A stretch of DNA of 47,216 bases from Phycisphaerae bacterium (GTDB lineage Bacteria > Planctomycetota > Phycisphaerae > UBA1845 > UTPLA1), in contig JAUVGW010000002.1 in NCBI GenBank assembly GCA_030593565.1, positions 1-47,216 on the forward strand, read 5' to 3'. Positions 1 through 47,216 of the stretch are shown here, piece by piece. The stretch's first letter is position 1; the number at the start of each line of letters is the position of its first letter. The notes under the pieces were generated by a model. It had not been told where the DNA came from and did not search any database. It saw only the letters and a program-made list of their open reading frames with translations. Position numbers and translations under genes: made by a program.

Positions 1-51
1 GCTGTAGTCGAGACGACGAAGGACGATCGCGCTGTCCTTGATCAACGTCAC
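1..51 (-). CDS. recO: DNA repair protein RecO, N-terminal fragment (runs off window edge)
   Basis: GTG start at 51 on minus strand gives VTLIKDSAIVLRRLDYS, typical RecO N-terminus; adjacent to corC/ybeY/pgpH-like genes, a common neighbourhood. Confidence 0.65.
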   Translation of the reverse strand, partial: MTLIKDSAIVLRRLDYS

Positions 52-56
52 GGGGA

Positions 57-1316
57 CTAGTCGCCTTCCGCGGATGTCAGGACGTGAATCCGCAACCGGC
101 TGATGCTGCGCTCCTCGGCTTCCAGGATTTCAACCTTGACGTTGTCCGCCACGAAGTCCTCGCCGGCCGTGGGGATGTGACCGAGCACGCTGAATACGTA
201 GCCGCCGATCGTGTCGTAGTCATCGTCCTCCGGCAAGCTGGTCTCCAACTCCTCGTTTACTTCCTCGACGCGCACGCGTGCGTCGAACTCGACCGTCGCA
301 TCGTCAAGCCGCTTGATCGGAGGCGCCGGCGGTTGCTCATGCTCGTCGGTGATCTCGCCGACCAACTCCTCGAGGACGTCCTCGATCGTCACGAGCCCTT
401 CGGTTCCGCCATATTCATCCAGCACGATGGCCATGTGAACGCGATCCGCCTGAAACTCGCGAAGCAGCGACGCCAGGTCCTTCGTCTCGGGAACGAACGG
501 AACACTCCGCATCATCTCCTTCACCGAAAACGCGCCCGGATCATCGATTCGAAGCAGATCCTTCGCATACAACACGCCCACGATGTGATCCATCGTTTCC
601 TCGTAGACCGGAATCCGCGAATGCCCCGCCTCCACGATCAAGGCCCGGACCTGATCGTAGCTCGCATCAGACGCGATCCCGATCATATCCGTCCGCGGCG
701 TCATCACCTCGCCCGCGGACATCTCGTCCAGGTCCATCGCCGACTCGATCATCTCCTTCTCGGATTCGTCCACCGCCCCGGTGGTCTCGGCTTGACTCAC
801 CGCGTCGAGGATCTCACGTTCCATCGCCTCCGCACGGTTTTCTGTCTCGCGCGGAGCGCCGGCCAGGCGGCGGACGATCTCGTCGATGACATTCACCACA
901 ACCAACAACGGCAGCATCACCCGTCGCGACAACTCCAGCACCGGAAGCACACGGGCAATATACGCCTCACCGGCATGTCTGCCCCAGGCCGTCGGGATCG
1001 CCACTCCCACGACCACGAACCACACCGCGGATATCAACAGCGTCATAACGAACCGCGACCCGCCAAACCACGATTCGCCCCACGAAACCAGGAAACCCAC
1101 GGTCAAGACGAACAGCAGGAAAGCCAACTGCTGGTGAATCAACGCCGTCAAAACGTATTCGCGCTCGTGGCGGTCGAACTGCTCGACACCCTCGGGGCGT
1201 CCGGCACGCTTCATTGCAGCAATCAGCCGCGTCCGAGACGCCTCCCGCACTGAAACCAGGGCGGTCCCGAAGAACATCGCCGCCGCCGACCATAGAATGA
1301 CAAGGCATGCGTTCAT
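57..1316 (-). CDS. HlyC/CorC family membrane protein (CNNM-type TM domain + CBS pair + CorC/HlyC C-terminal domain)
   Basis: Start [10 protein letters not shown]; '[13 protein letters not shown]' CBS motif, '[29 protein letters not shown]' signature. Confidence 0.9.
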
Positions 1317-1335
1317 AGGAATCGATCCGCGCAGC

Positions 1336-2106
1336 TCACCCCGCGTGCTTCTCCGTGGGCTTGATGTCGGGAATCTGAAGGTCCGACCAGATGATGCCCG
1401 GCTCCCCTGGCTTCGCCGCAGCAACGATCTCCCCGCTGGAATCCACGATCATGCTCGCGCCGGGACACCTGATCTTGCGCGAACCATCCACAGTCGTAAC
1501 ATCCGCCAAGGCACCTGCCAAACCGCATCGTGCCGCGTGGTCCGCGACGCGCTGGCGAATCGACTCCGTGTCGATGTCCGGCTCGCCCGCGCCGTGGCCC
1601 CAGCACGTACATCCCAACACTAATCCCGCACCGGCATCGACCGCCGCGTCCCAGGACTCGCCGTCCAACAAGTCGTCACCGACCAACATCGCAAATCGCC
1701 CAAGCAGGATATCCGTTGCCGAGATCGTTTCACCTCGCGAGAACTGTCCCGCGGGGATCACCTCGAATCGCCGCTGCCGCTGATGCAATCGCAAGTCGCC
1801 GTCCCGATCAATCAAGACGCCCGCCACATACGGCCTGTCGGGACCGCGCTCCGCGAATCCCATCGCCACAAAAACGCCCCACTGGCGCGCGCGGAGACCG
1901 CACGCGGCCACGACGGGCCCCGCCGGCCGATCAGCGATCATCTCGTTCCCGCTCATCACCGCGAGCACGTCCCCAAACGCCGGCAGCAGGATCAGATCGG
2001 GTGCCGGATCCTGCTCAGCCGCCTCGTCGATCGCGAGCAGGGCGTGCTGAAACGTTACCGTCCGCCGGGCGGGATCGACAGCCAGCTGCACCACGGCGAT
2101 TCTCAT
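1336..2106 (-). CDS. Carbon-nitrogen hydrolase (nitrilase superfamily)
   Basis: MRIAVVQLAVDPARR start; 'LILLPAFGD' and 'GCTCWGHGAGEPD' regions resemble nitrilase fold; 4-bp ATGA overlap with ybeY. Confidence 0.65.
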   Translation of the reverse strand: MRIAVVQLAVDPARRTVTFQHALLAIDEAAEQDPAPDLILLPAFGDVLAVMSGNEMIADRPAGPVVAACGLRARQWGVFVAMGFAERGPDRPYVAGVLIDRDGDLRLHQRQRRFEVIPAGQFSRGETISATDILLGRFAMLVGDDLLDGESWDAAVDAGAGLVLGCTCWGHGAGEPDIDTESIRQRVADHAARCGLAGALADVTTVDGSRKIRCPGASMIVDSSGEIVAAAKPGEPGIIWSDLQIPDIKPTEKHAG

Positions 2107-2648
2107 GTTCGACCTCCGCGCCTCGCTCGTCCGCCGTCCGCCCGGCGCGACGGTCCACGCGAGAACACCGGACCCCATCCCAGCAACGTCAGGATTTCAT
2201 CTTCACGTCGATGCATCAACGCGGCAGCCTCCACATCGTCGTCATCATACCCGCACAAGTGTAGACAGCCATGGACCACGTACAACAGCAGTTCGCCGCG
2301 CCAATCGGTCCCACGAGAACGAGCGCGACGCCGCGCCACCGATTTGCACGCCACCAACTGGCCGTCCACGCGGCCGGTTTCGGGTTTATCACGCAAGTCA
2401 AACGACAAAACGTCGGTTGCGGCGGTCTCCCCGGTCCATCGCTCGTGCTGGCGGCGCATCTCGGCCTCGCCAACCACGGCGATGTCCAGCCGGCCGCAGC
2501 CGAATCCCGCGGCTCGCAATGTCCGACGAGCCACGCGGCGAAGCTCGGCCGGCAATTCCTCCGAACAGCCCGAAACCGTGATCGTCAGCCGACGGTCGTC
2601 GGTGGTGGACGGATGTTCCCTGCCAGATTGCTCCTCGGATGTGCTCAT
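2103..2648 (-). CDS. ybeY: Endoribonuclease YbeY (rRNA maturation)
   Basis: 'VVHGCLHLCGYDDDD' metal-binding motif and 'TDVLSFDL'; gene context. Confidence 0.9.
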   Translation of the reverse strand: MSTSEEQSGREHPSTTDDRRLTITVSGCSEELPAELRRVARRTLRAAGFGCGRLDIAVVGEAEMRRQHERWTGETAATDVLSFDLRDKPETGRVDGQLVACKSVARRRARSRGTDWRGELLLYVVHGCLHLCGYDDDDVEAAALMHRREDEILTLLGWGPVFSRGPSRRADGGRARRGGRT

Positions 2649-4936
2649 GCGGTACGAATATGGCGAACCGGGCTCTCTGGTTTCTTTTCTGGATAGGCAA
2701 TTCGACCATGATGAATGGCCCGCAGGCTTTTCACAAGGCTCTGTTCGACGCGCGACAGCTCCTTCAGCGTGATGTCACAGTCGTCGAATTGCCCGTCCAT
2801 CAACCGCGACATCACGATGTCATGAACCACGCTCTCGATGCGCCCCGGCGTCGGGTCCTGTAGCGCCCGCACCGCGCCCTCCACGCTGTCGCAAAGCATC
2901 AGGATGGCCGACTCGCGCGAGCGAGGCTTCGGCCCTGGATAACGAAACTCCGTGTCGCTGATTTCACGTCCGTTGCGACCGCTCGCCTTCGCCTCCTCCG
3001 TCGCGCGGGCGTGGAAATAGCGGACGACTGTCGTGCCGTGATGCTCCGGAATGAACTGGTGCAATTCCGGCGGCAGGCGATGCTCCCGCGCCAGCGCGAG
3101 CCCGTCCTTCACGTGCGCCAATATCACAAGCAGGCTCATCGTCGGCGCCAACCCGCGATGCGCATTGATGTTCGCCTGTTGATTCTCAATGAAGTAGTTC
3201 GGCTTGCATATCTTGCCGACGTCGTGGTAGTACGCCCCGACCCGCACCAACAGCCCATTCGCGCCAATCTCCTCCGCCGCCGTCTCCGCCATGCTTCCGA
3301 GCAGGTGACTGTGCTGCCACGTTCCGGGCGCCTTCTCGATCAGTTGCCGTAACAGCGACTTGCTGGTATCCGCCCATTCCAACAACGTCAGGCTCGTCGT
3401 GATGCGAAACGCCCTCTCGATCACAGGTAGCAACACGAGCACGATCCCGGCCCCCGCCAACGTCGCAAACGCGGCGATTCCCGATTGCACGATAATGAAA
3501 CCAAACTCCTGCTGCTGCGTCAGGCCGACAAACATCGTGCTGATCGCCGCGACTACGCCCGTGATGGCGCCCACCACCAACATCTTCAAACGAGTGCGAA
3601 CCTCCCGCAGGAGCAGCACGATCACCGATCCAACCGCTAGGAAAACCACCAGCACGCTCAGCGGCGCCTCCAATGCGACAACCGTTAAGAGCGCCAACGC
3701 CGCCGCGCCTCCGATCGCGAACCGCTGCGTGTAGGCAATCGTCAGGATCGCCGCCGTCATCGTGATCGTCACCACGCTCCACATCGGGGACGATCCAACA
3801 CCACTCAGCATGAACCGCGCTGCCAGCAACATCAATAGCAGCAGCCCCGCCAACGCCAGCGAGCGAGCAGGTTTCCGCACGACGCGCGGTTGCGTGAGCG
3901 CCGTATGGACCGCAAGCCCGATCGTCACCAGAAGCAACACGCCCATCAGGCCCAGCCGCTTATATAGCCACTGACTTCGTAGCGACGGATCCTTGTTCCG
4001 TTTCTTCAGATATGCCTCGTGCTCCGCCTCCAACAATGCGAATTCCGCGGGATCGAGTATCCCGGCCTTGACCAGACGATCCCCCGGCTTGTAGGAATCC
4101 TTCGCTGGTTCCAGCACAGCAAGTTCGGCCTCGATTCGAGCCCGCGTCGCTTCGCGGTCAAACACGAATACAGACCGGTAAACCCCCGGCTCCGGGACAA
4201 TCGCACGCTCAACGATTGGTACTAGCGCTCCCGTGATCTGCGGCGCGAACAAGTACTGCACAAGGTCTTCCGCCAACCGCTTCACATGGTCCGGATTGAT
4301 CGCGTACGTCACCCGCTCCTTGGGAACCGCCGAGAACTTCCCACTCCCGGGGTCTACCATGACCTCGCTCGCCGTGCTGCGCACGTCCCGATCAAGATCG
4401 AGCTCTGCCTTCTCGATCATGATCTCACGCGCCACCCGCTGCGCGATGCTGTCGACCTTGCGCCGAAACTGCTCACTCCCTGCGTCGTCCGTCAGCGCCC
4501 GAAAAACCTCGAACGCCTCCGGTTCCAGCGGGCACCGCTCGCCATACGCCTCGACATACTTCTCGTAGTTCTCCGCTGCCTTCACCGCGGCGTGCAAGTC
4601 ACGAAACTCCGCCTGAATCTGATCCACCAAGGCCTGATTCAATCGGAAGTAGTTGGGAACGACCTGTTGGGCTTCTTTCAGCTCCTCCTGCGTACGGCTC
4701 TCATTCACGCGCTCGAATCCCACACGGGACAGCACCGTCTGCGTCAACCGCATCTGGACCGTATAGGGGAGCCGCTCGTCCCCGGACAGCACGATCAGCG
4801 TCGCGCACGCCCAGAACACGGTCGCGATGATCGCCGGCCACGTGGCCAGACGCCGGAGCCGTTCCCACAGCTTCACCTGCCCGTCAGCTTGACGCCGACG
4901 CGCGTCGCCTTGCCTTGTCGAGCGGAATTGGGCCAA
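2645..4936 (-). CDS. pgpH: 7TM-HD family cyclic-dinucleotide phosphodiesterase-like protein (PgpH/YqfF family)
   Basis: Extracellular N-terminal region, multiple TM helices, HD motif 'GTWQHSHLLGSMAETAAEEIGANGLLVRVGAYYHDVGK' and 'FIPEHHGTT'. Confidence 0.88.
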   Translation of the reverse strand: MAQFRSTRQGDARRRQADGQVKLWERLRRLATWPAIIATVFWACATLIVLSGDERLPYTVQMRLTQTVLSRVGFERVNESRTQEELKEAQQVVPNYFRLNQALVDQIQAEFRDLHAAVKAAENYEKYVEAYGERCPLEPEAFEVFRALTDDAGSEQFRRKVDSIAQRVAREIMIEKAELDLDRDVRSTASEVMVDPGSGKFSAVPKERVTYAINPDHVKRLAEDLVQYLFAPQITGALVPIVERAIVPEPGVYRSVFVFDREATRARIEAELAVLEPAKDSYKPGDRLVKAGILDPAEFALLEAEHEAYLKKRNKDPSLRSQWLYKRLGLMGVLLLVTIGLAVHTALTQPRVVRKPARSLALAGLLLLMLLAARFMLSGVGSSPMWSVVTITMTAAILTIAYTQRFAIGGAAALALLTVVALEAPLSVLVVFLAVGSVIVLLLREVRTRLKMLVVGAITGVVAAISTMFVGLTQQQEFGFIIVQSGIAAFATLAGAGIVLVLLPVIERAFRITTSLTLLEWADTSKSLLRQLIEKAPGTWQHSHLLGSMAETAAEEIGANGLLVRVGAYYHDVGKICKPNYFIENQQANINAHRGLAPTMSLLVILAHVKDGLALAREHRLPPELHQFIPEHHGTTVVRYFHARATEEAKASGRNGREISDTEFRYPGPKPRSRESAILMLCDSVEGAVRALQDPTPGRIESVVHDIVMSRLMDGQFDDCDITLKELSRVEQSLVKSLRAIHHGRIAYPEKKPESPVRHIRTA

Positions 4937-5617
4937 AACTCACACCACCTGCCTTGCCGCCATTCACGGCACCGGATCACCCCTCAGCCACCTCGGCGGC
5001 AGGATGAACCGCCATCCTTCCAGCGGACGAACGTCATTATACCCTGCATTGCACACGACCGATTCCTTCACCAATCGCGCCAGTCAACCGTTGCCGCCCT
5101 CAATCCCCAGCGAGCCGGGCCGTCCCCGGCCCGGTCCCCGCCCCCCGATCCCCTTTAACTGCGACCGAAGTCCGCGCTCTCGAATCCTATCGCCAGCCAG
5201 ACAATACCGCCTGACGTATTTCGCGAGAACACCCGATAACGGATGGCCTGTGCCCAGTAGCGTGTGGCCACCGTTCACCCAATGTTCACCGCACGATGTC
5301 GACCCAAAACTGGCTCAACGCGCATAACCATCACATTGACAGCGATTTAGACGCGTCGGCTTCCACTCGCCACTGCCTCACTTCAACCACCTACTCCATA
5401 CAACACAATCCCTACAACCCCATCCTGGAAACCACCGTCCAGGAATCAGGCCCCCCGCCATCGCCCAAAGCCCGCCGACATTGAGCGGTGGTTCCTCGGA
5501 CACCACCGGCACGAAGCGTGCCCCTGAACAGGCTGACCGCGGCACCGAGCCACGCAGGACCGAAACCTCGGCTGCCGCATCCCGACTGCAACCGACAGGA
5601 TCCACGGAGTGTGCCAC

Positions 5618-5788
5618 GTGAAGCCCATCACTCAACAGTCCAACTGGACCGGCCGCCTGATCTGCTGGGCCATCGCCTTGATCGGCTTGATCCTCGTGGC
5701 ATCAGTCACAACCGACGCCGGCTTTCCTACGCCGAATCCCAGCTCTACGTTCGCCGAACCGACCTTCGCCGCAGTGATGCCGGACTAG
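5618..5788 (+). CDS. Small single-TM hypothetical protein (57 codons, GTG start)
   Basis: VKPITQQSNWTGRLICWAIALIGLILVASVTTDAG...; signal/TM-like hydrophobic stretch only. Confidence 0.3.
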   Translation: MKPITQQSNWTGRLICWAIALIGLILVASVTTDAGFPTPNPSSTFAEPTFAAVMPD

Positions 5789-6038
5789 TGCATCGCCGAT
5801 CTTACCCTCCAAGCCATCCCAAACCCCCTCGTGGCGCCACCATCTCGCTTATGGGGAGCAACTGTCGCACCGACATCTGTGGCACCGGCGTCTGTGGCAC
5901 TGGCGTCTCGCCGGTGGGACCACAGGCAGGCCCGTGCCACAGTTTGGTTGCCGCGAAGGCCGACCTGCGCCACAATCCCACGAAGAAACTGGTTGCCCCG
6001 ACTCGGCACACGCCGCAGGAAACTCGGAACGAACGAGC

Positions 6039-6827
6039 ATGAAGATCATCACCCTCACGACCGACTTCGGTCAAGCGGACCACTACATCGCCTGCATGAA
6101 GGGCATCATCTTCCAACTTGCGCCCGCAGCCAAGATCATCGACGTCACGCACATGCTCCAACCTCACGATGTCGTCCATGCCGCCTTCGTCCTTCGCCAG
6201 ATCTTCGACCACTTCCCGGAGGGCTCCATCCATATTGCCGTCGTCGACCCCGGCGTCGGCACGGCCCGACGGTTGCTCGCCATTTCCTATGAAGGCCAAC
6301 TCATTCTCGCACCGGACAACGGACTCGTCACACTCGTCCACCGGGACTTCGAGATGGAGGAACTCCGGGCCATCGAGAACACGCGCCTCTTCCGACCCGA
6401 AATCAGCACCACCTTCCATGGACGAGACATCCTTGCCCCGGTGGCCGGTCACCTCGCACAGGGCATGGCCATTGAAAACGTCGGCCCGACCGTCGATCAA
6501 CTCGAAATCCTCAACCTCGACGAACCGACGGCAACACCGGCCGGCGGTATCGAAGGCCAGGTCCTCTACGTCGACCGCTTTGGCAACCTCATCTCGAACA
6601 TCAGCTTAGCGGACATCGATGCCGTCGCGGGCGATGCCATCGACAACCTCAGCGTGCATGTCGGGCCGCTCCGGGTCGGCCAGCTTCACAACACCTACGC
6701 CGACATGCCCCCCGGCGAAATCGTCGCCATCATCGGCTCCACAGGCATGTTGGAAATCGCCATCAACCAGGGCAACGCCGCCGAACAACTCCGAGCCGCA
6801 CCAGGCACCGTCATCGTCGTTCGCTGA
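6039..6827 (+). CDS. SAM hydroxide adenosyltransferase (DUF62 family)
   Basis: MKIITLTTDFGQADHYIACMKG..., 'VVDPGVGTARR', 'APDNGL' signatures. Confidence 0.92.
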   Translation: MKIITLTTDFGQADHYIACMKGIIFQLAPAAKIIDVTHMLQPHDVVHAAFVLRQIFDHFPEGSIHIAVVDPGVGTARRLLAISYEGQLILAPDNGLVTLVHRDFEMEELRAIENTRLFRPEISTTFHGRDILAPVAGHLAQGMAIENVGPTVDQLEILNLDEPTATPAGGIEGQVLYVDRFGNLISNISLADIDAVAGDAIDNLSVHVGPLRVGQLHNTYADMPPGEIVAIIGSTGMLEIAINQGNAAEQLRAAPGTVIVVR

Positions 6828-7038
6828 GCCGTGTTCTGTGAGCACGACGCACCAAACCGAGCCGTGTTCTGTGAACACGGTGCACCAAACCGAGCCGTGT
6901 TCTGTGAACACGGTGCACCAAACCGAGCCGTGTTCTGTGAACACGACGCACCAAACCGAGCCGTGTTCTGTGAACACGGTGCACCAAACCGAGCCGTGTT
7001 CTGTGAACGCGGTGCACCGCCTTCACAGAAGGCGGCTG
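6826..7038 (+). repeat. REP-like palindromic array 1 (six 33-bp units ending in a converging hairpin)
   Basis: Tandem gagCCGTGTTCtgtGAACACGGtgcaccaaacc units at 6826, 6859, 6892, 6925, 6958, 6991, closed by CCGCCTTCacaGAAGGCGG. Confidence 0.9.
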
Positions 7039-7123
7039 TAAAACAAAACCCGGCTCAAACTCGCACTTTTTTTCAACAAACTTGAAAGAACCGCCCGGAA
7101 TGCGGAAACATTACAATAGAGCC
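7021..7123 (+). promoter_or_regulatory. Conserved leader/promoter-like segment copy A (upstream of ECF sigma gene)
   Basis: Aligns with 10802-10903: aaacccggctc..acTCG..c.ttttttcaa...aC.TGAAAGAACCGCCC...GCGG.AA.CA.TA.CA. Confidence 0.6.
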
Positions 7124-7744
7124 ATGCCGACCAGAACGAGCACAACCCTGCTGAACGGACTCCTCGATCCCCGTGACGACCGAGCGTGGCAGCGATTCTA
7201 CTCCCGTTACACACCAATGCTGCTGTCCTACGCCAAACGCGTCGGCCTCTCCGACGCCGATGCACAGGAGGTCGTCTCGAAAACACTGGCCACGTTCGTC
7301 CGGAAATATGCCGCCGGCCGATACGACCGCCAAAAAGGACGACTCAAGTCCTGGCTCGGCGGCATCATTCATAAGAAGATTCTCAGGCAGCGAGCCCGCC
7401 GCCCCATGGCGTCACTCGACGCAGCGCAGGGCGACGGCCGCCCCCATCTGCCCGAGCCCGCCGCGCCGGACGGCACAGACGAGGCCTTCGAACGTGAGTG
7501 GCAACTCGATATCCTCAACCAAGCCCTCATCATCCTGCGCCGAGACATCGATCCCAACACCTATCAGGCCTTCGACCTCTATGCCCTCAAGGACTGGCCC
7601 GTCAAGAAGGTCGCTGCGTTCCTCGGCATGACGCCCAACGCCGTCTACATCAGCAAGAGCCGAACGCTCGAAAAGCTTCGCGAACTCACCCAACGCCTCA
7701 TCGACGAGGAGGACGAACCGCGCCGTGCGATGCCTGAACAATGA
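7124..7744 (+). CDS. RNA polymerase sigma-70 family (ECF-type) factor
   Basis: MPTRTSTTLLNGLLDPRDDRAWQRFYSRYTPMLLSYAKRVGL (region 2) and 'KKVAAFLGMTPNAVYISKSRTLEKLREL' (region 4 HTH). Confidence 0.88.
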   Translation: MPTRTSTTLLNGLLDPRDDRAWQRFYSRYTPMLLSYAKRVGLSDADAQEVVSKTLATFVRKYAAGRYDRQKGRLKSWLGGIIHKKILRQRARRPMASLDAAQGDGRPHLPEPAAPDGTDEAFEREWQLDILNQALIILRRDIDPNTYQAFDLYALKDWPVKKVAAFLGMTPNAVYISKSRTLEKLRELTQRLIDEEDEPRRAMPEQ

Positions 7745-7976
7745 ACAACTCGAACGCCTGGCCGCCGCGCCGGACGACACCGCCAACACGAGCCCGCTCG
7801 CCCACACCCGCGGCTGCGAAGCTTGTCGACGGAAGCTCGAGCGCGTCCGAACCGACGCGACCCTCGTCGCAGACATCCGCGAACTCCGCGAGCGCCGTGC
7901 GAAGGTCAAGCCCATCCAGGACGAAATGACCGACACCGACGGCAGAATTGTCGCGCCGCCCCAACATCCGGTATGA
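7725..7976 (+). CDS. Small Cys-containing protein, possible anti-sigma-like zinc-finger remnant
   Basis: MRCLNNEQLERLAAA...HTRGCEACRRKLERV (H-x3-C-x2-C); overlaps 3' end of sigma gene. Confidence 0.55.
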   Translation: MRCLNNEQLERLAAAPDDTANTSPLAHTRGCEACRRKLERVRTDATLVADIRELRERRAKVKPIQDEMTDTDGRIVAPPQHPV

Positions 7977-8005
7977 TTGCGCAGCAAATCGGATGCGTGG
8001 GTGCC

Positions 8006-8076
8006 CCGCCCTTTGCGCAGCAAAGGGTGGGAATCCCTAGTGCGAAAATGAAAATCCCTTCTCGCACCTTCCTTGG
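8006..8076. repeat. Palindromic element upstream of kinase gene
   Basis: CCGCCCTTTGC gca GCAAAGGGTGG (8006-8030), followed by gggaatccctaGTGCGA...TCGCACC. Confidence 0.6.
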
Positions 8077-8097
8077 AGCCTGGAAAGAATCGGGAAC

Positions 8098-9801
8098 ATG
8101 GCAAAAGCCGACAAACCGCCCCCCGCAGACGCCACCCAGACCATCGGCCTCCCCACGCGCCCCCAACGACCGACCGACCCGGTCCCGCACCTGTCAGATT
8201 ATCGCTTCATCAAGGTCATCGGCCGCGGCGCATTCGGCACTGTCTGGCTAGCGGAGGAGCCGGTAGCCGGCGTCTTCCGAGCCATCAAAGTCCTGCACAC
8301 GCACGGCGCCGCGCGAATTGAACGAGAACTCGCCGGCATCCACGCCTACCAGGCCCAGGCGAAGGACCACCCGTACCTCGTCCGCATCCTGACGACCGGC
8401 CTATGCACACTGGACCTAGCGGCCGACGCCCCTGTCGGCCGAGATGGTGCGACCAGCCCCGCTCCACATTCCACACAAGCTGTCTACTACGTCATGGAGA
8501 TCGCCGACCACGCCGCCGGCGCGCAGCCACACCATCCCACCACCTACGAACCCATGACGCTCGCCACGCTCATCCGGCAAAAGGACCGCCTGCCTACCGG
8601 CGGCGTCATCGACCACGCATCGACCCTACTCGACGCCATCGACCACCTGCACAGAGCAGGCCTCCAACACCGCGACATCAAGCCGACCAACTGCCTGTTC
8701 ATCGGCGGCCTATTAAAACTCGCCGACATGGGCCTCGCCGCCTCCGACACGACGACCGAATCCATTGGCACCCCGGCCTACATGCCGCCGACGACCGACA
8801 AACCCACCGAGGCCGACCCTGCCCGCACGATCGGCCCGCAACCCGACGACCTCTACGCACTCGGCAAGGTCATGTACGTCATGACCACCGGCCAGGGGGC
8901 CGCCGACTTCCCCGACTGGCCCGCCGACCTGGACCCCACCGCCGACCCCCACCTCCCCGCCCTCCGCGAACTCATCAACGACCTCTGTCACCCGCAGGCC
9001 GAGAAACGCCTGACCAGCATCCGCGAGTTACGGCACAGACTGGCAACGTTCACTCCATTCGGCCCAAGCCCCAAAACATCTCGCCGCCGCGTGGCGTTAT
9101 TGGTCGGCCTCGTCGCCGCTGTCAGTTTCTACGCAGGGGCCTGGACGGCTACGCGGTGGCTCGAGCCGGAGGACCCGATGAGCCGGACATACGGCGTGCC
9201 ACCTTACAACGGTACGGATTATTCCGAGCACCTGGAGTGGGAACGACTCACCTACAGCTTGGGGCGCAGCCACCGACCAGGGATCACTTACACACTTCCC
9301 TGCGGCGGTACCTTCGTCACCTTCTGGGACATCCAGACCCGGCTGGAGGAGGGCCGCTTAGAAGTGAGCGGCGCTTTTCAAATCTACCAGGAGCACAGCC
9401 CCGCTCAGCGCGACATCACGAACCCGCGCGGGATCATCTGCCAGGTCTGCTTGTGTGTCGGGGATGAATTGCGATTCCTGTATCACGCGCAGCCAGGACC
9501 AAAGCCGGGCACATACCACGATTTCGGTCGTCGGGGGATGACCGGTATCTCGCTCAGTGAGCTCGCGTTCACGGAGGACGAACCGCTTACTGTCTATCTG
9601 GCTGTGTCGTCGTGCTATACACCGAGTAGCGCAGCAGAGGAATACAAGATACCCGCCAAACGAGTTGCACTACTCAAGAATGCACAGGTGATCGCCAGCG
9701 TGAGCCGGTTGCGTGCCGAGGAAGCTGCTCAGTCAGTGGCCGAGCCATCCCACGCAGCAATACCAGACAAAAACGAGTCGAAACCGCCCGGCAATGACTG
9801 A
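8098..9801 (+). CDS. Serine/threonine protein kinase with one C-terminal-side TM helix
   Basis: GRGAFGTVWLAEE, HRDIKPTNCLF, 'ADMGLA', 'GTPAYMPP'; TM VALLVGLVAAVSFYAGAW. Confidence 0.92.
   Translation: MAKADKPPPADATQTIGLPTRPQRPTDPVPHLSDYRFIKVIGRGAFGTVWLAEEPVAGVFRAIKVLHTHGAARIERELAGIHAYQAQAKDHPYLVRILTTGLCTLDLAADAPVGRDGATSPAPHSTQAVYYVMEIADHAAGAQPHHPTTYEPMTLATLIRQKDRLPTGGVIDHASTLLDAIDHLHRAGLQHRDIKPTNCLFIGGLLKLADMGLAASDTTTESIGTPAYMPPTTDKPTEADPARTIGPQPDDLYALGKVMYVMTTGQGAADFPDWPADLDPTADPHLPALRELINDLCHPQAEKRLTSIRELRHRLATFTPFGPSPKTSRRRVALLVGLVAAVSFYAGAWTATRWLEPEDPMSRTYGVPPYNGTDYSEHLEWERLTYSLGRSHRPGITYTLPCGGTFVTFWDIQTRLEEGRLEVSGAFQIYQEHSPAQRDITNPRGIICQVCLCVGDELRFLYHAQPGPKPGTYHDFGRRGMTGISLSELAFTEDEPLTVYLAVSSCYTPSSAAEEYKIPAKRVALLKNAQVIASVSRLRAEEAAQSVAEPSHAAIPDKNESKPPGND
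8417..8444 (+). repeat. Hairpin repeat TAGCGGCCGACgcccctGTCGGCCGAGA inside kinase CDS
   Basis: 28-bp identical to 23129-23156; 8-bp stem. Confidence 0.8.
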
Positions 9802-10103
9802 GCCGTGTTCTGTGAACACGAAACATCGCTTTCATAGAAAGCGGCTCGGATTACTTCGCCGCACGCCGCCGAGACGTGTTCTGTGAACACGATGCACCAA
9901 ACCGAGCCGTGTTCTGTGAACACGATGCACCAAACCGAGCCGTGTTCTGTGAACACGGTGCACCGCCTTCACAGAAGGCGGCTCGGATGGCGGCTCGGAT
10001 GGCGGCTCGGATACGTGGTATCGTCGCGTTTCACAAGACCGAGCCGTGTTCTGTGAACACGATGCACCGCCTTCACAGAAGGCGGCTCGGATGGCGGCTC
10101 GGA
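9800..10103 (+). repeat. REP-like palindromic array 2 (left flank of RAYT)
   Basis: Multiple gagCCGTGTTCTGTGAACACGG / CCGCCTTCACAGAAGGCGGctc hairpins plus ggcggctcggat tandem copies. Confidence 0.9.
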
Positions 10104-10595
10104 TTACTTCGTCGCGCGCTGGCGCTCGATGTATTCGTAGACCCGCTGGAAATACGCTTCATCCCAAACCCATTTCACACTGCCGCCGTTCGACCACCAG
10201 CGCCGCCCTTCCTCCAGAGCCCATCGCTGCCCCAGAGCTTGGCCGAGCCACACCTTAAGCCAGCGACGAACCGCATTTCCGCCGGCGTCGGCGCTGAGGA
10301 GCACATGCACGTGATCCGGCCCGCAGGCGGCGACATGATAGGTCCAACCGCCGCGCCGGCACACCTGCGGGATAACCACTTCGGCCCACAACCGTTGCTC
10401 CCGTGTGAGTTGAATCGGGGGAAACCGCATTCGGGATTGCTCGACCCGCTCCCACGATTCGATGCGCCCGAGGACCGGCTCGCCGGGCGTGTTGTGGCGC
10501 CGATCCACGGTTCCGCGCTCGTCGCCGTGCAGCCGCGTGCCGTAGGTGCCGAAGGTGATGTGATAGGCAAGAGGACGATCATTCATGTCTGACAT
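10104..10595 (-). CDS. REP-associated tyrosine transposase (RAYT, Y1/IS200-like HUH family)
   Basis: AYHITFGTYGTRLHGDERG..., CGPDHVHVLLSADAGG (HUH), AYFQRVYEYIERQ; flanked on both sides by REP-like hairpins. Confidence 0.88.
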   Translation of the reverse strand: MSDMNDRPLAYHITFGTYGTRLHGDERGTVDRRHNTPGEPVLGRIESWERVEQSRMRFPPIQLTREQRLWAEVVIPQVCRRGGWTYHVAACGPDHVHVLLSADAGGNAVRRWLKVWLGQALGQRWALEEGRRWWSNGGSVKWVWDEAYFQRVYEYIERQRATK

Positions 10596-10618
10596 CGTAT
10601 CGTCAACGCTCAATTCCA

Positions 10619-10818
10619 CAAGACTGAGCCGTGTTCTATGAAAACGGTGCACCAAACCGAGCCGTGTTCTGTGAACACGGTGCACCGCTTTCACAGAAAG
10701 CGGCTCGGATACGTGGTATCGTCGCGTTTCACAAGACTGAGCCGTGTTCTGTGAACACGGTGCAACAAACCGAGCCGTGTTCTGTGAACACGGTGCACCG
10801 CCTTCACAGAAGGCGGCT
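10619..10818 (+). repeat. REP-like palindromic array 3 (right flank of RAYT)
   Basis: Same hairpin units as arrays 1 and 2; shares 'cggctcggatacgtggtatcgtcgcgtttcacaagac' with array 2. Confidence 0.9.
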
Positions 10819-10903
10819 CTGGAAAAAGAAACCCGGCTCGGATTCGTGCCTATTTTTCAAAACACCTGAAAGAACCGCCCCACTCGCGGGAATCAGTAAC
10901 AGA
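10802..10903 (+). promoter_or_regulatory. Conserved leader/promoter-like segment copy B (upstream of LuxR-HTH gene)
   Basis: Alignable with 7021-7116 including CTGAAAGAACCGCCC block. Confidence 0.6.
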
Positions 10904-10934
10904 TTCACCGACTGCTGCCGCGAGGAGCGCCACT

Positions 10935-11234
10935 GTGCCGAGCCGCCCGACACCCAGAGGAAGCAACGACCTGCCGGACCTTTTCACGGCAGCGCAGTGG
11001 CAAACCCTGGCGGATCACCTGGGCCTGAGCCCTCGGCAGCGGCAGGTTGCCCGGCATATTTGCCGGGCGCGGAGCAATGACGAGATCGCCGCGAAGCTCG
11101 GGATTTCGTCGCACACGGTCCACATGCACATGAAGTGCTTGTTCGAGAAGTTGGATGTTCGCGACCGAGTCGGCGTCGTGGTACGCCTCGTGTCGGCCGA
11201 CAGGTCAATCCCATGTCGCGACGGGAAGACCTGA
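10935..11234 (+). CDS. LuxR-type HTH (GerE domain) regulator, HTH only
   Basis: LGLSPRQRQVARHICRARSNDEIAAKLGISSHTVHMHMKCLFEKLDVRDRVGVVV; GTG start. Confidence 0.85.
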   Translation: MPSRPTPRGSNDLPDLFTAAQWQTLADHLGLSPRQRQVARHICRARSNDEIAAKLGISSHTVHMHMKCLFEKLDVRDRVGVVVRLVSADRSIPCRDGKT

Positions 11235-11280
11235 CGATCCGGGGTGATACCTACCCGAATAGGCGTATTGCGTATGCTCG

Positions 11281-11314
11281 CCGGAAATGGATATAGTGAT
11301 TAGGGAATTTCCGG
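11281..11314 (+). promoter_or_regulatory. Hairpin CCGGAAAT(18 nt)ATTTCCGG in leader of PEP-CTERM gene
   Basis: Perfect 8-bp inverted repeat. Confidence 0.35.
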
Positions 11315-11465
11315 TCCACACATAGCGCCGGAGGAAGGAAGAGGCATTCAAGTAACGAGATTGATCTCCAGGTGCCGCGTGGGACGAGGAAGGACGTTCC
11401 TGCCAGTCCGCCGCGGCAAGGATGTTGAGGCCTTTCAGAGCCTCGTTTAACAGGAGGAAGATACA

Positions 11466-12074
11466 ATGAAACAGTTGTTCTTACTTGCTGCGCTCATCAC
11501 TGTTCTCTCGGGACTGATGAGTGGAATGGCGCTGGCTGATGACTACCCCATTGGCCCAGCACTTGAAACCTTGGCTGTGCCTTTCACAATCAGCGGTGCG
11601 CACTCAACACTTGAATTGCAGGACGGTGTTCGCTATTGGCTGCTGGCTGAGGGAGTCGTTTCAGCAGGGCACGCGGGGCAGCAGAGCGATGCCGAATGGT
11701 GGAGCTACCCTCCCGGCTCCCCTTGGGAAGAAGAAGCCGATTGGTCTGGCTATCCGCCTCACTCAATGGATCTCATAGTGGACGAGATCGGCTATGACTG
11801 GTGGGGCTCAGGACTCACAGACCCAGTTCCCCTAGACGATTTCGACACCTTTGCCCCCCACGTGTTCAGTCCCAGCCACAAGTACTGGGTTCCTATTTGG
11901 GGCGACGGAACGACCATCCATCTTCGCATTGTGGATCACCCCTCGCACTATCATGACAACAGTGGATCGCTTGCGGTCGGTATCTACACCCCCGAACCTG
12001 CTACGCTTTCGCTGCTGGCCCTCGGCGGTCTGGCGATGTTCCGGCGACGGCGGCGTGTTCGTGTTGGGTGCTGA
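11466..12074 (+). CDS. PEP-CTERM sorting domain protein
   Basis: Signal peptide MKQLFLLAALITVLSGLMSGMALA and C-terminus TPEPATLSLLALGGLAMFRRRRR. Confidence 0.88.
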   Translation: MKQLFLLAALITVLSGLMSGMALADDYPIGPALETLAVPFTISGAHSTLELQDGVRYWLLAEGVVSAGHAGQQSDAEWWSYPPGSPWEEEADWSGYPPHSMDLIVDEIGYDWWGSGLTDPVPLDDFDTFAPHVFSPSHKYWVPIWGDGTTIHLRIVDHPSHYHDNSGSLAVGIYTPEPATLSLLALGGLAMFRRRRRVRVGC

Positions 12075-12200
12075 GGATGGGGTCGTGCGGCGGCGATAGG
12101 TCAGTCCCCAAGCCCACGGATCAGGGTCGAAATCATTATTGGGCGACAGCTTCTGATCGCGCGAAGGACGCAGGCGCCACATTGAAGATGCTTCAACCGT

Positions 12201-12416
12201 TCAGCGCCGCGTGTGCTTGGTGTCCGGTGTGACCTCGCTTTCTTGCCCGCAGGTTCCATGCGAGGAATCGGCGCAGGAATCGGTCATGCCGCATTCGATG
12301 TTTCCGCAACCACAGCCGCCTGACTTGCCGGAGACTGTTCGGTAAACAGATCGCCCCGCCAGAAGCACCACGGCTCCCACGATGATCACGACGACGACGT
12401 TTTCAATCATGCTCAT
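12201..12416 (-). CDS. FeoB-associated Cys-rich membrane protein
   Basis: MSMIENVVVVIIVGAVVLLAGRSVYRTVSGKSGGCGCGNIECG...; immediately downstream of feoB. Confidence 0.8.
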   Translation of the reverse strand: MSMIENVVVVIIVGAVVLLAGRSVYRTVSGKSGGCGCGNIECGMTDSCADSSHGTCGQESEVTPDTKHTRR

Positions 12417-12445
12417 TCCTTCTTGGTACCCGTGTGAGAAGTCGT

Positions 12446-14674
12446 TTACCCAATCAGAGTCGCGGCCGTGAACAGACTGCCCACCTGGTACACCATGACC
12501 GTCAACACGTACGCCAACAGGGTCAAGCCGCCCAACTGAAACAGAGCCCACATCCATGAGTTGCTTTCCCGTTTGGTGATCGCGACCGTCGCCATGCAGG
12601 GAGCGCTGACCAGACAGAACAGCATGATGCAGAACGCCTGCAGGGGCGTGTAACTTTCACGTAGCCGCCGGCGCAGCGAATCCGATTCCTCGTCGGCTTC
12701 CCCCACGGAGAAGACGATGCCCATTTGCGCAACAAACACCTCCTTGGCGGCGAACGCGCCGATGAGGGCCGTCCCGATCTTCCAGTCGAATCCCATGGGC
12801 TTCAGGACAGGCTCGATGCCGTGCCCGATCCGGCCCGCCACCGTGTAGGCCAACGCCTCCGCCTGCCGCGCCTGTCGTGCCTCCTTGATCCGCTCACCGA
12901 ACGCTTCACTGTCCGCCGCGTGCATCGCCTCTGCCGGTAGACCGGGCGGAGGACCGCCCGGCTCGCTGGCTATCTCCGCATCGTAGTCACGATCGAACAC
13001 CGTCTTCTTCGGGTAACTAGTCAGAGCCCACAGAATGATCGAGAGGGCGAGGATGATCGTGCCCGCCTTTCTGAGATAGAGCCAAGCCCGGCCGCCGGTG
13101 TGAAGGAACAGGCTTTTCAGTGTCGGCGCGCGATACGGGGGAAGCTCCATCACGAAAGGCGGCGAGTCTCCCTTTAGGATCGTCGTCTTTAGCACCTTCG
13201 CGCTGACGACCGCCAACGCGAGGCCCGTCAGGTAGATGGTCAGGAGCATGGGCGCCTGCCATGCCTCCGCGAAGAAGGCCGGAATAATCAGCGCGTAAAT
13301 CGGAAGACGGGCGCCGCAGCTCATCAGCGGCACGACCAGCATCGTCGTCAGCCTGTCTCGCCTGTTTTCAATGGTGCGTGTGGCCATGATGGCCGGAACG
13401 GAGCAGCCGAATCCAATCAACATCGGGATGAAGCTTTTTCCGTGCAGCCCAATCTTGTGCATGAGCCGGTCCATGATGAACGCCGCCCTGGCCATGTAGC
13501 CGGAGTCTTCCAGCACGGTGATAGCCAGAAACAGAAGCACGATATTGGGCAGAAACACGACGACGCCCCCGACGCCGCCGATGACGCCGTCCACCAGGAG
13601 CGATCGCAGGGCGCTGTCCGCTCCCTCGGCCCACAATGAGGAGACCGCCCGGCCGAGCCAGTTGAAGAAGCTCTCGATCCAGCCCATGGGGGGATCACCC
13701 AGCGTGAAGGTGAGGTAAAAAACGAGGTACATCAGGCCGAAGAAGATCGGCAGGCCCAGGACTCGGTTCGTGATGACCGCGTCGATCTGGTCGGACATCG
13801 TGTGGCGCGCTTCGGCGGTCAAGCGAACCGTTTCGGTGCAGGCGCCGCTGATGAAGCCGTATCGTTGATCCGCGATCACCACCTCGGACGGGTGGCCATA
13901 TAGCTTCTCCAGGTAATCCTCACTCTTTTTTACCGCGTCGAGGATCTTCCGGGAGCTGACCTTCTGCTGCACGTCTTCGTCATTCTCCAGCAGCTTGATC
14001 GCAGCCCATCGACGTTGGTAGGTTTCCGGCGCGTGGCCGTCGGCCACGATCAACTCCGAGATTCTCGTGATCTCGTCCTCGAGCTCCTCTCCATAGTTGA
14101 CGTGTACCGCCTCGGGCGGTCCCTCGGCCGCCTTTGCGACGATCGCGTCCAGGAGATCCGTGGTTCCCATGTTCTTGTGGCCGACCATCGGAACGATGGG
14201 CGTCCTGAGCAATCCGGACAGCGCCTCGATGTCGAACTCGATTCCGCGCGCTTCCGCCACGTCACACATGTTGAGCGCCAATACCAGCGGCGCGTCCATC
14301 TCCATGAATTGTGTCGCGAGATACAGGTTTCGCTCGACGTTCGAGGCATCGAGGATGGCGACAACAACGTCGGGCTTCCCGTTGATGATGAAGTCCCGCG
14401 CCACCATCTCCTCCACCGAGTGTGCTGTCAGGCTGTAGATGCCCGGCAGATCGATGAATTCCATCCGTGTGCCACGATGATCGCAGGTGCCGCTCTTTTT
14501 CTCGACGGTGACACCCGGGTAGTTGCCGACATGTTGCCGCGCGCCGGTGATGTTGTTGAAGACCGTGGTCTTGCCGGCGTTCGGGTTGCCCGCAATCGCC
14601 ACCGTGAGCATCCGTCGAGCGTGGGTTCGACCGCTCCCAACCGTTTGTTCGGCCTGACGCATAATGTTCGGCAA
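12446..14674 (-). CDS. feoB: Ferrous iron transport protein B
   Basis: GNPNAGKTTVFNNITGARQHVGNYPGVTVEKK, DLPGIYSL, FeoB gate and C-terminal membrane domains. Confidence 0.97.
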   Translation of the reverse strand: MPNIMRQAEQTVGSGRTHARRMLTVAIAGNPNAGKTTVFNNITGARQHVGNYPGVTVEKKSGTCDHRGTRMEFIDLPGIYSLTAHSVEEMVARDFIINGKPDVVVAILDASNVERNLYLATQFMEMDAPLVLALNMCDVAEARGIEFDIEALSGLLRTPIVPMVGHKNMGTTDLLDAIVAKAAEGPPEAVHVNYGEELEDEITRISELIVADGHAPETYQRRWAAIKLLENDEDVQQKVSSRKILDAVKKSEDYLEKLYGHPSEVVIADQRYGFISGACTETVRLTAEARHTMSDQIDAVITNRVLGLPIFFGLMYLVFYLTFTLGDPPMGWIESFFNWLGRAVSSLWAEGADSALRSLLVDGVIGGVGGVVVFLPNIVLLFLAITVLEDSGYMARAAFIMDRLMHKIGLHGKSFIPMLIGFGCSVPAIMATRTIENRRDRLTTMLVVPLMSCGARLPIYALIIPAFFAEAWQAPMLLTIYLTGLALAVVSAKVLKTTILKGDSPPFVMELPPYRAPTLKSLFLHTGGRAWLYLRKAGTIILALSIILWALTSYPKKTVFDRDYDAEIASEPGGPPPGLPAEAMHAADSEAFGERIKEARQARQAEALAYTVAGRIGHGIEPVLKPMGFDWKIGTALIGAFAAKEVFVAQMGIVFSVGEADEESDSLRRRLRESYTPLQAFCIMLFCLVSAPCMATVAITKRESNSWMWALFQLGGLTLLAYVLTVMVYQVGSLFTAATLIG

Positions 14675-14775
14675 TCCAAACTTTCAGTCCAACAAGAATG
14701 GGCGCGTGTGGCGGCGCCCTCACAGACCGCCGATGCGGCCTTGCTCGTTACCCCGCAATATCTCGCTCCTCGCTC

Positions 14776-14878
14776 GTGCGAGATTCCCATCTCGCACGCA
14801 CTCTCCGCAGGATTCCTATCCTGCAAGGCTGCGGGAATGGATTCCCGCGAAAGCGGGTGCGAGAAAGGATTCTCGCAC
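14776..14878. repeat. Cluster of four perfect short hairpins between feoA and feoB
   Basis: GTGCGAGAttcccaTCTCGCAC (14776-14797); GCAGGATtcctATCCTGC (14807-14824); GCGGGAATggATTCCCGC (14831-14848); GTGCGAGAAaggaTTCTCGCAC (14857-14878). Confidence 0.9.
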
Positions 14879-14911
14879 CAGCACCGTCGTTGGAAGCACC
14901 GATCAGGTGCT

Positions 14912-15142
14912 TCACACCAATGCGACGGCAATCTGCGCCGCCTCCTCCTTCCGCAATGAAAGGCTGTATCCCCTGAGCCTGACTTCGATGGGATCGCCAA
15001 GCGGCGCCACCCGCCTCATCTCGATCAGCGAACCCGGCGTGATGCCCATATCGAGCAGCCGCTTGAAGATCGCGCCCCGCCCATTCACGCGATCGACCCT
15101 GCCCTGCTGACCCGGGCGTAAATCCCTTAGGCTGACGACCAT
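14912..15142 (-). CDS. feoA: Ferrous iron transport protein A
   Basis: MVVSLRDLRPGQQGRVDRVNGRGAIFKRLLDMGITPGSLIEMRRVAPLGDPIEVRLRGYSLSLRKEEA. Confidence 0.92.
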   Translation of the reverse strand: MVVSLRDLRPGQQGRVDRVNGRGAIFKRLLDMGITPGSLIEMRRVAPLGDPIEVRLRGYSLSLRKEEAAQIAVALV

Positions 15143-15278
15143 AGCGTCTTTTCTCCTGATGTTCTGTGAGGCAGGTGTCTCCGGGCTCCGTGGCCCTGCG
15201 GGCGAAATGCCCATAGCACACACATCCGCCGGTATATCCGGTATATTGCTACCAGGCTTCGAGCACACGTTCGATTCG

Positions 15279-15863
15279 TCATCGATCATCGGCATCTCCG
15301 TGGCCGGAGCCGGCATTCTCGTCGGCGGCCATCGCCCTCCTCCTCGTCACTTCCTCCTGACAGGCGGCAATGCATTGCTCGCACTTGTCCGAGGCATGGA
15401 GGCCGCAGCGATAGCCGAATCCCTTGATCCACTCCGGGCCAAAACGGGGGCACTTCTCCAGGAAGTCCACGAAGTCAACCAGCCGCTCCAGGATGGCGGG
15501 CGAGGTCGCGTGTTCCATTCGACAGGCGGCCTCATCCGCGTCGTGCTCCTCGACCGACAGCACCTTCACCAGAAAATCCCGCAAGGCCTCGTGCCGCCGA
15601 ACCACCTGCCGGGCGGCCGCACGGCCGCCGCGCGTCAACGTGATCGCCTCGTAGGGCTCGTAGTTGACGAGCCCCTTCTCCGACAACGCCTGGAGCGCTC
15701 CGGTCACCGAAGATCGGCCAACCTTGAGCCGGCCGGCGATGTCGCGAGACCTGGCAACCTGCTTCTCTGCCACCAGGTGATAGATGGCTTCGAGGTAGTC
15801 TTCCAGGCTCTCGCTGAGTTCCACCGATCCGCCCACCGACAAGGCTCCTCTGAGAGGGAACAA
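15279..15863 (-). CDS. DtxR/MntR-family metal-dependent transcriptional regulator
   Basis: LEDYLEAIYHLVAEKQVARSRDIAGRLKVGRSSVTGALQALSEKGLVNYEPYEAITLT; Cys-rich C-terminal tail CGLHASDKCEQCIAAC. Confidence 0.9.
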   Translation of the reverse strand: MFPLRGALSVGGSVELSESLEDYLEAIYHLVAEKQVARSRDIAGRLKVGRSSVTGALQALSEKGLVNYEPYEAITLTRGGRAAARQVVRRHEALRDFLVKVLSVEEHDADEAACRMEHATSPAILERLVDFVDFLEKCPRFGPEWIKGFGYRCGLHASDKCEQCIAACQEEVTRRRAMAADENAGSGHGDADDR

Positions 15864-16140
15864 AAGTTCGACACTCCGTACATTCTATGGTCAACCCAAC
15901 TCGCGTCAAGGGTCCTCTACAGAATTGTCTGTCCTTTTTTCGGAAGATCGCCCAAACGCGTCGATGGGGAAGGAACTGCCCGCTTTATCGGTCGCACCAC
16001 CGGCAATCCCGGCTCGCCGGGACTGGCACCCATGTTGTTGTCCTCGACCCGCGAAGCTATGCTATCCGCCGCCGTCAATGCGGCTCAGTCGTTCCGCACC
16101 GCGCGTTTTTCGCACCACCAAGGGGCCAGGGGTCACTTCT

Positions 16141-18426
16141 ATGAACCGATGGATGGATCTGATTGTCGTTGTCTCCTTGGCTGCGTGGCTCGCTACGGCG
16201 AGCTTGAGCCTGGCACAGAATTCGCAGCCGCCCACCGGCGTGCAGCAACCCGCCGATTCGACCGATGCGCCCACCGATGGCGGCGAACCGGATGCAACGA
16301 CAAGCCAGCCGGCCACACAGCCGGACCACGCGCCCGATCCGCTCAGCTCGCCCGCCACGATGATGGAAGATTTCCTGCGGGCCATGGCGGAGTCGGAGAC
16401 CAAGCCCGAGCGGATAAAAGACGCCGTTCGCTGTCTCGACCTGTCCGAACTGCGTGCCAAAGACCTGGAAGCCGCGGAGCAGCAGGGACCGCTGTTGGCG
16501 AAGGATCTGGAACAGATCATCGAAGCGCTTCTGAACACCTACAGCGCCTCGCGGGAGGAGATCCCGAAGCAGCCCAAGACGGACAGCGTCTTCTTCCCGG
16601 ATGAACCGAAGGAGAACGTCCCGCAACTCGAACTGGCCCGGTCCGGGGACGGGCTGTGGCGGTTCAGCGCGGACACGGTCGCGGCGATTCCGGAATACGT
16701 CGAGGCCGTCAAGGTGAAGAAAAAGGAGGAGAAGAAGGAGGCCCCCAAAGACACGGTCATGGACCAAGTCCCGCCAGCGTTCCGGACGCCCCGGGCGACG
16801 ATGCGCACCTTCATCGAGGCGATGGTTGAGGGCGACAAAAACACGGCCCGCGAATGCCTCGATCTGAGCAGTATCCCGGAGGCTTCTCGCGGCGAGGTCG
16901 GCACGGACAAGGCCGAGAAGCTCAAGTTCGTGGTGGATCGCATTGCGATGGTCGTCTTCGTGGACATTCCCGATCAGCCGGATGGTGATCCCTATTCCTG
17001 GTATGTAGACGAGCAAGGCCGCATCGAGCTTGCGCGGCAAGAAAGTGGCGACAAGAAAGGCTACTGGCTGTTCAACAAGGCGACGGTCAATTCCATCTCG
17101 TCGCTATTCAAGGCAAAGGAGAATGTGAAGCGTCTCGCCTCGCTGGAACAGGAATCCTTCTGGAAGAACCCGCGATTGTGGATACTGGATCAGATCCCGC
17201 CGGGTCTGAAGGGCGAGGTGTTCGGTGTGCAGACCTGGCAGTGGCTGGGCATCCTCGTTGCGCTGGTGCTCAGTTACATTCTGCACCGGATCACGCTGCT
17301 CATCTTCTATGCCATCGCCCGACCGTTTGGCCAGTCGAAGACGGTCGCGATTCTGCCCGCTCACATCAAAGACTCGGTCCGGCCGCTGTCCATGTTGGTG
17401 ATGATGGCCGTCTGGTGGGGGGGATTCCGGCTGCTGGGCATCCCGGGCATTCACACATTCGTATGGCCGGCGCTCAAGTTCGCAATGACGATCGTCGGAG
17501 TCTGGGCGGCATATCGGCTGATCGATTTGGTCTCCCAGATCTTCGAGGGCCGTGCGGCGAAAACCGACTCGCGCCTGGATGATGTGCTCGTGCCCCTGGT
17601 GCGAAAGACGGTGAAGATCATCGTCGTCGCCGTCGGCATCGTTTTCATCCTGAAGGCCGTCGGCATTTCGGAGAACATCGTCAACAAGCTGTTCGCCGGT
17701 CTGGGGCTGGGTGGTTTGGCGTTCGCATTGGCGGCCAAGGACACCATCGCCAATTTCTTCGGCTCCGTGACGGTCGTGCTCGACCGTCCGTTCCAGGTGG
17801 GCGACTGGGTCAAGGTCGGCAGCGCCGAAGGCACGGTCGAGTCGGTCGGCCTGCGAAGCTCGCGCATCCGTACGTTTTATAATTCGCAGGTCACGATCCC
17901 CAACGCCGATCTGATGTCGGCAACCGTCGACAACATGGGACGTCGGCGGTATCGGCGGATCAGTTGCAAAGTCGCGGTCACATATTCGACGACGCCGGAG
18001 CAACTCGACGCATTCTGCGAGGGCATCCGCGAGTTGATCCGTCAACACCCGTTCACGCGGAAGGATTACTACCTCGTCTGGGTCAGCGAATTCGCGGATT
18101 CGTCCATCAATATCATGTTGTACTGCTTCCATGAGACGGTGGACTGGACGACGGAGATGCGAGAACGGCACCGGCTGTTCCTGGACATCATGCGGCTCGC
18201 CCGGCAGCTTGGCGTCGAGTTCGCCTTTCCGACGCAGACGATTCACATCGTCAAGGAAGACGCGGATGCCGCCGCCCCGCCGAAGGTCGACGTCATCGCC
18301 CACAGCACGAAGACGGCGGCGGATTCGTTGGAATTGGGCCGCTCGGCGGCGCAGAAGATTGCAAAGGCAAGCATCGGCAACCCGGACGACATCCCGCCGA
18401 AGTTTGAGTTTCCGAAGGTGGAATGA
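16141..18426 (+). CDS. Mechanosensitive ion channel (MscS family) with long periplasmic N-terminal domain
   Basis: GLGLGGLAFALAAKDTIANFFGSVTVVLDRPFQVGDWVKVGSAEGTVESVGLRSSRIRTF. Confidence 0.93.
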   Translation: MNRWMDLIVVVSLAAWLATASLSLAQNSQPPTGVQQPADSTDAPTDGGEPDATTSQPATQPDHAPDPLSSPATMMEDFLRAMAESETKPERIKDAVRCLDLSELRAKDLEAAEQQGPLLAKDLEQIIEALLNTYSASREEIPKQPKTDSVFFPDEPKENVPQLELARSGDGLWRFSADTVAAIPEYVEAVKVKKKEEKKEAPKDTVMDQVPPAFRTPRATMRTFIEAMVEGDKNTARECLDLSSIPEASRGEVGTDKAEKLKFVVDRIAMVVFVDIPDQPDGDPYSWYVDEQGRIELARQESGDKKGYWLFNKATVNSISSLFKAKENVKRLASLEQESFWKNPRLWILDQIPPGLKGEVFGVQTWQWLGILVALVLSYILHRITLLIFYAIARPFGQSKTVAILPAHIKDSVRPLSMLVMMAVWWGGFRLLGIPGIHTFVWPALKFAMTIVGVWAAYRLIDLVSQIFEGRAAKTDSRLDDVLVPLVRKTVKIIVVAVGIVFILKAVGISENIVNKLFAGLGLGGLAFALAAKDTIANFFGSVTVVLDRPFQVGDWVKVGSAEGTVESVGLRSSRIRTFYNSQVTIPNADLMSATVDNMGRRRYRRISCKVAVTYSTTPEQLDAFCEGIRELIRQHPFTRKDYYLVWVSEFADSSINIMLYCFHETVDWTTEMRERHRLFLDIMRLARQLGVEFAFPTQTIHIVKEDADAAAPPKVDVIAHSTKTAADSLELGRSAAQKIAKASIGNPDDIPPKFEFPKVE

Positions 18427-18449
18427 TGCGGCGTCGGCTCCGCGAGCAG

Positions 18450-18859
18450 GTAGCGTCGGCCCCCCGTGGCCGACGTATCCGCAAGCGAACGCTGCCACAC
18501 AGTCAGCGCCGGCCATAGCAAAAGGGGGCAAGGGACCAGCGGACCGAGGGATTAACGCGCCAGCGCGAAGTCGTTTTGTTCCCCGGATTCCAGCCGCGGA
18601 GCGGCGACGGAATAAAGCCCAGGGCGAAGCGCAGCGAGCCCTGGGTCAACGTGCCAGACGATACGAGCCCCCGGATGGGGGCGACGGAACCTGGGGGACA
18701 CAGCGGCACGGGGCGAGTATTCCATTGTTGATAAACCGCGCGGCCTTCGGCCGCAACAAAAATGTGGCACAGACACGTAGCGTCGGCCCCCCGTGGCCGA
18801 CGTATCCGCAAGCGAACGCTGCCGCACAGCCAACGTCGGCCACGGGGGGCCGACGCTAC
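18450..18859. repeat. Mosaic of palindromic repeats, including GTAG-footed hairpins in direct and inverted orientation
   Basis: GTAGCGTCGGCCccccgtGGCCGACG at 18450-18475 and 18777-18802; inverted copy 18834-18859; shared ~65-bp direct repeat; further hairpins CCAGGGC..GCCCTGG and GCGGCCttcGGCCGC. Confidence 0.85.
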
Positions 18860-18907
18860 ACCGCCACGCTACGGTGTGGCACGGACAATAACCGGGAGGT
18901 TACTGTT

Positions 18908-20167
18908 TTGAAGAAGATGATTTCGATTCGCATGGTCTGTGTGCTCACAACCCTCGTCGCGCTGATGCACGGCTGTGTCGGCGGGCCGCCCGCGTTGAAG
19001 GTCAGCCGCATACGCTACAACGAGGCCATTCAGCAAACGAGAAAGGAGCAGATGTTGCTCAACCTCGTGCGGCTCCAGTATCGCGAGGAACCGTTGTTCC
19101 TGGATGTCGGCAGCGTCGCGGCACAGTTCATCTTCCGCGCGTCCGCCGATGCCGGCGCGACGATCACGGAAGGCCCATCCAAGAACCCCCTGCGGTTCGA
19201 CCTGGGCGCGGCCTACGGTTTCGAGGAACGGCCCACCATCACGCTGACGCCGCTTCACGGCAAGGACTTCGCCGAGCGCCTCCTGACGCCGATGAAGCTA
19301 GACCTGATCATGCTGCTTGGACGATCAGGATGGAGCATCGATCGGGTTCTGCGCCTGACCGTCCAGGGCATGAATGGTCTGGACAACGCATCGACTGCTT
19401 CCGGGCCCACGCCGACGGCACCACCCGAGTACGAGGATTTCGCCCACGTCTGCGAACTGCTGCGCGAGTTGCAGAAACAAGGCTTGCTGCAAATCGGATA
19501 CGAAAGCCGCCGGCGTGATGTCGCGGGGCCGTTGCCGATCGAGCAGGTCAGCCTCATCGACGTCGTGGATGCCGACGACAAAGGCTACGGCATTCGACAC
19601 GAAGCGGCCGATACCGGCGACGGCGTCGTCGTGACACGTTCCCGTCAGGTGCTGGTCTGGCACATTCCGCCCGATGCAGCCGATTCGGTTGAAGTGCGGG
19701 CAATCATCGAGTTGCTCGGCCTTGAACCGGGGCTGTCGAGTTATGAACTCCAACTCGGCGTGGCCGTAGGTTCCGGACCGGTCGCGCACGCGCGGCCCGG
19801 TGGACAGGGGCGGGAGGCGATCACGCTAACCACGCGTTCGTTGATGGGCACGCTGTTTTATCTGTCGCAATCGGTCGAGGCGCCGTACGAACATCACGAG
19901 AAAGGCCTCGTGACCACGACGGTCGACGTGAACGGAAACCCGTTCGACTGGACCAAGGTCACAGGAACCTTGATGCACATCCACAGCCGGCGCACGCCGC
20001 CGTGCGGCGCGGCCATCGACGTCAGGTTCAAGGGGCGCTACTACTACATCGACGACACTGATCTGACGTCGAAGTCAACGCTCGCCCTGCTTGGTCAGTT
20101 GTTCGCCCTGCAAGCCGGCGGCGCGGACAGCGTGTCACCCGTGTTGACCTTGCCGGTGGGGGGTTGA
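18908..20167 (+). CDS. Putative lipoprotein / hypothetical exported protein
   Basis: TTG start with GGGAGG RBS; LKKMISIRMVCVLTTLVALMHGCVGG signal/lipobox-like; otherwise unfamiliar. Confidence 0.65.
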   Translation: MKKMISIRMVCVLTTLVALMHGCVGGPPALKVSRIRYNEAIQQTRKEQMLLNLVRLQYREEPLFLDVGSVAAQFIFRASADAGATITEGPSKNPLRFDLGAAYGFEERPTITLTPLHGKDFAERLLTPMKLDLIMLLGRSGWSIDRVLRLTVQGMNGLDNASTASGPTPTAPPEYEDFAHVCELLRELQKQGLLQIGYESRRRDVAGPLPIEQVSLIDVVDADDKGYGIRHEAADTGDGVVVTRSRQVLVWHIPPDAADSVEVRAIIELLGLEPGLSSYELQLGVAVGSGPVAHARPGGQGREAITLTTRSLMGTLFYLSQSVEAPYEHHEKGLVTTTVDVNGNPFDWTKVTGTLMHIHSRRTPPCGAAIDVRFKGRYYYIDDTDLTSKSTLALLGQLFALQAGGADSVSPVLTLPVGG

Positions 20168-20231
20168 GGCCGGCCCATTCGCGACGTGATGCCGATGGCA
20201 ATATCAAGAACTGTGGCACCGGCGCCTCGGC

Positions 20232-20444
20232 GGGGGTGACACGGACAAGCGGGTGAGACAGGACAACGTTGATTCGGAGGGCGGTGTCTCATACAGGCAC
20301 CCGTCCGGCGAACCGGGAAACGGAGCTTGTCCGTGGGCGTTCAGCGCAAACCAATGGCAGCCGAACACGGACAAGGATCGCCGTTGAAGCCTGTTCGGTC
20401 GAATCGCAGCCTCCTCACGGGCGATCCTTGTCCGTGCCACACCT
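20232..20444. mobile_element. Two-hairpin MITE-like element, copy 1 (213 bp)
   Basis: CACGGACAAGC...GCTTGTCCGTG and CACGGACAAGGATCGCC...GGCGATCCTTGTCCGTG; same architecture as 26927-27136. Confidence 0.75.
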
Positions 20445-20536
20445 GCCGGTGGCGTCACAGGCGAGACGCCTGTGCCACTGTTTGATCGTCGCGACCCTGC
20501 GAACGGCCACCCCGCATGGTCCCGGCGACGCGGTCT

Positions 20537-23026
20537 TCACTCACCGCCAAGAACGTCCGTCATCCATGACAAGACCTTCCGCATCAGAACCTCGTAGCTG
20601 AAATGTTCGAGGGCCTGTTCGCGCATCGACGACGCGATGGTTCGGCGTTCCTCCGAATGCGACAGGAACCATTCCAGCCGCTCGACGAATTCCGCCTCCG
20701 TGCCAAACGTCACGCCCTCGAAATCCGGCCACAACTGCGACGCCAGCAGCACGGTGCCGTCCTCGTGAATCGCCCGCAGATTCGCGAAATGTGCCTCGCC
20801 CAATTCCACCGCCGCATCGGGATCGAGCCCGTTCATCCGGCGTAACGCCCGAAACGCCTTGTCCAACGGCGATGGCAGGTCCTTCCAGCCGACAAGCGCC
20901 GGCGGGTGCAGGTCGTTGGCCCGCACGAATTCATGGATCGCCCGCGAGACGCGATAACTGACATCTCCCGCGTGACGCCGGATCAGGAAGAAACCGCCCG
21001 CCGCCAAGCCATCCAGAACGCGCTGATGCAGGGCCGTATTACACCCCGCGTGCAGATTGACCGCAGCCCCGCGAAACGCCGTTCCCAACTCCGGCCCGTG
21101 CGACAGCGTTCCGCGCGCATATACCGCGAACCGCGGATGGTCGTTCCACCCGTTGCCGTACAGGTGAAAACGGTGCCCGCCGGCCTCCGCCCAGTTCGAC
21201 GCCCACTCGATCGTCTGATGACGCAGCAGACGGTCCACCATGATCCGAACGTAATTCCCGATCAGGTCGTGGCGAGCCTGCGCCTCAACCTGAATGCCCG
21301 TGGCCTGCTCCATCCGCTCGAGAAACGCGTCGAAACGCAAGCCCCCGTTGAGTTCGCCCCGCGTCGAGATCGCAGTCAGTTCATCGCGCATCGCGTCGAG
21401 CAGGCGGCGATCCTGATCGCCTCCACATCGCCGCCGCGCGGCTTCGTGGAACCGGTCCGGAGATTCCGATGAATGCGTCGCGTAGGCAACGTCACAGGCG
21501 AATCGTGCTGCGTCGCAGGCAAGCCGAGATGCCCCGCCAGCGGCGTCATCCGCTCGGACAGCCAGATGTGTCGTACCATCGGAACGACCGTCATCGATTT
21601 CCCCGCCGTCATCTGCAACAAAGGCCCCCGGATCGGTCGCCATCTCGCATGACAAGAACCGGGCCGCCGGGTATTCGCATCGCTCGACCAACTCACCGCG
21701 GGCAAAGCCCATGCAGAAATCCAACGGCCCCATCGACCGCCCGGACGCCGCGTCAAACAACCACGGCAGCCGATCTTGGATCCAGGTAAGAAACGGCACC
21801 TCCGCAATCAGGCCGACGGCCTGACTGGCGCGCGTGTGGTCGATCGCAACGACCAAGTCCGGCTCGAACGCCGCCACCGTCGCCAGCATCTTCTCGGGCG
21901 TCACACAACTGTGGTTGTTCGGCTCGATCAGCAAACGCGTCTCGCAGCCCAACGACGCGAAGGCCCGCAGCGCGTCACGCGTTGAATACTGAAGCACGGT
22001 CGTGAATAAACTGGTCAGGCCGAGCACGCGCAGCGGTTGATCTCCGCCCGCCAATGCCGAGGTAAACCGGCGACGCCAATACGCCGCATCCCTGTGCCGG
22101 TACTTTCCAGTCGCCTCGGCACGCACATCGTCCACGCGCTGACGAACCTGCTCCGTGATTTTTGCGAGGCACTGTTCCACCCGCCCCGCCAGGTTCGGGT
22201 CCCACGGTAACGGCCGAACTACCGTCTGCGGCAAGGCCGCCCAGTCGTCACCAGCCAGAAGGCACGCGAAGTTATCGTGGGCCGCCTCACCCACACAGAA
22301 TCTGACGCGATCGTCCGCGATCATCTCCCGCCAGTCATTCAGATGCAGCGCCACCGCAATCGCCGCCGGACTGGTCTCAATCAGGTAGATGATCGGACAT
22401 GCGCCATGTAACGTGCTACGCGTCGCCGCATACATGTGCGGCAAATCGTGACCAAGCCCGACGCCGTCGATCACGATCGGAGCCACGACCTTGTTCGCTA
22501 CCAGGGACGCGATCTCCTCGACTGCCTGCTGCGGCCGATGCTCGCCGAAACCGGGCCGCCATCCGCCGGCACCCTCCCAGCCGCGATCGAAGACCTGCCA
22601 CTGTTCCGTCGTCGTGCGGTGCAGTTCCAGGCGATCCCGTGCCCCCTGCCAGGCCAACAACATGTCGTCGGCCCAGTCATACCGCCCGCGCAAGGCCGCC
22701 AAGTTATCCTCAAACTGCGTCGAGTAACGGTCCCAGGACGCCAGTCCGTTGTTCCTGGGCGCATCCAATTCACGTAGCATGGCCGCGAATCCGTCGTCAG
22801 ACCGCATGACATCCGGAAAGCCCTCCGCGACACGTGCTGCACGATACAGCAGCCCCTGCTCCGCCAGCCGCCGGACGGCCAGCATCCGCAACTCGGCGTC
22901 GCCGGGCCATTCGGCCAACGCCCGATCCGCGATCGTCAGGAACGCCCCCACGTCGCCGTCACACCCCGTGGCGAACACAGTGTCACGGTCGAGCCCCGCC
23001 TCAACAACAGTCGCCTGCTCGGTCAT
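20537..23026 (-). CDS. CgeB-like glycosyltransferase, large protein
   Basis: 'DLVVAIDHTRASQAVGLIAEVPFLTWIQDRLPWLF', C-terminal 'NLHAGCNTALHQRVLDGLAAGGFFLIRR' characteristic of CgeB-type GT. Confidence 0.7.
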   Translation of the reverse strand: MTEQATVVEAGLDRDTVFATGCDGDVGAFLTIADRALAEWPGDAELRMLAVRRLAEQGLLYRAARVAEGFPDVMRSDDGFAAMLRELDAPRNNGLASWDRYSTQFEDNLAALRGRYDWADDMLLAWQGARDRLELHRTTTEQWQVFDRGWEGAGGWRPGFGEHRPQQAVEEIASLVANKVVAPIVIDGVGLGHDLPHMYAATRSTLHGACPIIYLIETSPAAIAVALHLNDWREMIADDRVRFCVGEAAHDNFACLLAGDDWAALPQTVVRPLPWDPNLAGRVEQCLAKITEQVRQRVDDVRAEATGKYRHRDAAYWRRRFTSALAGGDQPLRVLGLTSLFTTVLQYSTRDALRAFASLGCETRLLIEPNNHSCVTPEKMLATVAAFEPDLVVAIDHTRASQAVGLIAEVPFLTWIQDRLPWLFDAASGRSMGPLDFCMGFARGELVERCEYPAARFLSCEMATDPGAFVADDGGEIDDGRSDGTTHLAVRADDAAGGASRLACDAARFACDVAYATHSSESPDRFHEAARRRCGGDQDRRLLDAMRDELTAISTRGELNGGLRFDAFLERMEQATGIQVEAQARHDLIGNYVRIMVDRLLRHQTIEWASNWAEAGGHRFHLYGNGWNDHPRFAVYARGTLSHGPELGTAFRGAAVNLHAGCNTALHQRVLDGLAAGGFFLIRRHAGDVSYRVSRAIHEFVRANDLHPPALVGWKDLPSPLDKAFRALRRMNGLDPDAAVELGEAHFANLRAIHEDGTVLLASQLWPDFEGVTFGTEAEFVERLEWFLSHSEERRTIASSMREQALEHFSYEVLMRKVLSWMTDVLGGE

Positions 23027-23104
23027 TCGCCGTATCTCCGCAATCCTGTGCGACGGGCCTCCCCAAAGCGCGGAACCCGCGTCCAAGGCTGGATCAATTC
23101 CAGA

Positions 23105-23203
23105 CGTAGCGGCCGACGCCCCTGTACGTAGCGGCCGACGCCCCTGTCGGCCGAGAACGCCAATCACCTCCTATGTCCGACACGGGGGGCGGACGCTACA
23201 GTT
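23105..23203. repeat. GTAG-footed hairpin repeats (tandem partial + full + inverted relative)
   Basis: gtagcggccgacgcccctgta / cgtagCGGCCGACgcccctGTCGGCCGaga; inverted gtccgacacggggggcggacgctac. Confidence 0.75.
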
Positions 23204-23362
23204 GCAATAAATCCGCCATAATGCGTTATCGGAACCCCCAGACCGCCCCCTGAAGCCTGACACGCCATCCTGCCGATGCAATATCGGACGTAACTACAGA
23301 AACTGTGCGCGCCCTGCGACCGCGCCGATTCGTCAGCGGCCGGTGCGCCGCTGATCGGAACA

Positions 23363-24952
23363 GTGCCGATGCATGACCTGCCCATAACCATCTCGATGCC
23401 GCAAGGTGCTACCATCGGCGGTATCACGACCTGGGCCGTGCGACTGGCCGCCGGCGTCACGGACGCCGGCCGAACAGCCCGCCTGGTCGTGCATCGACCG
23501 TCAAATGATCTGCACGAGATGGACATCCAACACTGGCCCGGGATGTCCAAAATCGAGGTTGTGCGTGCCCCGACACTCGCCGATCCCGCCGACGTGCAAG
23601 CCTGCATCCGCGTGTATCGCGATCTGCTTCCCACGATTCTGCTGCCCAACGTCCTCGCGGAAAGCTACGCCATTGCCGCCGCGCTGGCGACCGCACACAG
23701 CGACGTCCTGCGCGTCCTCGGCTGGAACCATTCCGACAACCCGTACGACTATGCCACCCTCGCCTACTACGAGCCGATCATCCACAGCTTCATCGCAAAT
23801 ACGAGCCGGTGTGTGGAACAGCTCGGCCAACACGTCCCGACGCGGCAAGGCGACATCGCCCACATCCTTCACGGCGTCGCGATCCCGGCTGACACGCCGA
23901 GACCCCCGCTGGCCGGCCGACCAATCCGGCTAATGTACGCCGGGCGAATGGAACAGCTCGTCAAGCGTACAATGGACTTTATCACGCTCGCCGAGCTGCT
24001 GATCGACCTTAACGTCCAATTCGCCATGACCTTGATTGGCGACGGCCCACAGGCCGGGGACCTCGATCAGGCGATCATCGCCATGGCGGACCGCCTGCGA
24101 GCATCCGGCAGCAGCCTCGTGCGCGAGCCGCCGATCGCGCCGCATCACATGCCCAAACGTTGGCGCAGCGCGGACGTCGCGATCCTCGCGTCCGTGCATG
24201 AAGGTCTCAGTATGCAGATGCTCGAGACGATGGCCGCCGGCTGCGTGCCCGTCGTCAGCCGCGTCGCGAGCGGGACCGCCGAAATCGTGTCAGACGGCAA
24301 CAACGGATTCACGTTCCCCCCGGGCGACACCGAGGCCATGGCGGCACACATTGCCCGTCTGGCGAGCAATGAATCCACTCTGCGCGCGTGCGCGCGTGCC
24401 GCGCGGAAGACCATCGCCGACCGCTGCGACGAAGACCGATTTCTGTCGCGCGTCTTACAGGTGTTCGACGCAGCCGAGAACGAGCCAGGTCGGCCTTGGC
24501 CGACGCGACTGCCCATCGACATGAACGGTCAGGACCGATCATGCCGCGCGACCGTGCCGAGCGACGCCGCTGCGAAGCTGACCCGCCTACTTGATACCAT
24601 CGCCCGTCAGGCCGTAGGCCCGATCGCCATCTATGGCGGCGGCGGCCACACCATCGCACTCGGCGACATCTGGGCCGCCTCGCCAGTTGAGATCGTCGCC
24701 GTTGTGGACGACGATCCCGGTCGACATGGGCAACGCCTATGGGGCTGGCCGATCATGGACGCGGACAGCCTGCTCGCGACAAGTGCGAAGTCCGTGGTCA
24801 TCAGCTCGTGGATGCACGAGGAGGCGATCTGGAATCGCACGCGCGCCCTTGCAACCGGTGGGCTCCGTGTATTCCGGCTATACGGCAGGCAAACAGCGCG
24901 CGATACGCCCGTACCCGTGGCGAGTGCGACATGGAAAATGAGCGCAACGTGA
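23363..24952 (+). CDS. Glycosyltransferase family 4-like with C-terminal PglD-N-like domain
   Basis: RLMYAGRMEQLVKRTMDFITLAELL, 'ASVHEGLSMQMLETMAAGCVPVVSRVASGTAEIVSDGNNGF'; C-terminal GGGGHTIALGDIWAASPVEIVAVVDDDPGRHGQRLWGWPIMDADSL. Confidence 0.82.
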   Translation: MPMHDLPITISMPQGATIGGITTWAVRLAAGVTDAGRTARLVVHRPSNDLHEMDIQHWPGMSKIEVVRAPTLADPADVQACIRVYRDLLPTILLPNVLAESYAIAAALATAHSDVLRVLGWNHSDNPYDYATLAYYEPIIHSFIANTSRCVEQLGQHVPTRQGDIAHILHGVAIPADTPRPPLAGRPIRLMYAGRMEQLVKRTMDFITLAELLIDLNVQFAMTLIGDGPQAGDLDQAIIAMADRLRASGSSLVREPPIAPHHMPKRWRSADVAILASVHEGLSMQMLETMAAGCVPVVSRVASGTAEIVSDGNNGFTFPPGDTEAMAAHIARLASNESTLRACARAARKTIADRCDEDRFLSRVLQVFDAAENEPGRPWPTRLPIDMNGQDRSCRATVPSDAAAKLTRLLDTIARQAVGPIAIYGGGGHTIALGDIWAASPVEIVAVVDDDPGRHGQRLWGWPIMDADSLLATSAKSVVISSWMHEEAIWNRTRALATGGLRVFRLYGRQTARDTPVPVASATWKMSAT

Positions 24953-25974
24953 ACGACGAGACCGCAATCAAGGATGTATCACGACCGCTGATCGACGCGC
25001 TCATCACAGTGCTCGTCTGGGACGCCCACGAAGCCACCGCGTGCTTGTGCGAATGTTTGAAACAACATATGTCGTCCCGAGCCCCCTGGCGACTGCTGAT
25101 CTTGGATCAAGGTTCCGCCGAACCCACGGCGAGCCTGCTGTCACGATTCGCGCAAAACATGGCCCCCAACATCATCCTTGACCGCCTGGGCCACAACATC
25201 GGCTACCCGGCGGGGCATAATCGGCTACACCGAATCGGACATGCACGCTTCGACAGCCGCTACCTGATCACGATCAACAGCGACGTCGTCTTCGATGATC
25301 CCCGTTGGCCGGACACGCTCGTGGATTTCATGGATGCCCACCCCGACGTCGGCATCGCCGGACCGACGGGCGTCATTTATGAACGAACCCCACCCCGCCG
25401 ACTCGGCTGGTGCCGTCTGTCAACGCCCGACGAGATCCGCCATGGCCAATTTGATTCCGTCTCCGGTTCCGTCTGCATCATGCGCCAGGCGATGATCGAC
25501 GCAATCGGCCTGTTCGACGAGGCGTTCACGCCGGGCTACTACGAAGACACCGACCTGACGTTTCGCGCCCGCGCGACAGGCTGGCGAATCGCCCTATGCG
25601 ACATCGCCCACCGGCACCAGGACCTCGGCCCAGAACAGTCAACGTCCCAACTCAAACGCGACCAACTGGCAGCGCACTACGGCAACTTCCAAAAACGCAA
25701 CCGCAATCTGTTCGTCGAACGATGGTTGACGGGACGCGCGCCTACGATCGATCGCAACACGATCCGACGGCAATTTCCAGCCGTCTATCTCCCGCAGGAA
25801 GGCACGGGAAAACGGCGGGGTGGCATGGACAACCGACGGGGCGACATGGATAACCAACGGGGTGGCATGGGTAAACGGAGCCGCCAACGGCGGCGGAGTT
25901 TACCCGTGGGCATCGATCCGAGTCTGTGCCCGCAGGCAATAAACGACTCGCCTCCGGAGGGTGCCACATGCTAG
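24931..25974 (+). CDS. Glycosyltransferase family 2
   Basis: LDRLGHNIGYPAGHNRLHRIGH, 'YLITINSDVVFDDPRW', 'GLFDEAFTPGYYEDTDLTFRARATGWRIALCDIAHRHQ'. Confidence 0.87.
   Translation: MENERNVNDETAIKDVSRPLIDALITVLVWDAHEATACLCECLKQHMSSRAPWRLLILDQGSAEPTASLLSRFAQNMAPNIILDRLGHNIGYPAGHNRLHRIGHARFDSRYLITINSDVVFDDPRWPDTLVDFMDAHPDVGIAGPTGVIYERTPPRRLGWCRLSTPDEIRHGQFDSVSGSVCIMRQAMIDAIGLFDEAFTPGYYEDTDLTFRARATGWRIALCDIAHRHQDLGPEQSTSQLKRDQLAAHYGNFQKRNRNLFVERWLTGRAPTIDRNTIRRQFPAVYLPQEGTGKRRGGMDNRRGDMDNQRGGMGKRSRQRRRSLPVGIDPSLCPQAINDSPPEGATC
25816..25905 (+). repeat. 21-bp tandem repeat (3 units) plus palindrome in 3' end of GT2 gene
   Basis: cggggtggcatggacaaccga x3 variants; GGGTAAACggaGCCGCCaacGGCGGCggaGTTTACCC at 25869-25905. 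Confidence 0.85.
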
Positions 25975-26873
25975 GCAACCGCCGATTGATCTCGATTCTC
26001 GGCCTATCCAAAGGCGGCACCAACCACCTGGCACAATGCGTCCACGCCTGTCAGGACGTTGTCGGCCTGACAGAAAGCGCAAGCCGCCTGATGCACCCAA
26101 CCCGCGACGACCACCGACAGATCCTGACGCCCGAAGCCGTCCAGGCGGGCGTCCTGAAACCGACCAAGCCGTTCGGCCAAGTCGGCATCGTTTCCGTCAA
26201 CAAGATCAACTACACGCTGGTGGCGTACCCCGAAGCATGGGCACAATTCCTTGCGAACGACGACAACAGCAGCACGGTCGTGCTGCTGCGAAATCCGATG
26301 ATGGTCCATCGCAGCCGAACGCGGTACGTGAATACCACCAAACCGCAGCGAACCGCATGGCTCAACGCGCACAAACTCGCACGCGAGATCCTCGAATTGC
26401 TGGCGATGACGTGGCGGCTCCCGAATGCCGTGATCGCCTTCCACGAGCATGGCCTGACCGATCATTACCGCGACCTGCTGGTCAACCGGCTGGGCCTCGA
26501 CCCCTCCGCTGCCGTCCAACCCGACCGGTGCCAGACCTGTGGCACCGCGCTCGATCAACGGCGTCGATCGCGCGACGACCCGAGTGCGTGGCTGTTCTGT
26601 CCGACATGCGAGCGATTCATCGAAGGCGAAGGCAGCTACAACTACTTGCGAAAGGAAGACGACCTGAACGCGTACAGGGCACAGGAGGCCGATGCTCGTA
26701 GCGACGATCTGATCAAGATCCTGCGCGACGCGGTCGGCGACACGCCGACCGACCTGTTCCTCGATGGCGCGCATTGGTCAAACGATGGCCCCGACGCACT
26801 GCGGACAGCCCTGGACGGCGACGCGGACCGTTGGCGGTCCGTCCCATTGAACGAAATACTGTATCCTTATTGA
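25968..26873 (+). CDS. Sulfotransferase-like P-loop protein with CxxC...CxxC zinc-ribbon insertion
   Basis: MLGNRRLISILGLSKGGTNHLAQCVHA (PAPS/P-loop-like start), CQTCGTAL...FCPTCERF. Confidence 0.55.
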   Translation: MLGNRRLISILGLSKGGTNHLAQCVHACQDVVGLTESASRLMHPTRDDHRQILTPEAVQAGVLKPTKPFGQVGIVSVNKINYTLVAYPEAWAQFLANDDNSSTVVLLRNPMMVHRSRTRYVNTTKPQRTAWLNAHKLAREILELLAMTWRLPNAVIAFHEHGLTDHYRDLLVNRLGLDPSAAVQPDRCQTCGTALDQRRRSRDDPSAWLFCPTCERFIEGEGSYNYLRKEDDLNAYRAQEADARSDDLIKILRDAVGDTPTDLFLDGAHWSNDGPDALRTALDGDADRWRSVPLNEILYPY

Positions 26874-26926
26874 CGCGAAATGCCCGGATCCGCCGATCCC
26901 GATAACGTACGTATGTAGTGTTCCCC

Positions 26927-27136
26927 AGGTGTGGCACGGACAAGCGTGAAAGACAAGGTGGTGTTGGCTCGGAAGGCAGCGCCATGGCGATAGCAAGTGC
27001 CACCATTCGAACAACGAAGCTTGTCCGTGGGTGTTCCATACAACCAACGGCAGCGAAACACGGACAAGGATCGCCCCTGATGCGTTTCGGTTCAATAAAG
27101 GTCTCCTCGCGGGCGATCCTTGTCCGTGCCACACCT
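26927..27136. mobile_element. Two-hairpin MITE-like element, copy 2 (210 bp)
   Basis: Perfect 18-bp terminal inverted repeats AGGTGTGGCACGGACAAG / CTTGTCCGTGCCACACCT; internal hairpins as in copy 1. Confidence 0.82.
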
Positions 27137-27173
27137 ATCGCTGAACACGTACGCAATCGGCGAACCACGATCA

Positions 27174-28733
27174 ATGGACGACATTGACATGACAGGAATC
27201 CTCGACCAACACGCCAGCGCGAAGGTCGCCCCGACGGTACGGTTCGACATCGGAGAAAGCGGCACGGTCCGATTGGCGGCCCACTGCGAAATCCGAGACG
27301 GTGCGCACGTCGAGGTGTACGACGACGGGGTCGTGTCGGTCGGCCCGCGCGCTGTGATTGGTGTCAACAACTGGATACAGGGCAACGGTGACGTCTCGAT
27401 CGGCGATGACGCCATCCTCGGGCCGGGCGTCGTGCTGACCAGCACGCACCATCAGATGGACCTCGCGATGCCCGTCCAGCAGCAGCCGTTGTCAAAACGA
27501 CCGATCCACATCGGGCGAGACGTCTGGATCGGCGCGAATGCCACGATCGCTGCGGGCGTGCGGGTCGCGGACCACGCCGTCATCGGCGCCAACAGCTTCG
27601 TCAACCGCGACGTGGACGAGGCGGTGATCGTCGCGGGCAACCCCGCCCGACCCGTCGGACGGCGCACGGTGATGCCCACTCGCAAGACGCTGCTGTTCGC
27701 CGTCGCCGTCGGCATCACCGACCGTCCCGAGCGATGGCATGCCGTCGCGCGGTTTTTCGCCATCATGGGCAATACGCTCCGTGAAGCCGGCATCGACAGT
27801 TGGCACGTCTGCCACCCGGCCGCCGCGAAGTCGCTGCGCCGCGTGCATCGCGACCGGCGCATTCTCCGCGAGGATCACGCCGATTTCGGCGAGTTGCTCG
27901 ACCGCATCCACCCCGACGCTGTCTTCATCTGGAACGGAGCATCCGACGGTGATCATATCACCCGACAACTGGTGGACGAACGCGACATCCCGTGCCGGTT
28001 CGGCGAACTTGGGTGGTTTCCCCAATCCACCACGTTGCATTTCGACACCGAAGGCACCAACGCCCGAAGCTCGATCCGACACCTCGATCTTGGATCAATC
28101 CATATTGATCCACGTCTGGAAGACTGGATCACCGCCTGGCAGGCGAAGCAGGAGACGCCACCGCCGGATCGCACCGGCTACGTATTCGTGCCGCTGCAAG
28201 ATGAACGCGATCTGAACATCACATTGGCATCGCCGTACGCCACGATGGACGCCTTCGTCAGCACCCTGGCGGCGCGACACCCGTCCGAGACGTTCATCGT
28301 CAGGCCGCATCCGCATCTGCCGGCCCCCGCGTTGACGCCGCGCCCGAATGTCGAGGTCCGGAGTGATGGCACAATCCATTCCTGGATCGCCCACGCCGAC
28401 GCCGTCGTCGGCATCAACTCGACGGTCCTGCTCGAATCCCTCGCCTGGGGCAAACCCACACACGCCGTCGGCACCGGCCTCGCCACCGACCTGGACGTTT
28501 TGTACGAAGCCGAAAACGCAGACCAGCTCACCATCCATCGATCCGTAGACGCCGCCAGGACGGATCGGACGAACAGACTTCTCAGCGAGCTGATCTTCGT
28601 CCGGCAGACCTACCGAAAAGACTTGCACTACCTCGATCGCCTTCGACGCACATACGGCATCGCCGATCTTTTGGAACGAATAACCGGCGACAACAGCCGG
28701 AACACGAAGGTCCTCGCAACTGGGGCCTCCTGA
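27174..28733 (+). CDS. Fusion: hexapeptide-repeat acyltransferase + surface carbohydrate/capsule biosynthesis-like domain
   Basis: Left-handed beta-helix repeats (VSIGDDAILGPGVVLTSTHH, IHIGRDVWIGANATIAAGVRVADHAVIGANSFV) then FGELGWFPQSTTLHFDTEGTNARSSI... Confidence 0.8.
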   Translation: MDDIDMTGILDQHASAKVAPTVRFDIGESGTVRLAAHCEIRDGAHVEVYDDGVVSVGPRAVIGVNNWIQGNGDVSIGDDAILGPGVVLTSTHHQMDLAMPVQQQPLSKRPIHIGRDVWIGANATIAAGVRVADHAVIGANSFVNRDVDEAVIVAGNPARPVGRRTVMPTRKTLLFAVAVGITDRPERWHAVARFFAIMGNTLREAGIDSWHVCHPAAAKSLRRVHRDRRILREDHADFGELLDRIHPDAVFIWNGASDGDHITRQLVDERDIPCRFGELGWFPQSTTLHFDTEGTNARSSIRHLDLGSIHIDPRLEDWITAWQAKQETPPPDRTGYVFVPLQDERDLNITLASPYATMDAFVSTLAARHPSETFIVRPHPHLPAPALTPRPNVEVRSDGTIHSWIAHADAVVGINSTVLLESLAWGKPTHAVGTGLATDLDVLYEAENADQLTIHRSVDAARTDRTNRLLSELIFVRQTYRKDLHYLDRLRRTYGIADLLERITGDNSRNTKVLATGAS

Positions 28734-28865
28734 CAGGCCATCCGGAATGTCCGTTCTGGCGGATGACCTACAATAGCAGTTCACGTTTGGATCTGACCGG
28801 GCCGAGGCGGCGGCTTCACGTTTCTGTAGCACTGATCCACGATACTCGCGGACGCGACCATGGAA

Positions 28866-28900
28866 ACGGGGCCGCGGAGTGAAATGCTCCGCGGCCCCGT
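28866..28900. terminator. Bidirectional hairpin terminator between convergent genes
   Basis: ACGGGGCCGCGGAG tgaaatg CTCCGCGGCCCCGT, perfect 14-bp stem. Confidence 0.75.
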
Positions 28901-28952
28901 GAATCATCATACCATGACGGCTTCATTGTGTGCCGCCGACCCAGTCCCCGTG

Positions 28953-31900
28953 TCAGGACCGCCGAGTCCGGCGCGCTCGCCGCCGTCCAAGCCCGAGGCC
29001 GCACAGCGACAACGCGCACAGCATCGAGGACATCCCCGCACCCATTCCGCAGATGCCGCCGCCCGCCATCAGATCCGTAACGTCGACTGCTGCCGAGCCT
29101 TCCGAATAGTCATCTTCTGCGATATCCGAAGATGAACGCCCGCTGTCAGGTGGCGGGGGCGGTCCATCAGGAGATGGCCAAGGCGGCGCGTCACCGCCAA
29201 CCGGTAGACTCGCCTCAGCGGGCTGCGGGAACACGGAATCGGTATAGGCAACGTACTGATACGCGTTGTACTCCCATGCGCCATTGATGTAGGAATTCAG
29301 ACGTACGTACACGGCGCTGCCATCGGTCGGCAGACCGGTCACCGTCGCCTGTTGCGTCGCACCCGTGGACTCGTTGTAGATGTCATTGGCGCCAAGCGAC
29401 GTACCGACCCACAATCGGTATTGCGCAACGCCGGTGCCGCTGTTCCACTGGAACGTAAACGACGCACCGGTCAACGTCGCACCGCCGCTCGCCGGCGTCG
29501 TCATGGCCGCCTTCACGGGGTCAACGACGGTGAAGGCGCTCGAGTCCGCGGCGGTCATGCTGTCGCCGCCGCTGGCCGTTGCCGTCAACACCACGCCGGC
29601 CTCCGCCGTGTCATAGGTCACACCGGAGATGGTCACGCTGCTCGTGCCTGCCGTGATCGTCCCCGTGGTCGTACCGCCGAGCGCCCCCGTGCCAGTTTTC
29701 ACGGTCAACGTGACCGTCGTATCGGACACCACCAACGCCGTGTTGTTCGACGAATCTTCCACGCTCACGGCCACGTTGAACGTAGCGCCCGTGACCTGCT
29801 GGCTGATCGCCCCGAACTTCAAATGATCCGGCGAACGGTCCTCGACGGTAAACGCGCCGGAGTCGGCCGCCGTCAGCGTATCGCCGCCGCTGGCCGTCGC
29901 GGTCAAGACCACGCCGGCCTCCGCGACGCTGTACGTCACATTGGAGATCGTCACGCTACTCGTGCCCGCGGTGATCGTGCCGGTCGTCGTGCCGCCAACG
30001 GCGCCGGATCCGGTCTTCACAGTCAGCGTCACCGTCGTATCGGCCGACAGGTTCGACGCATTGCCGATCGCATCCGTGGACGTCACGGTCACGTTGAACG
30101 GGACGAGCTTGCCCTGCGTGCCGATCGCCGTCACGGCCAACCGGTCTGCCGTGCCGGCCGCCACCGTGAACAGATTCGAGTTCGCCGCAGTCAGGACGTC
30201 ACCGCTGGTCCGCGTTGCCGTCAGGCTGACACCAGCCTCCCCCGTATCATAGGTCACGCCGGAGATCGTCACGCTGCTCGTGCCGGACGTAATGGTGCCC
30301 GTCGTGGTCCCGCCCAGCGCACCGCTGCCGGTGTTCACGCTCAGCGCCACACCCGTATCCTGTGTCGTGACTACCGGATTGCCGTAGGCGTCAGTCGACT
30401 CCACGGTCACATTAAACGTGGCGCCCGCCACTTGGTCGGCTACGGTGCTGACCGTCAACGCGGATAACGAGTTGGCGCTGACGGTGAACGTATTCGACGT
30501 ATGCGCCGTCAACGGGAAACCGTCTTCTTCCGTGGCCGTCAGACTGACGCCAGCCTCGGCCGTGTCATAGGTCACGCCGCTGATCGTCACACTGTTGGTG
30601 CCGGCCGTCATCGAGCCGACCAACGTGCCGCCGAGCGTGCCGGTCCCGGTTGCACGGGTTAGCGTGATCGTCGAGGGGACCAGCAGGTTCGAATCGTTCC
30701 CGTACTGGTCAGTCGCCTTGACGACCACATCGAACGCGGTCCCGGCCGTCTTGCCGGTAATCGTCGCGATCGCCAAACGATCGGCCGGCCCAGCCGTCAC
30801 GTTGAACGCGTTGGAGTCGGCCGCGGTGAGCGTATCACCGCCGCTGGCGGTTGCCGTCATCACGACACTGTTCTCCATCGTGCTCCAAATTACGCCGGTG
30901 ATGGTGACGGCGCTCGTGCCCGCCGTCATGGTGGCGACCTTCGTCCCGGTATCCAGCGAACCGGCGGTACCGGTCTTCACCGACAGCGTGATCGTCGTAT
31001 CCTGCGTGATCGCCGAGGCGTTGTCCGCCGCGTCGGTGGCGTTGACCGTCACGCTGAAGGTCTCGCCGGCCTGCTGGGCGACGACCGTCGCCACGGCCAG
31101 CTTGGTCGCCGGTCCCTCAATGACGGTGAAGGTATTGGAATCCGCGGCGTTCAGCACTTCGCCGGCGGTTCTGCTGGCCGTCAGCGATACGCCGGTCTCC
31201 TTCGTGCTCCAGGTCACGCCGGAGATCGTCACGGTGCTCGTGCCGTTGCTGATCGTCCCGATCGTCGTGCCGCCGATGACGCCCGCGCCGGTCTTCTTGG
31301 CCAACGCGACGTCCGTGTCCTGCGACACATTGGCACTGTTGCCGTACTGATCGATGACATTCAGCGTCACGTCAAACGCCACGCCCGCGCTCTGCTGACT
31401 GATCGTCGCCACGCTCAGATCGGTCGGGCTGCCCGCGCCGACGGTGAACGTATTGGAGTTGGCCGCCGTCAGAACGTCACCGCTGGTCCTCGTCGCCGTT
31501 AGGCTGACACTGCCTTCCATCGTATCGTACGTGATGCCCGAAATCGTGACGCTATTGGTCCCGCCCAAGATGGTGCCCGTGGTGGTCCCACCGATGGCGC
31601 CGGTGCCGGTGTTCACCGACAAGGCCACGCCGGTGTCCTGCGTCGTGACAATGGGATTGCCCATCGAGTCGGTGGACTTGACGGTCACATTGAACGTCTC
31701 GCCCGCAGCCTGCCCCGCGATCGTCGTGATCGACAGGTTCGACAACGATCCCGCCGTAACAGTGAATGCCGCCGAATCCGCGGCAGTCAGCGAATCACCG
31801 CCGCTCGCGGTCGCCGTCAGCACGACGCCGCTTTCAGCCACGTCGTAGATGACACCCGAGATCACCACGCTGCTGGTGCCGGCCGACATTGTGCCGCTGA

Positions 31901-34900
31901 CCGTCCCGCTGACGCTGCCCGTGCCCGTCTTGACCGTCAACGTCACCGTCGTGTCGGCCGACACAGTGGATGCCGTGCCGTATTGGTCCGTCGAGTTCAC
32001 GGTCACATTGAAAGTGGCGCCGGCCACCTGACCGCCGATCGCAGCAACCGCCAGACGATCGGCCGTGCCCACCGTAACATTGAACGCGTTGGAGTCGGCG
32101 GGATTAAGCACATCCCCGCTCGTCCGCGTGACCGTCAACTCCACGCCACCCTCCGTCGTGTCATACGTGACACCGGAGATGGTCGCACTGCCGGTCCCGG
32201 AGGTGATCGTGCCCGTCGTCGTCCCGCCGAGCGTGCCAGTGCCGGTCTTCTTGCTCAGCGACACGCCGGTATCCTGCGACACCACCGCACTGTTGCCGTT
32301 CGCGTCCTTGACATAGACCGTCACACTGAACGCATCGCCCGCACCCTGTGTGGCGATGGTCTGGAACGCCAAGTCAGCGGCCGCCCCTGCACCAACGGTG
32401 AACGCGTTGGAATCCACAGCCGTCAAGGTGTCGCCGCTCGTGGCGGTGGCGGTCAGCACGACGCCCGATTCGGCCTTGGTGTACGTCACGCCCGAAATCG
32501 TCACGCTGCTGCTGCCCGAACTGATGGTCCCGATCACGGTCCCGCCGAGCGTGCCCGTGCCGGTCTTCTTGCTCAGCGTGACCTGCGTATCCTGCGTCAC
32601 GTTCGCCGCGGAGCCGAACGCATCCTTCGCATTCACGACCACGTCGAAGGTCGCGCCGGCAGCCTGTGCGCCGATCGTGCCGACCGACAAGGTCGTTGCC
32701 AAACCGGTCTGGGCGGCAAGATACGTGTATTCGTTGTAGCTCCAACTGCCGTTGACATAGGAATTCAACCGCACGTAGACATTGCTACCGTCGGTCGCCA
32801 AGCCGGTCACCGTCGCCGATTGCGTCATGCCGGTCGACTGATTGTAGACATCGGAGCCGCCGGACGTCGTACCAACCCACAGGCGATACTGCGTCACACC
32901 GGAACCCGAATTCCACTGGAAGGTGTGCGAAGCAGCCGCCAGACGATCACCGTCGCTCGCCGGCGATGTCATCTGTGCCGCCGCGTATGACACGTCGAAG
33001 GTATTCGAATCCGCCGCGGTCAACGTGTCCCCGCCGCTCGCCGTGGCCGTCAGCACCACACCTGTTTCGTACTTGTCGTACGTCGCGCCCGAGATCGTGA
33101 CCGTGCTTGTGCCGCTCGAAACGACGCCGGACACAGTCCCGCCGAGACTGCCCGTCCCGGTCTTCAGGGTCAGCGTCACAGTCGTATCCTGCGTCGTGTT
33201 CGCCGCGGTATCCGTCCCGTCGAGGACGTTCACCACCACGTCGAACGCCATGTCCCTGCCCTGATCCACAATCGTCGCGATGGACAGCTTGACAGGCGTT
33301 CGATCGATCACATCAAACGCGTTTGTGTCGGCTGCCGTCAGGGCGTCACCGCCGCTGGCGGTCGCCGTCAACACAACGCCCGTCTCGGCGGTGTCGTACG
33401 TCAGACCCGAGATCGTCACGGTGCTCGTCCCGCTGCTCAGCGTTCCGGACACCGTGCCGCCGACGGCCCCGGTCCCCGTCTTCACCGTCATTGTGATCGT
33501 CGTATCCTGCGTGGCGTTCGCCACGTTGTCCGAGTTGTCCAGCGAATTGACAACGATATCGAACGCCGTGTCCTTCGCCTGCGACGCGACAGTCACAACT
33601 TCCAGTTTGGTCGGTGTCCGATCCGCAACCGTAAAAGTATTGGAATTCGCCGCGGTCAGCGTGTCACCGCCCGTCCGCGAAGCTGTCAGCGACACACCCG
33701 CCGACGCCGTATCCCACGTGACACCGGTGATGGTCACGGTACTCGTACCCGCCGTAATCGTGCCGGTCGTGGTTCCGCCGATCGCACCAGTACCCGTGTT
33801 CTTCGTCAGCGAGATCCCCGTGTCCGACGTGACGACCGCGGTATTGTCGTTGGCATCCTGCACGTTCAGCGTCACGCTGAACGCGACGTCCGTGCCCTGG
33901 TCTGCGATCGATGCGACGACCAGTTTGCTCGCCGCCCCCGCCGACACGTTAAACGCGTTCGAATCGACCGCCGTCAGGCTGTCACCGCTCGTCCGCGTCG
34001 CCGTCAGCACGACGCCCGTCTCGGCCTTGTCATAGGTTGCGCCCGAAATCGTCACCGTGCTCGTGCCGCTCGTAATGGTCCCGGAAACCGTGCCGCCAAG
34101 ACTACCCGTGCCGGTCTTCAAACTGAGCGTCACGCCCGTATCCTGCGTTACGTTCGTCGCCGTGCCCACGGTATCTACCGCATTGACGACAACATCGAAC
34201 GCGCTGCCCGCCGTCTGACCCGAAACCGTGCCCACGGCCAGTTTCATCGCCGTGCCGACCGTCGCGGCCGTGTACGTGTATTCGTTGTAGGACCAGGTGC
34301 CGCTCATGTACGAGTTCAACTGCACATAGACCGAGCTACCGTCCGTCGGAAGCCCCGTCACAGTTGCCGACTGCGTCGTACCCGTTCCCTGGTTGTAGAT
34401 ATCCTTGCCGCCGGACGTCGTGCCGACCCACAGGCGATACTGCGAGACACCGGACCCACTGCTCCATGCAAACGTATACGACGCACCGTTCAATGTCGCG
34501 CCATCCGCCGATGGCGTCGTCATCTGGGCCGGACCGTTTGCCACGTCGAAGCTGTTCGAGTCGGCCGCGGTCAACGAGTCACCGCCGCTGGCGGTCGCGG
34601 TCAAGACGACGCCGGTTTCCAAGGTGTCATACGTCGCGCCCGAGATCGTCACGCTGCTCGTACCGCTGCTGAGCGTCCCGGTCACCGTACCGCCCACCGC
34701 ACCGGTCCCAGTCTTCACCGTCAACGTCACCGTGGTGTCTTGCGTGACATTCGCCACGTTGTCCGAATTGTCCACGGCATTGACTACAACGTTGAACGTC
34801 TGATCCTTGACCTGATCGGTGATCGTCCCGACCTGAAGTTTGGTCGCCGTCCGCGATGCAACCGCGAACGCGTTCGAATCGGCAGCGGTCAACACATCGC

Positions 34901-37900
34901 CGCTCGTGCGGGTCGCGGTCAATTCCACGCCGCCCTCCGCCGTATCATACGTCACACCCGTGATCGTCACGCTGCTCGAGCCGGCACTGATCGTTCCCGT
35001 CGTCGTGCCGCCGAGCGTCCCGGTCCCGGTCTTCTTGGTCAATGAAATCGCCGTGTCTACCGACACGGTCGCCGTATTGTCGTTCGCATCCTGGGCCGTC
35101 ACCGTCACGCTGAAGGCAACATTCTGCCCCTGATCCGCAATCGTCGAGACCGCCAACTTCGTGGCCGTCCCGGCGCTGACCACAAACGCATTCGAGTCGA
35201 CCGCCGCGAGCGTATCACCGCTCGTCCGCGTCGCCGTTAGCACAACGCCCGACTCCGCGGTGTCATACGTCACACCCGAAATCGTCACCGTGTTCGTGCC
35301 GCTCGTAATCGTGCCCGAGACCGTCCCGCCCACGCTGCCGGTTCCAGTCTTGAGGCTCAGCGTCACGCCCGTGTCCTGTGTCACGTTCACGGACGTCCCG
35401 AGCGCGTCAACCGAGTTCACCACGACATCAAAGCCCGTTGCCGCCGTCTGCGAGGCAATCGTATCAACGGACAGATGTGTGGCGACACCGGCGGAAACAG
35501 CCACGTATGTATAGGCGTTATATGACCAACTGCCGCTGATCAATGAATTCAGTCGCACATACACGCTGCTGCCGTCGCTCGGCAGCCCCGTCACCGTCGC
35601 CGACTGTGTCGTCCCCGTCGACTGGTTGTAGATGTCCGCACCGCCCGACGTCGTGCCGACCCACAGACGATACTGAGACACGCCGGAGCCCGCATCCCAC
35701 TGGAACGTATACGAGGTCCCCGTCAACGTCGCGCCGTTGACCGACGGTGCCGTCATCCGAGCCGCGGACGTCGACACGTCAAACGTATTCGAATCCGCCG
35801 CCGTCAAGCTGTCGCCGCCGCTCGCCGTCGCCGTCAGGACAACGCCGGTCTCGTACGTGTCGTATGTCACACCCGATATCGTTAAACTGCTCGTCCCGCT
35901 GGACACCGTCCCGGAAACGGTCCCGCCGAGACTGCCCGTCCCGGTCTTCACCGTCAATGTGACCGTCGTGTCCTGCGTGGTGTTCGCAGCCGTATCCGTG
36001 GCATCCAAAACGGTCACGACCACGTCAAACGGCATATCCTTGCCCTGATCAGTAATCGTCGTGATTGACAACTTACTGGGCGTCCGGTCATACACCGCGA
36101 AGGCGTTCGAATCCGCTGCCGTCAACGCATCGCCGCCGCTGGCGGTCGCTGTCAAGACGACGCCCGTCTCGGCAGTGTCATACGTCGCACCAGAAATAGT
36201 CATGGTGTTGGTGCCGCTACTGAGCGTGCCGGAAACCGTGCCACCGATCGCGCCGGTACCGGTCTTCACCGTCAACGTGATCGTCGTATCCTGCGTGGCA
36301 TCCGCTGCGTTGTCCGAGTTGTCCAGCGCATTGACGACCACATCAAACGTAGCGTCCTTGTCCTGGCTGGCGATGGTCACGACCTGAAGCTTCGTCGGCG
36401 TACGATCGGCCACGGTGAATGTGTTCGAATCCGCCGCCGTCAACACGTCGCCGCTCGTCCGCGATGCCGTCAACGACACACCCGCCGATGCCGTGTCCCA
36501 GATTACGCCCGAGATCGTCACGGTGCTGGTGCCGCTCGAAATGGTGCCGGTCGTCGTGCCGCCGATTGCACCCGTGCCGGTATTCTTGGCCAGCGACACA
36601 CCTGTGTCCTGGGTCACGTTCGCGGTGTTCCCGTTCGCGTCCTGCACGTTCAGCGTCACGCTGAATCCAACGTCCGTGCCCTGGTCGGCAATCGTGGCGA
36701 CCGCCAGCTTGCTGGCCGCGCCGGCCGCCACGGCAAATGCATTTGAATCCGCCGACGTCAAACTGTCGCCGCTCGTCCGAGCCGCCGTCAGCACGACGCC
36801 CGACTCCGCCGTGTCGTACGTCACGCCCGAAATCGTCACGCTACTGGTACCGCTCGTAATCGTCCCGGTCGTCGTCCCGCCGACACTGCCCGTTCCGGTC
36901 TTCAGGCTGATCGAGACGCCCGTATCCTGCGTCACGTTCGTCGCCGTGCCGACCGAGTCGGCAGAACTCACGACAACATCGAATCCCGTCCCGGCCGTCT
37001 GGCTCGCGATCGTGGTAACAGCGAGCTTCATCGCCGTCCCGACCGTCGCAGCCGTGTACGACGTGTCGTTGTACTGCCAACTGCCGCTCATGTAGGAATT
37101 CAGCCGCACATAAACCGTGCTGCCGTCCGTCGGCAAACCCGTCACCGTCGCCGACTGCGTCGTGCCGGTCGCCTGGTTGTACAGATCCTTGTCCCCCGAC
37201 GTCGTACCGACCCACAACCGATACTGGCTGACACCCGTGCCGGCGCTCCACTGGAACGTGTAGCTCGCGCTGGTCAACGTCGCGCCGTCCGCTGACGGCG
37301 TCGTGATGACCGCTGCCGCGGATGTCACATCGAAACTGTTGGAATCCGCCGCCGTCAGCGTATCGCCGCCGCTCGCAGTCGCCGTCAGGACCACGCCCGT
37401 CTCGGCCGTGTCATAGGTCGCGCCCGAAATCGTCACGGTGCTCGTACCGGCCGTCACCGTACCGGAGACCGTCCCGCCGATGGTCCCGGTCCCGGTCTTT
37501 ACCGACAGCGTAACCGTCGTGTTCTGCGAGACATTCGCGGAATAGCCCGATCCGTCCTGCACATCCACGGTCACGCTAAACGGCACACCGCCGCCCTGAT
37601 CCGAGACCGTCGCAAACACGAGCTTGCCCGCCGTACGCGCAACCACGTTAAACGCGTTCGAATCGGCCGCCGTCAGCGAGTCACCGCCGCTCGCCGTCGC
37701 CGTCAAAACCACCCCGGTCTCGGCGGTGTCGTAGTTCACACCGGATATCGTCACGGTGCTCGAACCAGCGCTGATCACACTCAAGACAGTACCGCTGACC
37801 GCGCCCGTGCCCGTCTTCACCGTCAGCGTCACCGTCGTGTCCGCCGTCACATTCGAGGCGCTCCCGTACTGATCCGTTGACGTGATCGCCACACCGAATC

Positions 37901-40900
37901 CGACGTTCTGGCCCTGCTCGGCAATCGTTCCGACAGACAGACGATCTGCAACGCCGGCTGACACGTCGAAACTGTTCGTGTCACCCGCCGTCAAGACGTC
38001 GCCGCTGGTCCTGGATACCGTCAGCACGACACCGGTTTCCAGTGTGTCATACGTCACGCCCGAAACCGTCACACTGCTGGTGCCGCTCGTAATCGTTCCG
38101 GTGGTCGTACCGCCGACCGCGCCGGTGCCGGTCTTCACCGACAGTGCAACATCCGTATCCTGCGTCGTGACTACCGCATTGCCGTACGCATCCGTCGAAT
38201 TCACCACGACATCAAACGTCTCGCCGGCCCGCTGATCCGCAACCGTGGCAACAGATAGGCGATCAAGCGAATCTGCCGTCACGTTGAAACTATTGGAATC
38301 CCCAGCGGTCAGGCTGTCGCCGCTGGTGGCCGTCGACGTCAACACGATGCTGGTCTCGACCTTGTCATAGGTCACGCCGGATATCGTGACGTTCGTGCCG
38401 CCGCTGGATATCGTGCCGGTGACGGTACCACCCAGATTTCCCGTACCGGTCTTGAGGCTCAGCGTCACCAACGTGTCGGCGGACACCGCAGCCGCATTGT
38501 CGAGCGTATCCTGGGCTGTCACGGTCACGTCGAACGTCTTGTTCGCGATCTGTGCGGCGATCGTCGTGACGGACAGTTTGACTGCCGTAGCCGCCGCCAC
38601 CGTAAATCCGTTCGAATCCGCCGCCGTCAAGGTATCGCCGCCCAACGCCGAAGCCGTCAGAACCACGCCACCCTCCGCCGTGTCATACGTCACACCGGAA
38701 ATCGTCACTGTCGATTCGCCGGGACTCAACACACCCGTCACGGTTCCGCCGAGCGTTCCCGTGCCAGTCTTCACCGTCAGCTTCGCCAACGTCATCGCCG
38801 AGACGCCCGAGGCATGATCGAGTGCATCGAGCACATTGACCGTCACATCGAAAGCCGTGCCCGCCTCCTGGCTGCTGATCGTGGCCACCGCGAGCTTGCT
38901 CGCGGGCCCCGCCGCCACATCGAAACTGTTGGTATCGACCGCGGTCAAGTTGTCACCGCTGGTTCGCGTCACAGTCAACACAACGCCGGTTTCCATCGTG
39001 TCATACTTCACGCCCGAGATCGTGACACTGCTGGCGCCGCCGGTAATCGTGCCGGTCGTCGTCCCGCCCGCCAAGCTGCCGGTGCCCGTCTGGACACTCA
39101 GCTCCACACCCGTGTCCCCGGTTACGACCGCCGGATTGCCGTTGGCGTCCGTGGAGCGCACGACCACGCTAAACGCCTGGCCCGCCTGCTGACTGCTGAT
39201 CGTGTCCGCGGCCAGCTTGGTGGCCGTGCCGGCCGACACCGTGAAGCCGTTGGAATCCGCTGCGGTCAGCGAGTCGCCGCCGCTTGCCGTCGCCGTCAGA
39301 ACGACGCCCGACTCGGCAGTATCGTACGTCACCCCCGAAATCGTGATGCTGCTGGCTCCTCCCGAAATGGTGCCCGTGACAGTCCCGCCGATGGTGCCGG
39401 TGCCCGTCTTCACCGTCAGCGTCACCAGCGTGTCCGTGGTGACGTTCGATGCGTTGTCATGCTGATCCGTCGACGTGACAGTGACATCGAAGGCACTCCC
39501 GGCAGCCTGACCGCCGATCGTGGTGATGGACAGGCGATCCGCCGTGCCCTCCGTCACCTCAAACGCATTGGAATCCACCGACGTCAGGCTGTCGCCGCTG
39601 GTCCTGGCGATCGTCAGGACAACGCCGGTTTCCTTCGTGTCATACGTCACGCCGGAAATGGTCACGCTGCTGCTGTCGGCCGTAATCGTCCCCGTCGTGG
39701 TCCCGCCGACGCTGCCGGTACCGGTCTTCAAGCTGATCGAGATCGCCGTGTCCCCTGACACGTTCGCCGCATTGCCGTACTGGTCGGTCGAGCTGACGAC
39801 GACATCGAAACTGTCGCCGGCTCCCTGCGTGCTGATGGCGGCGACCGCCAGACGATCCGCTACGCCTACCGCCACGTCAAACGCATTCGACGTAGCTGAC
39901 CCCAGGATATCCCCGCTCGTCCGGGCCGCCGCGACGACCACACCCGTCTCCGCCGTGTCGTAGGTCACGCCCGAAATCGTAACCGTGCTCGTCCCGCTGC
40001 TGATCGTCCCGGTCGTCGTGCCACCCAAGGCGCCAGTACCCGTGTTCAATGACAGGCTGACGGCCGTATCCTGCGTCACATTGGCCGCGGAATCCGACGC
40101 GTCGACCGCGTCCACGACCACGTCAAAACCGACGCCCGCGCTCTGGCTGGCGATCATCGTGATCTTCAGTTTCGTTGCCGTACCGGATGATGCCGCCACA
40201 TACGTGTACGCGTTGTATTGCCAACTGCCACTGATCATCGAATTCAGTCGCACGTAGACACTGCCGCCATCCGTCGGAATCCCGGTTACATATGCCTGCT
40301 GCGTCGTTCCCGTTGACTGGTTGTAGATGTCTGATCCGCCCGACGTCGTGCCGACCCACAGACGGTACTGCGTCACATTCGCGCCGGCATCCCAGGTGAA
40401 CGTACACGTCGCGCCGGGCAACGGATCGCCGTCGCTCGCCGGATAGGTCATCTCCGCCGGATCATCCGCCACGGTGGCGGCCACATACGTGTAGTTGTTG
40501 TAGTACCAGGTGCTGTCGATGTATGAATAAAGTCGCACATAAACGCTGCTGCCGTCCGCCGGAAGCCCGGTCACCGCTGCCGACTGCGTCGTGCCCGTCG
40601 ACTGGTTGTAAATGTCGCTCCCACCTGATGTCGTACCGACCCACAGCCGATACTGCGTCACGCTCGTGCCGGCGTCCCATGCAAACGTGAAGCTCGCGCC
40701 GGACAACGTCGCCCCGTCGCTGGCGGGGGTCGTCATCTCCGCCTTGTCAACCGCGCTGCCGGACGCCACATAGGTGTATTCGTTGTAGTACCACGCACCG
40801 TCGAAGTATGAACTCAGCCTCACATATACACTGCTGGCGTCCGTAGGAATCCCCGTCACCGTCGCCGACTGCGTCGTACCCGTCGACTGATTGTAGATAT

Positions 40901-42575
40901 CGGTTCCGCCCGATGTTGTGCCGACCCACAGCCGATACTGCGTCACGCTCGTGCCGGCGTCCCAGGCAAACGTGAATGACGATCCCGTCAGCGTCGCGCC
41001 GTCGCTTGCCGGCGTCGTCATTGCCGCCGCCGCGCCGGAACCGCCCGTGAAATCGACTTCCCACTGGTTACCCGTCGTCGTGGTGTTGTCCGTCGATGTG
41101 CCGGTAGATATTGTCTGGCTCGCGAAGCTGTACCCCGATTTTGTTACGTCGATGGTGTAGGATGTGCCGGCGGGAATCTTCGCCAGCGCATAAATGCCGT
41201 TGCTGTCCGTCGTGTCCGTATAGCTGCCGCTATTCGCGGAAATCGCCGCCCCGGAGATCGCCGTGCCGCCAGAATCCGTGACCCGACCGCTGATAATCTC
41301 CCCGGTTCCGGTCGTGTACACGTTATACACGCACTTATAGACAGACGTAAACGTATAGGCGCCCGCCGGGATGCTCGGAAGCGCATACCATGCATCCTGA
41401 CTGCCCGCCCATCCCAGATTCAGGTGGTGGTACAAGGTCGAGCTGGTATACCCATAGCCGTCGCACAGGATGGCGTGACCGCCGTCCCCGGTGATTCCCA
41501 GCATGACGGGGTAGCCCGCGTCGAGGTTGGGGTTCATCATCGTATTCAAGGGCGTGCCGATGTTGCTCCCGCTGTTGTAACCCCGCTTCGCATTGCTATA
41601 CCCGAAGGTACCCGTGAACGCGTCGGCCCCATCCAGCGTATTGGCCCCAGACGCACTCGCGGTGTAGGCCATATCTACCGAAAGGCCTGCGTCGTAGCAC
41701 AACGCCCCGATCGCCTGACGTTGGGTCGTGTTCACGCCGCTGGCCGGCACCAACACCATATCCGACCACGAATACGCCCCACCCGATCCGTCGCCGCCGC
41801 GCAGGTCCAGGTCCGTTGGCGTACCGTCCACAGTGACCGTGAAAGTTGTCGTGCCCACGCCGCTCGACGGATGCTGGTGAAAACGCATCAACTGCGCCAT
41901 CGCCGTCGCCACACAACCACAGACATAGTTGCTCGGCGTGTAATAGTTGTAGCAATCCGACCCGCTGACCTGACCCTGGCTCCACTCGCTCAGCACAAAC
42001 GGCGTGACGCGCTCGTCCGTGACGCTCGATTGACCCGCCGTCTCCGGCGGACTCAGTGCGTAGTCCTGTAACAGATTCCACTTGGCTTGAGCCGCGTCGG
42101 GATCATGTTCCGTCCCGTACAATAGCTCCACACCATATCCGCGAACAGTCTCGACCCGGCCGCGCAGGTCGGCACTGACCAACGCGCCCAGCGGATTATC
42201 AGGTGAAGGATCATATGTTCCCGAGGCGGAAAACGCGATGATCGGCTCCACCATGTCGTCCGCCGCGACCACAACAAATCCGGACGGTTGCAAATAGACA
42301 ATATAGTAAATCGGCTCCCCGTACTCGTTTGCGTAGCCGTCCACGCTGTCTACGGCCCAACCGAGCGCCGCGCCCAGGGGCGCACCGTCCGCGCTCAACC
42401 AACCCTGAACGACGCCCTGTGCATCGGAGGCAGACACCATGTCCGCCCGCGCACCGGACGCGCCTACAAACAAGGCGGCCAAAAAAGCCGCCGCGACGAG
42501 CGCCCTGCCCGTTGTCAAAATAGACACCGACAGAAATGTATACGAGGACCGATTCTTTGTGCCACCACCGAACAT
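28953..42575 (-). CDS. Giant (~4540 aa) exported C10-family (streptopain-like) cysteine peptidase with about 30 Ig-like and 8 Fn3-like modules and C-terminal anchor
   Basis: Signal peptide; NYVCGCVATAMAQLMRFHQHP (catalytic Cys), GGHAILCDGYGY...HHLNLGWAGSQDAWYAL (catalytic His); carboxypeptidase-regulatory-like domain; repeats; C-terminus GGGICGMGAGMSSMLCALSLCGLGLGRRRARR. Confidence 0.92.
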   Translation of the reverse strand: MFGGGTKNRSSYTFLSVSILTTGRALVAAAFLAALFVGASGARADMVSASDAQGVVQGWLSADGAPLGAALGWAVDSVDGYANEYGEPIYYIVYLQPSGFVVVAADDMVEPIIAFSASGTYDPSPDNPLGALVSADLRGRVETVRGYGVELLYGTEHDPDAAQAKWNLLQDYALSPPETAGQSSVTDERVTPFVLSEWSQGQVSGSDCYNYYTPSNYVCGCVATAMAQLMRFHQHPSSGVGTTTFTVTVDGTPTDLDLRGGDGSGGAYSWSDMVLVPASGVNTTQRQAIGALCYDAGLSVDMAYTASASGANTLDGADAFTGTFGYSNAKRGYNSGSNIGTPLNTMMNPNLDAGYPVMLGITGDGGHAILCDGYGYTSSTLYHHLNLGWAGSQDAWYALPSIPAGAYTFTSVYKCVYNVYTTGTGEIISGRVTDSGGTAISGAAISANSGSYTDTTDSNGIYALAKIPAGTSYTIDVTKSGYSFASQTISTGTSTDNTTTTGNQWEVDFTGGSGAAAAMTTPASDGATLTGSSFTFAWDAGTSVTQYRLWVGTTSGGTDIYNQSTGTTQSATVTGIPTDASSVYVRLSSYFDGAWYYNEYTYVASGSAVDKAEMTTPASDGATLSGASFTFAWDAGTSVTQYRLWVGTTSGGSDIYNQSTGTTQSAAVTGLPADGSSVYVRLYSYIDSTWYYNNYTYVAATVADDPAEMTYPASDGDPLPGATCTFTWDAGANVTQYRLWVGTTSGGSDIYNQSTGTTQQAYVTGIPTDGGSVYVRLNSMISGSWQYNAYTYVAASSGTATKLKITMIASQSAGVGFDVVVDAVDASDSAANVTQDTAVSLSLNTGTGALGGTTTGTISSGTSTVTISGVTYDTAETGVVVAAARTSGDILGSATSNAFDVAVGVADRLAVAAISTQGAGDSFDVVVSSTDQYGNAANVSGDTAISISLKTGTGSVGGTTTGTITADSSSVTISGVTYDTKETGVVLTIARTSGDSLTSVDSNAFEVTEGTADRLSITTIGGQAAGSAFDVTVTSTDQHDNASNVTTDTLVTLTVKTGTGTIGGTVTGTISGGASSITISGVTYDTAESGVVLTATASGGDSLTAADSNGFTVSAGTATKLAADTISSQQAGQAFSVVVRSTDANGNPAVVTGDTGVELSVQTGTGSLAGGTTTGTITGGASSVTISGVKYDTMETGVVLTVTRTSGDNLTAVDTNSFDVAAGPASKLAVATISSQEAGTAFDVTVNVLDALDHASGVSAMTLAKLTVKTGTGTLGGTVTGVLSPGESTVTISGVTYDTAEGGVVLTASALGGDTLTAADSNGFTVAAATAVKLSVTTIAAQIANKTFDVTVTAQDTLDNAAAVSADTLVTLSLKTGTGNLGGTVTGTISSGGTNVTISGVTYDKVETSIVLTSTATSGDSLTAGDSNSFNVTADSLDRLSVATVADQRAGETFDVVVNSTDAYGNAVVTTQDTDVALSVKTGTGAVGGTTTGTITSGTSSVTVSGVTYDTLETGVVLTVSRTSGDVLTAGDTNSFDVSAGVADRLSVGTIAEQGQNVGFGVAITSTDQYGSASNVTADTTVTLTVKTGTGAVSGTVLSVISAGSSTVTISGVNYDTAETGVVLTATASGGDSLTAADSNAFNVVARTAGKLVFATVSDQGGGVPFSVTVDVQDGSGYSANVSQNTTVTLSVKTGTGTIGGTVSGTVTAGTSTVTISGATYDTAETGVVLTATASGGDTLTAADSNSFDVTSAAAVITTPSADGATLTSASYTFQWSAGTGVSQYRLWVGTTSGDKDLYNQATGTTQSATVTGLPTDGSTVYVRLNSYMSGSWQYNDTSYTAATVGTAMKLAVTTIASQTAGTGFDVVVSSADSVGTATNVTQDTGVSISLKTGTGSVGGTTTGTITSGTSSVTISGVTYDTAESGVVLTAARTSGDSLTSADSNAFAVAAGAASKLAVATIADQGTDVGFSVTLNVQDANGNTANVTQDTGVSLAKNTGTGAIGGTTTGTISSGTSTVTISGVIWDTASAGVSLTASRTSGDVLTAADSNTFTVADRTPTKLQVVTIASQDKDATFDVVVNALDNSDNAADATQDTTITLTVKTGTGAIGGTVSGTLSSGTNTMTISGATYDTAETGVVLTATASGGDALTAADSNAFAVYDRTPSKLSITTITDQGKDMPFDVVVTVLDATDTAANTTQDTTVTLTVKTGTGSLGGTVSGTVSSGTSSLTISGVTYDTYETGVVLTATASGGDSLTAADSNTFDVSTSAARMTAPSVNGATLTGTSYTFQWDAGSGVSQYRLWVGTTSGGADIYNQSTGTTQSATVTGLPSDGSSVYVRLNSLISGSWSYNAYTYVAVSAGVATHLSVDTIASQTAATGFDVVVNSVDALGTSVNVTQDTGVTLSLKTGTGSVGGTVSGTITSGTNTVTISGVTYDTAESGVVLTATRTSGDTLAAVDSNAFVVSAGTATKLAVSTIADQGQNVAFSVTVTAQDANDNTATVSVDTAISLTKKTGTGTLGGTTTGTISAGSSSVTITGVTYDTAEGGVELTATRTSGDVLTAADSNAFAVASRTATKLQVGTITDQVKDQTFNVVVNAVDNSDNVANVTQDTTVTLTVKTGTGAVGGTVTGTLSSGTSSVTISGATYDTLETGVVLTATASGGDSLTAADSNSFDVANGPAQMTTPSADGATLNGASYTFAWSSGSGVSQYRLWVGTTSGGKDIYNQGTGTTQSATVTGLPTDGSSVYVQLNSYMSGTWSYNEYTYTAATVGTAMKLAVGTVSGQTAGSAFDVVVNAVDTVGTATNVTQDTGVTLSLKTGTGSLGGTVSGTITSGTSTVTISGATYDKAETGVVLTATRTSGDSLTAVDSNAFNVSAGAASKLVVASIADQGTDVAFSVTLNVQDANDNTAVVTSDTGISLTKNTGTGAIGGTTTGTITAGTSTVTITGVTWDTASAGVSLTASRTGGDTLTAANSNTFTVADRTPTKLEVVTVASQAKDTAFDIVVNSLDNSDNVANATQDTTITMTVKTGTGAVGGTVSGTLSSGTSTVTISGLTYDTAETGVVLTATASGGDALTAADTNAFDVIDRTPVKLSIATIVDQGRDMAFDVVVNVLDGTDTAANTTQDTTVTLTLKTGTGSLGGTVSGVVSSGTSTVTISGATYDKYETGVVLTATASGGDTLTAADSNTFDVSYAAAQMTSPASDGDRLAAASHTFQWNSGSGVTQYRLWVGTTSGGSDVYNQSTGMTQSATVTGLATDGSNVYVRLNSYVNGSWSYNEYTYLAAQTGLATTLSVGTIGAQAAGATFDVVVNAKDAFGSAANVTQDTQVTLSKKTGTGTLGGTVIGTISSGSSSVTISGVTYTKAESGVVLTATATSGDTLTAVDSNAFTVGAGAAADLAFQTIATQGAGDAFSVTVYVKDANGNSAVVSQDTGVSLSKKTGTGTLGGTTTGTITSGTGSATISGVTYDTTEGGVELTVTRTSGDVLNPADSNAFNVTVGTADRLAVAAIGGQVAGATFNVTVNSTDQYGTASTVSADTTVTLTVKTGTGSVSGTVSGTMSAGTSSVVISGVIYDVAESGVVLTATASGGDSLTAADSAAFTVTAGSLSNLSITTIAGQAAGETFNVTVKSTDSMGNPIVTTQDTGVALSVNTGTGAIGGTTTGTILGGTNSVTISGITYDTMEGSVSLTATRTSGDVLTAANSNTFTVGAGSPTDLSVATISQQSAGVAFDVTLNVIDQYGNSANVSQDTDVALAKKTGAGVIGGTTIGTISNGTSTVTISGVTWSTKETGVSLTASRTAGEVLNAADSNTFTVIEGPATKLAVATVVAQQAGETFSVTVNATDAADNASAITQDTTITLSVKTGTAGSLDTGTKVATMTAGTSAVTITGVIWSTMENSVVMTATASGGDTLTAADSNAFNVTAGPADRLAIATITGKTAGTAFDVVVKATDQYGNDSNLLVPSTITLTRATGTGTLGGTLVGSMTAGTNSVTISGVTYDTAEAGVSLTATEEDGFPLTAHTSNTFTVSANSLSALTVSTVADQVAGATFNVTVESTDAYGNPVVTTQDTGVALSVNTGSGALGGTTTGTITSGTSSVTISGVTYDTGEAGVSLTATRTSGDVLTAANSNLFTVAAGTADRLAVTAIGTQGKLVPFNVTVTSTDAIGNASNLSADTTVTLTVKTGSGAVGGTTTGTITAGTSSVTISNVTYSVAEAGVVLTATASGGDTLTAADSGAFTVEDRSPDHLKFGAISQQVTGATFNVAVSVEDSSNNTALVVSDTTVTLTVKTGTGALGGTTTGTITAGTSSVTISGVTYDTAEAGVVLTATASGGDSMTAADSSAFTVVDPVKAAMTTPASGGATLTGASFTFQWNSGTGVAQYRLWVGTSLGANDIYNESTGATQQATVTGLPTDGSAVYVRLNSYINGAWEYNAYQYVAYTDSVFPQPAEASLPVGGDAPPWPSPDGPPPPPDSGRSSSDIAEDDYSEGSAAVDVTDLMAGGGICGMGAGMSSMLCALSLCGLGLGRRRARRTRRS
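29245..41035 (-). repeat. Tandem domain-encoding repeat region within giant peptidase gene
   Basis: About 30 copies of ~93-aa '..KLxVxTIxxQxAGxxFDVxVxxxDxxxNxxxVTQDTxVTLxVKTGTGxxGGTxxGTIxxGTSxVTISGVTYDTAExGVVLTAT..GDxLTAADSNxFxV' and 8 copies of ~83-aa 'MTTPASDGATLTGxSFTFxWxxGxxVxQYRLWVGTTSGGxDIYNQSTGTTQ'. Confidence 0.93.
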
Positions 42576-43278
42576 GTCAGAAGCCTCCTGGTTCGACCTG
42601 CCTCCACAATGGGCCGGTCGTACTACACCACACCGGCGTTCACATGCCACTGTGCGAACGTCACGCGGCATCTTCCGGGTTTTGCTGCCGTGCTTCGTCG
42701 GTTGGATCAGCCTACTTCACCACACTCGATTTTCGCCGCTCCCAGTGTGATAAGAGCCGCTTGGGACGTCGCCGAGCTCATCCCGACAGCCGCCATCTTG
42801 AACCGCACGCAGATCCGTTTTTCCTATTCAGGAAGTGTCATGGCGATGACATGCCACGCCCATGACGCGCGGGAACCGCGCGACGATCCCGACCACAGAC
42901 ACGAGGGTGGTAACATGCCCACTGTTGACATGTCTGAACGAGAGTTACGTCCGACAATACTCGCTGCTTCAATACTGGGAGAATGCCCCCGGTCTCCGGA
43001 CGCATGGACCTGTCAGGAGATGACGTGCCGACCGACGCCCGATCAGCCGCGGGAAAGGATTGGCATCCAACGTCCGGCACGAAGATCGGGCGTTACCTTT
43101 TTTTTGTCCGAACGACCGATATCATAGGGGGTGTATCCGAGAAGTCGCAAATCGGCGCCGTGCCCGATGGGAAGCGGTCAGCGCACACCGAGGATTTCCT
43201 TTGATATGGGCGAAAACTGCGCCTCGACGGTCGCGGCTCCGATCCGGTCAGCAGGCTTTCAAACATGTTCTCAGTGTT

Positions 43279-45291
43279 TCACCTATCGGTGCCCCGCCCA
43301 TGGTTCCACCGAATCTCGATCCGCGCATCATAGCGATTCGGCCCTTGCGCGAATCGCCACACCGCCACCGTCTCCGTTCGCCGCGACAGCGTGGTCATGT
43401 CCCGCAATGCCTGAACAGGATCGAAGTCACCCAGGTTGAACTGGACCCGCGGCTGCACAGGGATCTTTAGCTTCAGCGACTTCCCGTCACGCAGGACCTC
43501 CATCTCGAACACCCGTGATGACCCACGCGAGCGATATCGGCGAGCAACTTCTCGCGCCGCATCCGTCTCCGGCAGCCGCCGCCCCGCTGCTCCTACGACC
43601 ACGTCGCCGATCCACACATTACCGGCCGCCGGAGACAAAGGCTCCACCTCGCGCACCACAGGCCCACGCTCACCCTGCGGCGCCGAGCCGAGCCCCAATC
43701 CCAGCCGCCCGCGCTGCGCCAATCGCTCCGCGGCCCACGACTGCCACCAGGTGCGCTGCATGGTCTCAGGATGGCGATGTCGCATGTGACGCAGCCAGCT
43801 CCCAAACATGGCGGAGACTCGGCCTCCACGCAGGGCTCCCCACTCCGCCACGACCTCATCACCGAACGTGCTCGGCAACAGGCGCGCCGTCTCCTCCGAT
43901 CCCGCCAACTGAGGGACTTTCCCCCGGGCGGCACGCACGATTTCCTCAACGTGCGACCGAGACGTCGACAGCGCCACGCAACCGTCGAAGAACGCCCAAC
44001 AAGGCCGAACACCGGCGAGGAAGCTCAGGCCCGTGCGTTGAGCAAGCACCGACCCCAGCTCGATGGAGTGCAGATCGACATCTTCGATGTCAGTCCGAGC
44101 CACGGCGATGTTCACCGGCCGTCGCTCATTGCTGGGAATCGCCACCATCGCGATGATCGTACTGAGTGTTCCTATCACCTGGTCAAGGCGATCGACGATG
44201 CCTTGCCCGTCTTTCGCTTCAACCAATGCCGTCACGGCGGGCACCACCGGGGCAGCGGAGGACGACGCCGACTGATCCGTCCCCACAATGACAGCCCACC
44301 TTGGCCCCATTTGGGATAACATGTTCTTCGCTCCGCCGCGCCAATTTGTGAACGCCGACAAGAACACCGGAATCAGCGAGTCTTTGCGCGAGCCGATCAC
44401 CAACTTGCCGCTCGGCACCAGCGCCGAGAAGTCATACGAACCGGCCCATACCGCCACAGTGTCCACAGGCAGCGCACCGAGCAACGAATCGCCGAAACAC
44501 GACGACTCCTCCGCACCAGTCCGTCGACTGCCCCGAAGCTCGCACAGAATCCCCTCCGGCTCGACCGAAATCCCGACGACCAACCGATCGCATCCTTCAA
44601 ACGCCGTCGGCTCGCCCTCGGGCCACACTGCATACAGCAGGCCTGTGTCGCTCCGCGACAGCCTCGACCGCAATCCCGCGAACTCCGCCCGGCCGTGCAA
44701 CGACGGGCCGCGCCGCCCGGACATCAGGAGTACCATCCGACTCCAAAGACCCTCCGGATCGCCCACCGGCCCCAATACCAACGTCCGGTCCAACACGGCC
44801 AACGTAATCCCGCCACGCAACACGTACCGCTGGACAAGCCCTTCATTGGGTTGCGGTCTCGCCTGCCACAGCCGCAGCAGCGGAGCCAGCCGCGACGCCT
44901 TCGGCAACTCCACCATGACGACCCCGTCCTGCCATCGCGCCGAATTCGAGGCGATCAGCGCCGCCCGTCGGCCGAGTAAAAGACTCACCGCCGCGTCCGC
45001 GTTCAAGCCCAACAACTCGCGCGTTCGCCGCTGCCAAGGCTGAGTCGTTGTCCGACGCGCGTCCTTTTCGCTCAACTCACGCACCGTCCGCCAAATGCCC
45101 AGCCGCCGGAACTGCTGACGAATTCCATGGAGATCACGCAACTCCACGTAGAATCCCGCGTCACCGGGCACGTAGCGAAGCCAGTCGGCTTCCGCAGCCG
45201 ATTGCGAGTCAACCGACTGCCCCGCCACACTCGTTGCGCAACACAGCACCACTGCCAGACAACCGGCAAGCCGCCGATAACGAACCTTCAT
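43279..45291 (-). CDS. Exported protein with C-terminal PDZ-like domain
   Basis: Signal peptide MKVRYRRLAGCLAVVLCCATSVAG; C-term GLGLGSAPQGERGPVVREVEPLSPAAGNVWIGDVVVGAAGRRL...VLRDGKSLKLKIPV. Confidence 0.7.
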   Translation of the reverse strand: MKVRYRRLAGCLAVVLCCATSVAGQSVDSQSAAEADWLRYVPGDAGFYVELRDLHGIRQQFRRLGIWRTVRELSEKDARRTTTQPWQRRTRELLGLNADAAVSLLLGRRAALIASNSARWQDGVVMVELPKASRLAPLLRLWQARPQPNEGLVQRYVLRGGITLAVLDRTLVLGPVGDPEGLWSRMVLLMSGRRGPSLHGRAEFAGLRSRLSRSDTGLLYAVWPEGEPTAFEGCDRLVVGISVEPEGILCELRGSRRTGAEESSCFGDSLLGALPVDTVAVWAGSYDFSALVPSGKLVIGSRKDSLIPVFLSAFTNWRGGAKNMLSQMGPRWAVIVGTDQSASSSAAPVVPAVTALVEAKDGQGIVDRLDQVIGTLSTIIAMVAIPSNERRPVNIAVARTDIEDVDLHSIELGSVLAQRTGLSFLAGVRPCWAFFDGCVALSTSRSHVEEIVRAARGKVPQLAGSEETARLLPSTFGDEVVAEWGALRGGRVSAMFGSWLRHMRHRHPETMQRTWWQSWAAERLAQRGRLGLGLGSAPQGERGPVVREVEPLSPAAGNVWIGDVVVGAAGRRLPETDAAREVARRYRSRGSSRVFEMEVLRDGKSLKLKIPVQPRVQFNLGDFDPVQALRDMTTLSRRTETVAVWRFAQGPNRYDARIEIRWNHGRGTDR

Positions 45292-45404
45292 AGGTCTGAT
45301 CTCACTTACGAATCCATCGGCCAGACACAAAAAAAACAGGCCGCGCGCACCCCCGAAAGGCGATGCAGCCGCGGTCTGGTAACGCACAACCTAAACCGAC
45401 CGTC

Positions 45405-45422
45405 GGGCGGGTATCCCCGCCC
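45405..45422. terminator. Hairpin GGGCGGG tatc CCCGCCC between anti-sigma and PDZ genes
   Basis: Perfect 7-bp stem, tetraloop. Confidence 0.4.
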
Positions 45423-45487
45423 ACGATGGCAGCCACAGGGGCCGCCCTACTTCAATCGCTCAGCGTCCAAGCGCTGTCCAAAAGCGA

Positions 45488-46159
45488 TCAGAATCGAACG
45501 ATATCCGAGTCCTCACCGGCCTCCACCGGCACCGACTCGACAGGCTCGATCCATCCCCTGAACGGCTCCTTCCAAAGCACATCAAAAAGCGTAGGCGCCG
45601 ATTCGCCGCGCACTTCCTGGAGCTTCTCGCCGACACCGCGGGTGGCTTCGTCACCCGCGATCTGTACGAGTTGATTCAAGCTCTCGGCGGCCTTGCGCGT
45701 GTCCCCCACCGCGTCTAACGTCGGGCTCACAACACCCGCCACGCCGGACGCTCGCACCGCGCTGCTGCCGGCCACCATCTTCCTACTGACTTCAGAATCG
45801 CCCGTCGGCCAGATCAAAACGCTGAACAGGAGAACCGCGGCCGCAGCCGGAAGACTCGCATTCAACACGACACGCCACAGCCTTTGCCGACGCGCTCGCC
45901 GCGTCTCCAGTACGCTCCGTTGAATCGGCCCACGCGCTTGCATCTCGGCCACTACCCGGCTCGCGAAACCGGAGTCCAACACCGGCGACGATCGATCCTC
46001 CGCGACCACGCTCCCGCACACACGCGTCATCTCGACCTGACGCTGGCACTCCGGGCATTGCAGAAGATGCGCATGCACCTCCGCCATCATGCTCGACGAT
46101 AGCTCGCCGTCGACGTAGGCATGGTGAAGCTGCCGAACATGGCGACATGTCATCAACAT
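45488..46159 (-). CDS. Anti-sigma factor with zf-HC2 domain and TM helix
   Basis: TCRHVRQLHHAYVDGELSSSMMAEVHAHLLQCPECQRQVE; TM LPAAAAVLLFSVLIW; adjacent to ECF sigma. Confidence 0.85.
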   Translation of the reverse strand: MLMTCRHVRQLHHAYVDGELSSSMMAEVHAHLLQCPECQRQVEMTRVCGSVVAEDRSSPVLDSGFASRVVAEMQARGPIQRSVLETRRARRQRLWRVVLNASLPAAAAVLLFSVLIWPTGDSEVSRKMVAGSSAVRASGVAGVVSPTLDAVGDTRKAAESLNQLVQIAGDEATRGVGEKLQEVRGESAPTLFDVLWKEPFRGWIEPVESVPVEAGEDSDIVRF

Positions 46160-46242
46160 CTCAATCACTCCCGATTCGCCGGTCGGCCGCGGCTGACATC
46201 CTGCTAGCAGGACACCCGCCGACAAATCCAACGCCGAATCCG

Positions 46243-46887
46243 CTACGCAACGCCGCTCCGCTCTCCGAATCGAACGGCCGGCCAATCCTGCACCAACTGG
46301 GAATCCAGCATCTCACGCAACCGATTGCGCGCCCGATGAAGATGGCTCTTCACCGTCGCCGCCGGCATTCCCAATATCTCCCCAATCTCCTGACAACTCA
46401 GCGACTCTCGATAAAACAGTAATACTGTCGCACGTTGCTGCGGTGTCAGGCGATCCACAGAATCCCAGATGACTTCCTTAAGGCGGCGTGCCTCGTCACT
46501 GTTGGCGACCTCGCCGCCCACATCCCGGTCGCGTTCGCCGGTTCTTCCGACCGGCATCCCGCTGAAATCCACATCTCCCGAATAGTCCTTACGCCGCCTG
46601 ATGGCATTCAGGCACAACCGATACCCGATCGTGAACAGCCATGTACTGAACCGATACGAGAAGTTGAAGCTATCCAACGATCGGAAAGCCCGCAGGAACG
46701 CATCCTGGCAAATCTCCTCGGCATCGTGGCGGTCACGGATCACCCGCAACACAAACGCGTGAAGCCGATCCTGGTAAGCCGTCACGAGCGCGTGCATACT
46801 CTCCGCGCACCCTCGCTGAGCCCGCGCAATTAGTTGGCGCTCGCCGAGGGGCGTCAAAGGCCGATCGTTGCTGTCCTGACTGCTCAT
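46243..46887 (-). CDS. ECF RNA polymerase sigma factor (SigE/RpoE-like)
   Basis: DAEEICQDAFLRAFRSLDSFNFSYRFSTWLFTIGYRLCLNAIRRRK; LTPQQRATVLLFYRESLSCQEIGEILGMPAATVKSHLHRARNRLRE. Confidence 0.95.
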   Translation of the reverse strand: MSSQDSNDRPLTPLGERQLIARAQRGCAESMHALVTAYQDRLHAFVLRVIRDRHDAEEICQDAFLRAFRSLDSFNFSYRFSTWLFTIGYRLCLNAIRRRKDYSGDVDFSGMPVGRTGERDRDVGGEVANSDEARRLKEVIWDSVDRLTPQQRATVLLFYRESLSCQEIGEILGMPAATVKSHLHRARNRLREMLDSQLVQDWPAVRFGERSGVA

Positions 46888-46977
46888 GCTTATCTCTCTA
46901 TTATACTTTGTTTCGGCGAAGCTGTCGCACCCTTCCACCCCGTTGCGGCGAATTTCTACTCGATGTAACATCTTGAC

Positions 46978-47216
46978 ATGCCCAAAGATACGTCAAGACA
47001 GCCGAAAACCCCGCGACTGACCAACAAAAAGGCCAGATTCAACTTCGAAATCCTCGAAAAAGTCGAAGCCGGCATCGCCCTCAAGGGTACCGAGGTCAAG
47101 AGTCTACGCCTCGGCAACGCCAGCATAGGCGAAGCCTTCGCCCAAATCATCGACGGACAGGCAACCCTCCACAACTTCCAAATACAGCCCTACGCACAGG
47201 GAAACCGCTTCAACCA
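46978..47216 (+). CDS. smpB: SsrA-binding protein SmpB, N-terminal part (runs off window)
   Basis: MPKDTSRQPKTPRLTNKKARFNFEILEKVEAGIALKGTEVKSLRLGNASIGEAFAQIIDGQATLHNFQIQPYAQGNRFN. Confidence 0.93.
   Translation, partial: MPKDTSRQPKTPRLTNKKARFNFEILEKVEAGIALKGTEVKSLRLGNASIGEAFAQIIDGQATLHNFQIQPYAQGNRFN

Follow-up and report, generated by a model that had tools for sequence, protein, structure and literature searches.

A probable REPtron in a Phycisphaerae genome: a class-3-related TnpA_Y1 transposase among GAG-footed hairpins whose genome-wide copies lie mostly in MITE-like elements

The window, that is, the whole stretch of 47,216 nucleotides analysed here, is contig C143 of the genome designated G000, a 5.15-Mb draft in 461 contigs estimated to be 87% complete. 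An intact ORF on its minus strand (10104-10595) encodes a RAYT-like HUH/Y1 transposase of 163 amino acids, with the HUH motif DHVH (within DHVHVLL) at 10305-10316 and the catalytic Tyr155, within the C-terminal YIERQR, at 10131-10133, both on the same strand. A preliminary description of this DNA had recognized the Y1/HUH transposase by its HVHVLL motif; the ORF proved to be intact and to carry the tyrosine. H95, H97, and Y155 were invariant in an alignment of six homologues. The window protein scored 18 bits (E=0.0033) with Pfam Y1_Tnp and 16.6 bits with NCBIfam IS200, both under the cut-off, so naming it by family profiles alone would fail, and a search of solved structures with its sequence returned weak matches only (E 0.13). 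An AlphaFold model was built from the six homologues (mean pLDDT of 80; residues 23-44 unreliable) and compared using Foldseek, for which the top match was ISDra2 TnpA (E=1.5e-5); the IS608 transposase and E. coli TnpA_REP (4ER8, E=5e-3) were also matched, the latter with only about 14% identity in the structural alignment. The fold of the modelled transposase is IS200-like. The gene is single-copy in G000, where its paralogs are 48% and 35% identical and PF01797 has about a dozen distinct matches to Y1 transposases of several subfamilies (C63, C9, C79, C381, C438, C377, C146, and others).

Hairpins of the format GAG-CCGnnTTC-TGT-GAAnnCGG surround the gene. Allowing up to 3 mismatches, GAGCCGNNTTCTGTGAANNCGG was found 21 times in the window, against a shuffle mean of 0.07 and a shuffle maximum of 1, with seven hairpins at 6826-7038, eight at 9800-10088, and six at 10626-10819; the arrays that had been described as bracketing the transposase ORF are far in excess of expectation. 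The foot region reads CCGAG, CTGAG, or CAGAG, and tandem hairpins are spaced at a 33-nt period. On the downstream side, the transposase stop codon directly adjoins a hairpin, and a head-to-head pair of the TG/CA and CC/GG versions (10041-10088) abuts the 3' end of the gene. Beyond it lie three TG/CA hairpins at the 33-nt period and, facing them across TGCA, an inverted CC/GG hairpin (9871-9984), and then the remnant of a second gene end (9841-9871), which comprises a hairpin edge and the last transposase codons and is identical to 10094-10124 at 27 of 31 positions; this decayed copy is adjoined by a degenerate pair of TG/CA and CT/AG hairpins (9800-9847). On the upstream side there are two arrays, each with two TG/CA hairpins and one inverted hairpin, which is CT/AG in the first (10626-10706) and CC/GG in the second (10739-10819). 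A separate array, 2.8 kb from the gene, consists of six TG/CA hairpins at the 33-nt period and an inverted CC/GG hairpin (6826-7038). The opposition of TG/CA and CC/GG versions across a TGCA centre, also part of the preliminary description, was found in three pairs, at 9937-9984, 10041-10088 (with one change), and 10772-10819; in the pair at 10659-10706 the partner is the CT/AG version. From reading of the ORFs, the interval between the arrays (7082-9801) holds two ORFs that adjoin the transposase locus, one sigma-factor-like and the next resembling a serine/threonine kinase, and on the other side lie a protein with a PEP-CTERM-like tail (11466-12074) and a FeoB-like GTPase transporter (12446-14674).

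Three general features of a RAYT/REPtron were found, namely an HUH motif with a single catalytic Tyr, inverted REP pairs both flanking the gene and dispersed, and a low-copy gene. Some of the evidence is shared with IS200/IS605 TnpA proteins (ISDra2, IS608), which have the HUH/Y1 fold, a Y---Q motif, and a hairpin with a 5' guide tetranucleotide, and the locus might be read as an ordinary insertion sequence of that type, with the hairpins as its ends and the gene moving as a unit. ISDra2 and IS608 TnpA are the best structural matches, the Y---Q motif resembles that of class 1 (PMC6006769), and the decayed second gene 3' end would suit such an element. This reading is nevertheless improbable, since the gene is single-copy, its nearest paralog (48% identical) has hairpins of its own, and no tnpB is present among the ORFs listed round the gene; unlike in IS200/IS605 elements, there is here no mobile unit containing the gene, and the hairpins are arrayed and also dispersed without it.

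A profile scan of GTDB genomes identified 22 homologous loci, all from Planctomycetota by record title and mostly from Phycisphaerae. The hairpins beside the homologues follow the format [C/G]nGAG-CCG-N5-(TGT or TCCC/TCCT)-N5'-CGG, based on 70 hairpins at 21 loci, a set to which the family search contributed; part of that contribution (L102) shares its assembly with L129. All 70 have an NGAG foot, in a collection that was seeded on GAGC, and the consensus is descriptive, as the hairpins tested near the homologues were those from which it was drawn. Position -5 was C in 40 and G in 27 of the 70. Hairpin density near homologue genes exceeded that in distal DNA by a factor of about 25, and the GAGC foot was present in 39/54 hairpins near the gene versus 8/68 distal ones (p=7e-12). 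Among 20 distinct hairpins, 96.9% of stem cells were paired, compared with 67% in shuffles; two-sided changes occurred at 6 of the 8 stem pairs, with the outer CCG/CGG nearly invariant, and the covariation score was 0.746, compared with 0.189 for shuffled and at most 0.114 for slid alignments. Both the association with the transposase and this hairpin grammar are direct observations, and the GAG foot in place of GTAG, first noted in the window, is conserved across the Planctomycetota homologues. The 48%-identical paralog of G000 (C17) has its own hairpin version, GGTCG-TCCC, and the inner stem and loop at L120 read GATTC-TGT; since these differ while the foot is the same, comparison of the hairpins indicates that foot and stem base are shared and that inner stem and loop go with the transposase.

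Within the family (17 genomes), the exact hairpin TTCTGTGAA was found in G000 (100 copies) and otherwise only once, in G008. A covariance model of the hairpin (R1) had matches in 13 of the 114 genomes of the order, comprising 5/7 genomes that bear the transposase clade and 8/107 others. This presence/absence correlation was rejected as a test, because the model had been trained on gene-adjacent hairpins, and matches of one to four per genome probably include these. In G027, G028, and G060, no transposase of the window clade was detected, even by a relaxed search, and R1 matches numbered 56, 53, and 15, respectively; the hairpins of these genomes (L242-L258) are real, dispersed, and of the same format, and the assemblies are about 84% complete and fragmented. 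Such populations weaken any simple rule that the repeats follow the gene. The proposed test of co-occurrence between repeat and RAYT clade had a mixed outcome: the exact hairpin is nearly private to G000 in its family, but related hairpins are abundant in three genomes without a detectable clade transposase. The same three genomes speak for a fixed regulatory or structural role of the hairpins, as palindromes that serve as terminators, mRNA ends, or sites for host proteins, with the transposase lying among them by chance or as a passenger. This view is considered unlikely, since at most homologous loci the gene has the inverted format on both sides, at the raised density given above, and the unpaired GAG foot is invariant, although a terminator needs none; in addition, the gene may simply be missing from the G027 and G028 assemblies.

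The genome-wide count called for in the preliminary description gave 100 exact hairpin copies in G000 and 0 of the reversed pattern, which shows that the hairpin is not confined to the three loci of the window. Many contigs end in MITE or hairpin repeats, so these copy numbers are lower bounds. Of the 100 copies, a family termed MITE B accounts for 57, MITE C for 15, and MITE-like D for 6, and, of the rest, 12 are in the window and 10 are spread over seven loci elsewhere; dispersed hairpin loci outside MITEs were located on C65, C102, C234, C284, C301, C303, and C421. MITE B is 225 nt long and has the ends CAGGGCAATCGCAAGAAT and ATTCTTGCGATTGCCCTG, with target duplications of 10 bp seen at 12 of 15 copies; it was found at C290:3160-3384 and in about 35 further places in G000. 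It carries two CC/GG hairpins in inverted arrangement, and the inner 23 nt are found in both orientations with respect to its ends. Copies of MITE-like D are found at the ends of contigs C25, C166, and C174. With about 78 of the 100 exact copies inside these three MITE-like families, the high copy number of the hairpin is mostly hitch-hiking. The hairpin count was accordingly rejected as a direct measure of RAYT activity, for which the count first suggested would have been misleading, and the case illustrates that unrelated MITEs can drive REP copy number and confound the use of REP counts for this purpose. The same figure could be taken to mean that the hairpins belong to the MITEs and that the transposase region received MITE fragments, but this is highly improbable: the window arrays lack MITE terminal repeats, the three unrelated MITE families have only the hairpin in common, MITE C exists without it, and in other genomes this format is again found adjacent to the homologous gene.

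REP mobility has so far been inferred mostly from association and from in vitro cutting. In G000, MITE C (about 100 nt, with a TA-type target) occurs in three states, namely 100 nt and empty, 131 nt with a 31-nt REP, and 129 nt with another hairpin near the same place (C254:3164-3297, C195:1878-1980, C387:6263-6392, and others). Empty copies read GTGCCGC|TTGGC, and filled copies read GTGCCGC-CCTCGGAG-CCGGGTTCTGTGAACCCGG-TGAA-TTGGC, with TGCA in some copies. The insert is exactly 31 nt, its joint is unambiguous, and it lies between C and T (GCCGC|TTGG) without target duplication. Within one genome, a 100-nt element with and without its insert thus delimits the REP unit to single-base precision and locates it at a C|T, the dinucleotide that TnpA_REP enzymes cut. 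The 129-nt type was left out of the insertion analysis, as it is not a clean single insertion. Known TnpA_REP enzymes cleave at C|T, a choice proposed to be made by A3G4 of GTAG (PMC8266576), and the GAG foot of the window ends in AG, as GTAG does. The position of the MITE C insertion is as predicted from such cleavage and is an indirect sign that the transposase may cut and join its REP; with a chance of about 1 in 16 that one site is CT, a C|T in one MITE family is consistent with the prediction and is not proof of it.

Hairpin-bearing copies of MITE C did not form one clade on trees of the flanks (AU p=0.011). Among copies of the element, the hairpin differs by 2%, compared with 9-36% for most of the remaining element and 20-35% for parts of the flanks; the hairpin is matched in conservation by a 24-nt block, on which the search was anchored, and by 5 nt adjoining the insert. 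The low divergence of the hairpin is what would be expected of a fixed palindrome under constraint, but the existence of empty copies argues that the hairpin is a removable 31-nt unit. A two-stage history, in which the transposase seeded a single C|T of MITE C with the hairpin on repeated occasions and the DDE-type MITEs then amplified the REP, is put forward tentatively as one possible account; the pattern could also have arisen by gene conversion among the MITE copies, by precise loss, or through constraint on the hairpin.

Among known systems, the locus is closest to TnpA_Y1 class 3, which Quentin and colleagues (PMC6006769) defined mostly on planctomycete proteins and for which they described a CnGA foot and surroundings resembling a REPtron; a literature search for class 3 beyond that paper returned nothing relevant. 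Shared with class 3 are the mainly planctomycete distribution, the N-terminal extension LAYxxTFxTYGTxLHGDxRGSVDR, gene-flanking hairpins with a 5' CnGA foot (present in the window copies as CCGA, CTGA, or CAGA followed by G), dispersed hairpins, and a Q-type tyrosine motif. The window clade differs in having mostly DHVH in place of NHVH, W[SA] (WW[AS]xGGS) in place of W[TA], YIxxQR (YI[EA][RK]Q, Y---Q) in place of YV[VI][AENY]EQ (Y----Q), and a foot that also allows GnGAG. On the tree, from which the published class 3 sequences were absent and for which the root was not inferred, the window clade formed its own branch (SH-aLRT 99) beside proteins with class 3 motifs. Given the different motifs and the separate branch on such a tree, the window transposase is best described as a putative class-3-related REPtron variant rather than a proven class 3 member. 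Genes with class 3 motifs from the same order, L104 and L269, also have CnGAG-CCG hairpins, and the foot is therefore wider than the window clade. The distinct RAYT/REP specificity suggested initially was upheld with regard to the non-GTAG foot and is not new, as the CnGA foot of class 3 precedes it; what is new here is a clade with its own tyrosine motif, YIxxQR. The clade extends a class known from few sequences and provides more than 20 transposase-hairpin pairs for work on specificity.

With the classical RAYT/TnpA_REP groups 2 and 3 of E. coli and Stenotrophomonas (PMC2817692, PMC8266576), the window shares a single gene amid inverted REP pairs, an 8-bp stem with a 3-nt loop (as in REP_Sm), a foot ending in AG, and the C|T insertion site; these groups have a GT[AG]G foot and a YxxxNP tyrosine motif, whereas the window clade has NGAG and the window protein YIERQR. 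Dispersed palindromes near tyrosine transposases, dimers, and clusters are also known from TIRtrons and the GTAG/CGTC repeat families (PMC3733652), but neither a GTAG nor a CGTC tag is present here.

The locus is most probably a REPtron, in which a domesticated-looking TnpA_Y1 related to class 3 is accompanied by its own flanking REPs, and in which the hairpin would be bound, cut at C|T, and joined elsewhere, most copies having been multiplied by MITEs. Binding is most likely to the hairpin as folded single-stranded DNA, with the protein recognizing three features: [C/G]nGAG as the unpaired foot, CCG/CGG at the base of the stem, and TGT in the loop. We infer that Tyr155 cuts at a nearby C|T, guided by base pairing of CT with the AG that ends the foot, and that the hairpin may then be joined to another C|T without target duplication. 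Once hairpins had landed in MITEs, other transposases would have multiplied most of the copies now present in G000.

Essential genes of several genomes in the same order were observed to contain class-3-like HUH transposases in frame, with open frames and HUH and tyrosine motifs that look intact. A literature search on transposases inside alanyl-tRNA synthetase returned nothing relevant. Insertions in this gene were seen at L094/L277 (G015:C57:121172-123541), L095/L282 (G005:C34), L103 (G008:C804), L220 (G103:C491), L228/L280 (G098:C54), and L227/L278 (G037:C11), with no stop and at about position 263-266 or about position 379 of the tRNA-synt_2c profile; the inserted domain is flanked by the REP-like peptides PSRDRKGA and PLPYGRGSV. 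In G015 and G005, the transposase-bearing alaS was the only alaS found, with Pfam tRNA-synt_2c split and Y1_Tnp between, and in G037 two transposases lie in one alaS ORF of 1686 amino acids. PurH of G010 contains a transposase in frame (L099/L281, G010:C1:459980; AICARFT/IMPCHase by Pfam), and a similar ORF is present in G011 (L114, G011:C1:1897292); both are single-contig genomes, so an artefact of contig joining is unlikely. A class I tRNA synthetase with an in-frame transposase was found at L233 (G046:C4:138089). The alanyl-tRNA synthetase of G000 itself (L292, G000:C185:18893-20371) has a low-complexity, hairpin-bearing insertion of about 48 amino acids in the same place, without a transposase.
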